Shown here: one piece after another, positions 1 to 62,780 of the stretch
How positions within the stretch are numbered: the first letter of the stretch is position 1
Layout of the letters: each line of letters opens with the position of its first letter
Assembly: GCA_006226965.1 (NCBI GenBank)
Contig: SBGQ01000022.1
Coordinates: forward strand, 1 to 62,780
Length of the DNA stretch: 62,780 nt
Direction of reading: 5' to 3'
Source of the DNA: a bacterium
GTDB taxonomy: Bacteria; Bacteroidota; Rhodothermia; Balneolales; M1805
The notes under the pieces: generated by a model
Told to the model about the DNA's origin: nothing
The model's database searches: none
Seen by the model: only the letters and a program-made list of their open reading frames with translations
Made by a program: the position numbers and the translations under genes

Positions 1-26
1 GATTCAATTGAATCCCTTTTTTTTCT
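1..26 (+). terminator. Possible terminator, cut by window edge
   Basis: The window opens with the palindrome GATTCAATTGAATC (1-14), then CC and eight or more T. It could be the right part of a hairpin terminator (stem ending GAATCCC, then a T run) for a plus-strand gene left of the window. The left flank is missing, so the full stem cannot be judged. Confidence 0.35.
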
Positions 27-88
27 AAAAATAGTAGTTGTGACTTTTCTAAATCAGCAAATCATAATCGTAATAATTTCAAAACCGT

Positions 89-430
89 TTACCATTCGCA
101 AATAAAACTTACTCCTTTTGCACTAGGAATTACATCAGCCTTAAAAACATCCAGCTTTCCATGTAAGCAATACGTGCTTATTTCGCTTTGTAATTCATGT
201 GCCAGATGTTCGATAAGTTCGAAATGCTTTCGCTCACAGACTTGATTCATGAGTTTACCAATTACCGTGTAATCTAACGCAAACTGAACATCATCTGTTT
301 GCATAGCTTTTTCGGCATTGTATTCCAATTCAAGATTGAATATGAGCTCTTGCTTAATTTGCTTTTCCCACTCGTGAACACCGATTGAAACCGGGATTTT
401 TAAATCATGAATAACAAGTTTTGTTTTCAT
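89..430 (-). CDS. folB: Dihydroneopterin aldolase FolB
   Basis: Converts 7,8-dihydroneopterin to 6-hydroxymethyl-dihydropterin plus glycolaldehyde in cytosolic folate synthesis. The 113-aa product is close to the usual family length of about 120. It shows the family pattern: an N-terminal 'IPVSIGVHEWEKQIKQEL' strand-turn, 'ALDYTVIGKLM' near residue 53, and 'HFELIEHLAHEL' near residue 69 with the conserved Glu of the pterin site. The ATG at 430 directly follows the stop codon of the upstream NYN gene (TAA then ATG), so the two are probably co-transcribed and translationally coupled. Function is confident from the motifs. Confidence 0.9.
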   Translation of the reverse strand: MKTKLVIHDLKIPVSIGVHEWEKQIKQELIFNLELEYNAEKAMQTDDVQFALDYTVIGKLMNQVCERKHFELIEHLAHELQSEISTYCLHGKLDVFKADVIPSAKGVSFICEW

Positions 431-1243
431 TTACGGAGCAGAAACCAATTCAATTTTCTGTGAAATAAGTCCTTTGTCATTTTCCATCAACGAAAATTCG
501 AAAATTAAGTCGCGTGACGGTAAAAATGAACTGTCAAAATGATGCTCAAATTGAGAAATATGGCAAAAAATGGTTTTGTACGGTGAATTCGGATTTCTAG
601 AATCAGTAATCCAGGTATTATCGTTAATCGTATTCATATAACGCATAAAACCATAGCCTTCTCCGTGTGTAAAATCATAACAAACACCACGAACTCGTGA
701 ACCTACTTTGCCCCAATCGCCGCCGCTTTCAATGGGCAATAAACCCGGAATTAAGAAGCCGGACATAAACGTATCTACTTCATGTTTCAATGTTTCAGGC
801 ACATTATCAAAAGCTATTAACTCAACTTTACAGCCATTATCTTGTGCAAGTCGAATAATGGGAATAAAGCCTTCGTCGTTTGTGAGTAAATAAATCTGGT
901 CTAAATTTTTTGATTGTTTGATGATATCGGCAGCCATTTCCAATTCAACGGAAGAGCGACAAATCGCTTCTCCTGTTTCGTGATTTACAATTCGTTTAAC
1001 ACGTCTTTCTATCACTTTAAATTCAAAATCTCTAAGAACATTACAAAAGCGAGCTGTTTTAGCTTCGTAATTTTCATCTTCTTTGGCGTGATGTTCATCA
1101 TACGAAACATAAACATTCATGCGAGCCGGTTCATGATCGGGAAACGTGCAGTATTTTCTTAAAATATCGTATCTGAGTCCGTACCCGCCATTTAAGGTTT
1201 GATTAATTGCATCTACGTAGATACCTATTTTTTTTGATTTCAT
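431..1243 (-). CDS. NYN-domain (LabA-like) protein with C-terminal cold-shock-like domain
   Basis: 270 aa. Residues 5-150 look like a NYN/PIN-fold domain of the LabA/TIGR00288 type: 'IGIYVDAIN' (Asp11), an acidic helix around residues 100-106 (VELEMAAD), and 'LLTNDEGFIPII' (Asp123, Glu124), corresponding to the usual SGDxDF motif. After a linker, residues 183-266 resemble a cold-shock/OB domain, with 'EGYGFM' in the RNP1 position and 'IFCHIS' in the RNP2 position. NYN domains are metal-dependent RNases or RNA-binding folds, so an RNA-processing role is inferred. The substrate is unknown. The first acidic motif is DAIN rather than the usual DGxN. The downstream neighbour folB is abutted with no gap. 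Confidence 0.75.
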   Translation of the reverse strand: MKSKKIGIYVDAINQTLNGGYGLRYDILRKYCTFPDHEPARMNVYVSYDEHHAKEDENYEAKTARFCNVLRDFEFKVIERRVKRIVNHETGEAICRSSVELEMAADIIKQSKNLDQIYLLTNDEGFIPIIRLAQDNGCKVELIAFDNVPETLKHEVDTFMSGFLIPGLLPIESGGDWGKVGSRVRGVCYDFTHGEGYGFMRYMNTINDNTWITDSRNPNSPYKTIFCHISQFEHHFDSSFLPSRDLIFEFSLMENDKGLISQKIELVSAP

Positions 1244-1419
1244 ACTATCTAAGAAGTGATTTACAGGCTAATAATTATCTAAACAACACAGTAAACATTT
1301 GAGAAAGAGAATAAATAATACCTATCGCCTGATTGAGTTACTATTTGCGAAAATGAGTATACAATAGATTTCACGGAATTTCAAACGAGGCAGATTACTT
1401 CACTGATATTATAAACAAA

Positions 1420-1452
1420 CAAAGGGAGTCTCCTTCCGGATGACTCCCCTTC
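1420..1452 (-). terminator. Rho-independent terminator after ftsZ
   Basis: Inverted repeat GGGAGTC (1424-1430) / GACTCCC (1442-1448) with an 11-nt loop. Read on the minus strand it is followed by TTTGTTTGTTT. It lies 37 nt beyond the ftsZ stop and would close the division operon. The remaining 241-nt gap up to the NYN gene start holds nothing else that I can recognise. Confidence 0.8.
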
Positions 1453-1484
1453 TAGCAATCTACATCTGTGAGTATGTAAAATTA

Positions 1485-2834
1485 TTAGTCCATGATTTTG
1501 CGTAAGAACGCAGGCTGATCGCTGTCACCTTTATCAATACGCTCAGGACGATTGTTTAATAAGGTATTACGTTGCGCACCCATTCCGCCTGCTTGTTTCA
1601 TCTGATTAAAACCAAATGCAGGTTTTTCCTGAACAGGTTCTTCCTGTATCGGAGTAGGATCAGCAGCACGACGAGTAAAAGCAGGCGCATCTAACTTTTT
1701 AAGGTTGTTTTCACCTTTGTAATACTCATTCGGACGACGTGGAATTCGGCTTCCCAATTGGTCAACAGTCGGGATTTTCACGTTTGGCATTGCATTACGA
1801 GCAGGTTGAGCCGGAATCTCCGTTTTTTTAGAAGTAACTCGAGTTCCGCCATGTCCGCTTGATAATTCAAAACCTGTAGCAATTACAGTTACGCGAATTT
1901 CATCACCGTAATCATTATCAAGAACAGTACCCATAATGATTTCAGCATCTTCGCCGGCTTCTTGGTTAATAACCGAAGTAGCAAAGTTGATTTCACGTAA
2001 TCCCAAACCTTCAGAACCGGAAATGTTTACAAGTACGTTTCTTGCACCACGGATGCTTACACCATCTAATAATGGAGAAGAGATTGCCGCACGAGCAGCA
2101 ATTTCAGCGCGATCCGGACCTGATGCTTTAGCAGAACCCATAATAGCAGCGCCACCGTCTAACATGGTTGTCTTAACGTCAGCGAAGTCAAGGTTAATCA
2201 CGCCCGGCATCAAAATAAGATCTGAGATACCACGTGTTGCACCGTAGAGAACTTCGTTTGCCATTTCGAATGCTTCAACCAAGGTGGTGTCTTCATCAGA
2301 AACGTCCATTAAGCGCTCGTTTGGAATTACAATAACGGTATCACAATTTTTCTTGAGTTCAACAATACCATCGGTAGCATATTTACTGCGTACTCGACCT
2401 TCGCAAATGAAAGGAGTAGTAACAATACCAACGGTTAAAATTCCTTTGCGTTTTGCAATACCTGCAACTATTGGTGCGCCACCGGTTCCTGTACCACCGC
2501 CCATTCCGGCAGTAATAAACACCATGTCGGCACCATCAATTGCTTCTTCAATTTCATGGCGATTTTCTTCAACAGCTTCGCGTCCGATTTCAGGGCGAGC
2601 ACCGGCTCCTAAACCCGATGTAAGCGATTTACCAACCTGAATACAGGTATCAGCGCTGTTAAGTTTTAATGCCTGAGCATCGGTGTTAAGCGCGATATAC
2701 TCAACATTGTTCAAGCCTTTTAATATCATGTTATTGATGGCGTTACCACCGCCACCGCCAACACCGATTACTTTAATTTTTGCGTTTTGTGTGCTTTGGT
2801 CATCAAAGCTGAAACGAGATAGACGATTCTGCAT
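1485..2834 (-). CDS. ftsZ: Cell division GTPase FtsZ
   Basis: Tubulin-like GTPase that forms the Z ring on the inner face of the membrane. 449 aa. The nucleotide-binding glycine loop 'GVGGGGGNAINNM' is near residues 24-36 and the tubulin signature 'GMGGGTGTGG' at 110-119. The T7 synergy loop appears as 'INLDFAD'. After a variable Pro/Arg-rich linker the protein ends in 'DQPAFLRKIMD', which matches the conserved C-terminal peptide that binds FtsA in other bacteria. It is the last gene of the dcw cluster, 33 nt after ftsA, and is followed by a terminator. The length is slightly above the usual 380-400 because of the linker. Confidence 0.98.
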   Translation of the reverse strand: MQNRLSRFSFDDQSTQNAKIKVIGVGGGGGNAINNMILKGLNNVEYIALNTDAQALKLNSADTCIQVGKSLTSGLGAGARPEIGREAVEENRHEIEEAIDGADMVFITAGMGGGTGTGGAPIVAGIAKRKGILTVGIVTTPFICEGRVRSKYATDGIVELKKNCDTVIVIPNERLMDVSDEDTTLVEAFEMANEVLYGATRGISDLILMPGVINLDFADVKTTMLDGGAAIMGSAKASGPDRAEIAARAAISSPLLDGVSIRGARNVLVNISGSEGLGLREINFATSVINQEAGEDAEIIMGTVLDNDYGDEIRVTVIATGFELSSGHGGTRVTSKKTEIPAQPARNAMPNVKIPTVDQLGSRIPRRPNEYYKGENNLKKLDAPAFTRRAADPTPIQEEPVQEKPAFGFNQMKQAGGMGAQRNTLLNNRPERIDKGDSDQPAFLRKIMD

Positions 2835-2867
2835 AATGGACTCCTTGTTCTTTTCGATTGCTATGTT

Positions 2868-4130
2868 TTATAATTCGTTAAACCAGTTCTTCATTTTATT
2901 TTTCAAATTATTCAGCACGTTTTCCACGTTTGTTCCGGTTGTAGATGAGGGAATCATCGGTTCGGTTGTTGGATTTGATGCTGATTTTGAACGTAATGCG
3001 TGAAGAACCATACCTACACCGGTTGCATAAATCGGGTTGTTCACTTCATTTACGAGGCCGCCTGTGAGTCCTCTTGGGATTCCCACTTTTGCGTCCATTC
3101 CTAACACATCGTTTGCAAGCGGACAAATTCCACGAACTAATGAACCGCCTCCGGTAAATACAACCCCGGCACTTAATTCATTAGCATATCCGCTACGTTT
3201 AATTTCTATGGCTACGATTTCCAAAATTTCTTCCATACGCGCCTGAATAATCTGAGCTAAAATGCTGCTCTTGATTTCTTTAGGCGGGCGTCCGGCAATA
3301 CCCGGAACAGGAATAATTTCTTCTTCTTCAATCATATTAGCATAAGCTACTCCATGCTCATGCTTCAATTTAATTGCCTGATCTTCTAATACACTCAAAC
3401 CGATACGAATATCATCGGTTACTTTACTGCCTGCAATGGCAACAACCGCAGTGTGACGAATTACGTTATCCTGGAAAATGGCAATGTCCGTTGTACCGCC
3501 ACCGATATCAACTAAAACAACGCCAGCTTCTTTTTCTTCATCATCCAAAACAGCGTACGAAGAGCCTAAGGGTTCAAGAATAACATCTGCCACCTGATAA
3601 CCGGCACGTTCAACGCATCGGTAAATATTCTTAGCTGCTGAAACTAAACCGGTGATAATGTGAACTTCTGCTTCCATACGCATACCGCTCATACCTACCG
3701 GATCAGTGATTCCGTCCTGACCATCAACGATAAATTCCTGAGGAATTACGTGAATAATCTGCTGGTCGGTAGGCAACATGATGCGTTGGCAATCTTCCAA
3801 CAGACGCTCAACATCACGAATGGTAATTTCGTTGTCTTTATTATTTATGGTGATTACCCCTTTGCTTCTCATGCTTCGGATGTGATCACCCGCAATGCCT
3901 ACGTTTACAGCCTGAACCTTTATTCCAGATGCTAACTCAGCTTGTTCAACTGCTTTGCGAATTGCGTTAACTGTTTTTTCAATATTTACTACGACGCCTC
4001 TGTTAAGGCCATCGCTAGGTGCTTTTCCAACGCCAAGGATATTAATTTTTCCTGCTTCATCGATGGATGCAACAATGGCACACACTTTTGTGGTACCAAT
4101 ATCTAAACCTACTACTATACGTTCTGCCAT
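2868..4130 (-). CDS. ftsA: Cell division protein FtsA
   Basis: Actin-like ATPase that tethers FtsZ to the membrane. 420 aa. The first phosphate motif 'VVGLDIGTTKVCAIVA' is at residues 6-21 and the second 'VVLVDIGGGTTDIAIF' around residue 205. The adenosine motif 'GVVFTGGGSLVRG' is in the last third. The C-terminal 'NLKNKMKNWFNEL' is amphipathic and fits the membrane-targeting helix. The ATG at 4130 lacks an obvious Shine-Dalgarno. Upstream lies a 34-codon ORF that ends 4 nt before it. Confidence 0.97.
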   Translation of the reverse strand: MAERIVVGLDIGTTKVCAIVASIDEAGKINILGVGKAPSDGLNRGVVVNIEKTVNAIRKAVEQAELASGIKVQAVNVGIAGDHIRSMRSKGVITINNKDNEITIRDVERLLEDCQRIMLPTDQQIIHVIPQEFIVDGQDGITDPVGMSGMRMEAEVHIITGLVSAAKNIYRCVERAGYQVADVILEPLGSSYAVLDDEEKEAGVVLVDIGGGTTDIAIFQDNVIRHTAVVAIAGSKVTDDIRIGLSVLEDQAIKLKHEHGVAYANMIEEEEIIPVPGIAGRPPKEIKSSILAQIIQARMEEILEIVAIEIKRSGYANELSAGVVFTGGGSLVRGICPLANDVLGMDAKVGIPRGLTGGLVNEVNNPIYATGVGMVLHALRSKSASNPTTEPMIPSSTTGTNVENVLNNLKNKMKNWFNEL

Positions 4131-4134
4131 ACGT

Positions 4135-4239
4135 TTACGATTGTTTGATTGCTAGTTTTATAAAAACTCTGATTGATTGATTGCTTTGCTCCAATCCGGA
4201 TTCCATTTGTTTGGCGCTATTCAGTAACGTTGATTTCAT
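4135..4239 (-). CDS. Candidate 34-aa small ORF between ftsQ and ftsA
   Basis: The minus strand has an ATG at 4239 overlapping the ftsQ stop (ATGA) and an open frame of 34 codons ending in TAA at 4135, four bases before ftsA. It fills the ftsQ-ftsA gap completely. The predicted peptide starts MKSTLLNSAKQMESGLEQSN and ends IKLAIKQS. It is basic and Ser/Gln-rich and has no recognisable domain. It may be a true micro-gene, a translational coupler that carries ribosomes from ftsQ to ftsA, or chance. The local TGATTGATTGATTG repeat near 4171 lies inside it. Confidence 0.35.
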   Translation of the reverse strand: MKSTLLNSAKQMESGLEQSNQSIRVFIKLAIKQS

Positions 4240-5162
4240 CGTGTAATCACCTGTCCTTTATAGCGTAAGTCAACTTCTGCCAGATTATCTATCCCAACTT
4301 TTGGTACAATTTGAGCATAAAATGCTTCCCAACTTTCTAAGGTTTCTGCCGGGTCTTCTGTGCCAAAAATGAGTTTAACGCCATTTTCTGTACTCATGGC
4401 TACCACTCCGTCTTTATCGCTCCATGCTACTTCACTCACTGTTGCATTCCCAACAGGATGATTTTGCAAAGCGCTTAAAAAGCGTGCGGTTTGTTTAAAT
4501 GCTTTTGTTTTGAGCGTGTCGTTCACTCGATTTACCGGAAATCCATATAACAGCGGTACATGCGGTGTTTTATCATGCAATTGAGGCATTACCAAACCAT
4601 CTTCATCAACCAAAGCTTTTGCAGTACCTTGCAATAACAAAGCAATCGGCTTGCGTTCTTCAATGGTAATTTTTAACTGAGACGGCGGAATGATGGCAAT
4701 ATCTGCACGCTTGATAAACGGAAGTTGTTCAATTCGATTGATAACGGCGTATAAATCGACACTATCCGGTGAAACATCGCTTGGAATGCTGGCTTTTTTG
4801 AGGATGTCCTCGTTGCTGGTATAATAATTTCCTTCAACCAAAATTCGGCTTGTATTAGAACTTTTGAAACGTGCATACCCAATTGAAAATCCGATTATCA
4901 ACACCAAAACGCCGATTAGGGTATATAAACCTCTGCGCTTTCTTTTCGGTTGTTTTTCTGATTTCTCTTCTTCGTTTTTAGGCAATTTTTTAGCGTAAAC
5001 CAGCGATTCTGCGGGCTCGGTAACATGGATTTCGCTCGTACTTTTATCAGACACAGTGTCTCCTTCATCACTTAAAGGAGAATCGGGTTCTGCTGCACGT
5101 TTTAAGTATTCGTCGAGCAAATCTTTGTTAATCGGGTCGTTATTTTCGAACGGTTCCTGCAC
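4236..5162 (-). CDS. ftsQ: Cell division protein FtsQ
   Basis: Bitopic divisome protein. 308 aa. There is an acidic, Ser-rich cytoplasmic N-terminus (1-70), a basic patch KRKRRG, then one membrane segment around residues 77-97 (LYTLIGVLVLIIGFSIGYA). A periplasmic POTRA-like region follows, beginning 'RILVEGNYYTSNEDILKKASI', then the FtsQ domain with 'LPFIKRADIAIIPPSQLKITIEER' style strands. It starts 2 nt after murC and its stop overlaps the candidate small ORF. Sequence conservation in this family is low, so identity rests on architecture plus position. Confidence 0.9.
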   Translation of the reverse strand: MQEPFENNDPINKDLLDEYLKRAAEPDSPLSDEGDTVSDKSTSEIHVTEPAESLVYAKKLPKNEEEKSEKQPKRKRRGLYTLIGVLVLIIGFSIGYARFKSSNTSRILVEGNYYTSNEDILKKASIPSDVSPDSVDLYAVINRIEQLPFIKRADIAIIPPSQLKITIEERKPIALLLQGTAKALVDEDGLVMPQLHDKTPHVPLLYGFPVNRVNDTLKTKAFKQTARFLSALQNHPVGNATVSEVAWSDKDGVVAMSTENGVKLIFGTEDPAETLESWEAFYAQIVPKVGIDNLAEVDLRYKGQVITR

Positions 5163-5164
5163 GT

Positions 5165-6592
5165 TTATTTTGCCGGTTTAAAAGTTCCTTGATTCAATGA
5201 ATCGGCGAACATTTCGCCGTATTTGTAAATATCACCTGCACCCATAGTTATTACGATATCATCCTGCTTCACAATTTCTTTCAGTTTTGCAGGTAATTCA
5301 CGTTTATCAACTACATAGTGCACATTACGGTGACCGTAATTTCTTGCGGTGTCGGCAATTAAAGCGCCTGTTACACCTTCAATCGGTTTTTCGCGGCTCG
5401 GATAGATATCTGTAACTACCAATACTTCCGCATCAAAAAAGCTTAAACCGAATTCTTCGTATAAATCCTGAGTGCGGGAATACAAGTGAGGCTGGAATAC
5501 GGCAATTACTCTGCGGTCTTTCCAACCATCTCTGGCTGCTTTTAATGTTGCTTGTACTTCTGTTGGGTGATGCGCGTAATCATCAACAACCATCACATTA
5601 TTTTTCTCAGCTTTAATTTGGAAGCGACGGAATACTCCGCTGAATTTTGCCAAACCTTCTTTGATTTGCTCAAAACTCATTTTTAGTTCCAAGCCAATTG
5701 CAATTGATGCCAAGGCGTTTTTAACGTTGTGGATTCCCGGAGCCTGAACGGTAACTTCACCCAGTACTTTATCCATAAAAACAACTGTAAAAGTTGTAGA
5801 CATGGCTGAATTTTTCACTTCAATTGCGCGAAGTTGAGCTTGTGGTGTTAAACCGTAACTCACAATTCGTTTTTTAATTTGCGGGATGATGGAACGAACC
5901 ATCGGATCATCCAAACACATAATTACAGCACCATAAAACGGCACTTTATTCGCGAATTCGATAAACGCACCTTTGATATCATCTAAATCTTCATAAATAT
6001 CTAAGTGATCGGTATCGATGTTTGTAATTACTGCGAGTGTCGGGTTAAGCTTTAAAAATGTTCTGTCATATTCATCGGCTTCAACTATCATGATGTCGCC
6101 TTCACCCACAACCGCGTTGGTTTTATCGAAACTGTGTACACGTCCTCCAACCATGATTGTCGGGTCGAATTGGCCGGACTGAACAACTAAACCGGTCATG
6201 GTTGTAGTAGTCGTTTTTCCGTGTGTACCTGCAATCCCGATTCCGAATTTCATACGCATGAGTTCAGCTAACATTTCGGAACGTTTGATTACCGGAATTT
6301 TTCTGCGAAGTGCTTCTCTGGTTTCAACGTTTTCTACTGCTGTTACAGCGCTTGTGTAAACAACTACATCTACATCTTGCACGTTTTCAGCAACGTGACC
6401 TAAATAAATGGTAGCACCTAATTTTTTGAGGCGATCTGTATTTTCACTTAAGGCTGAATCAGACCCGGAAATTTCATAACCACGCTTAAGCAGAATTTCA
6501 GCCATCCCACTCATACCAATACCGCCAATTCCAACGAAATGCAGTTTGCGTGTTTTTCCAAATACCGGTTGTGTCTGAATGCGTTTACTCAT
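5165..6592 (-). CDS. murC: UDP-N-acetylmuramate--L-alanine ligase MurC
   Basis: Adds L-Ala to UDP-MurNAc with ATP, the first peptide step of murein synthesis. 475 aa. The N-terminal Rossmann motif 'HFVGIGGIGMSGMAEIL' (about residues 19-35) is typical of MurC. The ATP loop is 'GIAGTHGKTTTTTM' (about 117-130), followed by the Mur ligase central and C-terminal domains ('VVDDYAHHPTEV' near 355). Two bases separate it from murG upstream and from ftsQ downstream. Confidence 0.97.
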   Translation of the reverse strand: MSKRIQTQPVFGKTRKLHFVGIGGIGMSGMAEILLKRGYEISGSDSALSENTDRLKKLGATIYLGHVAENVQDVDVVVYTSAVTAVENVETREALRRKIPVIKRSEMLAELMRMKFGIGIAGTHGKTTTTTMTGLVVQSGQFDPTIMVGGRVHSFDKTNAVVGEGDIMIVEADEYDRTFLKLNPTLAVITNIDTDHLDIYEDLDDIKGAFIEFANKVPFYGAVIMCLDDPMVRSIIPQIKKRIVSYGLTPQAQLRAIEVKNSAMSTTFTVVFMDKVLGEVTVQAPGIHNVKNALASIAIGLELKMSFEQIKEGLAKFSGVFRRFQIKAEKNNVMVVDDYAHHPTEVQATLKAARDGWKDRRVIAVFQPHLYSRTQDLYEEFGLSFFDAEVLVVTDIYPSREKPIEGVTGALIADTARNYGHRNVHYVVDKRELPAKLKEIVKQDDIVITMGAGDIYKYGEMFADSLNQGTFKPAK

Positions 6593-6594
6593 AA

Positions 6595-7710
6595 TTAATT
6601 TCTCTTCAATTCTATAATTCGAAGTACTTCTTTTGCAATTTCTTTGGCAGCATCAGGTTTTGCAAGTGAATGTGCCAACGCGGACATTCTGTCCAATTGC
6701 TCTTGGTCACTTATCAATTCTCTGATGGTCGGAACTAATTGTCTGTTTAATAAATCATCTTTTAGCATTATTGCAGCGCCATTTTCAACCATTGCCATAG
6801 CGTTGTAGGTTTGATGATCGCCTGCAACATGCGGTGATGGAACCAAGATGGACGGCTTTCCTGTCACCAATAATTCAGCGCATGAACTAGCTCCGGCTCT
6901 GCTCATCACTAAATCGGCTACGTGATACGCATGCGGCATATTATCCAAGAAACTCATTAATCGGAGATTCGGATAATTCTGAATTGGAATCTCTTTGCTG
7001 AGTGAATCATAGTAGCGAGTTCCGCATTGCCAGATAATTTGCAAACCTAATTCATTGTGTAATTCATCTAAATGATTTGCGACCGATTCATTAATTGCTT
7101 TTGCACCTAAACTTCCGCCCAAAACGAGTATGGTAGGTTTATTCGGGCTAAAGCCGAAAGAAGCAAATGCTTCCGTTCCAACTTGTTGAATCAATGATTT
7201 TCGAGTTGGATTGCCTAACAACCTTGTTTTCTCACTTGGGAAAAACTCATCAGCTTGTTCAAATGCTGTAAAAATTAAACTGGCTTTATTAGCTAATAAA
7301 CGATTCGTTACACCCGGAAAACTGTTTTGTTCTTGCAAGACAACAGGAATTCCCATTTTTGCGGCAACATAACCCACAGGGCCTGATACATATCCACCAC
7401 AAGCTACAACCATATCCGGTTTTAGCTTTTTCAGAATATCTCTGGTTTGAAGTAAACTGCGAATCAATTTAAACGGAAACATCAAATTCTTGAGTGTGAT
7501 ATTTCGATGAAATCCGCTAATCCAAATATGATGAATCGGATATCCGGCTTTAGGAACCGCTATCCACTCCATTTTATCTTTGGTTCCTATAAACTGTAAA
7601 TCAACAGACTTACCTGAATCGCGCAGAGCATCGGCAATAGCGATCGCAGGAAACACGTGTCCGCCAGTTCCGCCTGCAGCAAGTACTATTTTATTCACTT
7701 CACCGCTCAT
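6595..7710 (-). CDS. murG: Lipid II synthase MurG (GlcNAc transferase)
   Basis: Transfers GlcNAc to lipid I on the inner membrane face. 371 aa. The N-terminal acceptor-domain loop 'LAAGGTGGHVFPAIAIADAL' is at residues 10-29. 'VVLQEQNSFPGVTNR' matches the conserved E-Q-N region. The C-terminal donor domain has 'LVLGGSLGAKAINE' and 'VMSRAGASSCAELLVTGKPSILVPSPHVAGDHQTYNA', the UDP-GlcNAc-binding signature. Its ATG overlaps the ftsW stop by 4 nt (ATGA). Confidence 0.97.
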   Translation of the reverse strand: MSGEVNKIVLAAGGTGGHVFPAIAIADALRDSGKSVDLQFIGTKDKMEWIAVPKAGYPIHHIWISGFHRNITLKNLMFPFKLIRSLLQTRDILKKLKPDMVVACGGYVSGPVGYVAAKMGIPVVLQEQNSFPGVTNRLLANKASLIFTAFEQADEFFPSEKTRLLGNPTRKSLIQQVGTEAFASFGFSPNKPTILVLGGSLGAKAINESVANHLDELHNELGLQIIWQCGTRYYDSLSKEIPIQNYPNLRLMSFLDNMPHAYHVADLVMSRAGASSCAELLVTGKPSILVPSPHVAGDHQTYNAMAMVENGAAIMLKDDLLNRQLVPTIRELISDQEQLDRMSALAHSLAKPDAAKEIAKEVLRIIELKRN

Positions 7711-8882
7711 GCTCTGTTCAATTTCTTTTTTGATACGTTTAAAACCACGCCCACCATTAATCCGGCAAACAACATGTTTGTACCGCCATAACTCACAAAA
7801 GGCATGGGCAATCCGGTTACAGGCAACAATCCTGATGCTACACCAGCGTTGATAAATCCGAACAAGGAAACTGTTAATGTAAATGCTGAAGCAAGCATTA
7901 ATCCCTGTTGGTCAATGGCTCTCCGTGCTACAACACCAATTCCGCGAATGAGGAACAGCGAGAATAAAATCATTAGAAAAACACCGCCTGCAAGACCGTA
8001 TTCTTCTCCGATAATGGCAAAAATAAAATCGTTGTAAGGTGCAGGTAAGAAATCTCGTTGTGAACTTTTCCCGATTCCGACACCAAATAATTCACCGCGT
8101 GCAAAAGCAATATGAGCTTGTTGTGACTGGTATCCTTCATCTAATGCAAAACTATCACTCTTAATATGAATTACCTGTTCAATGTAGTTATCGATACGTT
8201 TTTGACGTTCCGGATTTTGTCCGATTAACAGCAATCCACCCAAAATCCCAAGTCCAACTAAACCACCAATGTGAAGTATTTTCACTCTGCCGATGAACAA
8301 AATCAACATAGTAATAACGAACAATAATCCCGCTGAGCTAAAATCTTCCACACCGATTAATGCACAAGTGATAAAAATCCAAACCATAATCGGCAAGAAT
8401 GCTCGCTGAAAATCATGAATGTATTCCTGCTTTTTTACGACTAATGTTGTTACTTGCAGTACCAAAGCAACTGTTGCCAAAGATGAAGGTTGGAATGAAA
8501 AACCGCCGAGACTAATCCATCTTTTAGCTCCAAATGATGCTGTTCCAAATAGAATTACGAACAGTAACAAAGCCCATGAAACGAGCAAGGCAATTTTCGA
8601 AAATTTCAACAACAGGTGATAATCGATTTTAGAGAATAGAATCATTACCATAAATGCGATTCCCATTTTCACCATGTGGCCAAGCAATAAACTTCCGGCA
8701 CTGGAACCTTTGGTTTCAGCGAAGTAAGCTATGGATGAGTACACAGCCATTAATCCGACCATCATCAGCATAATAACTATGGCAAGAAGAAAACGGTCAG
8801 AACCTTTGCGTCCTGCATCTAATTCTTCTGCATCAGTTGCGATGAATCCCGGTTTGGTGCTATGTGGTGAAAAAACCTGCAT
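7707..8882 (-). CDS. ftsW: SEDS peptidoglycan glycosyltransferase FtsW
   Basis: Polytopic SEDS-family enzyme that polymerises lipid II at the septum together with FtsI. 391 aa with about ten hydrophobic segments starting near residue 32. The conserved SEDS features include 'AKRWISLGGFSFQPSSLATVALVL' (near 118-142) and the C-terminal 'LPVTGLPMPFVSYGGTNMLFAGLMVGVVLNVS'. The second fits the strongly conserved G-x-P-x-P-F-x-S-Y-G-G motif. It lies 8 nt after murD and overlaps murG. Confidence 0.96.
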   Translation of the reverse strand: MQVFSPHSTKPGFIATDAEELDAGRKGSDRFLLAIVIMLMMVGLMAVYSSIAYFAETKGSSAGSLLLGHMVKMGIAFMVMILFSKIDYHLLLKFSKIALLVSWALLLFVILFGTASFGAKRWISLGGFSFQPSSLATVALVLQVTTLVVKKQEYIHDFQRAFLPIMVWIFITCALIGVEDFSSAGLLFVITMLILFIGRVKILHIGGLVGLGILGGLLLIGQNPERQKRIDNYIEQVIHIKSDSFALDEGYQSQQAHIAFARGELFGVGIGKSSQRDFLPAPYNDFIFAIIGEEYGLAGGVFLMILFSLFLIRGIGVVARRAIDQQGLMLASAFTLTVSLFGFINAGVASGLLPVTGLPMPFVSYGGTNMLFAGLMVGVVLNVSKKKLNRA

Positions 8883-8890
8883 TCTACTGT

Positions 8891-10252
8891 TTAGAGTTTG
8901 TTTACAATGGATTTAAAAACACGTCCGCGATGTTCGAAGCTGTCGAACATATCGAATGAAGCGCAAGCCGGACTTAATAACACAACTTCGCCTCGTTTTG
9001 CTTTTCTTCTTGAAATTTCTACGGCTTCCTGCATAGTTCCGGCATCAATCATATTGGGAACTACATCTTCTAATTGTTCACGAACTTTATGCTTCGATTC
9101 ACCGATTGCAATAATGGTGTGAACTTTTTCTCGAATAAGCTCATTCAATTCGGAATAATCATTTCCTTTATCACGACCGCCTAAAATGAGCACCATCGGA
9201 ACCTGAAAACTGTCTAAAGCAAACCAAACAGAATTCACATTCGTAGCTTTACTATCGTTTATATATCGAACACCGTCCAATTCACGCACAAATTCTAATC
9301 GGTGTTCAACACCTTCAAAACGGCTTAAACTTTCACGAATAGCTTCTTTGCTTAGCTCAGAAGCACGAGCTGCCATGGCAGTTGCCATTCCGTTCGATAA
9401 ATTGTGTGCACCCGGCAAGCCGATTTCAGAAGGCGGCATTAAGGTTTCTTTATTGTCATCAATCGTAAAAACAATCTGATCGTTTTCGATGTGAACACCT
9501 TCTTCTACTTCATCTTTTGATGAGAATCCGTAATACTTAATTTTTTTGCCATGTGCTTTTGCTTTTTCAATGGCTTGCATGATTAATGGGTCATCTGAGC
9601 CATAGACCAACACATCGGTTTCATCCTGATTTTCAAAAATTCTGAATTTCGCCTGTGCATATAAATCCATGTTATACTGATAGCGATTTAAGTGATCAGG
9701 TGTGATATTCAATAACACAGCTACTTTCGGTTTAAACCATTTAATATGATCTAACTGAAAACTGCTCACTTCAAGTATAACTGTGGTTTCAGGGTTAGTT
9801 TGTTCAACAATAGATGAAAAAGCTACACCGATATTTCCTGCTACGATATATCGTTGTTTAGCCTGCTCGAATGTATGCGCAATCCAAGTTGTAACGGTAG
9901 TTTTTCCGTTTGAACCCGTAACGGCTACAATCGGACCTTTACAAAACCAACTTGCAACCTCAATTTCACTGAATACAGAAGTTCCGGTTTGTAAGAAATA
10001 TTGAACCAATGGCGCTTCCGTCGGTACACCCGGCGATACGACAGCAAAAGCACAGGAACGGGCTTTATCTGAGTGACCGCCATCTTCCCAAGAAATATTC
10101 AAGGTGTCTAAAAACAGTCGATCATCCGGTTTAATTGTACCAGAGTCAGTCACAAACACTTCGGCTCCTTTACGTCTAAGCAAAGCAGCAGCAGCCAACC
10201 CACTACGGGCAGCACCAATAACCGTAACTTGTTTGTTTGCAACTTCAATCAT
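8891..10252 (-). CDS. murD: UDP-N-acetylmuramoylalanine--D-glutamate ligase MurD
   Basis: Adds D-Glu to UDP-MurNAc-L-Ala. I start it at the ATG at 10252 (453 aa, 'MIEVANKQVTVIGAARSG'), because that ATG overlaps the mraY stop as ATGA and sits just before the Rossmann motif. The open frame extends 18 codons upstream to 10306, inside mraY, with unconvincing sequence. The ATP loop is 'VAVTGSNGKTTVTTWIA'. 'FEGVEHRLEFVRELDGVRYINDSKATN' is the usual Mur-ligase hinge with the H-R pair. The C-terminal domain contains 'LLSPACASFDMFDSFEHRGRVF', diagnostic for MurD. Confidence 0.96.
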   Translation of the reverse strand: MIEVANKQVTVIGAARSGLAAAALLRRKGAEVFVTDSGTIKPDDRLFLDTLNISWEDGGHSDKARSCAFAVVSPGVPTEAPLVQYFLQTGTSVFSEIEVASWFCKGPIVAVTGSNGKTTVTTWIAHTFEQAKQRYIVAGNIGVAFSSIVEQTNPETTVILEVSSFQLDHIKWFKPKVAVLLNITPDHLNRYQYNMDLYAQAKFRIFENQDETDVLVYGSDDPLIMQAIEKAKAHGKKIKYYGFSSKDEVEEGVHIENDQIVFTIDDNKETLMPPSEIGLPGAHNLSNGMATAMAARASELSKEAIRESLSRFEGVEHRLEFVRELDGVRYINDSKATNVNSVWFALDSFQVPMVLILGGRDKGNDYSELNELIREKVHTIIAIGESKHKVREQLEDVVPNMIDAGTMQEAVEISRRKAKRGEVVLLSPACASFDMFDSFEHRGRVFKSIVNKL

Positions 10253-11385
10253 CTGATTTTCAAGGTAATAAGGGTTAGAATTGCCAGTAAGATGGATACA
10301 ATCCAAAAGCGAGTAACAATCTTGGGTTCAGGCCAGCCGGATTTTTCATAATGGTGATGTAATGGGGCCATTTTAAAGATGCGTTTTCCTTCACCGTATT
10401 TCTTTTTGGTGTATTTGAAATAACTTGTTTGAATAATTACGGAGAGTGTTTCCATGAAAAACACGCCGCACAAAATTGGCAGCAATAATTCTTTTTTTAC
10501 CATTATGGCTAATGCGCCCAAAGCACCGCCAAGAGCTAACGATCCTGTATCACCCATAAAAACCTGTGCCGGATAGGTGTTGTACCAAAGAAAACCAATA
10601 CAAGCACCGATTAAAGCTGATGCAAAAATGGTTAACTCTCCTGCTCCCGGCAGATAAATAATATCTAAGAAACTGGAGAAGTCAGTTCTACCTGAAACGT
10701 ATGCCAAAATGCCAAGTGCAGCGCCGGAAATACCTGAAATACCTGCAGCTAAACCATCGAGCCCGTCTGTTAAATTCACTGCATTACTGGTTGCAGTAAG
10801 AATAAAAATCACGACAGGGATATAAATGAGCCAGCCGTATTCCGCACCGATAAACGCGTAATCAATATTGAATTGCTTTAAAAACGGAATAGTTGTTAAA
10901 GTTCTGTAATCGCTGAAATCAGGCCAGAAATACAACACAGAACCCAATACTAAACCAGTAGCCACTTGTCCGGCAATTTTTAATCGTCCTGCTAAACCTT
11001 TTTTATCCTTTTTAATGATTTTGATATAGTCATCCATAAAGCCGACCATACCAAGCAATAAGGTTACAAAAACAGCAAGCCAGCCATATACATTACCCGG
11101 TTTAGTCCATAAAACGGATGGAATCACTACAGAAAGAATGAGAATAATACCGCCCATGCTTGGAGTTCCGGCTTTAGAAAGGTGAGAATCTAAACCGATA
11201 TCGGTTCTAACTACTTCACCTAACTGCATGCGCTGCAACCAGCTAATGATTTTTTTACCGATAAATAAGCTTATCAGTAAAGCAAAAGAGGCGGCTAAGG
11301 CGCTTCTCACTGTGATATAGGAGAATGCGCCAAAGCCCGGGGGTTGGTAAGTTTTTTCTAACCAATCAAGAAGGAAATACAACAT
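10249..11385 (-). CDS. mraY: Phospho-MurNAc-pentapeptide transferase MraY
   Basis: Integral membrane enzyme that makes lipid I from UDP-MurNAc-pentapeptide and undecaprenyl phosphate. 378 aa with about ten membrane segments. 'KAGTPSMGGIILILS' near residue 70, 'GFMDDYIKI' with the DD pair, 'TSNAVNLTDGLDGLAAG' and 'PLHHHYEKSGWPEPKIVTRFW' near the C-terminus are the conserved cytosolic active-site loops. Its start overlaps the murE stop by one base (TAATG). The neighbour murF usual in proteobacteria is absent here. Confidence 0.97.
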   Translation of the reverse strand: MLYFLLDWLEKTYQPPGFGAFSYITVRSALAASFALLISLFIGKKIISWLQRMQLGEVVRTDIGLDSHLSKAGTPSMGGIILILSVVIPSVLWTKPGNVYGWLAVFVTLLLGMVGFMDDYIKIIKKDKKGLAGRLKIAGQVATGLVLGSVLYFWPDFSDYRTLTTIPFLKQFNIDYAFIGAEYGWLIYIPVVIFILTATSNAVNLTDGLDGLAAGISGISGAALGILAYVSGRTDFSSFLDIIYLPGAGELTIFASALIGACIGFLWYNTYPAQVFMGDTGSLALGGALGALAIMVKKELLLPILCGVFFMETLSVIIQTSYFKYTKKKYGEGKRIFKMAPLHHHYEKSGWPEPKIVTRFWIVSILLAILTLITLKIR

Positions 11386-12863
11386 TAGGAAGCCTCCTTC
11401 TCAAGTTCAATTCTCTTTAAACGGTGCTTTAAAGCATCGTGAGCAATAACTCTATCATCCATCGGATAACGAACACCCTCTACTTCTTGGTAGGTTTCAT
11501 GACCTTTTCCTGCAATTAAAATCATGCTGTTTTCCGGGGCTTTTTTGATGGAATCAGCAATAGCTTTGGGGCGGTCAGTAATTCGTTCGAAAGTTGCTTC
11601 AGTGCTAAATCCCTTTTCGATATCATCTAAAATGGCTTCAGGATGTTCAAAACGCGGGTTATCAGAAGTAATCACAATTTTATCCGCGTACTTTTCTGCA
11701 ATGGCAGCCATAACCGGACGTTTCTTCGCATCACGATTTCCGCCGCATCCGAAAACGATAATGAGTTCTTCGCCTTCTTTTTTGATGGCATCTAAGGTTG
11801 AAGCTACGTTTTCGAGTGCATCAGGTGTATGGGCATAATCAACAAAAACGAAAGGCAATTGCACAGATGTCTCAAGCTGAATTTTATCTAAGCGACCATT
11901 TGCCCCTGATTGTTGAGCTAATGCTTCGATTACACCGTTTGCATTCGCACCAACTGCTATACAGGCTAAATAAGCTTGAGAAACATTGTAGGCATTAAAA
12001 TTTCCAACTAATGGAGATGCCAATAATGAACCGTCAAAATAAATGGATAAACCGGATGAATCGTTTTTCAGAATCTGATTTTGTGATTCAGCTTTGAAAC
12101 TCACATCCCAAACGGAAGCTTTTGTTTGCTGTGCCATGAATGAACCATAAGCATCATCCATATTAATAATTGCCGTTGCATCAGCGCTTAATTCGTTGAA
12201 TAAAATCTGCTTAGATGCCGCATAATCCTCGAAAGTTTGGTGATAATCGAGATGGTCATGAGTTAAATTCGTGAATAAAGCCACTGAGAAGTGAATTCCG
12301 CTCACACGATGTTGTTTTAAGGCATGAGATGAAACTTCCATAGCAACATGAGAGCAACCCGCATCGCGCATTGCTGCCAAATCTTTAGCCAATTCGATTG
12401 CACCCGGTGTTGTTAGATTGCTGCTAATAACTTCTTTTCCGATTCGTTTAGCAACGGTTCCGATTAAACCTGCGGTATATCCCAACTGGTCTAAAACCTG
12501 ATATATTAATGTAGAAATGGTTGTTTTTCCGTTGGTTCCGGTAACACCAATCATCACTAATTCATCCTGCGGATTCCCGTAAAATGCTAATGCAACTTTG
12601 CTTAAAACGGCTTGAGTACTCGGTACAATAATCTGTGTACACACTACATCATCAAATTGACGTTCAACTAAAACCGCTGCTGCACCTGCTTCAACGGCTT
12701 TCTGAACATGCTCATGTCCGTCGTGAACCGTTCCGCGAACCGCAATAAACAAATCGCCCGGATTTACTTTTCTTGAATCATCCGTAATTCCAAGAAACTC
12801 GATTGAATCATTTCCGACAAGTTTTACTTGAGGTAAAATCTGGAGCACGTTTTGGAGTTTCAT
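11385..12863 (-). CDS. murE: UDP-MurNAc-tripeptide synthetase MurE (meso-diaminopimelate type)
   Basis: Adds the third stem-peptide residue. 492 aa. The ATP loop is 'MIGVTGTNGKTTISTLIYQ' (about 104-122). The motif 'ITSDNPRFEHP' carries DNPR, which in characterised MurE enzymes marks meso-diaminopimelate specificity, so a DAP-type cell wall is expected. The C-terminus has 'IAGKGHETYQEVEGVRYPMDDR', also typical. Single-base TAATG overlaps link it to both ftsI upstream and mraY downstream, implying tight coupling. Confidence 0.96.
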   Translation of the reverse strand: MKLQNVLQILPQVKLVGNDSIEFLGITDDSRKVNPGDLFIAVRGTVHDGHEHVQKAVEAGAAAVLVERQFDDVVCTQIIVPSTQAVLSKVALAFYGNPQDELVMIGVTGTNGKTTISTLIYQVLDQLGYTAGLIGTVAKRIGKEVISSNLTTPGAIELAKDLAAMRDAGCSHVAMEVSSHALKQHRVSGIHFSVALFTNLTHDHLDYHQTFEDYAASKQILFNELSADATAIINMDDAYGSFMAQQTKASVWDVSFKAESQNQILKNDSSGLSIYFDGSLLASPLVGNFNAYNVSQAYLACIAVGANANGVIEALAQQSGANGRLDKIQLETSVQLPFVFVDYAHTPDALENVASTLDAIKKEGEELIIVFGCGGNRDAKKRPVMAAIAEKYADKIVITSDNPRFEHPEAILDDIEKGFSTEATFERITDRPKAIADSIKKAPENSMILIAGKGHETYQEVEGVRYPMDDRVIAHDALKHRLKRIELEKEAS

Positions 12864-14992
12864 TACTTTGTACTCACTTTCTCCAAATCCAAAGCTTTGC
12901 CTCGAATAGTTACACTTGTGCCTTTTCTTACCGTTGAACCTGCTTTTGGGAACTGAGCCAATACCGTTCCTGACCCAATTTTTTCGAATGATAAACCTAG
13001 ATCCAACAATTTCATGGTTGCTTCACGCATACTTAAATCTTTTAAGTCCGGAACATCAACACGCTCATCTGCAACTAATAATGCGGGCTCACCTAATTCC
13101 AGTGTAAGCATATCATGCTCCATAATTTTTGAGCCGCTTATCGGTAACTGAGATTTTACAACAGAGCCTTTTCCTTTAATCTGATAGGCGATTCGTCCAC
13201 GTTTTAATAAGCTTTCCACAACACCGATTTCCATACCTTCAAAATCCTGAACGATGGCGAAATACTCTGGTAATGTAGGTTTTAAGCTTTTTTGAAGTTC
13301 ATCATCCATCCCAACTAAACGTGTTGCCACTTGTTTGAATACCGGAGCCGCCGTTGTACCACCGTAAATAGATGTTCTAGGCTCATCCATAATAACTAAA
13401 CACACATATTGCGGTTCATCAGCAGGGAAAAAACCGACGAATGATGCACGGTAACGAGTTCTATATTTTCCGTCTGAAAACTTCTGTGCCGTACCTGTTT
13501 TTCCGGCTACATCCAATCCTGAAATCAAAGCCATATTTGCTGTACCGGAATCGCTTACTACACCTTTAAAAATCGGCTTTAACTTCATTAAGGTTTCGCT
13601 TTTTGCAATTCGGCGAACTTCAACCGGTTTCTTTTTCTCGATGATGTTTCCGTCATTATCAATTACTTCATCAACTACATAAGGCTGCATCATAATTCCA
13701 CCGTTTGCAAAAGCAGCATAAGCCTGTGCAATCTGTATCGGTGTAACTTGAATTTCATAACCAACTGACATCCAAGGCAATGTTACTTGCGACCAGTCAT
13801 GCGGTTTTCTTAAACGACCTTCCATTTCGTTGGGCAAATCGATATTTGTCGGATTTCCGAATCCGGCGTTTCTTACATACTGATAAAAATCATTGGGATT
13901 CAATCTCATCGCGATTTCAGCGGTTGCCACGTTCGATGATTTTTCGATTACTTCTCTAAAGTTGATGGTTCCTAATGGATCATGATCGCGCATCCATTGT
14001 CCGTAAATCAATTTTTGCCCGTTTTTAGGCGTTTCGAATTTTTCTTCAAAACTTACTTTATTTTGCTCAACGGCAGCAATTGCAGTAATTAATTTGAATG
14101 TTGAACCCGGCTCAATCATATCAGCAACAACAAAATTTCTTCTGTTCTCTGTTTCTGATTGTCCCGGTGTATTGGGATTGTATGAAGGATAATTCGCCAT
14201 AGCTTTTATAGCTCCGGTCGTCGGATCCATAATTACAGCTATACCTTTATCTGCTTTTGAGCGAATAACACCTTTGCGTAACTCTTCTTCCAAAATAGCC
14301 TGCATACGTACATCTAAAGTGGTTTTTAAATGATATCCGTGTTGAGGCATTTTCTTCGGACTTCCAACAATAGCACGAATACGATTCGAGCGATCTCGTT
14401 GCACTTGCTGTGAACCGTCTTCACCGCGAAGTTCTTCATCATAATAATTTTCAAGTCCGGCCATTCCCGCAGCTTTATGGTTGATAAACCCAACCACATG
14501 TGCCGCAAGAGAATCATAATTGTAACGGCGGCGATACTGCTCTTCGAGAATAAGACCTTTTAAATTCAGATTGTATAAATCCTCATAGACATCAATTCCG
14601 AGTCCTTTTCCGAGAACGATATATCTTGAACCTCTCGGAGCTAATTTGATTTTACGTAAATACGATTCTTTAGCCTGACCAGTATTAACTGCTAAAATGT
14701 GACAAACTGTATCAATAGATTTGTTGTTCATGCCACGATACATCGGGTCAATTGCCACATTATATGCAACAGAATTGGTTACCAGAATGGTGTTATTGGC
14801 ATCCATAATCGTTCCGCGCTGAGCCGGAATCGGGATATAATCTACCGCCTGAGCACTCCACAATTCGCGAAGTTTCTCACCTTCAACCACATTAATGCGA
14901 AATACCTGAAACATGATAGCTGTTGGAAACAGCATCACGATTCCAAGAATCACAAATAAACGGGATAATATGGCAGTACGATTTTTATCCAT
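12863..14992 (-). CDS. ftsI: Septal penicillin-binding protein FtsI with PASTA domains
   Basis: Class B PBP transpeptidase. 709 aa. One N-terminal membrane segment (about 12-32) precedes a dimerisation domain (about 50-210) and the transpeptidase domain. The catalytic Ser297 is in 'EPGSTFKL' (S-x-x-K, 297-300), with Ser352-Ser353-Asn354 in 'KSSNVATAE' and 'AGKTGTAQ' near 495. The last 130 residues hold a degenerate PASTA-like unit and a clear one ('VPDLKDLSMREATMKLLDLG'). This makes it longer than E. coli FtsI (588 aa) and similar to the PASTA-bearing PBPs of Firmicutes and Bacteroidota. It follows ftsL directly. Confidence 0.95.
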   Translation of the reverse strand: MDKNRTAILSRLFVILGIVMLFPTAIMFQVFRINVVEGEKLRELWSAQAVDYIPIPAQRGTIMDANNTILVTNSVAYNVAIDPMYRGMNNKSIDTVCHILAVNTGQAKESYLRKIKLAPRGSRYIVLGKGLGIDVYEDLYNLNLKGLILEEQYRRRYNYDSLAAHVVGFINHKAAGMAGLENYYDEELRGEDGSQQVQRDRSNRIRAIVGSPKKMPQHGYHLKTTLDVRMQAILEEELRKGVIRSKADKGIAVIMDPTTGAIKAMANYPSYNPNTPGQSETENRRNFVVADMIEPGSTFKLITAIAAVEQNKVSFEEKFETPKNGQKLIYGQWMRDHDPLGTINFREVIEKSSNVATAEIAMRLNPNDFYQYVRNAGFGNPTNIDLPNEMEGRLRKPHDWSQVTLPWMSVGYEIQVTPIQIAQAYAAFANGGIMMQPYVVDEVIDNDGNIIEKKKPVEVRRIAKSETLMKLKPIFKGVVSDSGTANMALISGLDVAGKTGTAQKFSDGKYRTRYRASFVGFFPADEPQYVCLVIMDEPRTSIYGGTTAAPVFKQVATRLVGMDDELQKSLKPTLPEYFAIVQDFEGMEIGVVESLLKRGRIAYQIKGKGSVVKSQLPISGSKIMEHDMLTLELGEPALLVADERVDVPDLKDLSMREATMKLLDLGLSFEKIGSGTVLAQFPKAGSTVRKGTSVTIRGKALDLEKVSTK

Positions 14993-14996
14993 TCAC

Positions 14997-15416
14997 TTAT
15001 TTCTCAACGTAGATGATTCCGTTTGCGGGACCACCGTCTTTTAAGCCTAATTTTTTTGCTCGTTCATACACTTCTGCAGGACCAATCATGCGGTCGTAGG
15101 TAAATTTTCTGTCTGCATAAACGCGCTTCACTTTTTCGTATTCACGTTGCAATTCTAACACTTCTTTTAATCGTTGTTGTGTCGAAAACACGTGATTCAG
15201 GTACATCAATCCAACTGCGCCGAAAATCAAGGTGAAGAAAATCACTTTACCGGCAGATATTCCTTTTCCTTTTTTTTCTGTTTTCTCAGTTGAAGGTGCA
15301 CCAAATACTTTTGCCGTTTTCTTTTGCTTAACCTCGTTTAGAGGAACACCCATCGAGCTCACACGTTTGGGAGTTACACTTGGAGCTTTACTCAAATTTG
15401 TTTTTACATACATCAT
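14997..15416 (-). CDS. ftsL: FtsL-like divisome protein
   Basis: 139 aa with no strong sequence motif. A long basic cytoplasmic N-terminus (1-75) is followed by one membrane segment around residues 78-98 (VIFFTLIFGAVGLMYLNHVF). Next comes a heptad-like stretch of about 40 residues (QQRLKEVLELQREYEKVKRV), as expected for the FtsL leucine-zipper region. The C-terminus contains 'YERAKKLGLKDG', similar to the FtsL/DivIC motif. Position between rsmH and ftsI supports the call. It overlaps rsmH by one base. Confidence 0.8.
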   Translation of the reverse strand: MMYVKTNLSKAPSVTPKRVSSMGVPLNEVKQKKTAKVFGAPSTEKTEKKGKGISAGKVIFFTLIFGAVGLMYLNHVFSTQQRLKEVLELQREYEKVKRVYADRKFTYDRMIGPAEVYERAKKLGLKDGGPANGIIYVEK

Positions 15417-16351
15417 TAAGCAGCCTCCTGCACTTCTCTTTTTTCAGCTACTCGTAAACGAGCACTTCTGGATCTTGGGTTTTCAGCAATTTCTTTATCA
15501 TCTGCCTCAATTGGTTTTCTGGTGATGACATCAAAAGGGCTTAAATTATTTCCGTACAAATCTTTAGGGATTTCTCCCTCAAAGTTGCCGGCCTTCATAA
15601 AATGTTTTACCAATCGATCTTCCAAAGAGTGATAAGAAATCACAACTAAACGTCCACCGGGTTCAAGCCACTCAACTGCATGTTCTAATGCCTGGCGTAA
15701 CATTTCAAGTTCGCGATTCACTTCAATTCGGATGGCCTGAAAAATTCTGGCGAGCGTTTTATTCTCAAATTTTCCGGATACAACTTTAGTTATCGCTTTT
15801 TTCAGTTCTGCCGTTGTTGCAATCGGGCGAGATTCAATAATCTTTTTGGCGATGGCATTACTATGGCGCTCTTCACCATATTCATAAAAAATGCGACGCA
15901 ATTCACCTAAATCGTATTCATTAACAACTTGCTCGGCGGAAAGTCTCATCAGATTTCCCATTCTCATATCCAACGGGCCTTCCTGTTGAAAACTAAATCC
16001 TCTTGCCGGATCATCTATCTGATGTGATGAAACTCCTAAATCCAATAAAATCCCGGTAATCTTACCTTTGTATTCAGGCGCTAATAAAACATCATAAAAA
16101 CCAAAATTACCTTTAACTGCCTCAAAACGAGCATCATTTCGTAAACGAGCAGTAGCTTCACGCAAAGCTTCATCATCTTGGTCAATACCGAACAGCTTTC
16201 CGTTTTCATCCAACTGTTCCAGAATCGCTTGCGAGTGTCCGCCACCGCCCAAAGTTCCGTCAACATATACACCTGATGACTTTGTTACTAGGTGGGAGAC
16301 AGTGGGAGACAAAAGCACTGGAGCATGATATTCAGTAGCAAAACGACTCAT
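15416..16351 (-). CDS. rsmH: 16S rRNA (cytosine1402-N4)-methyltransferase RsmH
   Basis: S-adenosylmethionine-dependent enzyme (formerly MraW) modifying C1402 of 16S rRNA. 311 aa, the usual length. The SAM motif is 'GVYVDGTLGGGGHSQAILE' (about 27-45), followed by 'LFGIDQDDEAL'. Further signatures are 'ILLDLGVSSHQIDDPARGFSFQQEGPLDMRM' and 'VVISYHSLEDRLVKHFM'. The ATG overlaps the mraZ stop by 4 nt. Confidence 0.97.
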   Translation of the reverse strand: MSRFATEYHAPVLLSPTVSHLVTKSSGVYVDGTLGGGGHSQAILEQLDENGKLFGIDQDDEALREATARLRNDARFEAVKGNFGFYDVLLAPEYKGKITGILLDLGVSSHQIDDPARGFSFQQEGPLDMRMGNLMRLSAEQVVNEYDLGELRRIFYEYGEERHSNAIAKKIIESRPIATTAELKKAITKVVSGKFENKTLARIFQAIRIEVNRELEMLRQALEHAVEWLEPGGRLVVISYHSLEDRLVKHFMKAGNFEGEIPKDLYGNNLSPFDVITRKPIEADDKEIAENPRSRSARLRVAEKREVQEAA

Positions 16352-16803
16352 AATGAGAGCCCTCCCATTACTTTTTCGAATAATGCTTGCATATCTGCAT
16401 CGGTTATATCTCCTGTTTCCTGATCAAGAGCATCAGGAGCCCATAATTCAATTCGGTCGCCGGCGCCAATGAATACGACTTTCCCATCCATTCCGGCCAA
16501 TTCCATCATCTTGGGGCTTAATGCAATTCTATTTTGATTATCGAGGGTAACATCTTCTGCGTAACGTAAAAACTGGCGTTTCAAAACTCGTCCTTCAGCA
16601 CTGAATGAGCTGATTTTATTGAGCTTATCTTCAACTTCGAGCCATTTATCTTCGGGGTAGAGGTAGAGACATTTTTCAAGACCTTTAAGAAGGGTAAAGC
16701 GATCCTGAGCCAGCGGATTAATGTATTTCCGCAGCTTAGCAGGAAAAGCTACTCGGCCTTTCGCATCTAAAGCATGTTCATATTCGCCTTTAAAGATACT
16801 CAC
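16348..16803 (-). CDS. mraZ: Transcriptional regulator MraZ
   Basis: DNA-binding AbrB-like protein that represses the dcw operon in characterised bacteria. I place the start at the GTG at 16803 (151 aa, 'VSIFKGEYEHALDAKGRVAF'). The frame stays open upstream to a TTG at 16884, but that extension runs through the MraZ boxes and encodes an unlikely Gly/Cys-rich peptide. Two swapped-hairpin repeats are visible: 'YEHALDAKGRVAFPAKLRK' near the N-terminus and 'EDVTLDNQNRIALSPKMMELAGM' in the second half. Both carry the D-x-x-x-R DNA-contact pattern. Confidence 0.93.
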   Translation of the reverse strand: MSIFKGEYEHALDAKGRVAFPAKLRKYINPLAQDRFTLLKGLEKCLYLYPEDKWLEVEDKLNKISSFSAEGRVLKRQFLRYAEDVTLDNQNRIALSPKMMELAGMDGKVVFIGAGDRIELWAPDALDQETGDITDADMQALFEKVMGGLSL

Positions 16804-16856
16804 GTGATTCTCAAAACCTCGATTGCGCAATGGTTTTAGTGAAAAGTAGCAAGTTG

Positions 16857-16882
16857 CCCCACAACCTCCCACTTTACCCCAC
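16857..16882 (-). promoter_or_regulatory. MraZ operator: three TGGG boxes at 10-bp period
   Basis: On the minus strand there are three direct repeats, GTGGGG (16877-16882), GTGGGA (16867-16872) and GTGGGG (16857-16862), each exactly 10 bp apart. This matches the known MraZ box layout (TGGGN repeats with 5-bp spacers, i.e. one helical turn). They lie just downstream of the candidate -10 element and about 55-80 nt before the mraZ GTG start, consistent with autorepression. Confidence 0.85.
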
Positions 16883-16912
16883 AAAGTACCCTATTCTCTC
16901 CTAATCTGTCAA
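16883..16912 (-). promoter_or_regulatory. Candidate mraZ/dcw promoter
   Basis: On the minus strand a perfect TTGACA (16907-16912) is followed after 18 nt by TACTTT (16883-16888), which also fits the TTTG-rich -7 regions of Bacteroidota loosely. The -10 abuts the first MraZ box. No terminator separates this site from mraZ. The 200 nt up to the divergent amidase gene are AT-rich and show no other clear signal. Confidence 0.5.
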
Positions 16913-17133
16913 GTGTTTTAGATATTAAATTTTTGAATTAGGAAAATTGAACCCTAAACCAGTTGAGCAACATGACTTTTACTCAAATTTTCAAAGTTCC
17001 TATTATTGATTTGGGTTCTGTTTGAAATTCGATTTTTTAGATAATGAATCGTAAATAGTTGCTAGATGAATGTTAGATTTACTTTCTGTAGCCTATATTC
17101 ACCATGTGTGTGTTCACTAAAAACAATAGGTCT

Positions 17134-18690
17134 ATGAAAAAAACGATACTCTCCATTTCTATACTCTTAATTGCACTTATTAGCTGTAAGGATGAGCGAG
17201 ATTTATACAAAGAACTACATCTCGAAGAAATTACTATCCCTGAAATTCAAACCGCATTTAAAAACGGTAGTTTTACTGCTGTTGATTTAACGAAGGCATA
17301 TTTAAAACGCATTGAAGATATTGACAAGAACGGCCCAGCCATAAACTCAATAATTGAAGTTAACCCCGACGCCATTGCAATTGCAAAACAACTAGATAAA
17401 GAACGAAAAGCCGGGAAAGTTCGCGGACCTTTACACGGAATTCCAGTTGTTTTAAAAGACAATATTGATACGCACGATAAGATGTCCACAACTGCAGGTG
17501 CCCGTCCGATGGAGTTCTCAAAACCCTTACAAGATGCTTTCATTGTTTCAAAACTCAGAGAAGCAGGTACAATTATACTTGGGAAAGCTAATTTGAGCGA
17601 ATGGGCTAATTTCCACAGCCGAAAATCATCCAGTGGATGGAGCGGATTAGGCGGACAAACCAAAAATCCATTTGACATTACCAAAAACCCCTGCGGTTCT
17701 TCAGCCGGATCCGGAGCCTCTGTTTCAGCGAACTTAACCGTATTTGCAATCGGTACTGAAACAAATGGCAGCATCGTATGCCCTTCTTCGGCAAACGGAA
17801 TTGTTGGCATTAAACCAACTGTCGGATTATTATCGAGATCGGGAATTATCCCAATTTCATTTACACAAGATACTCCCGGCCCAATGGCACGTACCGTTAC
17901 CGATGCAGCCATTGCACTTGGCACCATGGTTGGCATAGACAGCAATGACTCAAGAACAGCTGAATCTGAATCACATTTCTTAACAGATTACACTCCGTTT
18001 TTAAAAGCTGATGCTATAAAAGGAAAACGAATTGGTTTTTACCGAGCACCTATGGGAAGACATGAACAAGTTGATTCACTTATGTATCAGGCAATTGAAT
18101 TACTTAAATCGCAAGGTGCTGAGATTATTGAAATCACTCAAATTAGTGAAAAACCAATTGGCGGAGATTCGTTCCAAGTTTTATTGTATGAATTCAAAGA
18201 TGGCTTAAACAACTATTTTGCATCCTTAGGTCCGAATGCAAAAGTTAAATCATTTGATGATTTAGTTGAAAAGACACTCGCTGATTCTATTGAAATGCAA
18301 TATTTCGATCATAGTTTATTACTCGAAGCTCAGAAAAAGGGTGATTTAACTGAGGATGAATATCAACAAGCACATGCCAATCTAATGAAATACTCCCGTG
18401 AATTTGGAATAGATGCCGTAATGAAAAAGCACCAATTAGATGCTTTTGTGAGCGTAACAGGCGGCCCGGCCTGGGATACAGATTTAATTAACGGCGACAA
18501 ATTTTTACTTAGCTCAAGCTCTCCCGCCGCCATGGCCGGCTACCCGAACATTACCTTACCTATGGGTTTCATTAACGGCCTTCCGGTAGGAATCAACTTT
18601 TTTGGGAAAGCTTGGAGTGAACCCACACTAATTGGACTTGCTTATTCATACGAACAACTTACAAAAGTCCGAAAAGCCCCAACCTTATAA
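17134..18690 (+). CDS. Lipoprotein amidase (amidase-signature family)
   Basis: Hydrolyses an amide bond by the Ser-Ser-Lys mechanism; the natural substrate is not known from sequence. I start at the ATG at 17134 (518 aa), giving a lipoprotein signal 'MKKTILSISILLIALISCKD' with Cys at 18. An upstream in-frame ATG at 17104 would bury it. The catalytic Lys lies in 'GIPVVLKDNID', and the Gly/Ser-rich signature is 'NPCGSSAGSGASVSANL' with 'GTETNGSIVCPSSANGIVGIKP'. It is related to the GatA/Glu-tRNA amidotransferase fold, but the lipobox and the lack of gatB/gatC neighbours argue for a periplasmic scavenging amidase. Confidence 0.88.
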   Translation: MKKTILSISILLIALISCKDERDLYKELHLEEITIPEIQTAFKNGSFTAVDLTKAYLKRIEDIDKNGPAINSIIEVNPDAIAIAKQLDKERKAGKVRGPLHGIPVVLKDNIDTHDKMSTTAGARPMEFSKPLQDAFIVSKLREAGTIILGKANLSEWANFHSRKSSSGWSGLGGQTKNPFDITKNPCGSSAGSGASVSANLTVFAIGTETNGSIVCPSSANGIVGIKPTVGLLSRSGIIPISFTQDTPGPMARTVTDAAIALGTMVGIDSNDSRTAESESHFLTDYTPFLKADAIKGKRIGFYRAPMGRHEQVDSLMYQAIELLKSQGAEIIEITQISEKPIGGDSFQVLLYEFKDGLNNYFASLGPNAKVKSFDDLVEKTLADSIEMQYFDHSLLLEAQKKGDLTEDEYQQAHANLMKYSREFGIDAVMKKHQLDAFVSVTGGPAWDTDLINGDKFLLSSSSPAAMAGYPNITLPMGFINGLPVGINFFGKAWSEPTLIGLAYSYEQLTKVRKAPTL

Positions 18691-18717
18691 AAAAAGGGCA
18701 GTAAATCTGCCCTTTTT
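18691..18717. terminator. Bidirectional terminator between convergent genes
   Basis: Stem GGGCAG (18696-18701) / CTGCCC (18707-18712) with a TAAAT loop, five A on the left and five T on the right. It serves both the amidase (plus) and the glucosidase (minus) and overlaps the TAA stop of the latter. Confidence 0.88.
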
Positions 18718-21118
18718 ACTCTATATGAGACTTGAATTTTCTTAACTCAGGTTCTAAGTCATTAAAGTTTGGCCAGTTAAGTTTTTTGATTTGCTCTTTA
18801 ACAGCCTCATCATCTTTAAAAAATTTAGCTTTTCTATCTAACCTTAGCTTTTGTCCGGCTTCATTTTTACCAATTTGTTCGAACACATTTATCACATAAG
18901 TGCTCAATCCGGGAGCAGCAATAAGATCCATCACATCCGGTGAACCGGGAACAGCAACAGCTAAGGCGAGTGCGCCGCCACCATTTTGAACGGTTAAACG
19001 ATATTCGTTTTTCTCTACTTCGAGTCTTAATTCAGCTTTTTCTAAGTAAAGTGTAATTTCATACGATGATAAAGAGGCCGGAACTTTGGGATTCAGTATC
19101 CATCTGTTTTGAACTTTATCCAATCCGACCAAATGTTCATTTATCATCCTAATAAACTCCGATAAACTCCATGCTTGCGAAAATGTACCACTTGCTGCCG
19201 GATACTTTTCAATATCGAAACCCGCTTCGTTTCTCAAAGCCATTTGGTCTATTCTTGAAATATGTTTAAATGACTCCACATCAGGATAAGCTCTGCTCCA
19301 AGTGGAATGCCTAGGAATTGCATCATAGAGTTCAGGCAATGTTCCCAAAGAAACATCTTGAAGTATTCGTTCTGAATAGGATTTAATTATATCCATGCCC
19401 ATAATCGGATAACCGTATTTCATTAAAGAGCCTACAAAATCTCCGGAATTCCATACCCAAATTATTCCGTTGTGGTAAGATGCATCTTGTTCATAAACAG
19501 GCTCAACTTTATGATAAGGATGAAACCATTCATCTTTTGTGGAAAGCGACAGGGGTCCCGACATAGTCCCTAATTCGCCCATTACTTGTTTTACAACTCC
19601 GGCTTTTACCAATGGATCATCAATAACAGGAAGAGTACACAATTGATTTACTCTAATTTGATTCGAGGGTATTCCTGCGGAATCAATAGCATCAAATACA
19701 ACTGCTCCATTCCTTTCTTTATTGATAAACTTTTCTTTAAACGCGTTTTTAACCTTTAATAACCAGGTTTCAGTTAAGTCCGTGAGTTCTTTTTCTCTAG
19801 ATATTTTTTGTGAAAGTTGATGCGCCGACTCCAAGGCCATAATCCACAATGCTTGTATATCATTCGCTTTATCACCTCTAGGCGAATAAGGACCTTTGGG
19901 GCCAACGGCATCCATCCAGGTATCCGCTCCACCATGTACTAAAAAACCAAGATTATCCGTGCGATATTGAATTGTACCTTTTATTGCATGGCGCACATAA
20001 GGTAAAACCGTTCTAAGGAATTCATCATCTTTTGAAAATTGATAATATTTCCATGCTTCAATAATAAAGCGCGGCGTTGCATCAGCTGTGTTATAAATAG
20101 ATTCATCAGGACGAACGCGATTCGGAATTTTCCCATAGTTACCATTTGTAGAATCCTGTACCTGATATTTCAGAAATGATAAGAGGTTTTCTTTCGCCAA
20201 TTGAAACTGCCCAGTAATCGTTAGGGCTCTTAAAGCAATAAACGAATCTCTTCCCCAATAATCCTGAAACCATGGGTAACCGGCATAAATCCCTTTTCCC
20301 AATTCCGTTCTCGTCTCATTCATATTTAAGGCATCAAAGGAACACAAAGCCCAGGCAAAAGCTTTATCCACTTCAGGATCAGCACTTCTAAAATCAACTG
20401 AATTAACCAAATATTCAATTCTGCTTTTCTTTTGTGCAACTAATGACTCATAATTGCTCATTATTAATATTGACGTCCTCTGAGATTCTTCCTGAGTTCC
20501 ACCCAGCCCAATCGTTAGGATAAAATCGGTACTTCGATGTCCTTTTTCAGTCTTTTTTGTATCAACCAACACTGCTAAATCACCATTTTCCAAACGCGCG
20601 TCTAACAACTTAACATCAGTTGATATAGTTAAGTATTTGTTAAGATTTTTTTCCGTCTTAATCGTGATGCTATTTGGTGTTGACAAGCTATCAATTGATA
20701 GTATTTCTAGAAATTGGTTCCCGAAAATTCTATACTCAATCGTATCCGCATTTGGAGAACCCAGTAAAATCGACATCCCATCAAAAGTATCGGGTACAAA
20801 AACCTGCTCACTTACTTCACCTTTGTAAAAGCGATTTAAGACCCAGGGCAGATATTCAACTTGCGTTTTCTCGTTTCTTTCCAGCTTCTTACCATTGATT
20901 GAAATAGCGTAATCAGAAAAAATGGTTTCTCTGTATGAGATTAATCCCATTAAAAAATGACGTGTTTCTTTATTGGTTTCACCTACCCAAAACGTGCCTG
21001 TTTTATTGGAAAAATGAACTAAATGATTACTTCCATTTTCAGTTTTTATCCTCATAAAATCATCGAAATCGGATGAAGGATTGACCATTTGAAAAAGAAA
21101 CATGAATAATAAAAGCAT
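18716..21118 (-). CDS. Secreted glycogen-debranching-type glucosidase (GDE_C/amylo-alpha-1,6-glucosidase-like)
   Basis: 800 aa. The last 500 residues resemble the (alpha/alpha)6 amylo-alpha-1,6-glucosidase domain: 'GYPWFQDYWGRDSFIALRAL', 'YNTADATPRFIIEAWKYY', 'VHGGADTWMDAVGPKGPYSPRGDKANDIQALWI' (Asp of TWMDA is the likely general acid) and 'YHNGIIWVWNSGDFVGSLM'. The N-terminal 220 residues form a beta-rich domain of the GDE_N type. A hydrophobic start (MLLLFMFLFQMVNPSS) suggests export, but it has no basic n-region. The frame continues upstream with 'QKQIP' and no standard start codon, so the start is uncertain. Its role beside the alpha-amylase is probably degradation of alpha-1,6-branched glucan. 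Confidence 0.8.
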   Translation of the reverse strand: MLLLFMFLFQMVNPSSDFDDFMRIKTENGSNHLVHFSNKTGTFWVGETNKETRHFLMGLISYRETIFSDYAISINGKKLERNEKTQVEYLPWVLNRFYKGEVSEQVFVPDTFDGMSILLGSPNADTIEYRIFGNQFLEILSIDSLSTPNSITIKTEKNLNKYLTISTDVKLLDARLENGDLAVLVDTKKTEKGHRSTDFILTIGLGGTQEESQRTSILIMSNYESLVAQKKSRIEYLVNSVDFRSADPEVDKAFAWALCSFDALNMNETRTELGKGIYAGYPWFQDYWGRDSFIALRALTITGQFQLAKENLLSFLKYQVQDSTNGNYGKIPNRVRPDESIYNTADATPRFIIEAWKYYQFSKDDEFLRTVLPYVRHAIKGTIQYRTDNLGFLVHGGADTWMDAVGPKGPYSPRGDKANDIQALWIMALESAHQLSQKISREKELTDLTETWLLKVKNAFKEKFINKERNGAVVFDAIDSAGIPSNQIRVNQLCTLPVIDDPLVKAGVVKQVMGELGTMSGPLSLSTKDEWFHPYHKVEPVYEQDASYHNGIIWVWNSGDFVGSLMKYGYPIMGMDIIKSYSERILQDVSLGTLPELYDAIPRHSTWSRAYPDVESFKHISRIDQMALRNEAGFDIEKYPAASGTFSQAWSLSEFIRMINEHLVGLDKVQNRWILNPKVPASLSSYEITLYLEKAELRLEVEKNEYRLTVQNGGGALALAVAVPGSPDVMDLIAAPGLSTYVINVFEQIGKNEAGQKLRLDRKAKFFKDDEAVKEQIKKLNWPNFNDLEPELRKFKSHIE

Positions 21119-21175
21119 GGGAATCTGTTTTTGTAAAAATATACCGATTAATCGACCGTCTAATTTTCAACTTTC

Positions 21176-21208
21176 AAAAAAAAAGGAAGCTGATAAATCA
21201 ACTTCCTT
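21176..21208 (-). terminator. Terminator downstream of gldE and the 24-aa ORF
   Basis: AAGGAAG (21183-21189) pairs with CTTCCTT (21202-21208), and an inner TGAT/ATCA pairing extends the stem. On the minus strand it is followed by nine T. It lies 330 nt after the gldE stop, so the gldE transcript or a separate short transcript carries extra sequence before ending here. Confidence 0.75.
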
Positions 21209-21214
21209 ATTCCG

Positions 21215-21289
21215 TTATCCGGTTAAGAGAACTATCACCACCGTAATGATAATAGTAATCTTAAAAATGGTTGTTTTCCATTTAGTCAT
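21215..21289 (-). CDS. Candidate 24-aa hydrophobic microprotein
   Basis: On the minus strand an ATG at 21289, preceded by a G-rich stretch (GGGGGTTAGGT) that may act as a ribosome-binding site, opens 24 codons ending in TAA at 21215. The peptide begins MTKWKTTIFK and continues with an unbroken Ile/Val/Leu/Thr segment, i.e. a positively charged start and a single membrane helix. A strong terminator begins 7 nt after the stop. No family is recognised. The rest of the 418-nt gap between the glucosidase and gldE is AT-rich and contains two TTATCCACA-like motifs (near 21310 and 21505) but no other gene. Confidence 0.4.
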   Translation of the reverse strand: MTKWKTTIFKITIIITVVIVLLTG

Positions 21290-21537
21290 ACCTAACCCCC
21301 GTTTTATCCGTGTGGATAATTTGTGGACAAATAATTAACCAATTTTCATCGAATAACTCAAGTATTTGAATAAACAATTTTGCAAATCAAATACAAAACA
21401 AACCTAACACGCTGAATAGCAATGGATTACAGAATAATTAAAATTAATATTTTTTAATACTCATTACAGACACAACCATAACCCAGCCCATTCTGATGGA
21501 AAACTTATCCACAAACAAGTAACTCTTTTGGCAAATT

Positions 21538-22920
21538 TTACTGCTCGGTCGTACTCACTTGCTCGCCCGACAAACGCTTAACTTTAATTTTTTTGATGCG
21601 ATTGTTTTCCAGAGAACTTACCGAGATTGATAGTCCTTTATAGTCAAAGGAATCTCCGGCTTTAGGAATTTTTTCTAATACGTGATAAACCAAGCCCCCA
21701 AGAGTTTCATATTCATCTTCCGGCGTTGCAACACCTTCGATTTCTAAAATCTCTTCTACTTCTTCCAAATTAATTTTGGCATCGAATACAAATGTATGCT
21801 CATCTAATTGGGTATATAGCTGCTCTTGCTCAGTGGTTTCATCAGCAATATCTCCGATAATCTCTTCAAGCACATCATCAAGCGTAACAATTCCTTCTGT
21901 TCCGCCCCACTCATCAACAACTACAGCAAGGTGGGTTTTCTCTTTTTTGAAGTCTTTTAATAAATCATCTAAACGTTTTGTAGTCGGTACAAAGAGTACT
22001 TTTCTGGCTAATGTTCGCCAATTTATTGTAGCACTAGTTAAATCGGTTCGCAAATAGGGCAAAATATCTTTAGCATAAATTACACCGATAATGTCATCCA
22101 AATCCTCACCGTAAAGCGGCATTCTTGAGAGTTTTTTATTTAATATGAGTTCGATAACATCACCTAAAGCATCATCCGTTGAAACGGCAACGATATCAAC
22201 GCGAGATGTCATAATTTCTTTAACTGTAGTTTGACCAAACTCAATCACGTTTTCAAAAATTTCGCGCTCTTCTTCTTGTAATGAACCTTGTTCTTCACCA
22301 ACCTCAGCAAGTGTTCTAATGTCATCACTTGAAATATCGTGAATAGTTTTGGGCAGCTTACTTTCAATTAATACAGTTGAACGAGCGATTATTCCTGAAA
22401 TCGGAGCAAGTAACAGATAAAACGTTCTTACAAACCAATTAAAACGATGTGCAAATTCAAGAGGTTGTTTAATTGCAATTACTTTTGGTGTGATTTCACT
22501 TATGATTACCAAGGTGAACGTTACTACCAGAATTTCAACGGTATAAATAAGCCAATTAGGTAAAGCAAAATTATGGACTAATTGTCCGGTTAAAACAGCA
22601 GCAACTACAGAAGTAATAATATTAGTGAAGGTATTACCTATCAGAATAGTTGATAGCAACCTTCTTGGATGCTCCAGCATCTGTAAAATAGTACCATACA
22701 CTTTTGATGTATGTGCAAGTTTTTGAAGTTTTTCTAATTCCGCACCTTTAATTGAAAAATAGGCAACTTCGGAACCGGAAAACATAAACGAAAGCAATAG
22801 TCCAAGCACAATAATAAATGCCTCTATCAGGACTAATTGGGCATCAGTACCGGCAGTGATAACATCAGCTGTTAATGCACCTATAAAAACGTTATTAAAT
22901 AAGACAGGGTCAGGATCCAA
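21538..22920 (-). CDS. gldE: CNNM/CBS transporter-associated protein, GldE-like
   Basis: 460 aa of the CorC/HlyC (UPF0053) family. Four hydrophobic segments in residues 1-190 form a DUF21/CNNM membrane domain ('LLLSFMFSGSEVAYFSIKGAEL', 'LLSTILIGNTFTNIITSVVAA'). A CBS pair follows at about 235-350 ('IMTSRVDIVAVSTDD', 'HLAVVVDEWGGTEGIVTLDDVLEEIIGDI'), then a CorC_HlyC domain ending near 450. In gliding Bacteroidota a gene of this family lies next to ssb and is named gldE; here ssb is directly upstream, so GldE is the best match. Transported ion unknown. Its start follows a terminator-like hairpin after ssb. Confidence 0.85.
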   Translation of the reverse strand: MDPDPVLFNNVFIGALTADVITAGTDAQLVLIEAFIIVLGLLLSFMFSGSEVAYFSIKGAELEKLQKLAHTSKVYGTILQMLEHPRRLLSTILIGNTFTNIITSVVAAVLTGQLVHNFALPNWLIYTVEILVVTFTLVIISEITPKVIAIKQPLEFAHRFNWFVRTFYLLLAPISGIIARSTVLIESKLPKTIHDISSDDIRTLAEVGEEQGSLQEEEREIFENVIEFGQTTVKEIMTSRVDIVAVSTDDALGDVIELILNKKLSRMPLYGEDLDDIIGVIYAKDILPYLRTDLTSATINWRTLARKVLFVPTTKRLDDLLKDFKKEKTHLAVVVDEWGGTEGIVTLDDVLEEIIGDIADETTEQEQLYTQLDEHTFVFDAKINLEEVEEILEIEGVATPEDEYETLGGLVYHVLEKIPKAGDSFDYKGLSISVSSLENNRIKKIKVKRLSGEQVSTTEQ

Positions 22921-22973
22921 CGATAGTGAATTCGTTCATAAATCTTTGAAAAAGAGCTTACCAAACTATGGTA

Positions 22974-23010
22974 AAAAAATGAGTCCTCCCTGTTTTCCAA
23001 AGAGGACTCA
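22974..23010 (-). terminator. Terminator between ssb and gldE
   Basis: A 9-bp perfect stem TGAGTCCTC (22980-22988) / GAGGACTCA (23002-23010), followed on the minus strand by seven T (22973-22979). It sits 54 nt after the ssb stop and 53 nt before gldE, so gldE either has its own promoter or is expressed by read-through. Confidence 0.85.
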
Positions 23011-23064
23011 CGTCCAAGCTTTTTCGACTCCAAAAATAGAATCTTTACGGCTATTTACAAAGCA

Positions 23065-23547
23065 TCAAAACGGTAAATCATCATCTGTAATGCTATCAAA
23101 TTCGGATGGAATTTGAGTATCAGCTAATGGCTTTGATGCTTGTTGTTGATTTGAGTAATTATTGTTTTGTGGAGCATTGTAGTTTCCACGAGCCGGAGCG
23201 TCATTTCCAGCACCTTGTTTTGTATCCAACATTTGGATAGCAGCCGCTTTAATTTCTGTGGTGTATCGATTTTGGCCGTCTTTATCTTGCCATTGGCGAG
23301 TTTGTAAAGAACCCTCAATATAAATTTGAGAACCTTTTTTGATAAACTGCTGACAAACCTCAGCTAATCTTCCCCAAGCAATTACTCTGTGCCACTCTGT
23401 GCGTTCCTGCCAGTCGCCATTCGAATCTTTGAAACGCTCGTTTGTAGCTAGATTCATAGTTGCTACTGCTGTATTACTCTGTGTATATCGAACTTCAGGG
23501 TCTGCGCCCAAGTGTCCGATTAAAAGGACTTTATTTAAAGAACCCAT
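23065..23547 (-). CDS. ssb: Single-stranded DNA-binding protein
   Basis: 160 aa. An OB-fold spans residues 1-110 ('[24 protein letters not shown]', '[39 protein letters not shown]'). A Gln/Asn-rich flexible linker follows, then the acidic tip '[10 protein letters not shown]' that docks replication and repair partners. GGAG eight bases before the ATG at 23547 is a good ribosome-binding site, unusual among the genes of this window. A terminator follows the gene. Confidence 0.97.
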
Positions 23548-23659
23548 TTTTTCTCCGTTAATCTAATTGTTTATTTGTTTCGAAGATAAGATGCTTTCGA
23601 CAGAAAATTCTTACAAAATATTTTTATTGACTCTTTTCCCTGTTTCCATGTTTATCAAG

Positions 23660-23677
23660 CAATGTCTTTAGACATTG
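23660..23677 (-). terminator. Weak hairpin after the alpha-amylase gene
   Basis: CAATGTC (23660-23666) and GACATTG (23671-23677) form a 7-bp stem with a TTTA loop just after the amylase stop. The following minus-strand bases are not T-rich, so termination activity is doubtful. Confidence 0.35.
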
Positions 23678-23681
23678 AACA

Positions 23682-26462
23682 TCACTTTATAAGCGTCATT
23701 CTTTTTGAAATCACACCCGATTGCGATTCCATCCTGTATATGTAAACACCGGAACTTAGAGTACTTCCATCAAACCGAACCGTATGAATTCCTTTCGAAC
23801 GTTCACCGGAAACCAAGTCGGCTACCTTTTCACCTAAAACAGTATAGATAGTCAGATTCACAAACTCTGATTCCGGTAATTCAAACGAAATAGTTGTACT
23901 TGGATTAAACGGATTCGGATAATTCTGATGTAACTTCAAACTATACTTCGGTGACTCATATTCAATAGATGTGGTTTGAGAAACATCAATTCGATAATCC
24001 TGAGAGCTATTATTATCCCATGAGTTTGAATCCGGGTAATACAAAACAAAATTGACTGTGCTTACTTGTTGAGAACTGTTAAACGGTCCGATTTGTATGA
24101 CTCGCTTTCCGTTATCCAGTTCGAATGGCGACTGAATGGCTCCGTTTGCTTGAAACGTATTTGCAGGACGGTAGCCATTATCAGGTGTGTTCCAAGAGTT
24201 AACGCCCCAATGCATATTCACTTTATCCGTTGTATTTACTGTTAATGTGATAACATCATCTTTGGTTGGCGAAAGCGGAAGCCACGTCAACGATTTATCT
24301 CCTGTTTCACCTGAAGAACTCTGCGACAACGTAATGGCGTAATCATTTGAATTATTATTATCCCAAGTACCATTTCCATTATTAAACACCATATTTATTT
24401 TATTTGAAGCTTGGCTCGGAACGGTGATTGTAACCGTCCAAACTTCTCCGTTTTTATTCATGGAACTTGTTTTGATGTCATTCCAATTGTCAAAACCCCA
24501 ATACATATTTACCTGAGACTCTGAGTTTAAAAATCCGTTGTACGTAACAGAAACTTGTTGTCCCGGTGCGGGATTTAAAGGCAAAACAGCCAACTGAGCC
24601 GGCTCACTATTACCGCCATTTCCTCCTGATCCTTCTCCCGGATTCGATGTAGTTTGAAAAAATCCTACACCTAAATCACCAATTATGCCGGAACCATCTA
24701 ATACATAAACTCCTGCTGAGCTCGGTGAAACAGTAAACTGCAAACTTCCATTTGAAACACTCACTTCAGCACCGGTAACAGCATCTTTATATGTTCCATT
24801 TTTGATATCAGTAAAAGTAAACGTCACATTTCCGTCTTTTGCCAAACCAACAATTGCATAACTTTCTCCATCATTATAATCTCGCACATAACCGACACCG
24901 TTTCCACCGCCGTTTCCTGCCCATTTCCATGAACCTTTTTGAAGTGCTGGAACAGCTTTCCGAATTGCATTCAGCTTTTTAATATGTTTATATATGATGT
25001 GATCCGGTGCTTCACCCATCACATTTCCATAATAGGCTCTACCTGTTTTGTCAATAGATTCTCTTGTACCCTGCTCATCTTTAATATCTGTGTAAGCGCC
25101 TGATTTAAACCGCATTTCCGTTCCATAATACAAGGTTGGAATTCCACGCCAAGTCCACATAAAGTTTAACACTGCGGCGAGATTTTCGTCCGTGCCGCCA
25201 TATCGCTGATTCCAATCATTGTTCGGCCCAAAATCATGGTTATCTAAAAAAAGAATATTGGTTGACGGATCCGCATATAAATAATCGTAACGGGCTGCAG
25301 CCATCACATTACTCATATTATCACCACGCGGAAACATGTGAAATGTGCTCATTGCAAAGAAATCCAGTACAGCTAAACCTGACGGTTCTGAATTGTTCGT
25401 AGCGCCCCTCCATGTGTACCAATGCGGGTTTATTTCTTCCAAATTATGTAACTCGTGTCGTTTTTGAGCTACTTCACCAAAAACAAATAAATCGGGATTA
25501 ATTTCTTTAAACGCATCTAAAAAGTACAGTACATCTTCTTTACTCATATGCTTTATCGTATCCCAACGAAAAGCATCTACACCCATTTCGATAAACGTTT
25601 TATAGGCATTAACTAAATATTCTCGCACTTTCTGGCTTCCCGTGTTCAAGTCGGGAGTATCTCCGGCTAAGGCTCTGTTATATAAGTTTTCTAAATCATC
25701 ATAACCTTGTGCGAATCCGTTTCCGCTGTGGTGATACCAATCAGGGTCTGAGGTATCCACATAATTTTCTTTACCCGGCCAGTTATAGGCGGCTAAGTTT
25801 TCGTTAAACGGAGCGGGCATGGTCGGCAGATTTGCTCGTGACCAAATTTTTCCGTCGTCAGGATTTTGAGTGAGCCCGTCATATTCCCAATTGGGATTAG
25901 GCTGCAAGGGATTACCGTTTTTATCTTTTCCCCACGATTGTGAAGGATCGGTGTTGTACTTTATTTCCGCCTGACCTTTTATTCCATATCTGCCGGAATG
26001 ATTGGTTACAATGTCCAATACGATTTTCATATCACGAGCATGAATTTCATATATCAAATCTTGAAATGTTGCGCCGGGAGATTCTAATCTTGGATCCACT
26101 TTTGTAAAATCATAGGCATGATAACCATGATAGTCCAATGGCGACCAATTTTGAACAACCGGAGTAATCCAAATCGCTGTAAATCCTAGGTCTTTGATGT
26201 AATCCAGCTTCTCAATTAAACCTTTAAAATCGCCTCTCCAAGTAACATCTTGCGGATCTGTAATTCCAGGATTGATAGTTGGATCGGGGTTATACGAGCT
26301 CCATTCATTTGGTCTGTTATTGGTTGAATCCCCGTCAAAAAAACGTGTGGTTAACAAGAAATAAATGGATTCTTCCCTAAAGTCCTGTTGTGCAAATACA
26401 TTCCTATTCATCAAAATCATAGCTATTAAGATGAGTAGTCTTTTTTGAATGGTTGTATTCAT
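23682..26462 (-). CDS. Secreted alpha-amylase with two starch-binding modules and a T9SS tail
   Basis: Endo-acting alpha-glucan hydrolase, GH13. 926 aa: signal peptide (1-25, ends NVFAQ), GH13 barrel (about 28-560), two CBM25/26-like modules (about 625-725 and 735-835, each with a W-G-x-x-x-W pattern and a 'WDNN(N)S' motif), and a T9SS type A tail from about 845 ('LHQNYPNPFNPSTTISFELP'). GH13 conserved regions: D150-IVTNH, 'GVDAFRWD' with nucleophile Asp301, acid/base Glu330 in 'FGEV', and 'FLDNHD' ending at Asp410. Export through Sec and the T9SS to the cell surface is inferred. A GTAAGCGCTTAC operator lies 30 nt upstream, as for carbohydrate-controlled genes. Confidence 0.95.
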   Translation of the reverse strand: MNTTIQKRLLILIAMILMNRNVFAQQDFREESIYFLLTTRFFDGDSTNNRPNEWSSYNPDPTINPGITDPQDVTWRGDFKGLIEKLDYIKDLGFTAIWITPVVQNWSPLDYHGYHAYDFTKVDPRLESPGATFQDLIYEIHARDMKIVLDIVTNHSGRYGIKGQAEIKYNTDPSQSWGKDKNGNPLQPNPNWEYDGLTQNPDDGKIWSRANLPTMPAPFNENLAAYNWPGKENYVDTSDPDWYHHSGNGFAQGYDDLENLYNRALAGDTPDLNTGSQKVREYLVNAYKTFIEMGVDAFRWDTIKHMSKEDVLYFLDAFKEINPDLFVFGEVAQKRHELHNLEEINPHWYTWRGATNNSEPSGLAVLDFFAMSTFHMFPRGDNMSNVMAAARYDYLYADPSTNILFLDNHDFGPNNDWNQRYGGTDENLAAVLNFMWTWRGIPTLYYGTEMRFKSGAYTDIKDEQGTRESIDKTGRAYYGNVMGEAPDHIIYKHIKKLNAIRKAVPALQKGSWKWAGNGGGNGVGYVRDYNDGESYAIVGLAKDGNVTFTFTDIKNGTYKDAVTGAEVSVSNGSLQFTVSPSSAGVYVLDGSGIIGDLGVGFFQTTSNPGEGSGGNGGNSEPAQLAVLPLNPAPGQQVSVTYNGFLNSESQVNMYWGFDNWNDIKTSSMNKNGEVWTVTITVPSQASNKINMVFNNGNGTWDNNNSNDYAITLSQSSSGETGDKSLTWLPLSPTKDDVITLTVNTTDKVNMHWGVNSWNTPDNGYRPANTFQANGAIQSPFELDNGKRVIQIGPFNSSQQVSTVNFVLYYPDSNSWDNNSSQDYRIDVSQTTSIEYESPKYSLKLHQNYPNPFNPSTTISFELPESEFVNLTIYTVLGEKVADLVSGERSKGIHTVRFDGSTLSSGVYIYRMESQSGVISKRMTLIK

Positions 26463-26491
26463 AATGTACCTAATTAATCAAGCCAAAATAT

Positions 26492-26503
26492 GTAAGCGCT
26501 TAC
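26492..26503. promoter_or_regulatory. LacI-type operator upstream of the alpha-amylase gene
   Basis: Perfect 12-bp palindrome GTAAGCGCTTAC. With flanks it matches the CcpA/LacI-family pattern (TGWNANCGNTNWCA) except for the last base. It lies 30 nt before the amylase ATG. A second exact copy is at 29546-29557. The binding protein is not encoded in the window. Confidence 0.65.
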
Positions 26504-26512
26504 GCTTCAATA

Positions 26513-26543
26513 GAAAAAAAAGGACTAGATTTACCTAGTCCTT
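26513..26543 (-). terminator. Terminator after the second PID-CTERM-like gene
   Basis: AAGGACTAG (26520-26528) and CTAGTCCTT (26535-26543) form a 9-bp stem with a 6-nt loop, followed on the minus strand by seven T. It separates the upstream three-gene unit from the amylase promoter. Confidence 0.85.
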
Positions 26544-26553
26544 ATGAAGTTTT

Positions 26554-26748
26554 TTATCGTTTTGCTCTTAGCTTTTTTAGAGCATAGACTCCACCACCAG
26601 CAAGTAGAATCCCAAGTCCGCCATCAATCGGCGCCTGACTCGGTCCCGAAGGCAAAATAGGCGGAGGTGGCTGAGCAAAAGACATATCACTGGTAATCAC
26701 TAAGATTACCAGGATAATAAAAACAGAAAGTAAGCTCAGTCTTTTCAT
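26554..26748 (-). CDS. Tiny exported protein with PID-CTERM-like tail (copy 2)
   Basis: 64 aa. Signal peptide (residues 1-26, ends SFAQ), a short Pro-rich stretch 'PPPPILPSGP', the motif 'SQAPIDGGL', a glycine-rich hydrophobic segment and a basic end 'KKLRAKR'. The final block resembles short C-terminal sorting signals called PID-CTERM in Bacteroidota (from memory, not verified here). The mature protein would be only about 38 residues, nearly all of it sorting signal. It shares PSQAPIDGGL and the YALKK end with the 66-aa protein at 28938-29138. It is 9 nt after the T9SS protein gene and ends before a terminator. Confidence 0.75.
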   Translation of the reverse strand: MKRLSLLSVFIILVILVITSDMSFAQPPPPILPSGPSQAPIDGGLGILLAGGGVYALKKLRAKR

Positions 26749-26757
26749 TTCAATACC

Positions 26758-28923
26758 TTATTTGATTAAGGTCATTGTTTTGGTGAAAGACATATTACCG
26801 GCTTGTAAACGATAGATATATAAGCCTGAACTTACTTCAAGAGCATTCCAAGAAGCCGTGTTCAAACCTGCTTTCGCTGAACCGTTAATCAATGTTGCCA
26901 CTTCGCGACCTAACATATCATAAACAGACAATTTCACATTCATAGCCTGTGGCAACTCAAAACTGATTTGAGTTGTTGGGTTAAATGGATTAGGATAGTT
27001 TTGTAACAATTTGATTTCAGTTGGAACTGAGTTGAGCTCTTTTACTGAAGTTGTAATCGGACCAAATTCAATTTTAAAACGAGAATTAGACTCAACAGCA
27101 GCTGACTTTGGCGCTAATGTTCTATCATAAGCAATTGCTTTTGAAGCAACAGCTTCTAACATGAATGTATAGCTTGATTGATTTTTCATGTCGACACGTG
27201 TACCTGTTAACTCATCAACTAACTCAACAACCCAGCCAGCAGGAAGTGTTTCCATGTTTGACCATGACAACATAACTTCGCCACCTAAACTTTTCCATGC
27301 TGATGAACCCGCTTCAAAAGCAGAAACTTGCACAGGCACACTTAATCTTTGTGATAATTCTAATGGTAAGTTGTTTATTGATAATGCTTGATTAGCACTA
27401 ACTGTTGATAAAGACAGATAGTTTTTGAAATCCAATGGATTTAGTTTTAAGGCATCAAAATTATCTAAGCCTTCACTTGCATTTTCGTTGAACGAGAAAT
27501 AGGTATTATTTTTTAAAGCTCCCATTTCAGCAGATAGTTTTATTGACGGCTTAACTACTGATTTATATAACGTTGCACCGGTAGATTTTGCTGATGTCGG
27601 GATATCCAATGATGGCGTATCGGAGTTGATTTGAACAAAGAAACCTTGGAACGGCGCTATTAAACCGTCCGTTAAATCTCCTGTTGAACCGTTCCAAGAA
27701 ATGTAGCCCGGTATAGAGTGGTCATACACATATACAACACCTGTTAAACCTGATGATGATAATGCAATATCATCCCAATCAACAGTAGAAGCATATGGGT
27801 TACCTGCTAAGGTCCAAGCCGTGTCTTGAGCATCGTTATGCAAGGTTACACTTACCGTTCCTGCATTTTCTGTCCCGGTAACTGAAATAGTTTTAGGGAA
27901 ACCTTCTGCATTTCCGTCGAAATCATCATCACTAAAGATATAGGCAGCAAAACCTTGTCCCGCAGAAAGTGTAGATGTTAAATCGGTTGCATCAACAAAA
28001 TCTGAACCGTTATATGTGAGAACATTTGCGGTACCGTTCGTTACATCTGCACCTGTTGCAATTCCTTGAGTCCAGAAATCACCTAATAAATCGGCAAAAG
28101 TAGCGCCGCTAACAGGTGATGAAAGTAAACGCCAGCCTTCGGAGCCTGTGATTTGATTTAAAGACGGAGCTACATCTGATAAGCTTTCAGCTAATGTAAT
28201 CTCGTCAACAGTAGCACCTACATTATTATTATAACCCTGCAATGTTAGACCTCTAACATCATTACCAGAATTAACTAATGTAAATGTTGCTGTAGCACTA
28301 CCACCAGCATTTGCAACTACTCCGTCAGAACCAATAGTTACTGTACTTGTTGGATTAATGGCTACAGTAACTCTTGATGTTCCTCCATCTACAATATCAA
28401 ACCTTAATATGAAGTAATTAATTTTAGACTCATCAATCGCTGATGTTATATCTACATTAAAATTACTTGCATCATAGCCATTTCTTAATTGTGCAGTAAA
28501 AGTTCCTGAAAAACGATTTATTTGAACTCCACCAACATAATCTAAATATGAGTTTGAACCATTTCCTTCACGTAATCCTACAAAAACGTTCGCTTCTGTT
28601 AAAGAACCTGATTTTGGATCAAGTAAAAATGATAAATAACGCGTCCCTGTAAATGCATTTGCAACAAAAGTAACTGTATTTTCTTCACTAAATGCAACAA
28701 GCCTTTTGAATCTACTTGAGCCAATATTTAATACAATACTTCCATCAGTTGCTTCATATGAAAGTCCATAACCATCATTGTATGTAAATCCATCTCCCCA
28801 TGCATAATCTAAATTAGTTGCTTGGGTTTCACTTGCTTCAAATGACTCTTTAAAAACAACTTGTGCAAATGAACCAGTAGTTGTTGTCAATAACAAACCT
28901 AATACCAATAAACTCTTCTTCAT
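26758..28923 (-). CDS. Large secreted protein with T9SS tail, unknown function
   Basis: 721 aa. Signal peptide (1-20, ends GSFAQ). Residues 21-250 are beta-rich with a lectin/LamG-like feel ('FKESFEAS', 'AFTGTRYLSFLLD'). Residues about 255-440 resemble the repeated strand-rich stretch common in T9SS cargo ('GWRLLSSPVSGATFADLLGDFWTQG', 'QGFAAYIFSDDD', 'WTLAGNPYASTVDWDDI'). The end is a T9SS type A tail ('LLQNYPNPFNPTTQISFELP'). No enzyme motif is visible, so a glycan-binding or surface role is a guess. It lies between the two tiny PID-CTERM-like genes (gaps of 14 and 9 nt) in one apparent operon. Confidence 0.8.
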   Translation of the reverse strand: MKKSLLVLGLLLTTTTGSFAQVVFKESFEASETQATNLDYAWGDGFTYNDGYGLSYEATDGSIVLNIGSSRFKRLVAFSEENTVTFVANAFTGTRYLSFLLDPKSGSLTEANVFVGLREGNGSNSYLDYVGGVQINRFSGTFTAQLRNGYDASNFNVDITSAIDESKINYFILRFDIVDGGTSRVTVAINPTSTVTIGSDGVVANAGGSATATFTLVNSGNDVRGLTLQGYNNNVGATVDEITLAESLSDVAPSLNQITGSEGWRLLSSPVSGATFADLLGDFWTQGIATGADVTNGTANVLTYNGSDFVDATDLTSTLSAGQGFAAYIFSDDDFDGNAEGFPKTISVTGTENAGTVSVTLHNDAQDTAWTLAGNPYASTVDWDDIALSSSGLTGVVYVYDHSIPGYISWNGSTGDLTDGLIAPFQGFFVQINSDTPSLDIPTSAKSTGATLYKSVVKPSIKLSAEMGALKNNTYFSFNENASEGLDNFDALKLNPLDFKNYLSLSTVSANQALSINNLPLELSQRLSVPVQVSAFEAGSSAWKSLGGEVMLSWSNMETLPAGWVVELVDELTGTRVDMKNQSSYTFMLEAVASKAIAYDRTLAPKSAAVESNSRFKIEFGPITTSVKELNSVPTEIKLLQNYPNPFNPTTQISFELPQAMNVKLSVYDMLGREVATLINGSAKAGLNTASWNALEVSSGLYIYRLQAGNMSFTKTMTLIK

Positions 28924-28937
28924 AGATCTATTCCTTT

Positions 28938-29138
28938 CTACCCTTTTTTGTTCTCTCTAATTTTCTTTAATGCGTAAGCGCCACCTGCTAAAGCCAACAC
29001 GCTCAAACCGCCATCAATTGGTGCTTGAGACGGTGCGCCGGGCATTCCGGGAGGCTGAGCCCAAATTTCGGTTGTTGTAGCCATTACGGTTATAACAGCT
29101 ACAATCAGACCGCTTAAAAACTGTAACTTTTTTTTCAT
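28938..29138 (-). CDS. Tiny exported protein with PID-CTERM-like tail (copy 1)
   Basis: 66 aa. Signal peptide (about 1-28, ends EIWAQ), a short 'PPGMPGAP' stretch, the motif 'SQAPIDGGL', a hydrophobic glycine-rich segment and the basic end 'KKIRENKKG'. It is a paralogue of the 64-aa protein at 26554-26748 and the first gene of the three-gene unit. An AAGGAA stretch before the ATG may act as the ribosome-binding site. The mature peptide is about 38 residues. Possible roles are a surface-anchored peptide, a sorting-machinery decoy or a small structural unit; none can be proved here. Confidence 0.75.
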   Translation of the reverse strand: MKKKLQFLSGLIVAVITVMATTTEIWAQPPGMPGAPSQAPIDGGLSVLALAGGAYALKKIRENKKG

Positions 29139-29715
29139 TGCTGTTCCTTGTTAACTATTTGTTTTTTTGATTTTTAATAAAAAGCGTTTAATGTACCCTA
29201 GGTGATTGGACTACCATCATTTAATGTTATTCCAATTAAATCATGCAAATCCAAGTTCTATGGATATCATTTTTGCTTCTATGTAAGTGCTTTCATTTTC
29301 AAAAAAGCTTCTAATACTGTAACCAGTAAACCAACCATATGAAATTCAACCAAATTTCATCAAGAGAAATTAATACTTAAATCCCTTTTTTTCAAAGAGT
29401 TTATTCCATTCTTAAGAATTAATTTTTTCTAAACAATATGGGATTTAAGCTCTTTTATTCAATGTATTCCACTTAATTATCTGTAAAACAGAAGCGTATA
29501 AAATTGAATTTTCCAACCAAATAAAGGCTTATTGTATTAAAAATCGTAAGCGCTTACATCAAAAATTACTCTTTTTTGCGAATTTTCCAAACTAACACAG
29601 TCCAATTACAAGTTTGAAAAACATCTTACTTTTTGTAAAAATCAATTCTGCAAATTGCAATTCCCCTTTTTTTAAAGTTACTTCACAGCCTATTTATCAC
29701 TATAACAGGTTGTGC
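29139..29715. promoter_or_regulatory. Divergent control region with operator-like palindromes
   Basis: 577 nt of AT-rich DNA between the PID-CTERM-like operon (minus) and the BNR protein (plus). It holds a perfect GTAAGCGCTTAC at 29546-29557 and a relaxed copy, TGTAAGTGCTTTCA, at 29282-29295. A third weak version (AAAGCGTTTA) lies at 29181-29190. No coding sequence is supported. The arrangement suggests both directions answer to the same LacI-type regulator as the amylase gene. Confidence 0.55.
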
Positions 29716-32700
29716 ATGAAAAAGATTTTTCTCTTCTTACTAATGTTGTCATCAGCTTTTGCGGTTAAGGCGCAACAAGTGGATATGGACAAGCTCAAAG
29801 CCATCAAACCAAGAAATATTGGTCCGGCCGGAATGAGCGGTCGAGTCACTTCCATTGATGTTGTTCTAAAAGATCCGACTATTATTTATGCCGGAACAGC
29901 TTCCGGCGGCTTATGGCGTTCTACCAGTGGCGGAACTAAATGGGAACCTATTTTTGATGAACAAAATGCAGCATCAATTGGAGCGGTAACTATCCAACAA
30001 TCGAATCCGTCAGTTATTTGGGTGGGAACAGGCGAAGGAAATCCGAGAAACTCGCAGAATATGGGTCGAGGTGTGTACAAATCTATTGACGGCGGTAAAA
30101 CTTGGAAACATCTTGGTTTAGAAAAAACCAGAACTATTCACAGACTCATCATAGACCCGACAAACCCTGATGTAGTTTATGTTGGTGCTCATGGCGATGC
30201 CTGGGCCGACTCCGAAGATCGCGGGGTTTACAAAACTACCGACGGCGGCAAAACATGGAAAAAAATCTTATATGTAAACAACCGTACCGGTGTCGCCGAT
30301 ATGATTTTGGACCCGGAAAACCCAAATAAATTAATCGTTGCACTATGGGAATACCGTCGTTGGCCTTGGTTTTTTAAATCCGGCGGTGAAGGTTCCGGCT
30401 TACATGTTACATTTGATGGCGGCGAATCATGGAAAAAAATCACAAATGAAGACGGTCTGCCGGAAGGTGAATTAGGGCGTATCGGTTTAGCACAATCAAC
30501 CAATAAACCGGAAGTAGTTTATGCTTTGGTTGAATCAAAAAAGAATGCCCTTTACAGAAGTAATGACGGCGGTTTAAAATGGTTTAAAGTGAATGACGGT
30601 AACGATATCGGCGATCGTCCTTTTTATTATGCTGATATTTATGTTGACCCAAGCAATGAAAACCGACTTTATACCCTTTATTCACGTGTAGGAATGAGTG
30701 AGGACGGCGGAAAATCATTCAGAACGATTTTACCCTATTCAGGCGTGCATCCCGATCACCACGCTTGGTGGATTCATCCGGAAAATCCCAATTTTATGAT
30801 AGACGGTAACGATGGTGGTTTAAACATTACATATGATGGCGGCGTTTCTTGGCGTTTTGCTGAAAATCTTCCGCTTGCACAGTTTTATCATATTAATGTA
30901 GATAATGAATATCCCTACAATGTGTACGGCGGTATGCAGGATAACGGCTCTTGGAGAGGTCCGGCTTACGTTTGGCATCAATCAGGAATTAGAAATGCAG
31001 CTTGGCAAGAATTGTATTTTGGTGATGGTTTTGATGTAGTTCCGGATCCGGAAGATTCACGATACGGCTATGCAATGTCTCAAGGCGGGAATGTTGGCAG
31101 ATACGATCATATCACAGGATTTACAAAGACAATTCGCCCGGCTCATCCAGATGGAATTGAGTTACGTTTTAACTGGAATTCCCCAATTGCTTTAGATCCG
31201 TTTAATCCGTTTACGATTTATTATGGTTCTCAATTTGTTCACAAAAGCACGGACAAAGGCGATAACTGGACCATAATTTCTCCCGATTTAACCACAAACG
31301 ATCCTGCAAAACAAACCTTCAAAGAAAGCGGCGGATTAAGTTTTGATGTAACAGCTGCTGAAAATCATACCACGATTATTGCCATAGAACCCAGCTCGAT
31401 AGAGCAAGGTGTAATTTGGGTGGGAACTGACGACGGTAATGTTCAACTTACAAGAGACGGCGGAAATACTTGGGAAAATGTCGGTACAAAAATAAAAGGC
31501 GCGCCAAAAGGCGGTTGGATTCCTCAAATTCGTGCATCCAAATTCACAAAAGGCGAAGCCTATGTTGTGATGAATAATTATCGTCAGGGAGATTGGACGC
31601 CGTATTTATTCCGCACTCGAGATTATGGAAAAAAATGGGAACGTGTAATCGACGAAAAGAAAGTTGACGGCTGGGTTTGGTCGTTTATTCAAGATATTGA
31701 AGAACCAAAATTACAATTTGCCGGTACCGAATTCGGTTTATATCTGAGTATTGATGAAGGTAAAACATGGACAAAATGGGATAAAGGCTTCCCAACTGTT
31801 GCCACTTCTGATATGGCTATTCAGGCACGTGAACAAGATTTAGTAATCAGCACATTTGGGCGTGCTGCTTGGGTGATTGACAATATTCGTCCGCTTAGAG
31901 CTCTTGCTAAACAAGGACTTAGCCTGTTTGATAAGGAAGTTGCCGTTTTCAAACCATCCACTGCCATACACGCTCAAACAAAACAACCACCGGGAATCCG
32001 CTTTAATGCCGATGCTATGTTCGACGGTGAAAATCGTTCGAGCGGAGCGATTATCACTTATTCTGTAAAAAAAGGAACGAAGGCATTCGAAAAAGAGAAT
32101 AAAGATGATAAATCGAAAAAAGCACCACGCGCAAAAATCGAGATTTTAGATGGAAATGAGGTTATAAGAACATTAACGGATAAGCCGGAATCCGGGATGA
32201 ATCGCATTATCTGGAATTTAGATTACAAAGGAATTCCGAATCCGAATGCTCGATTTAGAGGTGCAGATGCACAAGAACCGGGCGGAAATCCTGTTTTACC
32301 GGGCACATACAAAATTCGAATTAGTTATAACGGCGCTGTTGACTCAACCGAAGTGGATGTTATTTTTGATCCACGCATTCAGGTAAATCAAGAACATCTT
32401 AAAGCGATGTTAGCGGCTCTGAACAAAGTTCAGGATTTGAGAAAAACGATGAATGATGCCATCAAACAACTCAACGATACCAAAGACGTGTTGGATTTGA
32501 TTGGTAAACAGTGGCCTGAAAACTCTAAAGATGAAAACATCAAACAACTAAAAAAACAAGCCGGAGCAATTAACGATTCGTTAAAAACTTTGCGTGAATT
32601 ATTCCTAGCAAAAGAAGATGTTCAAGGAATTTTTCGTTCAGCGGATATCGTTTCAGCGAAAATCGGAAACGCAAATCGCTATTTATATTCAGCTATTGAC

Positions 32701-32865
32701 GGGATTTCGACTACGCATGAAATTGTGATGAAAGATGCAGAATCATCATTAAAATCTGCTTTAGAAAAAGTAAATACCTTTTACACTTCCGTTTGGAAAC
32801 CATTCGAAGATGCAGCAAAACAAGCTCAACTGACTCCATTTAAAGAGTGGAAAACATTTGAATAA
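29716..32865 (+). CDS. Exported sortilin/BNR beta-propeller protein (VPS10-like)
   Basis: I start at the ATG at 29716 (1049 aa), which gives a clean signal peptide 'MKKIFLFLLMLSSAFAVKAQ'; the frame is open upstream to 29614 without sense. Many BNR/Asp-box repeats are seen: 'RSTSGGTKW', 'KSIDGGKTW', 'KTTDGGKTW', 'VTFDGGESW', 'RSNDGGLKW', 'MSEDGGKSF', 'ITYDGGVSW', 'LTRDGGNTW' and 'LSIDEGKTW'. These form a ten-bladed-type propeller over about 680 residues. The C-terminal 300 residues include a FlgD-like strand region and a helical end. Such proteins are common in Bacteroidota and usually called VPS10 or glycosyl-hydrolase-like. No catalytic residues can be assigned. Confidence 0.88.
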   Translation: MKKIFLFLLMLSSAFAVKAQQVDMDKLKAIKPRNIGPAGMSGRVTSIDVVLKDPTIIYAGTASGGLWRSTSGGTKWEPIFDEQNAASIGAVTIQQSNPSVIWVGTGEGNPRNSQNMGRGVYKSIDGGKTWKHLGLEKTRTIHRLIIDPTNPDVVYVGAHGDAWADSEDRGVYKTTDGGKTWKKILYVNNRTGVADMILDPENPNKLIVALWEYRRWPWFFKSGGEGSGLHVTFDGGESWKKITNEDGLPEGELGRIGLAQSTNKPEVVYALVESKKNALYRSNDGGLKWFKVNDGNDIGDRPFYYADIYVDPSNENRLYTLYSRVGMSEDGGKSFRTILPYSGVHPDHHAWWIHPENPNFMIDGNDGGLNITYDGGVSWRFAENLPLAQFYHINVDNEYPYNVYGGMQDNGSWRGPAYVWHQSGIRNAAWQELYFGDGFDVVPDPEDSRYGYAMSQGGNVGRYDHITGFTKTIRPAHPDGIELRFNWNSPIALDPFNPFTIYYGSQFVHKSTDKGDNWTIISPDLTTNDPAKQTFKESGGLSFDVTAAENHTTIIAIEPSSIEQGVIWVGTDDGNVQLTRDGGNTWENVGTKIKGAPKGGWIPQIRASKFTKGEAYVVMNNYRQGDWTPYLFRTRDYGKKWERVIDEKKVDGWVWSFIQDIEEPKLQFAGTEFGLYLSIDEGKTWTKWDKGFPTVATSDMAIQAREQDLVISTFGRAAWVIDNIRPLRALAKQGLSLFDKEVAVFKPSTAIHAQTKQPPGIRFNADAMFDGENRSSGAIITYSVKKGTKAFEKENKDDKSKKAPRAKIEILDGNEVIRTLTDKPESGMNRIIWNLDYKGIPNPNARFRGADAQEPGGNPVLPGTYKIRISYNGAVDSTEVDVIFDPRIQVNQEHLKAMLAALNKVQDLRKTMNDAIKQLNDTKDVLDLIGKQWPENSKDENIKQLKKQAGAINDSLKTLRELFLAKEDVQGIFRSADIVSAKIGNANRYLYSAIDGISTTHEIVMKDAESSLKSALEKVNTFYTSVWKPFEDAAKQAQLTPFKEWKTFE

Positions 32866-32887
32866 ACTCATTATTTAATTAATACAT

Positions 32888-32913
32888 AGCCCAATATTTT
32901 GGGCTTTTTTTTT
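32888..32913 (+). terminator. Terminator after the BNR gene
   Basis: AGCCCAA (32888-32894) and TTGGGCT (32899-32905) with a 4-nt loop, then a long T run. It is 25 nt after the BNR stop. Confidence 0.9.
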
Positions 32914-32959
32914 TGCTTTTTTTAAGCTATCATACTTGTATCACAAACCGTAATACGCT

Positions 32960-33229
32960 ATGAAATCTATTCGCTTATCGCCTACTATTGAAAAAGAAAT
33001 TAAATTAATTGCCGAACTAGAACAGATCAGTGAAAGCGATGTAATCAGAGAAGCAATCGTTGAGTACATCAGCACAAAAAAGACTCAACTATCTTCTTAT
33101 GAAATCGGAAAATCGTTTTTTGAGGAAGATAGACTTGAATCTCAACCAGCAAACGACGTGCAATCCAACTTAAGCGAAACGTATAAAAATCATTTAAAAG
33201 AGCTTATTCATGCAAAAATTACTCGTTGA
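32960..33229 (+). CDS. Ribbon-helix-helix antitoxin (VapB-like)
   Basis: 89 aa. Residues 1-45 form a ribbon-helix-helix pattern: strand 'KSIRLSPTIEKEI', helix 'KLIAELEQ' and helix 'SESDVIREAIVEYI'. The rest is a polar extension likely to cover the toxin active site. The gene overlaps the PIN toxin by 20 nt in another frame, the usual coupling in toxin-antitoxin pairs. Autorepression by the complex is known for the family and inferred here. Confidence 0.8.
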   Translation: MKSIRLSPTIEKEIKLIAELEQISESDVIREAIVEYISTKKTQLSSYEIGKSFFEEDRLESQPANDVQSNLSETYKNHLKELIHAKITR

Positions 33230-33620
33230 CTCCGGGCCTCTAATAGCATTATTCGACAAGAGAGATATTCATCATAATCGTGTTCTAACCTATTGTAGAT
33301 TTTCAAAAGAGCGATTTACTTCATCTTGGATGGTGGTAACGGAAGTATCCTATATGCTATCGTTTAATCAACATTTAAAAATCAATTTTTTGAAATGGAT
33401 TGATAAAGGCGGCTTGGAAATTATACCGATTGAACACTCAGATTTAGAGCGAATCATTGAACTGAGTACTGCTTACATTGACATCCCGATAGATTTAACT
33501 GATGCCTCACTAATTGTATTATCGGAAAAGATTCAAACCCGGAGAATTTTAAGTATTGATTCAGATTTTCAAATTTTCCGTAACCGTTATAAGCACTTTT
33601 TACTAAATGAATTACTTTGA
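33210..33620 (+). CDS. PIN-domain toxin (VapC-like ribonuclease)
   Basis: 136 aa, the usual VapC length. The PIN acidic residues are visible: Asp7 in 'LLVDSGPLIALFD', Glu45 in 'VVTEVSYML', Asp in 'DLTDASLIVLSE' (about 98) and 'ILSIDSDFQIF' near 115. The expected role is metal-dependent RNA cleavage, often of tRNA or rRNA, neutralised by the overlapping antitoxin. The target cannot be told from sequence. The 130 nt after it contain no clear terminator. Confidence 0.85.
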   Translation: MQKLLVDSGPLIALFDKRDIHHNRVLTYCRFSKERFTSSWMVVTEVSYMLSFNQHLKINFLKWIDKGGLEIIPIEHSDLERIIELSTAYIDIPIDLTDASLIVLSEKIQTRRILSIDSDFQIFRNRYKHFLLNELL

Positions 33621-33750
33621 AAAACGTCTATTCTAACATTTATCTCAAAACTTGCCGCATTCACATTTTGACATTTTTTGACGTATTCCCGTTTAACGAG
33701 CCGATTTAAATCCGTACTATTCTTTTGATTTATAAATTAACTAGTCGGAC

Positions 33751-36120
33751 ATGTTTAGAACACTAATTCTATTGGGTTTACTTAGCCTTTCATTAACACT
33801 TGCATTACAAGTAAACGCACAACAAAAATTACTCTCAGGAATTTTATCAAGCACTGAAAAAGACGCACTATACAGTGATGCAAATCTTCAGGAATACCAT
33901 ATTTACATCGAATCCGACACCTTAACATGGCTGTATCAACAAGAAAATTTAAACAGCGATTACGAATTTAAAGCGCAATTGGTAGTTATAAATGGTGAAC
34001 TACGCGATTCATTGCCTAACATCGGCTTCCGTTTAAGAGGAAATACTTCTCGTCAATCTGCTAAGAAATCCTTCAAAATTGATGTGAATGAATATGTGAG
34101 CGGACGCCGATTTTATGGAGTGAAAAGCATTAACCTGAACGGCGAACACAACGACCCAAGCATCATGAGAGCAAAACTCAGCTGGGATTTGATGCAGTTT
34201 CTAAACACTCCGACATCCAGAGCTTCGCATTCAAAAGTGTTCATAAACGGCGAATATTACGGCTTATACCTAAGTGTAGAGCATATTGATGATGAGTTTA
34301 TAGCCGAGCGTTTCGATAATTCTGATGGAAATTTATATAAATGTTTATGGCCGGCTGATTTAACATGGCGTGGCGATAATCCTGAAGAATATAAGTTTAT
34401 GTCAGGCGACCGCAGAACGTATGAACTCAAAACCAATGAAGACTTAGACGATTATTCCGGTTTGCGTGATTTCATCGGATTTTTAGAGTTCAGTTCAAAT
34501 GCAGATTTTGCAGCACAAGTTGAAGACAGACTCGATGTGGACGGCGTTTTACGTTGGATTGCAGTAGATATTTTGACTTCAAACTGGGATAACTATTGGC
34601 ATAACAAAAACAACTTTTATATCTATCACGACTTAAAGACCAATAAAATCCACTTCATTCCTTACGATTACGATAATACATTCGGAATAGCTTGGGACAA
34701 TGTAGGTTGGGCCGATCAGAGTCCGAATTCGTGGACACCAACTCAAGAATCAAGAAAATTGGTAACACGAATTTTAGCAATCCCTGAATACAAAAATCGC
34801 CTTTATTTTTATTTGGATGCCATCACAAAAGACTTTTTTAATGTTTCGATGATGGAAAACAAATGGAATTCACTCAAAAATTTAGTGCAATCTGCTGCAG
34901 AAGAAGATTCTTACCGAACCATGGATTATGGGTATTCGGTTGATGACTTCAATCGTTCTTTCACGGAATCAACCGGAAATCACGATAAATACGGGCTCAA
35001 ACCTTATGTTACTGAGCGAGTAAGTTCCTTACAAAATCAGTTGCAACTACAAGCCATACCCATGTCTGTAATTAATCTGAATCAATCCCGCGAACTGATA
35101 GAGGGAGAGCATCAATTACATATTCAAGTTTCATTAATTGATGATGACAACTCCGATAAGAACAAAGTCGTTCTAAACCTTTATAAAAATGATGAATTTC
35201 TTAGACGTGATACCGTTTCTGTTACCTACCCGACTTCAGAACAAAACTTACTTACAGGAACTGCTGAGTTTTCAATTCCAATTACAGCAAACGATACTTA
35301 TACCTATTTCTTAAGCACTTTGGATGATGATAATCTCACCAAACGTTACCCTCTGAATACAGAGAATTTTATTGAATACACGTTTAATGCAAACATTCCT
35401 CAAGGTTTGCAACTCACTGAATTTATGGCTTCAAATACAAATACGATTCAGGACGAAGCCGATGAATATGAAGATTGGGTTGAGTTGTACAACAGTTCGG
35501 ACGAAGCTATCAATTTGGGTGGGTTATATCTTACCGACAAAACGGACAATTTCACCAAGTTCACGATGCCGGACACTGTTCTGAATGCAAAATCTTATGT
35601 TATAGTCTGGCTTGATGAAGACGGTTCACAAGGTCCCTTGCATGCCAATTTTAAACTCAGCAAAGGCGGAGAATTTATTGGGCTTTTCGCCGGCGATGGA
35701 ACAACAGCTTTAGATTCGTTAAGTTTTGGTGAACAAGCTGATGATGTTTCTTTCGGAAGAAATTCTGAAGGTAATTGGGTTGCACTTGATGTTCCTTCAC
35801 CAGGATTTTCTAATGTTCCGACATCAATCGAAAATGATTTTACAGAAAAACCTTTTGAAGCAAGAATAAGCTCTGTTTATCCGAATCCGTTTAATCCGCA
35901 AACTACGATTCAAATTGAATTATCAAGTGCTGAATCGGTGAATGTATCCGTATTTGATATTCTTGGGCGTCATGTTCAATCGATTGTTTCATCCGAAATG
36001 ATGAAAGCCGGCTCCTATTCATTTACGATGGATGGTTCAAATTTAGCATCGGGAATTTACATGATACAACTTCGAACACATTCGGTGCATCAAGTAAAAA
36101 AAGTAATGCTTATCAAATAA
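33751..36120 (+). CDS. CotH-kinase-family surface protein with LTD domain and T9SS tail
   Basis: 789 aa. Signal peptide (1-24, ends VNAQ). Residues about 45-420 are a CotH kinase-like domain: 'GFRLRGNTSRQSAKKSFKIDVNEY', 'YYGLYLSVEHIDDEFI', 'NWDNYWHNKNNFYIYHD' and 'HFIPYDYDNTFGIAWD' (the D-x-D in the last is the probable metal site). A lamin-tail domain follows near 550-680 ('LTEFMASN', 'EDWVELYNSS'), then a T9SS type A tail ('VYPNPFNPQTTIQIEL'). CotH proteins in spores phosphorylate coat proteins. Whether this exported relative is an active kinase is unknown. Confidence 0.88.
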   Translation: MFRTLILLGLLSLSLTLALQVNAQQKLLSGILSSTEKDALYSDANLQEYHIYIESDTLTWLYQQENLNSDYEFKAQLVVINGELRDSLPNIGFRLRGNTSRQSAKKSFKIDVNEYVSGRRFYGVKSINLNGEHNDPSIMRAKLSWDLMQFLNTPTSRASHSKVFINGEYYGLYLSVEHIDDEFIAERFDNSDGNLYKCLWPADLTWRGDNPEEYKFMSGDRRTYELKTNEDLDDYSGLRDFIGFLEFSSNADFAAQVEDRLDVDGVLRWIAVDILTSNWDNYWHNKNNFYIYHDLKTNKIHFIPYDYDNTFGIAWDNVGWADQSPNSWTPTQESRKLVTRILAIPEYKNRLYFYLDAITKDFFNVSMMENKWNSLKNLVQSAAEEDSYRTMDYGYSVDDFNRSFTESTGNHDKYGLKPYVTERVSSLQNQLQLQAIPMSVINLNQSRELIEGEHQLHIQVSLIDDDNSDKNKVVLNLYKNDEFLRRDTVSVTYPTSEQNLLTGTAEFSIPITANDTYTYFLSTLDDDNLTKRYPLNTENFIEYTFNANIPQGLQLTEFMASNTNTIQDEADEYEDWVELYNSSDEAINLGGLYLTDKTDNFTKFTMPDTVLNAKSYVIVWLDEDGSQGPLHANFKLSKGGEFIGLFAGDGTTALDSLSFGEQADDVSFGRNSEGNWVALDVPSPGFSNVPTSIENDFTEKPFEARISSVYPNPFNPQTTIQIELSSAESVNVSVFDILGRHVQSIVSSEMMKAGSYSFTMDGSNLASGIYMIQLRTHSVHQVKKVMLIK

Positions 36121-36204
36121 ATTGACGCTTATCAAAAGACAGTATTTCTCAGGCTTTCAAAGTAAAAACTCCAATTAGTCCGTAAAAAAACGCTTCCAAT
36201 TTCT

Positions 36205-36234
36205 TACTTTCGTATCTGAAATTAATTCAGATAC
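36205..36234 (+). promoter_or_regulatory. Candidate operator/promoter before glpK
   Basis: A 9-bp inverted repeat GTATCTGAA (36212-36220) / TTCAGATAC (36226-36234) with a 5-nt centre lies only 4 nt before the glpK ATG. TACTTTCG (36205-36212) is one base from the Bacteroidota -7 consensus TAnnTTTG. If that is the promoter, the palindrome covers the start of transcription, as expected for a repressor site. It could instead be an RNA hairpin masking the start codon. Confidence 0.45.
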
Positions 36235-36238
36235 ATCT

Positions 36239-37735
36239 ATGGAGCAGTATATTTTAGCAATGGATCAGGGAACAACCAGTTCCCGTTCCATCATCTTCGA
36301 TAAATCCGGAAATATCATTGCCTTAGCACAACGCGAATTTAAGCAGCATTTCCCCAAACCGGGTTGGGTTGAACATGATGCCTTAGAAATTTGGTCAACG
36401 CAGGCAGGAGTAACTGCCGAAGCCATAACACATGCCGGATTAAACGGCAAAAATTTAGCTGCCATCGGAATTACTAATCAACGAGAAACCGTTGTAGTTT
36501 GGGATAAATCAACCGGAAAACCGATTTACAATGCTATTGTTTGGCAAGATAAGCGCACCGCAGATTATTGCGATTCTTTACGAAATGAATACAGTAAAAC
36601 GATTCAGGAAAAAACAGGATTAGTTTTAGACCCCTACTTTTCAGCAACAAAAATAAAATGGATATTAGATAATGTGCACGGCGCAAGAGAAAAAGCAGAA
36701 GCCGGAGAACTTATTTGCGGAACCATAGATACCTGGTTAGTCTGGAATTTAACACGCGGTGAATTGCACATCACCGACGTTTCCAATGCGTCTCGAACAC
36801 TTTTGTTTAACATAAACACACTGGAATGGGATAAAGAATTATGCGATTTGTTCGATATTCCCATGAATATGCTTCCGAATGTTAAAGCAAGCAGTGAATT
36901 GTACGGACACACTAAAACAACCATTTTTGCGTCCAAAGTTCCGATTGCAGGAATAGCGGGTGATCAACAAGCTGCTCTCTTTGGTCAACAATGTGTGGAA
37001 ACCGGAATGGTTAAAAATACTTATGGCACCGGCTGTTTTATGTTGATGAACATCGGCGAACAAGCCGTTTTATCCAAAAACAATTTATTGACAACTGTAG
37101 CTTGGAAAATTGGCGAGCGAACAGAATATGCACTTGAAGGTTCCATTTTCATTGGCGGAGCCGTAGTGCAGTGGCTGAGAGATAACTTAGGAATCATAGT
37201 TAATTCTCAAGAAGTTGAAGCTAAAGCACTAAGTGTGGAAGATTCCGGCGGTGTAGTTTTTGTACCCACGTTTTCCGGTTTGGGAGCTCCGTATTGGAAT
37301 GCGCATGCTAAAGGAACTCTTTTTGGTGTAACCAGAGCTACAACAGATGCACATCTCGCACGAGCAGCCTTAGATGCCATTGCGTATCAAACCATGGACG
37401 TCCTTAAAGCGATGCAAGCCGATAGCGGAATTCCAATAAAAGAGCTTCGTGTTGATGGCGGTGCAACCGTAAACAACTTATTGATGCAGTTTCAGTCTGA
37501 TGTGTTGGATACTCGAGTTGTACGTCCAAAAATTACGGAAACAACAGCTTTGGGAGCGGCTTATCTAGCCGGACTTGCGGTGGGTTACTGGAAAAACAAA
37601 GAAGAGATTCAGCATCTTTGGCAGATTGATGAAACTTTTGAACCACATCACAAACAAGAAACGGTTCAACAGGGCATTATAGAATGGCAGAAAGCCATCA
37701 AAACCATACAATATTGGACAAATCTTAAAGATTAA
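36239..37735 (+). CDS. glpK: Glycerol kinase
   Basis: Phosphorylates glycerol to sn-glycerol-3-phosphate with ATP in the cytosol. 498 aa, the usual length. N-terminal FGGY motif '[19 protein letters not shown]' (residues 7-25), '[31 protein letters not shown]' near 78-108, '[13 protein letters not shown]' near 239, and C-terminal '[22 protein letters not shown]'. First gene of an operon with the glycerol channel 9 nt downstream. Confidence 0.98.
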
Positions 37736-37744
37736 GAGGATTTT

Positions 37745-38485
37745 ATGAACATGTTTGTAGCTGAATTTATCGGCACCGCACTTCTGATTATATTGGGTAA
37801 CGGTGTAGTTGCCAATGTAATTCTGAAGGAAACAAAAGGCGGAAACAGCGGATGGATTGTGATTACAACGGCTTGGGCTCTAGCGGTTTATGTTGCTGTT
37901 GTTGTTGCCGGTCCCTATTCAGGGGCACACTTAAATCCGGCTGTAACCTTAGCATTAGCAATCGCAGAAAAATTCGATTGGAGTTTGGTTCCGGCCTATT
38001 TCGGCGCTCAATTACTAGGTGCATTTACCGGAGCTTTTCTAGCTTGGCTTGGGTATAAAGATCATTTTGATAAAACCGAAGACGTTACAACAAAACTCGG
38101 AGTGTTTGCCACAATTCCGGCTATCCGTAATCCATTCATGAATTTGGTTTCAGAAATTATTGGAACGTTCGTGCTTCTGTTTGTCATTTTTTACATCACA
38201 GGTGCACAATTGGAAGCTGCAAGTGGCAATGCAGTTCCTATTGGTCTTGGTTCTGTTGGTGCCATTCCAGTCGCATTTTTAGTTTGGGTGATTGGACTTT
38301 CTTTAGGCGGTACAACCGGATATGCTATTAATCCGGCAAGAGATTTTGGCCCACGTTTTTTTCATACTATTGCACCCATTAAAGGAAAAGGCTCTAGTGA
38401 CTGGGGATATTCATGGATTCCTATTGTCGGGCCATTAGTCGGTGCAAGTTTAGCGGCGTTTTTATTTTTGGTTTTAGGTTCTTAA
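37745..38485 (+). CDS. glpF: Glycerol facilitator (aquaglyceroporin)
   Basis: 246 aa MIP-family channel with six membrane segments and both NPA boxes: 'SGAHLNPAVTLALA' (near residue 62) and 'TGYAINPARDFGPRFFH' (near 196). The Asp after the second NPAR is typical of glycerol-conducting members, and the adjacent glpK supports glycerol uptake and trapping. An AGAGGA stretch lies 4-9 nt before the ATG. Confidence 0.95.
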   Translation: MNMFVAEFIGTALLIILGNGVVANVILKETKGGNSGWIVITTAWALAVYVAVVVAGPYSGAHLNPAVTLALAIAEKFDWSLVPAYFGAQLLGAFTGAFLAWLGYKDHFDKTEDVTTKLGVFATIPAIRNPFMNLVSEIIGTFVLLFVIFYITGAQLEAASGNAVPIGLGSVGAIPVAFLVWVIGLSLGGTTGYAINPARDFGPRFFHTIAPIKGKGSSDWGYSWIPIVGPLVGASLAAFLFLVLGS

Positions 38486-39400
38486 ATGACATTTCAAGAA
38501 GTAATTTCAACTATTTCTGAACAGCAATCCGGTCTCCCATTCGGTGGTGAAGTTGCACAGTATATTGACGAGTTACGACTCGTTAACCCGAATAAATTTG
38601 GGGTATATCTAAAAAGTGTAAGCGGTGAAGAAGCGTACTTCGGCGATGCGTTCGAAGCATTTTCCATACAAAGTATTGCAAAAGTTTTGGCACTAAGTTT
38701 GGTCTATAAAGAATTAGGTGAATCACTATGGAAACGTGTTGGTGTTGAACCCTCTGGTAATCCTTTTAATTCTCTTGTTCAGCTTGAGTATGATTCCGGA
38801 ATTCCGAGAAACCCGTTTATTAATGCAGGAGCACTTGTAGTTTGTGACATCATTTTGAGTTTATATCCAAATCCTGAAAAAGCATTTTTAGCTTTTGCGA
38901 ACTCCGTTTCGGGACATTCAGATATTGTGTTTAACGAACGTATCGCTGAATCAGAAAAGAAAAACGGATTCCGAAATGCGGCTTTAGTCAATTTGATGAA
39001 ATCGTTCGGGAATATTAAAAATGAGGTGGAAGCTGTTCTCGACTTCTATTTCAAATTGTGTTCCATTACACTCTCCTGCAAAGATTTAGCTGAAATTTTT
39101 CAATATCTGTCCATTCACGGAAAACATCCTCTCAACGGGAATAGTATCATTTCCGAAAGCCAAACCAAACGGATTAATGCTATTATGCAAACCTGCGGAT
39201 TTTATGATGAAGCCGGTGAATTTACGTTTAAAGTCGGATTGCCGGGCAAAAGTGGTGTCGGCGGCGGAATTATTGCCATCCACCCCAATCAATACACGAT
39301 TGCCGTTTGGAGTCCGCGTTTAAATAAAAAAGGAAATTCTGCAAAAGGAATGGCATTTTTAGAAGAATTCACTACTATGACCACACTATCCATTTTTTAA
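38486..39400 (+). CDS. glsA: Glutaminase
   Basis: Hydrolyses L-glutamine to glutamate and ammonia. 304 aa of the serine-dependent beta-lactamase-like glutaminase family. 'AFSIQSIAKVLALSLVY' carries the S-x-x-K nucleophile pair (about residues 64-67). 'EPSGNPFNSLVQLE' and 'GIPRNPFINAGALVVCD' are the family signatures, and 'GLPGKSGVGGGIIAIHP' lies near the end. Its ATG follows the glpF stop with no base between, so it belongs to the glycerol operon, an unusual partner. Confidence 0.93.
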   Translation: MTFQEVISTISEQQSGLPFGGEVAQYIDELRLVNPNKFGVYLKSVSGEEAYFGDAFEAFSIQSIAKVLALSLVYKELGESLWKRVGVEPSGNPFNSLVQLEYDSGIPRNPFINAGALVVCDIILSLYPNPEKAFLAFANSVSGHSDIVFNERIAESEKKNGFRNAALVNLMKSFGNIKNEVEAVLDFYFKLCSITLSCKDLAEIFQYLSIHGKHPLNGNSIISESQTKRINAIMQTCGFYDEAGEFTFKVGLPGKSGVGGGIIAIHPNQYTIAVWSPRLNKKGNSAKGMAFLEEFTTMTTLSIF

Positions 39401-39407
39401 ATCAGCC

Positions 39408-40529
39408 ATGTTCAAAAAAATCTCACTGTTTCTACTTTCAGCTATTAGCTTTTCAGCTTGTCAAATTGACAAAGCATCTGTTACACAAGACCGATTAAAA
39501 CCTGCAATGTTTTTCGTCGGAACCTACACGGAAGGCAAATCGGAAAGTGAAGGTATTTATGCTTTTGAGTTAGACGGCAATGGAAAACTCATTAATCACG
39601 GATTAGCTGCTAATAGTGAAAATCCCTCCTACATCACCAAATCAGCTAATGGCAAAACCTTATTAGCCGTAAATGAATTGGAAAAAGGAACCGTAGAAGC
39701 CTATCAAATTGACGGAGATACACTCACATTTATAAATAGAAGTTCGAGTGGCGGAATGCACCCCTGTTATGTCTTTACAGATGAAAACGGATATGTTTTT
39801 ACGGCGAATTATTCATCGGGAACGGTTGGTGTTTTAAAACAAAACAGCATTGGTTTATTATCCGATTTGTTATCAAGCCAACGGCACGAAGGCAAAGGCA
39901 TTCACAAACGTCAAGATGCGCCACATGCACACATGGTTCGTTCATTCGAACCGACAAAAGAACTCATTTCGGTTGATTTAGGTACAAATCAGCTTTGGTT
40001 TTCATCATTAAACACAGAAAAAAACGAACTTATTTATTCTGAAACCCCAACTTTAGACATGACTCCCGGAGCTGGCCCACGACACTTTTCTGCGCATCCA
40101 AACGGGAAATGGTTGTATGTAATCAACGAATTGGACAACACCGTATCCATGGTTGAGTTCAATAAACGCGGTGATTTTAAAAAGAGAAACAGTGTTTCAA
40201 CTCTTCCTGCACATTATGAAGAAGCCAGTTTTTGTGCCGATATTCACCTCTCAGCTGACGGGAAATTTTTATACGCTTCCAATCGCGGACATAACAGCAT
40301 CGCCATTTTTTCTATTGATGCATCAAACGGCTCACTTCATTTAATCGGTCACGAATCTGTGCGCGGAAATTGGCCGAGAAACTTTGCTTTAAGTCCGGAT
40401 GAACGCTTCTTGATTGTTGCAAATCAGAGAAGTAACAACTTGGTCGTGTTCAAAAGAAATACAGCTACAGGCTTACTCACTTTTGTTGATGAACAAGCAA
40501 CACCTACACCTGTTTGTATTGCTTTTTAG
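39408..40529 (+). CDS. Lipoprotein lactonase, 6-phosphogluconolactonase-type beta-propeller
   Basis: 373 aa, seven-bladed lactonase family (YbhE/Pgl-like, COG2706). A lipoprotein signal 'MFKKISLFLLSAISFSAC' (Cys19) places it outside the cytoplasm. Family motifs: 'FFVGTYTEGKSESEGIYAF', 'NPSYITKSANGKTLLAVNE', 'GMHPCYVFTDENGYVFTANYSSG', 'APHAHMV', 'GAGPRHFSAHPNGKWLYVINEL', 'RGHNSIAIF' and 'NWPRNFALSPDERFLIVANQ'. Cytosolic relatives hydrolyse 6-phosphogluconolactone. The export signal makes an extracellular sugar lactone more likely. Eighth base after glsA; its stop interlocks with the convergent gene. Confidence 0.85.
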   Translation: MFKKISLFLLSAISFSACQIDKASVTQDRLKPAMFFVGTYTEGKSESEGIYAFELDGNGKLINHGLAANSENPSYITKSANGKTLLAVNELEKGTVEAYQIDGDTLTFINRSSSGGMHPCYVFTDENGYVFTANYSSGTVGVLKQNSIGLLSDLLSSQRHEGKGIHKRQDAPHAHMVRSFEPTKELISVDLGTNQLWFSSLNTEKNELIYSETPTLDMTPGAGPRHFSAHPNGKWLYVINELDNTVSMVEFNKRGDFKKRNSVSTLPAHYEEASFCADIHLSADGKFLYASNRGHNSIAIFSIDASNGSLHLIGHESVRGNWPRNFALSPDERFLIVANQRSNNLVVFKRNTATGLLTFVDEQATPTPVCIAF

Positions 40530-41443
40530 TTTGTTAATCGAGCTAATTGCGTTCTTATATACAATCTATTTGAGTGATATAAAAACTCTAATTCGTCCAT
40601 AACTGTTTTTGAATATCGAATAAACGTATCCGTTTCAGCTAAACTTTGGTAACTGTTAAGTAGATTTTTTTGCGATTCAGGCATTGCAACTTTAACATGA
40701 TGAACTAAAATTGCATCGTCCAAAAACATGGGCAAAAACGAAATTCTGGATAAAACCGGCCCGGAATCTTCAACCCAAAGACTTACGACAGACGCAGATG
40801 GTAATGTTGTTGAATAATGGATGGGAACTTCGTCGGTTGCAGTCGGATCAAATAAAACGAACTCATCAAAAACTGGATTCGGTTCGTGCATGTATTGATG
40901 AAAAAACGGTGAAACATGATTGTCCTTCATCACTTTTTCAACTAAAAATTTTGCCCGTTGACTCAGCGAGCGGTCAAGGCTTGTTTTCTTTATGATAAAC
41001 CAATCTGATGTGATAGAATATCCGCTAGAATCACTGTAATCCATTCTCACTGATGTTTCTGTATAAGCAACGGAAAACGAAGAATTTGCCATTAAAGAAT
41101 CGATATTACTGTAATCTCTGATAATATAAGTGGCAATTACTGTATCCTCTTTAGACATATCACCGGACAAGCGTTCTAATTTTGTGGTGTCTTTTAGCAG
41201 TTGATTTTTTAAACAGGTAGAATCTAGAGAAAACGGTACAAATGGCAATAACACTTCGAGCGTATCAACCCCCGAAGAATAATAAATCGGCATTGCCAGA
41301 AATGATTTTTGTGGGACTGAATCCATTCCGACTCGTTCAGATTCCTGCCCAGCATCCGTTACTCTTCCTAATGAGCTACAAGCAGTTAATACACTCATCA
41401 AACCAAGAACCCAATAAAAAAAAGTAATTAACAATTTACTCAT
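40526..41443 (-). CDS. Lipoprotein of unknown function
   Basis: 305 aa. Lipoprotein signal with Cys22 in 'VLTACSS', then a long region with no recognised domain. A conserved-looking block 'MHEPNPVFDEFVLFDPTATDEVPIHYSTTLPSASVVSLWVEDSGPVLSRISFLPMF' near residues 185-240 may be a beta-sandwich. The stop TAA overlaps the convergent lactonase stop (shared 40526-40529), leaving no room for a terminator. Confidence 0.7.
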   Translation of the reverse strand: MSKLLITFFYWVLGLMSVLTACSSLGRVTDAGQESERVGMDSVPQKSFLAMPIYYSSGVDTLEVLLPFVPFSLDSTCLKNQLLKDTTKLERLSGDMSKEDTVIATYIIRDYSNIDSLMANSSFSVAYTETSVRMDYSDSSGYSITSDWFIIKKTSLDRSLSQRAKFLVEKVMKDNHVSPFFHQYMHEPNPVFDEFVLFDPTATDEVPIHYSTTLPSASVVSLWVEDSGPVLSRISFLPMFLDDAILVHHVKVAMPESQKNLLNSYQSLAETDTFIRYSKTVMDELEFLYHSNRLYIRTQLARLTN

Positions 41444-41488
41444 ATTGTTAACCTCCGGCTAACGAAACTAAATGTAACTATATAAAAA

Positions 41489-41701
41489 TCAAACTGATGA
41501 GGAGTAAATTTGTTCCGAAATCATACGTGCAAATCTTGTTTCTGTGCAATAATGTGCTTGACAACTGTATAAATATGCACTATTATAAGACAAGATAGTC
41601 TTTTGTCTATATTGTTCTTTGAGGTTTTCCTCGAAATGTGAGGCTCTCTTTAGAGCACAAATCGTTTTTTCTTTGATGAACTCATGGGTATAGGTTAACA
41701 A
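41489..41701 (-). CDS. Doubtful 70-aa ORF in the 343-nt gap
   Basis: The gap between the two genes at 41443 and 41787 holds one open frame on the minus strand starting only at TTG. The peptide is helical-looking and contains three Cys ('LYSCQAHYCTETRFARM'). No family, ribosome-binding site or partner is seen. The rest of the gap has a short inverted repeat (AGACAA/TTGTCT near 41588-41610). It may be a gene remnant or chance. Confidence 0.2.
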   Translation of the reverse strand: MLTYTHEFIKEKTICALKRASHFEENLKEQYRQKTILSYNSAYLYSCQAHYCTETRFARMISEQIYSSSV

Positions 41702-41786
41702 ACCGTTCCTCTCCTCTCATCTCCTATCTATCTCGTTAGCTTCGAGTTAATCGTATTCATGAGTTCATTTTTTTCAGGTCCGAGGT

Positions 41787-42545
41787 ATGAGTATGGTAAT
41801 GATTCACAAGATAATAGAGACCGAGGCCAAGAGTTCCATTCAGCGACAATTATTAATTGATATTTCGCAGGCAGCCTTACACACACGTTTTCTATCAAAA
41901 AAACCTCATTTTTCGGTACATATCAACGAATACATGATAGATGTTCTGATAAACAGTGAGGCTTTCCGAAATGATACCATTCTGAAAGAAACAGCCATAG
42001 ATACAGGAATGTTAATTAATCAAATCAGAACTGTAATTATAAATTTGGGGTATAATCCGGTTATTGATTTTCAAATGATCGAAACCAATTTGGTAAGAAT
42101 TGCCCGCATTTCAATAGGTCAAAGTATTGAAAATCACCTTCAACGGAGATTACAAATTGGGTATGATATGCACCATGCCGAATCCTATTCACATTTACCG
42201 ATTCAGGATCAACTGTTAGCTGAACTGCAAGGGCGATTAATAGATAAACAGCTCTATATTCAGAAAATTAACCCCGTTCAACCGCTTGATAATCAACTAT
42301 TCGGTGTAATCGGAGCGTTTTACCACTTAGGAGGTTGGATTGAAGTCGGGATGGCGACTAATCGATCCATCACCGAAACAAATAATAAAAAACGGGTTCA
42401 TTTGTATGCAGCGTCAGGTTTGCGCGTTCCGTTCGAAGTTCCGGTTCACGATAGACAACGCGGCAGAACATTACTTCTCACCATTAATAACAACGGAGAT
42501 AAATCAGCTTCTAAAGCCTATGATTTATTAGACTATTTGATTTAG
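41787..42545 (+). CDS. Unknown protein, possible nitroreductase-like (Acg-type) fold
   Basis: 252 aa, soluble, no signal peptide. The stretch 'TAIDTGMLINQIRTVIINLGYNPVID' resembles the helical core of Acg-like nitroreductases (an Ala-x-Asp-x-Gly helix followed by '-LGY-'). 'FGVIGAFYHLGGWIEVGMATNRSI' could be the second such block. The match is weak and by eye only. The gene is convergent with the receiver/kinase pair. Second ATG codons (41793, 41799) are equally possible starts. Confidence 0.55.
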   Translation: MSMVMIHKIIETEAKSSIQRQLLIDISQAALHTRFLSKKPHFSVHINEYMIDVLINSEAFRNDTILKETAIDTGMLINQIRTVIINLGYNPVIDFQMIETNLVRIARISIGQSIENHLQRRLQIGYDMHHAESYSHLPIQDQLLAELQGRLIDKQLYIQKINPVQPLDNQLFGVIGAFYHLGGWIEVGMATNRSITETNNKKRVHLYAASGLRVPFEVPVHDRQRGRTLLLTINNNGDKSASKAYDLLDYLI

Positions 42546-42553
42546 ATAAACAG

Positions 42554-42952
42554 TTACACCAAAATAGTTTGCAAAGAATGATGTGTAAGCGGCTTGATTA
42601 TGAAATCGTACACATCAGGGATTTCAACAGCGCGATTTCTATCTGATTGACTCACGCTCGAACTAAGCATAAATACATTTATTTGCTTTTTAAACGGAGT
42701 CGGGAAATACGCATAACTCTCCAAAAACTCCCACCCATTCATTTCATTCATATTCAGGTCTAGAAATAAAAATGCCGGCGGGGTTTCGCCTGAGTCAACT
42801 CTGGATTTTAGATGTTCTAAAGCTTCACTTGCTTGAGTAAAAGCCTGAACTTGATAGACCTTATTTGTTTTTCGAATTAAAATTTCGAGGGCCATATTAT
42901 GTATAGCGTCATCATCTACGAGCCATACTTCTTTGTGCTGAGTTTCAATCAT
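42554..42952 (-). CDS. Single-domain response regulator
   Basis: 132 aa, a receiver domain and nothing more. Acidic pocket 'LVDDDAIHN' (Asp13, Asp14), phosphoacceptor Asp65 in 'FLFLDLNMNEMNGWEFL', Ser/Thr switch in 'VFMLSSSVSQSD', Lys in 'FIIKPL' near 119. It overlaps the kinase gene by 8 nt and must be its partner. With no output domain it probably acts by protein contact or passes the phosphate on. Confidence 0.9.
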   Translation of the reverse strand: MIETQHKEVWLVDDDAIHNMALEILIRKTNKVYQVQAFTQASEALEHLKSRVDSGETPPAFLFLDLNMNEMNGWEFLESYAYFPTPFKKQINVFMLSSSVSQSDRNRAVEIPDVYDFIIKPLTHHSLQTILV

Positions 42953-45554
42953 GAGCGAAAATTACAGTAAAAACGGACCCTAAACCTAACTTACTTTTAA
43001 CCTCAATTGTTCCACTGAGTGACTCAACTTGTGTTTTTACAAGATATAAGCCCAATCCTCTTCCTTCAACGTGTGTGTGAAATCGCTGATATATATCAAA
43101 TAATTTTTTACTGAACTTCTCCAAATCAAGCCCCAATCCGTTATCATGGAACTCTATTTCAATTTTTCCGAGCTTCCTTCTGCTTACCACATGAATTTCC
43201 GGAGTTCTTTCAGGTGATCTGTATTTAATGGCGTTAGAAACCAGATTAAAGAAAATACTATTCAAATAAGCCTGAATAGAAAACATGCCGTCAACTTCAT
43301 CAAAGTTGTACGTTATTTGTGCGTTCGATTGCATAATCTGTCGAGTTAAACCGGTCTGTACAGAAAGCATGATATCACTAAACTTGATAAACTCTTTTTG
43401 CGCATGGATATCGTTTCTTACAGATAAAACCTCATTCAAATCACGAATCGTTTTATCTAAAATTGACGCAGATTGCTGAAGGCCGTTAATGATTTTATTC
43501 TGAGTTACAGCGTCTAAATCTGCCATTTCAAAAATACTGGTCAGGCTTAAGATATTTGCCACCGGAGCACGTAAATCATGAGAAATTACATAAGAGAAAT
43601 GCTGTAAATCACGATTTTGGCGAGTTAAATCCTGAATCATCCGATTGCGTTCATCTTCCTGTTTTTTTATCTGAGTAATATCTTCAACAAAGGCAATGAG
43701 AACGGTTTTACCAAAGTAGGTGCTTTTTTGAAGTCTCAGTTTTTGAGGAAAAATTTCTCCGGTAATTCGTTTACCATAAATGACATTGTTTTGCGGCACA
43801 CCTTTGAAAGCCTTCTTCAACATATCTTTGATAAGAATTGGATTATTAAGCTCCAAGTCGGTTGCAAAAGGAGGTTTTTTTCCGATAAGTTCTGCATTTG
43901 TGGCACCGTACATTTTACATGCAGCGGCATTCAAATCAACAAACGAATAGCTTTCATCAATGATATAAATGGGCTCACTCGCATTTTCAAAGAGCTTTTT
44001 ATACGATTCTTCACTCTCTTTTATCTGCGTATCGTTCCTTTTTCTTTCGGTGATATCAGTAATTACTCCGTCGTAATAATCTTTTTCATCGGCTCTTATT
44101 TTCGAGACATTTAATAAAGCCCAAAATCGACTTCCGTCTTTTCGTTTGAGCTGCATTTCTCGATTGCTCACCTTCAAGTTTTCATCAATCTCATTTAAGA
44201 AAGAAGTTCTTGAACCCGGATTTTCATAAAACAAATACAATTCTTTGTCATTAATGGCCTCCTCTTTTGAGTATCCAAACATCGAATAGAAAGCATCATT
44301 CGCATAAATAATCCCATCTTCCTTGGAGCTTCGGTAAACAGCTTCGGTTAGGTTCGATGTAACAGAGTTTAGCAGTTGCTCATTTAATTTTATACGTGTA
44401 TTCGCCTCGTGCTCCTTGGTTATATCACGCATAAAAATGGATACTGCAATAATCTCATCTTCCTGAGTAGTAACAGGATTCATGCTTACAGTAAAATGCC
44501 TGAGTTTATTATCTAATAGGATTGAACGTTTGTAGTGTAAACTCTTGCCATCAAAAATCTCTCTCAACCTTTTTTTAGATAATTCTACATCTTCATTTTT
44601 GGGCAAAAAATCAAAAACATTATCGCCCAGATTTATTGACTCAACCCCGCCAATCTGTTTGAAGAGTTCTACATGTTTTGAATTGAAATACAAATAATTT
44701 CCATCTCTATCTATAGCAAAAACATAATCTTGGGAACTCTCAACCAAAGCATTTAAGTTGGCATATAAATATTCTATTCGCTTTTTATCTCGCTGAGCTT
44801 CCGTTAAATCATTTAATAAACAAACGCCGCCTATAAACTCGTTTCTATCACCCAATACTGGGTTAAAAAAGCATCGCACAAACGTAGTTTTATTAGAGCT
44901 TACCGAGGAATAATAACCTTCATAAAAACCCAATTTTTTTTCCAGTGATTTCTGAACCTGAGTAATAACCTCTTTATTCTTCAGATCGCGAATCATATTT
45001 AAACCAACCAGACGCTCTCTTGATGAACCCAGAATAAAAGAAAATTCATCGTTTACCTGTATGATGGTACCTTCTAAATCATAAAAACAAATTCCTGCAG
45101 GTGAATTTTCAAAAATCAGACGAAATTGTTCTTCGCGTTTTTTCAGTTCAAGATGAGATTCAAACTCTGACGTTACATTTTTAATTGCTAAAAAGACGAA
45201 AGCATCTTTCTCTATTACATTTTCTTTCTCTACTGCTACGAAGTTGAGATGCACAATCACTTCATCGTATTCATCTTCTAATAGAGTGAATCGAAAATTC
45301 CCGTCCGTTCCATTTCCTGATTGGTAATTTTGATAGATTTCTTCAACCGAAACTTCCCTCTTATCCGAATCGTGGATTTTGTACACATCGGTTATGGATT
45401 TATCTCGAAGCTGCTCAGGCGAAACTCCTAAAACTTGATGTGCAATCTTATTCATATCAATGACATGAAAAGAGGAATTCATCAAGACCAAACCCGTTTC
45501 TAGTTTCTCAGCTAAGCTAAATAAAATTGAGATGTTGCTCGATTGTAGTTTCAA
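42945..45554 (-). CDS. Soluble multi-PAS sensor histidine kinase
   Basis: 869 aa with no membrane segment. Five PAS domains can be counted, roughly at 8-125, 140-255, 268-380, 390-510 and 518-635, several ending in the PAC-type 'xDIT' ('IKNVTSEFE', 'LNDLTEAQR', 'MRDITKEHE', 'ITDITERKR', 'VEDITQIKK'). The phosphoacceptor His is in 'FSYVISHDLRAPVANI' (about 655). The ATPase has N-box 'FFNLVSNAIKYRS', G1 'DNGLGLD' and G2 'GRGLGLYLVKTQVE'. The signal is unknown; the lack of heme or FAD motifs gives no hint. It is paired with the single receiver downstream. Confidence 0.93.
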   Translation of the reverse strand: MKLQSSNISILFSLAEKLETGLVLMNSSFHVIDMNKIAHQVLGVSPEQLRDKSITDVYKIHDSDKREVSVEEIYQNYQSGNGTDGNFRFTLLEDEYDEVIVHLNFVAVEKENVIEKDAFVFLAIKNVTSEFESHLELKKREEQFRLIFENSPAGICFYDLEGTIIQVNDEFSFILGSSRERLVGLNMIRDLKNKEVITQVQKSLEKKLGFYEGYYSSVSSNKTTFVRCFFNPVLGDRNEFIGGVCLLNDLTEAQRDKKRIEYLYANLNALVESSQDYVFAIDRDGNYLYFNSKHVELFKQIGGVESINLGDNVFDFLPKNEDVELSKKRLREIFDGKSLHYKRSILLDNKLRHFTVSMNPVTTQEDEIIAVSIFMRDITKEHEANTRIKLNEQLLNSVTSNLTEAVYRSSKEDGIIYANDAFYSMFGYSKEEAINDKELYLFYENPGSRTSFLNEIDENLKVSNREMQLKRKDGSRFWALLNVSKIRADEKDYYDGVITDITERKRNDTQIKESEESYKKLFENASEPIYIIDESYSFVDLNAAACKMYGATNAELIGKKPPFATDLELNNPILIKDMLKKAFKGVPQNNVIYGKRITGEIFPQKLRLQKSTYFGKTVLIAFVEDITQIKKQEDERNRMIQDLTRQNRDLQHFSYVISHDLRAPVANILSLTSIFEMADLDAVTQNKIINGLQQSASILDKTIRDLNEVLSVRNDIHAQKEFIKFSDIMLSVQTGLTRQIMQSNAQITYNFDEVDGMFSIQAYLNSIFFNLVSNAIKYRSPERTPEIHVVSRRKLGKIEIEFHDNGLGLDLEKFSKKLFDIYQRFHTHVEGRGLGLYLVKTQVESLSGTIEVKSKLGLGSVFTVIFAHD

Positions 45555-45621
45555 AACCTAAATCACACGTTTTATTTAAGCCTTGATTATACTAATATCT
45601 TATTTCAATTCCATATATACG

Positions 45622-45661
45622 AAAAGCCCTTTTTGATATAGCACAATCAAAAAGGGCTTTT
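45622..45661. terminator. Strong bidirectional-type terminator
   Basis: A perfect 16-bp stem, AAAAGCCCTTTTTGAT (45622-45637) and its complement (45646-45661), around an 8-nt loop. T runs occur on both sides. It ends the lipoprotein gene at 45691-47355 on the minus strand and insulates the kinase gene. Confidence 0.9.
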
Positions 45662-45690
45662 TTGCACTTAAGTTATTTCACGGTGAACTG

Positions 45691-47355
45691 TTACTTTAAC
45701 ATTACATTCCAAGACTCGGCAACTTGCGCTTCTCTTTGCTTTGCAACCAATTCAGAAATAGCTTTATCAAATGAGGCCAAAATCATATCCTTTTGTAGGA
45801 TGCGATTTAAAGCTGCAACATTAGTAAACTCTTTTTCATTAAACGGAACGCCTTTACCTCTATCAGCCGAAACTGAATACCAGTTTTGAACGGTTGATTT
45901 ATCGACAATATTCCTTCCTTCAATTAACACATTCCCGCTTGGGTACAGTACAACGGCATTGTTATCTCCGCCAATTGTAAAGTTTAGATTCACATACGCC
46001 ACAGCATCGAGATTCATAGACTGAATTAATTTGGGTTTTGGTAAATCATCTGTAATACCTGCCGTTGCGGTTTGATCGCCGATTTCCAGCAAGCCAAGAC
46101 TGCTCAAACGTTTTGAGTTTTTGTAATTTTTTCTGAATAACTCTTTATTGTTTTTGTCTTCAACCGCGTAGAATTTTTCGTAATTCGGATCTGCCACAAC
46201 GTTATCAATATCAACTACTTCTACATTGTATTTGGTTAAAATAGCGCGAAATCCGTCATAAATACCTTTCATGTACTCATCCCAGTATTTATCATCCAAT
46301 TGCGGGAATTGATAGGTTGTAATAGTGGTAGTAATAACTCTGGCACCGTCTAAACGCTTGCTTTCTGAAACGTCTTTTGTCTGTTTAAACAAACTTGCCG
46401 ACACTCCTAATGACGCAATTCCAATTCTAAGTTTTTTCGCTTCAAGACTCGCTGCATAATACCCGTTTGCGGCGCTACCGTAATATTTAAACGGTTTTTC
46501 ATCTTTTACATCTACTTCACCATCAACGCGATATTGAGCATATGCTTTAATTTCACCGGTAACTTTTACAGGAACGGTTTCTAAATGTGCACTTTTTCTG
46601 CGCGCATAAGGATGCGGTTCAACCGTTAAACGATCTTCTTCAATCAAATCAACTTTCAGATAATTCCCTTCGGTGATAAATTTCACCACATCTACACCGC
46701 CGATTCCGCCGCCGCTCACTTGTGTTGATTTAAACGAACCGGCAGGAATGGTTACTTTTTCTGCGGCATGAAATGGTTGAATACCGTTAAACTCTTGTCC
46801 GCCGGGCATTTTTGAAATCATGGAAACCAACATCAACTTGCCTTTTGCGTCTTTTCCAAGATTAAATTCCAAGACTAAATCTTTGGTTAAATCCACTTCA
46901 TAATCAGATGATTTTCCGTTAATACTTTTTATGGTGAACATCGGAGCAGGAGAAATTTCAAAGGATGAAGTCTGTCCCGAAAGACTGTGAATTTCAATTT
47001 TTTTAGGACTTCTGTCATCTTTATCAACAAAAACAGAGTACACTCCACCGCCTTGACTTTTAGCTGTATCACCGCCAACAATAACTGTTCCTTCTAAATC
47101 GAGTACGCCATATCCTTCTGTTTTAATAAACTGTAACCCGACCATGGACTTCCCGTCTTCCCAATATTTGGCAAAATCGGTTCCCATCGTTTTAATGTTT
47201 TTTGAGTACAAGTTGGATTGATACATTCCAACAACTGCCATTTTGGACAAATCTTTTTCTTTTGATGTCATTAGTTTTAACGCTAATGCACCGATTTGAG
47301 CACAACCGGCGAGAACGAAAACGGCACCGCCAATCAAACTTAGTTTCTTAAACAT
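45691..47355 (-). CDS. Large lipoprotein of unknown function
   Basis: 554 aa. Lipoprotein signal 'MFKKLSLIGGAVFVLAGC' with Cys18. The protein appears mainly beta-rich for the first 300 residues. A second part (about 340-550) begins 'DGARVITTTITTYQFPQLDDKYWDEYMKGIYDGFRAIL' and continues with 'LDAVAYVNLNFTIGGDNNAVVLYPSGNVLIEGRNI'. That second part looks like the nucleotide-free fold of some periplasmic lipoproteins that test or bind surface components. No family is recognised with confidence. Monocistronic: own terminator, and divergent from rarA. Confidence 0.7.
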   Translation of the reverse strand: MFKKLSLIGGAVFVLAGCAQIGALALKLMTSKEKDLSKMAVVGMYQSNLYSKNIKTMGTDFAKYWEDGKSMVGLQFIKTEGYGVLDLEGTVIVGGDTAKSQGGGVYSVFVDKDDRSPKKIEIHSLSGQTSSFEISPAPMFTIKSINGKSSDYEVDLTKDLVLEFNLGKDAKGKLMLVSMISKMPGGQEFNGIQPFHAAEKVTIPAGSFKSTQVSGGGIGGVDVVKFITEGNYLKVDLIEEDRLTVEPHPYARRKSAHLETVPVKVTGEIKAYAQYRVDGEVDVKDEKPFKYYGSAANGYYAASLEAKKLRIGIASLGVSASLFKQTKDVSESKRLDGARVITTTITTYQFPQLDDKYWDEYMKGIYDGFRAILTKYNVEVVDIDNVVADPNYEKFYAVEDKNNKELFRKNYKNSKRLSSLGLLEIGDQTATAGITDDLPKPKLIQSMNLDAVAYVNLNFTIGGDNNAVVLYPSGNVLIEGRNIVDKSTVQNWYSVSADRGKGVPFNEKEFTNVAALNRILQKDMILASFDKAISELVAKQREAQVAESWNVMLK

Positions 47356-47438
47356 GTTACTGCCTTATTAATTCTGAGAATAAACGAACCGACTTTCGGT
47401 ATTTGGGGTTAAAAATCGGCTTTCGTGGCAGCAATGGT

Positions 47439-47462
47439 AATACTCCGATTGGAGTATTTTTT
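47439..47462 (+). terminator. Orphan terminator-like hairpin upstream of rarA
   Basis: AATACTCC (47439-47446) and GGAGTATT (47451-47458) with a GATT loop, then T on the plus strand. It lies 62 nt before the rarA ATG with no plus-strand gene before it in this divergent gap. It may end a short leader RNA or be an attenuator for rarA. Confidence 0.5.
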
Positions 47463-47523
47463 GGGTTTTCTCATTGCATTCCGCATCTCTTCATTCTACC
47501 TTAGAAGCGAAATAAGAAACAGT

Positions 47524-48870
47524 ATGGATTTATTTAACGAATCGGATTCTTCATCAAAAAAAGATAAACCAGGAGTTTCAGCCTGGGCGCCATTAGCTAC
47601 TCGAATGCGTCCGCGAAACATTGATGAGTATGTTGGCCAGTCGCATATTTTGGGTGAAGGAAAACTTCTTCGGAAAATGATTGATACAGGCGTTCTGGGT
47701 TCAGTCATTTTTTACGGGCCGCCAAGTGCCGGAAAAACAACCCTTGCCAATGTCATTTCAGCAGAAATTGATGCCGATTTCATCATCTTAAATGCGGTTT
47801 TAGACGGAACCAAAGATTTAAAAGAAGCTGTTGCCAAAGCCGATTACAATCAAAAACATAAAAACAGGCGAACTCTTCTATTTGTTGATGAGATTCACCG
47901 ATGGAATAAAGCGCAGCAAGACGCACTTTTACCGCATGTGGAATCCGGGCTAATTACACTCATCGGAGCAACAACTGAAAATCCGTTTTATTCTTTAGTC
48001 GGGCCGCTACTTTCACGTTGCCAGTTATTTGAATTGCATTCTTTTTCTATTGATGATTTACAGTTTATGATTGACCGAGCCGTTCAGGATTCAGAGCGAG
48101 GTTTAGGCTCACTTCATGTTCAGATTGATGATAAAGCCAAGTTTTTCTTAGCAGAATTTGCCGGCGGTGATATACGTCAAGTTTTAAATGCGCTCGAAAT
48201 TGCTGCACGAACGGCTCCTGTTCTCGAAAACGGTTCGCGACGTATTGATTTTAATCTGGCTCAGGAATCCATCCAAAAAAGAACCACTAAATACGACCGA
48301 ACCGGCGATCAACATTATCATTACGCTTCAGCGTTTATAAAATCTCTGCGCGGCTCCGATGTTGATGCTGCTTTATATTGGGTTTCAGCGATGTTAAGCG
48401 GCGGAGAAGACCCGAATTTTGTTTTTCGTCGATTACTCATTTTTTGTTCGGAAGATATCGGCATGGCCGACCCGAATGTAATCGCGACAGTGAACGCCTT
48501 ACAGGATTCGTTTCATAAAGTAGGTATGCCCGAAGGCTGGTATTTTATTTCTCATGCGGTTATTTATTGTGCTCTGGCTCCGAAAAGCAACAGTACAAAA
48601 GCCATTTTTGAGATTGCATCACACATAGAAAAAAATGGGGTTAAGCAAGTACCGGAACATCTAAAAGACAAAACGGCTAACGCTTTAAAAGCTCGCTATA
48701 CGGGAGATGTAAACTACTCGGACGAGTATTTATATCCGCACGAATTTCCTAACCATTGGGTAAATCAACAATACTTACCTGATGAATTAAAAAACAAAAC
48801 GTGGTTTGAAGGCGGAACCGAAGGTTTTGAAACCAGATATGTGGAAAGACTCCGTAAAATTCGCTCTTAA
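47524..48870 (+). CDS. rarA: Replication-associated recombination protein A (RarA/MgsA) ATPase
   Basis: AAA+ clamp-loader-like ATPase acting at stalled forks. I start at the ATG at 47524 (448 aa, 'MDLFNESDSSSKKDK'), because the upstream extension to 47425 runs over a terminator hairpin. 'LATRMRPRNIDEYVGQSHILGEGKLLRKMID' is the RarA N-terminal signature. Walker A 'FYGPPSAGKTTLANVIS' has Ser in place of the usual Gly (GPPGxGKT to GPPSAGKT). Walker B 'LLFVDEIHRWNKAQQDALLPHVE', sensor 1 'LIGATTENPF' and the C-terminal tetramerisation region ('SAMLSGGEDPNFVFRRLLIFCSEDIGMADP') follow. Confidence 0.95.
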   Translation: MDLFNESDSSSKKDKPGVSAWAPLATRMRPRNIDEYVGQSHILGEGKLLRKMIDTGVLGSVIFYGPPSAGKTTLANVISAEIDADFIILNAVLDGTKDLKEAVAKADYNQKHKNRRTLLFVDEIHRWNKAQQDALLPHVESGLITLIGATTENPFYSLVGPLLSRCQLFELHSFSIDDLQFMIDRAVQDSERGLGSLHVQIDDKAKFFLAEFAGGDIRQVLNALEIAARTAPVLENGSRRIDFNLAQESIQKRTTKYDRTGDQHYHYASAFIKSLRGSDVDAALYWVSAMLSGGEDPNFVFRRLLIFCSEDIGMADPNVIATVNALQDSFHKVGMPEGWYFISHAVIYCALAPKSNSTKAIFEIASHIEKNGVKQVPEHLKDKTANALKARYTGDVNYSDEYLYPHEFPNHWVNQQYLPDELKNKTWFEGGTEGFETRYVERLRKIRS

Positions 48871-48909
48871 ATCGCTTATATTGAGTCCTTATTCAAACTA
48901 AATTGAACT

Positions 48910-49851
48910 ATGCATATTCTTTTGACCGGTGGTGCCGGATTTATAGGTTCGCATGTTGCTGAAAAATTGCTTCAGGAAGGGCACCAACTAACCGTGATTG
49001 ATAACTTTGATTCGTTTTACGACAAAGACATCAAAGAGAAAAACCTTTCTTCGTTTATTGATAAAGTTACTTTTTATGATTGGGATTTAGCCGATTCCGC
49101 AATTATTCAACAACTCGAAAACGTTCCTAAAATCGACTTGATTTTGCATTTAGCGGCAAAAGCGGGTGTGCGTCCATCGATTCAAAATCCTTCATCGTAT
49201 ATTCGGGCAAATGTAGATGCTACGTTAAATCTGCTTGAATTTGCTCGCAAAAACGGTGTAAAAAGAACGGTTTTTGCTTCATCTTCTAGTGTGTATGGTA
49301 TCAATCAAAAAGTACCGTTTGCGGAAAGTGACGCCATTAACCAAAGTATTTCACCGTATGCTGCATCCAAAATAGCCTGTGAGCAATTAGCACATAGTTT
49401 TTCGCATATTTATGGGTTATCTATAACGGCATTGCGTTTTTTCACGGTTTACGGTCCGCGTCAAAGACCTGATTTGGCCATTCACAAATTCGCCCGAATG
49501 ATTTTAAACGACCAGCCGATTCCTGTTTACGGTGACGGTTCAACTGCCCGAGACTACACGTATATCGACGATATTGTACAGGGTGTTTTGGGTGCCGTTT
49601 ATGCCGATCATCAAGGTTTTGATGTCTATAATTTGGGTGAAAGTAAAGTGATTCCTCTAAAGACTTTGATTCGGGAACTCGAACATGCTTTAGGCAAAAA
49701 AGCGACGATTGATTGGCAGCCCATGCAAGCCGGAGACGTTCCTTTTACCTATGCTGATATTTCCAAAGCACGAGCATTTTTAGGCTACGACCCTCAAGTT
49801 GATTTAAAAACGGGTTTAAAGCATTTTGTTGAATGGCTGAAAACAAATTAA
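48910..49851 (+). CDS. NAD-dependent UDP-sugar epimerase
   Basis: 313 aa short-chain dehydrogenase of the extended type. Cofactor loop 'LLTGGAGFIGSHVAEKLL' (4-21), 'ASSSSVYG' near 120, catalytic Tyr-x-x-x-Lys in 'SPYAASKIACE' (near 146-150), and 'FTVYGPRQRPDLAIHKF' near 179. The short length and 'GPRQRPD' region fit UDP-glucuronate or UDP-glucose 4-epimerases. Exact sugar not decided. Substrate likely feeds surface polysaccharide. Confidence 0.88.
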   Translation: MHILLTGGAGFIGSHVAEKLLQEGHQLTVIDNFDSFYDKDIKEKNLSSFIDKVTFYDWDLADSAIIQQLENVPKIDLILHLAAKAGVRPSIQNPSSYIRANVDATLNLLEFARKNGVKRTVFASSSSVYGINQKVPFAESDAINQSISPYAASKIACEQLAHSFSHIYGLSITALRFFTVYGPRQRPDLAIHKFARMILNDQPIPVYGDGSTARDYTYIDDIVQGVLGAVYADHQGFDVYNLGESKVIPLKTLIRELEHALGKKATIDWQPMQAGDVPFTYADISKARAFLGYDPQVDLKTGLKHFVEWLKTN

Positions 49852-49983
49852 GTAATCTCAGAATGCTGTATACCACAATTAAAACTAGCTCGTTTGCAAA
49901 CAAAATCGTTTCATTTTCTAAGCCTGATTAAGTTAAATTAGCCTACAGAAAACATAATTAACACCAATATTCAACAAAAAAAC

Positions 49984-51174
49984 ATGTCTTCTGCTATTGT
50001 AATTGTCGCTTTTGGCGGTGTTTCGCCTGAACATGAAGTTTCTGTAATTACCGGTATTCAAGCTGCAATGGCTTTAAAAGAATCCGGGCAAGCGTGCATT
50101 CCTTTATACATAAGTAAACAAGGTGCTTGGTTCAGCGGTGAACATTTATTGGAGTTGAGCAATTACAAAGACTTGAAAGTATTAACGGCAACATCACCAA
50201 AAGCAGCTTTTGTTACCGACAGCAGAGGTGTTACCGCTTTCGAAATTGAACAAAAAGGTTTATTCAAAAAACCATTGCAGTATAATCCGCAAGCCGTTTT
50301 ATGTGCATTCCACGGCTCTGACGGTGAAAACGGTTCGTTTCAGGGTTTGTGTGAAGCTTTAAATGTTCCCTATTCTGGCAGCGGCGTTTTGGCATCATCG
50401 CTTGGAATGGATAAAGATATGACTAAACGTGTGTGCAGAGATGCCGGCATTCCGGTTGTGGATGGACTTACTTTTTGGGAATCGGAATGGGTTTGCAAAA
50501 AAGACACGATTGTAAATGGTTTAGAAAAATTCGGATATCCATTAATTGTAAAACCCTCTCGTTTAGGCTCTAGTATCGGCGTGGCAAAAGCTGATAATCA
50601 AGCTCAGTTAATTGATTCTATTGAAACCGCATTCCGCTACGATTCAAAATTGTTAGTTGAAAAAGCAATTCAGCCATTGCGAGAAATTAACTGTTCTGTT
50701 TTGGGGACGGCTGAAGAAAACAAAGCCAGCGTTTGTGAACAGCCCAAAGGAAGTACAGAAATTTTATCGTTTACGGATAAATATCAATCTGACAGTAATT
50801 CTACCAAAGGTATGGCATCGGCTTCTCGTTTAATTCCTGCGCCCATCAGCGAAGAAAAAACAAATGAAATTCAACAACTTTCAAAACAAATATTCAGTGT
50901 ACTAGGTTGCTCAGGTGTTGCTCGTTTAGATTTTTTGATGAATGATGAAACCGGACACGTTTATTTTAATGAAATAAATACAATTCCCGGCTCACTCTCC
51001 TTTTATTTATGGGAAAAAAGCGGATTTACATTTTCTCAATTAACCAAAGAATTGGTTAGAATTGCAGTGTTGAATCATCAACAAAAAAACGGAAGAATTC
51101 GCTCTTATGAAACCAATTTGCTGAGTGAAAAATCAGCTAAGGGAATCAAAGGACTAAAAGGTTTAAAAAAATGA
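49984..51174 (+). CDS. ddl: D-alanine--D-alanine ligase
   Basis: Makes the D-Ala-D-Ala end of the murein stem with ATP. 396 aa. 'AFGGVSPEHEVSVITG' (9-24) is the N-terminal signature with the catalytic Glu. ATP-grasp motifs 'GYPLIVKPSRLGSSIGVAKA' and 'LVEKAIQPLREINCSVLG' are in the middle. The C-terminal 'VARLDFLMNDETGHVYFNEINTIPGSLSFYLWEKSGF' carries the metal site. Longer than E. coli DdlB (306) by insertions, with a basic Gly/Lys tail. It lies far from the dcw cluster, where ddl sits in many other bacteria. Its stop overlaps the next gene (ATGA). Confidence 0.95.
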   Translation: MSSAIVIVAFGGVSPEHEVSVITGIQAAMALKESGQACIPLYISKQGAWFSGEHLLELSNYKDLKVLTATSPKAAFVTDSRGVTAFEIEQKGLFKKPLQYNPQAVLCAFHGSDGENGSFQGLCEALNVPYSGSGVLASSLGMDKDMTKRVCRDAGIPVVDGLTFWESEWVCKKDTIVNGLEKFGYPLIVKPSRLGSSIGVAKADNQAQLIDSIETAFRYDSKLLVEKAIQPLREINCSVLGTAEENKASVCEQPKGSTEILSFTDKYQSDSNSTKGMASASRLIPAPISEEKTNEIQQLSKQIFSVLGCSGVARLDFLMNDETGHVYFNEINTIPGSLSFYLWEKSGFTFSQLTKELVRIAVLNHQQKNGRIRSYETNLLSEKSAKGIKGLKGLKK

Positions 51175-52634
51175 GACGTCAGCTAAAACCAATTCTCCTC
51201 GGACTTACTTTTTTTGCAACGTATTGTACTCCTTCGAATACTATTAATGTGGATAAAAAGCCCGTTTTCCCGGGTGAACAAGTTCCGCTCGCAGAATTAA
51301 CTAATGAAGTGGATCAACAGGTCGTTCGAATCGGAGAATTAAACGAAATACGTCAACTTGACCCGCTTTTTGCTACAACAAACGGTGAATTTCGTGTTAT
51401 TCATTTAGTTTATGATGGCTTAGTAAATCAAACTATCGACGGTAAAATCACGTCAGGAATTGCCAATTCATGGAAAATCAGCCCTGATTCGCTTGTTTAT
51501 GAGTTTTATTTAGGAAACAAGCAATTCCATTCATCGGATTTATTCTTTAACGGTTCTGGTAGAGAAGTAACTGCAGAAGATGTCGAATTGGTTTTTAAAC
51601 GCATGGGAAGCCATTCCGTACCACCCCAGACAGCTCGATTATTTTGGGCTATTCGCGGAATGGATAGTTATTTTGCAGAGCAGCGCGAGATATACGATGA
51701 ATCAAAACGAATGCTAAAAACCATTGCCGGAGTTGAAGTTATAGATTCAAAAACCATTCGTTTTACGCTCGATTACAAAGACTCTGACTTTTTGAATAAA
51801 CTATCGCGTCCGGAAGCTTCTGTTTATCCAAAAGAAGCTATATCTGGCGCTGAATCAGTTTTAAAATCGAATCCCATCGGCACCGGAGAATGGCGTTTTT
51901 CGGGTTTATTTCAAGACAGTATTATCACGCTTCGTCCCGAAAACCAATCCACTAACATTTCAACAGAAATAAAGAGAAAACGTATTGAATTCTACTTTTT
52001 CAAAAATGAGGTTTCGCTTTACAAAAAGTTTTTCAAAGAAGAGATTGATATTGTACCGGAGTTAGGACCTCAATTATCAGCAAGTTTGCTTGATGCCAAC
52101 GGTAAGCTTGAAATCGCCTATCAAGATAAGTTTGAGCTGTATAATACAACATCAAAAACGCCTTATACCCTTTGGTTCAATACCGCCAATCGATACGGGT
52201 TAAAAGCCGGTGATGCAGCTTTTTTGATATCAAAAAATACCATTGACAATGAATTCGCTTCTTCAAAGGCCATCGTTTCAAATAATTATGTGTTAAAAGA
52301 TGCGCCAAATGCGGATGCAGCTCTGCTTTCTATTTTCAAAAAACCGGATGCTAAACAACGATTGGTATTAGCATATAACGGCGATGCGCTCAGTTTTGAA
52401 CTTTTGAAAAATGTTTACCAATCCATTTCAAAAGATTATGATGCCGTGGTTTTAAAAACCTTGGTAACCGGACGCGAATCTATTTTCATTGCTTCAAAAG
52501 GCTCTGAAAAACCTACCTCAAATGCAATTGCGATAGCGCAGTTTTTCGTAAACAGAACCGGATTACAAACAAAAGGAAAACCATTGGCTCGCTTTTCAAA
52601 CGAACCTTGGTGGATTCAAATTGATACTAATTGA
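51171..52634 (+). CDS. Lone extracytoplasmic solute-binding lipoprotein (family 5, peptide-type)
   Basis: 487 aa. Lipoprotein signal with Cys19 in 'TYCTPS'. The SBP_bac_5 pattern is present: 'LDPLFATTNGEFRVIHLVYDGLVNQ', 'GIANSWKISPDSLVYEFYL', 'VTAEDVELVFKRM', 'TIRFTLDYKDSDFLNKLSRPEASVYPKEAI' and 'SNPIGTGEWRF'. The C-terminal half is shorter than usual. No permease or ATPase gene is nearby, so the transport partner is unknown or absent. Its overlap with ddl and contact with nadK suggest it is co-transcribed with them. Confidence 0.82.
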   Translation: MRRQLKPILLGLTFFATYCTPSNTINVDKKPVFPGEQVPLAELTNEVDQQVVRIGELNEIRQLDPLFATTNGEFRVIHLVYDGLVNQTIDGKITSGIANSWKISPDSLVYEFYLGNKQFHSSDLFFNGSGREVTAEDVELVFKRMGSHSVPPQTARLFWAIRGMDSYFAEQREIYDESKRMLKTIAGVEVIDSKTIRFTLDYKDSDFLNKLSRPEASVYPKEAISGAESVLKSNPIGTGEWRFSGLFQDSIITLRPENQSTNISTEIKRKRIEFYFFKNEVSLYKKFFKEEIDIVPELGPQLSASLLDANGKLEIAYQDKFELYNTTSKTPYTLWFNTANRYGLKAGDAAFLISKNTIDNEFASSKAIVSNNYVLKDAPNADAALLSIFKKPDAKQRLVLAYNGDALSFELLKNVYQSISKDYDAVVLKTLVTGRESIFIASKGSEKPTSNAIAIAQFFVNRTGLQTKGKPLARFSNEPWWIQIDTN

Positions 52635-52649
52635 TTGAGTATTCTTTCT

Positions 52650-53522
52650 ATGAAACTGACATTTGGAATTATTGCAAACCCCGATAAATATGCCATTCGT
52701 CACGCGGTTGATCGTGTAGTACAATGGTCTTCTGTTCACAAATGTCAATTAATAATCAGTCCCAAACTGAATAATTATGTACTTGAGTCTCATGCTCATT
52801 TATCGGTAGTTGAGTCGGAATTAGCCGTTGTTCAACAATCGGATTATGTAATTTCGATTGGCGGTGACGGAACCATTCTTTGGACGGCACAATTAATGAC
52901 ACAAACCGATCCAAAACCCATTTTGGGAATTAATTCCGGCAGATTGGGCTTCATGGCAAGTACTGCTTTAGAGAAAATTGATGAATCCCTTACAGCCATC
53001 AAACAAAAAACGATTCGTCTGGATAGACGCTTTTTTCTGGAATCTAAGCACCCGATTTTAGGGCATCATTTTGCACTGAATGAATTTTTGTTCGCCAAAA
53101 AAGACAGTGCATCTATGATTACGGTAAAGGCCATTTTTAACGGTGAATTGATTAACAATTATTGGGCTGATGGTTTAATTGTTTCTACGCCAACCGGTTC
53201 AACAGCATATAATTTGTCGAGCGGCGGCCCGATCGTGATGCCCGGAACTGATGTTCTCATTTTAACACCGATTACTCCGCATACACTTACTACAAGACCC
53301 TTGGTTTTACCTTCGAACGGGAAACTGGAAGTAATTATCGACCGCCAAAACTCGGATATTTTATTTTCTTATGACGGAAATAATGTGGATGTGAGCCGTT
53401 ACCCGCTTCGTATTGAAATTCAAAAATCTGAACGATATATCGACATTGTTGAATTACCGAATCATTCCTTTTTCGGAACGCTACGCACAAAATTAATGTG
53501 GGGACGCGACGCTAGAGATTAG
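52650..53522 (+). CDS. nadK: NAD kinase
   Basis: Phosphorylates NAD to NADP. I take the ATG at 52650 (290 aa, 'MKLTFGIIANPDK'); a TTG five codons upstream is possible. The 'SIGGDGTILWTAQ' motif (near 72-84) binds phosphate. 'LNEFLFAKKDSASMITV' holds the NE pair, and 'WADGLIVSTPTGSTAYNLSSGGPIVMPG' the NAD region. The TAG stop (53520-53522) is inside the first GATTAGG unit of the tandem array that begins at 53517. Confidence 0.96.
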   Translation: MKLTFGIIANPDKYAIRHAVDRVVQWSSVHKCQLIISPKLNNYVLESHAHLSVVESELAVVQQSDYVISIGGDGTILWTAQLMTQTDPKPILGINSGRLGFMASTALEKIDESLTAIKQKTIRLDRRFFLESKHPILGHHFALNEFLFAKKDSASMITVKAIFNGELINNYWADGLIVSTPTGSTAYNLSSGGPIVMPGTDVLILTPITPHTLTTRPLVLPSNGKLEVIIDRQNSDILFSYDGNNVDVSRYPLRIEIQKSERYIDIVELPNHSFFGTLRTKLMWGRDARD

Positions 53523-53614
53523 GGATTAGGGATTGCGGATTGCGGATTGCGGATTGCGGATTGCGGATTGCGGATTGCGGATTGCGGATTGCGGATTGCG
53601 GATTGCGGATTGCG
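53517..53614 (+). repeat. Heptamer tandem array at the nadK stop codon
   Basis: Two GATTAGG units (53517-53530) and then twelve exact GATTGCG units (53531-53614). The nadK stop is supplied by the first unit. After it come an AT-rich tail and degenerate heptamers GATGGAT, GATTGTT, GATTGTT (53631-53651). There are no spacers, so it is not CRISPR. Length is likely to vary by slippage. Confidence 0.97.
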
Positions 53615-53930
53615 GATATTAGAAATTTTTGATGGATGATTGTTGATTGTTGATTTCAAATAAAGCCCTCATAAGACTGAAAATCCAAGAATTTCACAAA
53701 ACTCATAAGCGTAAGAAGGCATTTTCGTACTCCTTTTCCTCAAAGAATATTTTTTTTAATCGTCATTGCACTGAGCTGTATGCAGTGTCCTCGAATTAGG
53801 GAGTCTCTTTGAGTGCACGACCTGTTTAACGCTTATTGATTCTGCAAAACCCCAATCGACATGAGACTCCAGTATTCCCTGACAGGATGCCGCCCATTGA
53901 CAAATTTGACACACTTTAATGAACACCCTC
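53615..53930. other. Intergenic stretch between convergent arrays
   Basis: About 316 nt without any supported gene. It holds short inverted repeats: GGAGTCTC (53800-53807) with GAGACTCC (53863-53870), and TGCACT (53767-53772) with AGTGCA (53812-53817). These could fold as an RNA or be remnants of repeats. No T-rich terminator for nadK or the opposite gene is visible. Confidence 0.5.
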
Positions 53931-53978
53931 ATTACATCATTACATCATTACATCATAACATCGCTTCATCAATTCATC
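53931..53978 (-). repeat. Octamer tandem array at the stop codon of the CrtI-like gene
   Basis: On the minus strand, units GATGAATT, GATGAAGC, GATGTTAT and three exact GATGTAAT follow each other with period 8, becoming more regular away from the gene. The gene's TGA stop (53977-53979) overlaps the first GATG by two bases (TGATG), as at leuA. Confidence 0.9.
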
Positions 53979-55587
53979 ATCTAATCAATTTTGCAAAGCT
54001 CTTTTTCTTGTCTTTCATGATGGTTTGAAACGCATTCCAACCCGCAGCACCGAAAACTCCACCTCCGGGATGGCACGATGCACTACTCAAATATAAATTC
54101 TTAATGGGTGTACGGTATTGCCCCAATTCAGGAGTCGGACGAAACATAAACATCTGGTTAAAATTCATCTCCACATGCATCACGTTCCCTTTAATCATGC
54201 CGTGTTTGCGCTCTATATCCAAGGGAGTTTGTATATACCAATCAATGAGTTTGCCTTTCATGTTCGGAGCATATTCGCAAACCACATCGTAAATCTTTTG
54301 TGCTTCTCGTTCTTTAATATCATCCCAGTTTTCCCCGTTCGATAATTCATACGGATGCCATTGCGCCCATGCAAATAATGTATGTCCACCGGATTTTGCC
54401 ACATCTTCATCCACTTTCGAAAAAGTCATAGCCAAGACAGCCGGTTTTTGAGGCGGTTCTTTTCTCATAAAATCAGTGATGGCATTATCCATGTATTGTT
54501 TTGATGGACAAAGTAATTGTAAACCGTTAGTCACAAATTCATCATCCTCGCAAGCGGAATAAACAGGAAGTTCTTCAACAGCACAACGGATTACCATTCC
54601 AAATCCGTTTCCTACCGTGATATTCTCCACTTTTTGAATCATTTCGGGAGCCAAATGTTTTTCTCCGACCAGTTTTAACATCGTTGTTTGCACATGTGCG
54701 TTCGACACAATGGTTTTTGCAAAATATTCAACATCCTTTTCAGTCTTAACGCCTATCGCCTCCCCTTTTTCTACGATTATTTCTTTGATAGGTGATTCCG
54801 AAAGAACTTTACCGCCATGTGCTTCCAAATAATTTTTCATTGCCTGAGTAAGCATTCCGCTACCGCCTCTTGGATGTTTTGCACCGCTTTCGTGTAACAT
54901 CGCCTGCCATCCTACAAAATCTCCGGTGGCGGCTTGGTCAGGTGTCGGTCCCGATTGGGCAGCCATCCACAATAAAGCCGTTTTCAGGTGTGGATTTTTG
55001 AATTGACGCTCGACAACTTCACCATAACTGCCCAAAATTTTAGTAAGTCCATCAAGCTGTTCTCCTTTTTTGAACATAGAGCCATCACGCATTTGTCCCT
55101 TTGCCATTTCCATAAAAATGTTTTTACCGCTTGGCGGAACCATAAACGTTTTTAAAACACCATGATTAATTCGTGTCCAGAATTCAATAAAGTCTCGGTA
55201 GTTCTCAACATCTTCCGGCGCAACGGTTTGTATTGATTCCAGTGTCTTGTTTAAATCTTTCCAAAAATGAATAACACCTTTTCCATTTGGAACAGGATAA
55301 GACATAAACGGATCTAAATCGATGTATTCTAATCCGTATTTGTCTAATTCCAAAGCTTCAATAATTCCTGTCTGATGAATCATAATATGCGCCGATGAAC
55401 CCACATCCATTCGAAAACCATCAGGGAAGCGTTCACTTTGAAACATGGTTTCGGTACAAACAGCGCCACCAATCGTATCGCGTTTTTCAAGTACTAACAC
55501 ACGATAACCGTACTTCGCTAAAAAACAAGCAGTTACTAATCCATTATGACCCGAGCCAACAACAAGTACATCCCAATTCGTCTGCAT
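53977..55587 (-). CDS. FAD-dependent phytoene-desaturase-family oxidoreductase (PYROXD2-like)
   Basis: 536 aa. N-terminal dinucleotide site 'VLVVGSGHNGLVTACFLAKYGYRVLVLEKRDTIGGAVCTE' (7-46) and C-terminal FAD signature 'LYLSSASCHPGGGVFGAAGWNAF' (near 498-520). It groups by motifs with COG1233 amine oxidase/CrtI relatives, in particular the PYROXD2-like subgroup. No other carotenoid genes (crtB, crtE) are near, so carotenoid desaturation is not assured. Substrate unknown. Upstream 401 nt are shared with the divergent ilv leader. Confidence 0.85.
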   Translation of the reverse strand: MQTNWDVLVVGSGHNGLVTACFLAKYGYRVLVLEKRDTIGGAVCTETMFQSERFPDGFRMDVGSSAHIMIHQTGIIEALELDKYGLEYIDLDPFMSYPVPNGKGVIHFWKDLNKTLESIQTVAPEDVENYRDFIEFWTRINHGVLKTFMVPPSGKNIFMEMAKGQMRDGSMFKKGEQLDGLTKILGSYGEVVERQFKNPHLKTALLWMAAQSGPTPDQAATGDFVGWQAMLHESGAKHPRGGSGMLTQAMKNYLEAHGGKVLSESPIKEIIVEKGEAIGVKTEKDVEYFAKTIVSNAHVQTTMLKLVGEKHLAPEMIQKVENITVGNGFGMVIRCAVEELPVYSACEDDEFVTNGLQLLCPSKQYMDNAITDFMRKEPPQKPAVLAMTFSKVDEDVAKSGGHTLFAWAQWHPYELSNGENWDDIKEREAQKIYDVVCEYAPNMKGKLIDWYIQTPLDIERKHGMIKGNVMHVEMNFNQMFMFRPTPELGQYRTPIKNLYLSSASCHPGGGVFGAAGWNAFQTIMKDKKKSFAKLIR

Positions 55588-55863
55588 TTTTCAATTTTTT
55601 TCGTTTTTGATTAATTATTCAAGTGAAATGTAATTCGTTTTGATATCGTTCCAACACAAATACTTAAAATTTATTCACTCATTTTGTAACATAATTCTCA
55701 AAATGGAAGCGCTTTTCCAATTTCATTCATTTCAAAATAGGCTTCAAATGCTTAAATAGACTATTAAACAGAAACACTTGTTTCATTTTTTTTATTTTCC
55801 ATATTGTTTTTCAGATATTTTCAATTACATTAGAAACAGAACAAACAAATTGGCTTAACAACG
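55588..55863. promoter_or_regulatory. Divergent promoter region, CrtI-like gene and ilv operon
   Basis: AT-rich DNA with no ORF. On the plus strand TTGTTT (55804-55809), 16 nt, TACATT (55826-55831) is a plausible sigma-70-like promoter about 30 nt before the leader peptide. At 55704-55719 the partly symmetric TGGAAGCGCTTTTCCA has the same AAGCGCTT core as the amylase operator and could be a distant member, but this is weak. Confidence 0.4.
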
Positions 55864-55926
55864 ATGCTTAACAACCTTCTCCTTATTAACGTGATTCTTC
55901 TCGTGCTCATTAGCAAACCGAGGTGA
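55864..55926 (+). CDS. ilvL: ilv operon leader peptide
   Basis: A 20-codon ORF, too short for ordinary gene finding: MLNNLLLINVILLVLISKPR. It contains seven Leu, three Ile and two Val codons, i.e. 12 of 20 are the products of the operon. It ends in TGA at 55924-55926, within the segment that can form an antiterminator. Leaders of this composition control ilv operons in enterobacteria. Symbol by analogy of function, not homology. Confidence 0.85.
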   Translation: MLNNLLLINVILLVLISKPR

Positions 55927-55988
55927 GGAAGGTATAAGCAGAATTTGAAATTCAGCCTTTCTCACTAAGTGGGAAAGGCTTTTTTTTT
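55923..55988 (+). promoter_or_regulatory. Attenuator: antiterminator and terminator before ilvD
   Basis: Terminator: 12-bp stem AGCCTTTCTCAC (55954-55965) / GTGGGAAAGGCT (55969-55980), 3-nt loop, then eight T ending at 55988. Antiterminator: GTGAGGAAGG (55923-55932) is complementary over all ten positions to CCTTTCTCAC (55956-55965), one pair being G-U. A possible third pairing joins CCTTCTC in the leader (55875-55881) with the same GAGGAAGG. Stalling at Leu/Ile/Val codons should free 55923-55932 to block the terminator. Confidence 0.88.
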
Positions 55989-56000
55989 ATGAAATCATCT

Positions 56001-57677
56001 ATGGAATTAAATACATACAGCAAACATATAACTCAAGACCCAACACTTCCGGCAGCTCAAGCCATGCTTCATGCCATTGGCTTAAACCGTGAAGATTTAA
56101 AAAAGCCACAAGTCGGAATTGCCAGCACAGGATTCGACGGCAATCCCTGTAATATGCACTTAAACGGTTTAGCCGGCTTAATCAAACAATCTGTAAATCA
56201 ACAAGAATTAGTTGGCTTGGTATTTAATACCATAGGTGTAAGCGATGGCATTACAAACGGAACACCCGGAATGCGTTATTCGCTGGCTTCTCGTGAAATT
56301 ATTGCGGATTCTATGGAAACCGTTGTTCAGGCTCAAGCTTATGATGCCATGATTGCCATTGTAGGTTGTGATAAAAATATGCCGGGTTCAATAATGGCCA
56401 TGTGCCGTTTGAACCGTCCGGCTTTTATGATGTACGGCGGAACTATTGCTTCGGGCTCTTACAAAGGCAGAAAACTAGATATAGTTTCTGCCTTTGAAGC
56501 ATTAGGGGAGTTAACAGCCGGAAAATTGAGTCAGGAAGATTATCAGGGAATTATAGAAAATGCGATTCCTGATGCCGGGGCTTGCGGCGGAATGTACACC
56601 GCCAATACAATGGCATCTTCGATTGAAGCAATGGGAATGTCGCTCCCTTATTCATCTTCCAATCCTGCAAGAAGTTCGGATAAACAAGATGAAGCACACG
56701 GCGCCGGAGTTGCCATTAAAGTATTGCTTGAAAAAGACATCAAACCGCTGGACATCATCACAAAAGAATCTTTAGAAAATGCCTTAACGGTTGTGATGGC
56801 TTTAGGCGGTTCAACTAATGCCGTACTACACTATATGGCTATTGCAAACACCGCTGGAATCTCTTTGACTTTAGATGATATTCAAACCATTAGCGACAAA
56901 ACCCCGCTTTTAGCTGATTTAAAACCTAGTGGCGCCTATTACATGGAAGATATTTACCGAATCGGCGGTGTTCCGGCGGTAATGAAATACTTGTATGAAA
57001 AAGGATTCATTCACGGTGATTGTTTAACCTGTACAGGAAAAACGGTAGCTGAAAATTTAGCAGAAGTTCCCTCCCTAGTCGACAATCAAAAGATTATTAA
57101 TCCGGTAGAAACGCCTATTAAACCATCCGGCCACATTCAGATTTTGTACGGCAATTTAGCGCCGGAAGGCTCTGTTGCAAAAATCACCGGAAAAGAAGGT
57201 GAAGTATTTAAAGGTCCGGCACGTGTATTTAACGGTGAATTTGAAGTAAACGAGGGCATCATCAACGGAAAAGTAAAACCGGGAGATGTTGTTGTAATTC
57301 GTTATGTGGGTCCGAAAGGCGGCCCCGGAATGCCGGAAATGTTAAAACCAACATCTGCGATTATGGGAGCAGGATTAGGAAAATCAGTAGCATTAATTAC
57401 TGACGGACGTTTTTCCGGCGGAACTCATGGTTTTGTGGTTGGCCATATAACTCCCGAAGCTCAAACAGGCGGCCCTATTGCCCTGATTGAAAACGGAGAT
57501 ATCATCGAAATTGACGCTGTCAATAAAACTCTCAATTTGCATGTTTCCGACGAAGAAATGATCCGTCGGAGAGCCCAATGGAATGAACCTGCTTTATCTG
57601 TAAGCAGAGGTTATCTCTACAAATTCGCTAAAACCGTAGCAACAGCATCACAAGGATGCGTAACTGATCAACTATGA
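56001..57677 (+). CDS. ilvD: Dihydroxy-acid dehydratase
   Basis: Fe-S enzyme of valine and isoleucine synthesis. I choose the ATG at 56001 (558 aa, '[23 protein letters not shown]'), because homologues begin MELN; the in-frame ATG at 55989 touches the attenuator U-tract. Cluster cysteines: '[12 protein letters not shown]' (about 48), 'VGCDKNMPG' (about 120), '[10 protein letters not shown]' (about 340). '[11 protein letters not shown]' and '[26 protein letters not shown]' are signatures. First gene of the operon. Confidence 0.96.
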
Positions 57678-59413
57678 CTTCACTTAAAATCGCCTTCGCT
57701 CCCGAGGCAGCTGAGCGAAAACACAAAGAACGAATTACAGGCTCCGAAGCCATCATCCATTCCTTATTGGAAGAAGGCGTAGATACTATTTTCGGGTATC
57801 CGGGCGGTGCCATTATGCCGTTTTATGACAAACTCTATCTGTTTCAAGATAAATTGATGCACATTTTAAGCCGCCACGAGCAGGGCGCTGTCCATGCCGC
57901 ACAAGGTTATGCACGTGCATCAAAAAAAGTCGGTGTCTGTGTTGCCACTTCTGGTCCGGGTGCAACAAACTTGATTACCGGTATTGCTGATGCTATGATT
58001 GATTCAACACCTTTGGTTTGTATTACGGGTCAGGTTGCTTCTCCTCTATTGGGAACAGACGCTTTTCAAGAAACAGATGTAGTTGGTATTTCAGCGCCTG
58101 TTACTAAGTGGAATTACCAGATTACAAAAGCGAGTGAAATTCCTGAAGTATTAGCCAAAGCATTTTATATCGCGCGTTCCGGTCGTCCGGGTCCCGTTTT
58201 AATTGACATCACAAAAGATGCTCAGTTTGGCGAATTTGAATTCGAATACAGAAAATGTATTTCCTTACGCAGCTATAAACCGGTTCCTGAATTAGATAAA
58301 ACTCAAGTTGAAAAAGCCGCTGATTTAATCAACAAAGCCAAAAAACCGTATGTATTAGTAGGACAAGGTGTTTTGTTATCCGGCGCACAAGCTGAATTAG
58401 ATGCTTTCTTGAAAAAGACTGGAATTCCTGCCGCCTCAACCTTATTGGGTTTATCCGCGCTCCCTGCTGACCACCCAAATTATGTCGGTTATTTGGGAAT
58501 GCATGGAAATTATGGTCCAAATATCAAAACAAACGAATGTGATGTTTTAATAGCTGTCGGGATGCGTTTTGATGACCGTGTAACCGGAGATGTTAAGCGA
58601 TATGCCAAACAAGCTCAGGTAATTCATATTGATATAGACAAAGCCGAAATCAACAAAATTATAAAAGCTGATTGTCCAATAATTGCGGATGCAAAAGAAG
58701 CTTTACAAGCCTTAACGGCTAAGTGCGAGGCAAAAACACATCAGGATTGGATGAACGAATTTAAAGCTTGCGATGAAATTGAGTTCGACAAAGTAATTGC
58801 CAAAGAAGTGTATCCAAGCAGCGGAAAAGTGACCATGGCTGAAGTTATTCGTCACATTTCTGAATTAACATCAGGTGAAGCCATTGTGGTAACTGATGTA
58901 GGGCAACACCAAATGGTTGCAAATCGATACTACAAATACAAAAAACCTTATAGCAATATTACTTCCGGTGGCTTGGGAACCATGGGATTTGCACTTCCTG
59001 CAAGTATGGGTGCGGCACTTGGCGCTCCTGAACGTCCGGTTATTGCTGTAATCGGTGACGGCGGTTTCCAAATGACTATTCAGGAATTGGGCACTATTTT
59101 TCAGTTTCAGATTCCTGTTAAAATCTTGGTTTTGAATAATGAATTTTTAGGAATGGTTCGCCAATGGCAGCAACTTTTCTTTGAAAAACGTTACTCAGCA
59201 ACCGAAATGACCAATCCTGATTTCGTAACTATCGCGAAAGGGTATCAGATTGATGCTAACCGTGTTGAACATCGTGAAGAATTAAAAACTTCATTGGAAA
59301 ATTGGTTAAACCATCCCGGTCCTTCTTTCTTGGAAGTGATGGTGGAACAAGAAGAAAATGTATTTCCGATGGTACCGACCGGTGCTTCGGTATCAGAAGT
59401 TCGCTTAGAATAA
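57674..59413 (+). CDS. ilvB: Acetolactate synthase large subunit
   Basis: 579 aa, thiamine-diphosphate enzyme that starts Val/Leu/Ile synthesis. '[13 protein letters not shown]' and '[19 protein letters not shown]' (catalytic Glu in HEQG) lie in the N-terminal domain. '[15 protein letters not shown]' is in the central domain. TPP motif '[29 protein letters not shown]' is near 465-493. Its ATG overlaps the ilvD stop by 4 nt (ATGA). Residues 1-25 are a basic extension over the usual start. Confidence 0.96.
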
Positions 59414-59459
59414 ACATAGAGCTCTCTTTCATCAACCATAAACCCATTTTTTACGAACT

Positions 59460-60008
59460 ATGATACATTTATTCAGTTTAGGCGTTTTCACAGAAGACAA
59501 AATCGGTTTGTTAAACCGAACAACGGGAATTTTCACCCGAAGAAATATCAGTATTGAAAGTTTAACGGTTTCTGAAACAGAACTTTCAGGTGTGTTTCGA
59601 TTCAATATTAAAATCAAGACAACACATGAACAAATTCAAAAAGTAGCCGGACAAATTGAAAAACTGATTGAGGTTCTTCGCGTCCAAGTCTTTGAAGAAG
59701 ACGAAACCATCTATCAGGAAATAGCCTTATATAAAGTTCCGACAAGTGAACTTATTAAAAGTGACAACATAGAACGCTTGGTTCGTTTGCACTCAGCCCG
59801 CATTTTATATGTCGGACCTGAGTTCATGGTTATCGAAAAAACCGGTCACAAAGAAGAAACTCAACAATTATTTGCCGATTTAGAACCGTTCGGAATTCTT
59901 GAATTCGTGCGTTCAGGCAGAATATTTGTAAGTAAATCAACAGAAAACCTTATCAGTTATCTGTCCAAAGTAGAATCTCATCCAACACAACTACAACCTA
60001 TAGTTTAA
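59460..60008 (+). CDS. ilvN: Acetolactate synthase small (regulatory) subunit
   Basis: 182 aa. An ACT domain is at residues 3-75 ('FSLGVFTEDKIGLLNRTTGIFTRRNISIESLTVSETE'), the known site for valine feedback. A C-terminal domain near 80-165 has 'EIALYKVP' and 'VEKTGHKEETQQLFADLEPFGILEFVRSGRI', the usual ALS_ss_C motif. It follows ilvB by 46 nt. Confidence 0.95.
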   Translation: MIHLFSLGVFTEDKIGLLNRTTGIFTRRNISIESLTVSETELSGVFRFNIKIKTTHEQIQKVAGQIEKLIEVLRVQVFEEDETIYQEIALYKVPTSELIKSDNIERLVRLHSARILYVGPEFMVIEKTGHKEETQQLFADLEPFGILEFVRSGRIFVSKSTENLISYLSKVESHPTQLQPIV

Positions 60009-60021
60009 GACACATAAAAAC

Positions 60022-61068
60022 ATGGCAAAAATGACATTTGGCGGCGTTGAAGAAGACGTCGTTACAAGAACTGAATTCCCGCTCAAAAAAGCACAAGAAG
60101 TGCTTTCTAAAGAAACAATCGCAGTAATCGGTTATGGAGTTCAGGGCCCTGGACAGGCTTTAAACCTACGCGACAACGGCTTTAATGTAATTGTTGGTCA
60201 ACGCAAACCTTCCGCTTCTTGGGATAAAGCAGTAGCTGACGGCTTTGTACCCGGCGAAACACTTTTCGAATTGGAAGAAGCCTGTGAAAAAGGAACCTTA
60301 ATTATGTTTTTGCTTTCTGATGCTGGTCAAATTTCACTTTGGCCGACTGTTAAAAAGCATTTAACCGCCGGAAAATCCTTGTATTTCTCTCACGGTTTCG
60401 GAATTACTTACAAAGACCAAACAGGAATCGTACCACCTGCTGATGTTGACGTATTCTTAGTTGCTCCAAAAGGTTCAGGTACTTCTTTACGCCGTCTGTT
60501 TGTTGAAGGTAAAGGTTTAAACTCAAGTTTTGCCGTTTTCCAAGACGCAACGGGAAAAGCTCGTGAAAAAGCAATTGCACTAGGTATTGGTGTTGGCTCA
60601 GGTTATTTATTCGAAACTACTTTCCAAAAAGAAGTTTACAGCGACTTAACCGGTGAGCGCGGAGTTTTAATGGGCGGTATTGCCGGAATGATGGAAGCAC
60701 AATACAACTTATTACGCTCAAAAGGCCATAGCCCATCGGAAGCGTTCAACGAAACAGTTGAAGAGCTTACCCAAAGCTTAATTGTTTTGATTGGTGAAAA
60801 AGGAATGGATTGGATGTACGCCAACTGTTCAACTACAGCTCAACGTGGTGCATTAGACTGGAAAAATAAATTCCGCGATGCTGTTGCTCCTGTTTTTGCT
60901 GATTTATACGAATCAGTTGCAACGGGTAACGAAGCTAAAATTACGATTGAAGCAAACCGCCAGTCTGATTACAGAGTGAAGCTTGAAGCTGAACTCGCAG
61001 AAATTCGAAACTCTGAAATGTGGCAGGCAGGAACAGCTGTTCGGTCCCTCCGCCCTGAAAGAGCTTAA
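60022..61068 (+). CDS. ilvC: Ketol-acid reductoisomerase
   Basis: 348 aa, Mg- and NAD(P)H-dependent. 'AVIGYGVQGPGQALNLRDNGFNVIVGQRKPSASWDKA' (35-71) is the dinucleotide site; Arg and Ser in the beta2-alphaB loop suggest NADPH. Metal ligands appear in 'YSDLTGERGVLMGGIAGMMEAQYNLL', with a conserved Asp and Glu, and 'VEELTQSL' in the C-terminal helical part. Start 'MAKMTFGGVEEDV' is typical of Bacteroidota homologues. It closes the ilv unit. Confidence 0.96.
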   Translation: MAKMTFGGVEEDVVTRTEFPLKKAQEVLSKETIAVIGYGVQGPGQALNLRDNGFNVIVGQRKPSASWDKAVADGFVPGETLFELEEACEKGTLIMFLLSDAGQISLWPTVKKHLTAGKSLYFSHGFGITYKDQTGIVPPADVDVFLVAPKGSGTSLRRLFVEGKGLNSSFAVFQDATGKAREKAIALGIGVGSGYLFETTFQKEVYSDLTGERGVLMGGIAGMMEAQYNLLRSKGHSPSEAFNETVEELTQSLIVLIGEKGMDWMYANCSTTAQRGALDWKNKFRDAVAPVFADLYESVATGNEAKITIEANRQSDYRVKLEAELAEIRNSEMWQAGTAVRSLRPERA

Positions 61069-61097
61069 GTAAATAAATTAAACATCCATCCGATTAA

Positions 61098-61178
61098 ATG
61101 AGGCTTTTGTCAGTGGATGACTTACTAAACGGGAAGTGCAATGTAACACTTCCCGATTTTTTCGAATTTCAACGATGA
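61098..61178 (+). other. Possible leucine-rich leader ORF before leuA
   Basis: ATG at 61098 opens 26 codons (begins MRLLSVDDLLNGKCNV) with Leu pairs CTT-TTG and TTA-CTA in the first ten codons. It reads through the terminator hairpin at 61130-61155. Ribosome stalling could therefore alter the hairpin. Alternatively it is chance sequence in the ilvC-leuA gap. Confidence 0.3.
61130..61162 (+). terminator. Terminator between ilvC and leuA
   Basis: CGGGAAGTG (61130-61138) and CACTTCCCG (61147-61155), 9 bp, 8-nt loop, followed by ATTTTTTC. It either ends the ilv unit or acts as a leuA attenuator. Confidence 0.88.
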
Positions 61179-61208
61179 GCTTAACCCGCTCAAAACACCT
61201 ATTCAACC

Positions 61209-62696
61209 ATGGATCGTATTCACATTTTTGATACCACTTTACGCGACGGTGAACAAGTACCGGGCTGCCAGTTAAATACCATTGAAAAAATTGAGGTTGC
61301 TGAAGCGCTGCAAGATTTAGGAGTAGATATTCTTGAAGCCGGATTTCCTATTTCATCTCCGGGAGATTTCCAATCTGTTGTAGAAATTTCAAAAGCGGTT
61401 CGTGAACCCGTTATTTGTGCCCTAACACGAGCTGTAGATAAAGACATTGAAGTTGCCGCTGAGGCGTTAAAATACGCCCGACTCAAACGTATTCACACGG
61501 GAATCGGAGCATCAGACCAACACATTCTCCATAAGTTCAACTCCACACGAGATAAGATTCTTGAAAAAGCGGCTCATGCTGCAAAATACGCTCGTAATTT
61601 TGTGGATGATGTTGAATTTTACTGTGAAGATGCCGGACGAGCAGACAACGCCTTTTTAGCCCGATTAGTTGAAACTGTTATTGCAAATGGCGCTACGGTT
61701 GTAAACATTCCTGACACTACCGGTTATTGTTTACCGGACGAATTTGGCTCAAAAATTCAGTATTTGTTCGATCATGTTTCGAATATTGATAAAGCCATTA
61801 TTTCTGTGCATTGCCACAACGATTTGGGCATGGCAACTGCCAATACTTTAGCCGGAGTTTCGCATGGTGCTCGTCAAGTTGAAGTAACGATAAACGGAAT
61901 TGGTGAACGTGCCGGAAATACGTCACTCGAAGAAGTTGTAATGGCGCTAAAAAGTCGTCAGCCTGAGTTTAAACTCCAGAATAGAATTAACACACGCAAG
62001 ATTTATCCTGTTTCTCGTTTGGTTTCCCGTTTGATGCGTATGCCTGTTCAGCCCAATAAAGCAATTGTTGGCAGAAATGCGTTTGCTCACTCATCCGGAA
62101 TTCATCAGGATGGTGTTATCAAACAAAGAGAAAATTACGAAATCATTGACCCGCAAGATGTTGGAATTAAAGAATCCAGCATCGTTTTGACCGCTCGTTC
62201 GGGTCGCGCAGCTTTAAAATTCAATCTTGAAAAATTAGGCATCCATTTCACCAAAGAAGAATTGGATGAAGTGTACGAACGCTTTTTAACGATGGCTGAT
62301 GCTAAAAAAGATTTGGATGAATACGATTTATTAGAGTTAGCGGGACAACAAGTTGAACGCCGCCCCACCCATGTTGAATCACTTGCCGTAAGTTGTGGAA
62401 GCAATGGCGCTGAAGCAGAAGTTTCCGTTAATATCGACGGTACGAATTTCAAAGCAAAAGAAACCGGCGTGGGTCCGGTAGATGCTACGTTCAAAGCGAT
62501 TGACAGTATTATGAACAAAGGCATTCGCTTGGAAGAATATCTGGTTCAATCGGTACATGGCGGAACAGATGATGTGGGTAAAGTTCACATTCAAGTATCA
62601 AAAAACGGCATTATTTATTATGGTTTCGGCTCTGATAAAGATGTGATTTTTGCGACTGCAAAAGCGTATATCGATGCTTTAGTGAAAGTTATTTGA
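61209..62696 (+). CDS. leuA: 2-isopropylmalate synthase
   Basis: First step of leucine synthesis: 2-ketoisovalerate plus acetyl-CoA. 495 aa. '[22 protein letters not shown]' (5-26) carries the R-D catalytic pair. '[46 protein letters not shown]' holds the metal His pair. The linker '[18 protein letters not shown]' precedes the C-terminal leucine-binding domain (about 385-495). Slightly shorter than E. coli LeuA (523). Its TGA stop (62694-62696) overlaps the first GATGTCG unit. No leuB, leuC or leuD is seen before the window end. Confidence 0.96.
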
Positions 62697-62764
62697 TGTC
62701 GGATGTCGGATGTCGGATGTCGGATGTCGGATGTCGGATGTCGGATGTCGGATGTCGGATGTCG
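62695..62764 (+). repeat. Heptamer tandem array at the leuA stop codon
   Basis: Ten exact GATGTCG units (62695-62764) starting inside the leuA stop as TGATG, then GAGTTTATAAATTTTT, similar to the AT-rich tail after the nadK array. It is cut by the window end. Confidence 0.97.
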
Positions 62765-62780
62765 GAGTTTATAAATTTTT

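Follow-up and report, generated by a model that had tools for sequence, protein, structure and literature searches.

How transcription into ilvD, the first gene of an ilvDBNC operon, is controlled is the question raised by a short region of a 62,780-nucleotide contig from a member of the Balneolales (Bacteroidota), the whole of which was analysed and is referred to below as the window. The original prediction had placed in front of ilvD a complete attenuator working as in enterobacterial ilv operons. Every structural element that such a system needs was found, the elements fit together and relatives share them, and the ilv operon is very probably preceded by a ribosome-mediated transcription attenuator like those of enterobacterial ilv and trp operons. 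Sequence and folding directly show which parts it has, that the alternative pairings exclude each other, how the parts are spaced and that they are conserved (Table 1).

Table 1. Features of the ilvD upstream region and of the genes behind it; positions are those of the window.
Feature	Position	Strand	Remarks
Promoter-like element, Bacteroidota type	55803-55833	+	ATTG, 19-nt spacer, TACATTAG; best match between 55690 and 55925
Leader peptide ORF	55864-55926	+	MLNNLLLINVILLVLISKPR, then stop; putative sensor of Leu/Ile/Val-tRNA charging
Strand 1	55865-55886	+	pairs with strand 2 if the leader is untranslated (anti-antiterminator or protector hairpin); minimum-free-energy fold
Strand 2	55923-55932	+	GTGAGGAAGG; 5' half of the antiterminator; overlaps the leader stop codon
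Strand 3	55954-55965	+	AGCCTTTCTCAC; terminator left arm and 3' half of the antiterminator
Strand 4	55969-55980	+	GTGGGAAAGGCT; terminator right arm
Nine-T tract	55980-55988	+	part of the intrinsic terminator
ilvD, dihydroxy-acid dehydratase	56001-57677	+	TIGR00110 and NF002068 above cut-off; start according to relatives
ilvB, acetolactate synthase large subunit	57674-59413	+	TIGR00118 above cut-off
ilvN, acetolactate synthase small subunit	59460-60008	+	TIGR00119 above cut-off
ilvC, ketol-acid reductoisomerase	60022-61068	+	TIGR00465 above cut-off
leuA, 2-isopropylmalate synthase	61209-62696	+	TIGR00973 above cut-off; next gene, same direction

The leader ORF runs from ATG 55864 to TGA 55924-55926 and, exactly as had been predicted, 12 of its 20 residues are Leu, Ile or Val (seven L, three I, two V), the last control codon being Ile (55909-55911). 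All its Leu codons are CTT or CTC and its two Val codons GTG, types that in eight neighbouring genes account for 23% of Leu and 15% of Val codons, respectively; this codon choice may partly be due to pairing with strand 2. Dinucleotide shuffling of 55588-55988 (5000 replicates) gave a leader-like ORF, defined as 15 or more codons with at least 55% Ile, Leu and Val, in 0.26%, but a terminator of the kind found here, or a leader and terminator in this order, in no case. No second leader-terminator pair was found when both strands of the whole window were scanned.

The terminator at 55954-55980 is formed by 12 pairs, including one G-U, closed by the loop TAA. Thus the stem is as originally described, but its T tract comprises nine residues instead of eight. 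The claimed pairing of the 10-nt strand 2 with the left arm is likewise found (GTGAGGAAGG with CCTTTCTCAC, one G-U). Calculated energies are -15.7 kcal/mol for the 11-bp terminator core and -17.1 kcal/mol for the full hairpin, compared to -15.0 to -16.4 kcal/mol for the 10-12 bp of the antiterminator formed by strand 2 and the terminator left arm. With about -16 against about -17 kcal/mol, antiterminator and terminator are balanced and mutually exclusive. The fold of 55840-55990 as a whole amounts to -40 kcal/mol (z = -3.66), and no shuffle is equally stable.

Folding in both states had been proposed as a check. For this the ribosome was placed codon by codon along the leader, taken to cover about 11 nt past the A-site codon, and the RNA left uncovered was folded. 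The alternative states are each obtained according to the position of the ribosome: for each control codon tested, from codon 5 to codon 16, a ribosome held there lets the transcript as far as strand 3 adopt the antiterminator, whereas at the stop codon strand 2 is covered, the antiterminator is impossible and the terminator alone can form. Counted from the first base of the last control codon, strand 2 starts 14 nt further on, just past a ribosome stalled there, and with the assumed footprint this Ile codon is the last stall position that leaves strand 2 free.

A promoter-like element of Bacteroidota type (consensus TTTG / TAnnTTTG) is located about 30 nt 5' of the leader ATG, and in most attenuator loci of the order a promoter-like TTGATATT...TTTCTTTG is found at a similar distance 5' of the leader. 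Judged from this element, transcription would start near 55838-55841. The transcription start, transcription-translation coupling in this organism and the response to amino-acid supply are what we infer in the following scheme. RNA polymerase would start about 25 nt 5' of the leader ORF. With Leu-, Ile- and Val-tRNA charged, the ribosome would reach the stop codon and cover strand 2, so that strands 3 and 4 could pair and the resulting terminator, with nine U, would end transcription before ilvD. If one of these tRNAs were short, the ribosome would stall on one of the twelve control codons and leave strand 2 free to pair with strand 3 while strand 4 is yet to be transcribed, and the polymerase would enter ilvD-ilvB-ilvN-ilvC and perhaps leuA. 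Without translation, strand 1 would hold strand 2 and the terminator would form.

The genes 3' of the attenuator, ilvD, ilvB, ilvN, ilvC and then leuA, make the amino acids that would be sensed. An in-frame ATG of ilvD at 55989 directly follows the T tract, as had been pointed out, but the almost absent spacer claimed between attenuator and gene is weakened because relatives share the second in-frame ATG, at 56001, as start (MELNKYSK / MAELNKYSK) and the upstream ATG is not conserved. The spacer from the T tract to the conserved start is therefore 12 nt, and mostly about 12-45 nt in relatives. Between ilvC and leuA a terminator-like hairpin CGGGAAGTG...CACTTCCCG with six T is observed (61127-61162), which could be the operon end or a separate control element of leuA. 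On the other side, the divergent neighbour (53977-55587, minus strand) encodes a CrtI/CrtO-like carotenoid oxidoreductase family protein, with scores below curated cut-offs.

Comparison with relatives had been proposed as a further check for conserved Leu/Ile/Val codons and for covariation. Including the window, 23 ilvD loci of the order possess the terminator, each with a T tract of 8-10 residues, and in all 23 the leader end contains a strand 2 whose possible pairing with the left arm is worth -8.5 to -19.1 kcal/mol. These antiterminators were found by folding from the GGAA core, since a duplex search within 15 nt 5' of the stop misses many; in 8 of the 23 they are weak compared to shuffles (z of -0.8 to -1.6). 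Leaders rich in Ile, Leu and Val recur at the corresponding place in 20 order-mates with an ATG start and in two with a TTG start, so the anticipated conservation of control codons is borne out. Genera g3, g10, g13, g17, g23 and g27 carry leaders such as MLSTVISLVIIRVIGITYRPGKALC followed by a terminator AGCCTTCCC...GGAAGGC with 9-10 T. The TTG-started leaders (MIQQRDIIVIIIEVIVQKR) belong to genus g35, with the TGA inside GATGAGGAAG, so that stop codon and strand 2 overlap in the same way as in the window. The leaders keep VII.VIG and differ in length by multiples of three. Across the whole leader no synonymous excess is found (26% compared to 29% expected), and the central Ile/Val positions alone are held. 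Covariation is confined to one of the eight terminator pairs, changed on both sides in two of 22 distinct sequences; the terminator core is otherwise nearly invariant, which leaves little room for compensatory changes. In the 45 other ilvD loci of the order examined, among them those of genus g25, genus g18 and family f2, no attenuator was found.

In a tree of IlvD the window's sequence is placed among Bacteroidota near Spirosoma/Fibrella, on long branches. The IlvD sequences of the order form separate, well-supported lineages, the main attenuator genera being placed among Flavobacteriaceae-type sequences and genus g25 and family f2 standing apart from both these genera and the window, which suggests that the ilv operon was replaced or transferred. 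A second, putative control element is also seen upstream of ilvD: the palindrome TGGAAGCGCTTTTCCA is present at 55704-55719 of the window and at loci L018-L029, L117-L143 and L149 of order-mates. With its core AAGCGCTT it looks like a putative repressor or activator site. The core precedes ilvD in 27 of the 45 order loci without attenuator, often at -71 to -79, compared to one of the 23 with attenuator, the window itself, and for this reason attenuator and palindrome may stand in for one another as control systems in the order.

Beyond the order, an automatic scan of 80 named ilvD loci found an Ile/Leu/Val leader followed by a terminator in 23, with none expected from shuffles of the same upstream regions. 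Positive loci come from Flavobacteriaceae, Saprospiraceae, Chitinophagaceae and other groups; among them are Flavobacterium, Lutibacter, Aquimarina, Dokdonia, Gaetbulibacter, Arenibacter, Sediminibacterium, Segetibacter and one Ignavibacteriota MAG. In Gaetbulibacter (L059:5566-5805) two candidate attenuators are arranged in tandem 5' of ilvD, with leaders MQKQILNIISIISVVIISQR and MNYKMKYIVNIIIIAIINSS and a terminator each, and two terminators 5' of ilvD likewise occur in L037 and L090.

The leaders of the positive named loci are rich in Ile and Val, with 0-4 Leu in nearly all, as opposed to seven in the window. In the seven order-mates examined, ilvD-ilvB-ilvN-ilvC is not followed by leuA. 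Among the named loci, none of the 26 listed as having a candidate leader carries leuA behind ilvC within the sequence examined, and of all 80 one does, which is without detectable attenuator. The seven Leu codons, with leuA next in line, are what is unusual in the window's attenuator, and this one case suggests that its leader may have turned leucine-rich because leuA joined.

Of the other operons of the same genome, the his, trp, homoserine dehydrogenase and aconitase-family loci were examined, the aconitase-family loci yielding nothing informative. The trpE leader MLKHSVHTNWWWHIC contains three consecutive Trp codons (WWW) followed by a terminator with nine T (G000:C45, L151 / L157, minus strand), and the stretch yields a sub-threshold match to the Rfam family Trp_leader (26.6 bits, threshold 41). 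The hisG leader MMAPAHLHHHCVHHHQA contains seven His followed by a pyrimidine-rich stretch (G000:C136, L150 / L156, minus strand). No intrinsic terminator was found after the latter, and in view of the pyrimidine-rich stretch hisG may be under Rho-dependent or translational control. Before the homoserine dehydrogenase gene (fused aspartokinase) no attenuator was seen. Given the trpE and hisG leaders, attenuation is probably a general habit of this organism.

Given how frequent terminators are in general, and how little covariation is seen here, the hairpin might be regarded as a constitutive intrinsic terminator or attenuator that sets a basal level without sensing amino acids, the ORF then being a chance open frame. 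The neighbouring gene is divergent, however, and therefore no upstream transcript needs termination here. Furthermore, order-mates and members of other families have leaders rich in Ile, Leu and Val in the same position, and the shuffles described above seldom gave the leader and never gave leader and terminator together, all of which makes a constitutive element improbable. An action of the leader mainly on translation, either by reinitiation or by release of the purine-rich right arm GGGAAAGG as ribosome site of ilvD, draws on the position of this arm 10 nt 5' of ATG 55989 and on a proposal that Bacteroidetes reinitiate from short upstream ORFs (PMC4833913). Against this, a perfect stem with nine T is the signature of a transcription terminator, the conserved start lies at 56001 and the spacers are longer in relatives, so that this reading too is unlikely.

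The 5' region is structured and has two alternative states, as would also be the case for a metabolite-binding riboswitch, a T-box or a protein-binding leader. However, none of the leader, T-box and riboswitch families of Rfam, Bacteroid-trp (RF01692) among them, matches the window above its gathering score, and the best sub-threshold matches are unrelated. Moreover, conservation resides in leader codons, strand 2 and terminator, and no other conserved structured domain is apparent from the alignments; such an element is very improbable, still more so than the two alternatives above. The preferred reading remains ribosome-mediated attenuation. A broader picture is possible, if somewhat doubtful: leader-peptide attenuation would be common and largely uncatalogued for branched-chain operons of Bacteroidota, would alternate within the order with the AAGCGCTT-core palindrome system, and in the window the presence of leuA behind ilvC would have led to a leader re-tuned to leucine.

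A comparative prediction of attenuators by Vitreschak et al. in 2004 (FEMS Microbiol Lett 234:357) reportedly covered branched-chain and other amino-acid operons, and its abstract is said to mention Bacteroidetes/Chlorobi. The window's attenuator is not the first sign of leader-peptide attenuation in Bacteroidota. The Bacteroid-trp motif is located before trp genes and contains Trp codons. It was described as a predicted cis-regulatory RNA of Bacteroidetes (RF01692; Weinberg et al. 2010, PMC2864571), like the element studied here but for another amino acid, and the RF01692 model matches neither the window locus nor the trpE leader of this genome. A transcriptome paper on Flavobacterium psychrophilum (Guerin et al. 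2021, PMC9723704) reports strong indications that leader-peptide attenuation acts on amino-acid operons. It concerns the same phylum and the same proposed mechanism in amino-acid biosynthesis operons, although a different genus; the ilv operon is not named in its main text. In the light of these two reports the claim that no well-described cases exist in Bacteroidota was too strong, and in the literature searched, which covered few subscription papers, a detailed account of a Bacteroidota ilv attenuator was not found. Non-enterobacterial leaders before ilv genes are known from other phyla, namely the leader peptide of the Corynebacterium glutamicum ilvBNC attenuator (PMC11857589) and the ilvD attenuator peptide of Staphylococcus aureus (PMC5794164), the latter system also involving CodY.

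The locus offers a defined, testable attenuator in a phylum in which the mechanism is hardly documented and transcription-translation coupling is little studied. Since the element recurs across families with lineage-specific leader codons, Bacteroidota provide a natural series for how leader peptides become tuned to the genes that they control. Compared to the ilvGMEDA, ilvBN, leu and trp leader attenuators of E. coli and Salmonella, no sequence relation is shown, the leader is short with its 20 codons, and the putative promoter is of Bacteroidota type instead of sigma-70. In common with them it has a control-codon leader with strand 2 at the leader end, an antiterminator opposed to a terminator, a U tract and downstream genes that make the sensed amino acids. 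The proposed mechanism is known from textbooks; the element is here conserved, present across much of Bacteroidota and barely described in the phylum.
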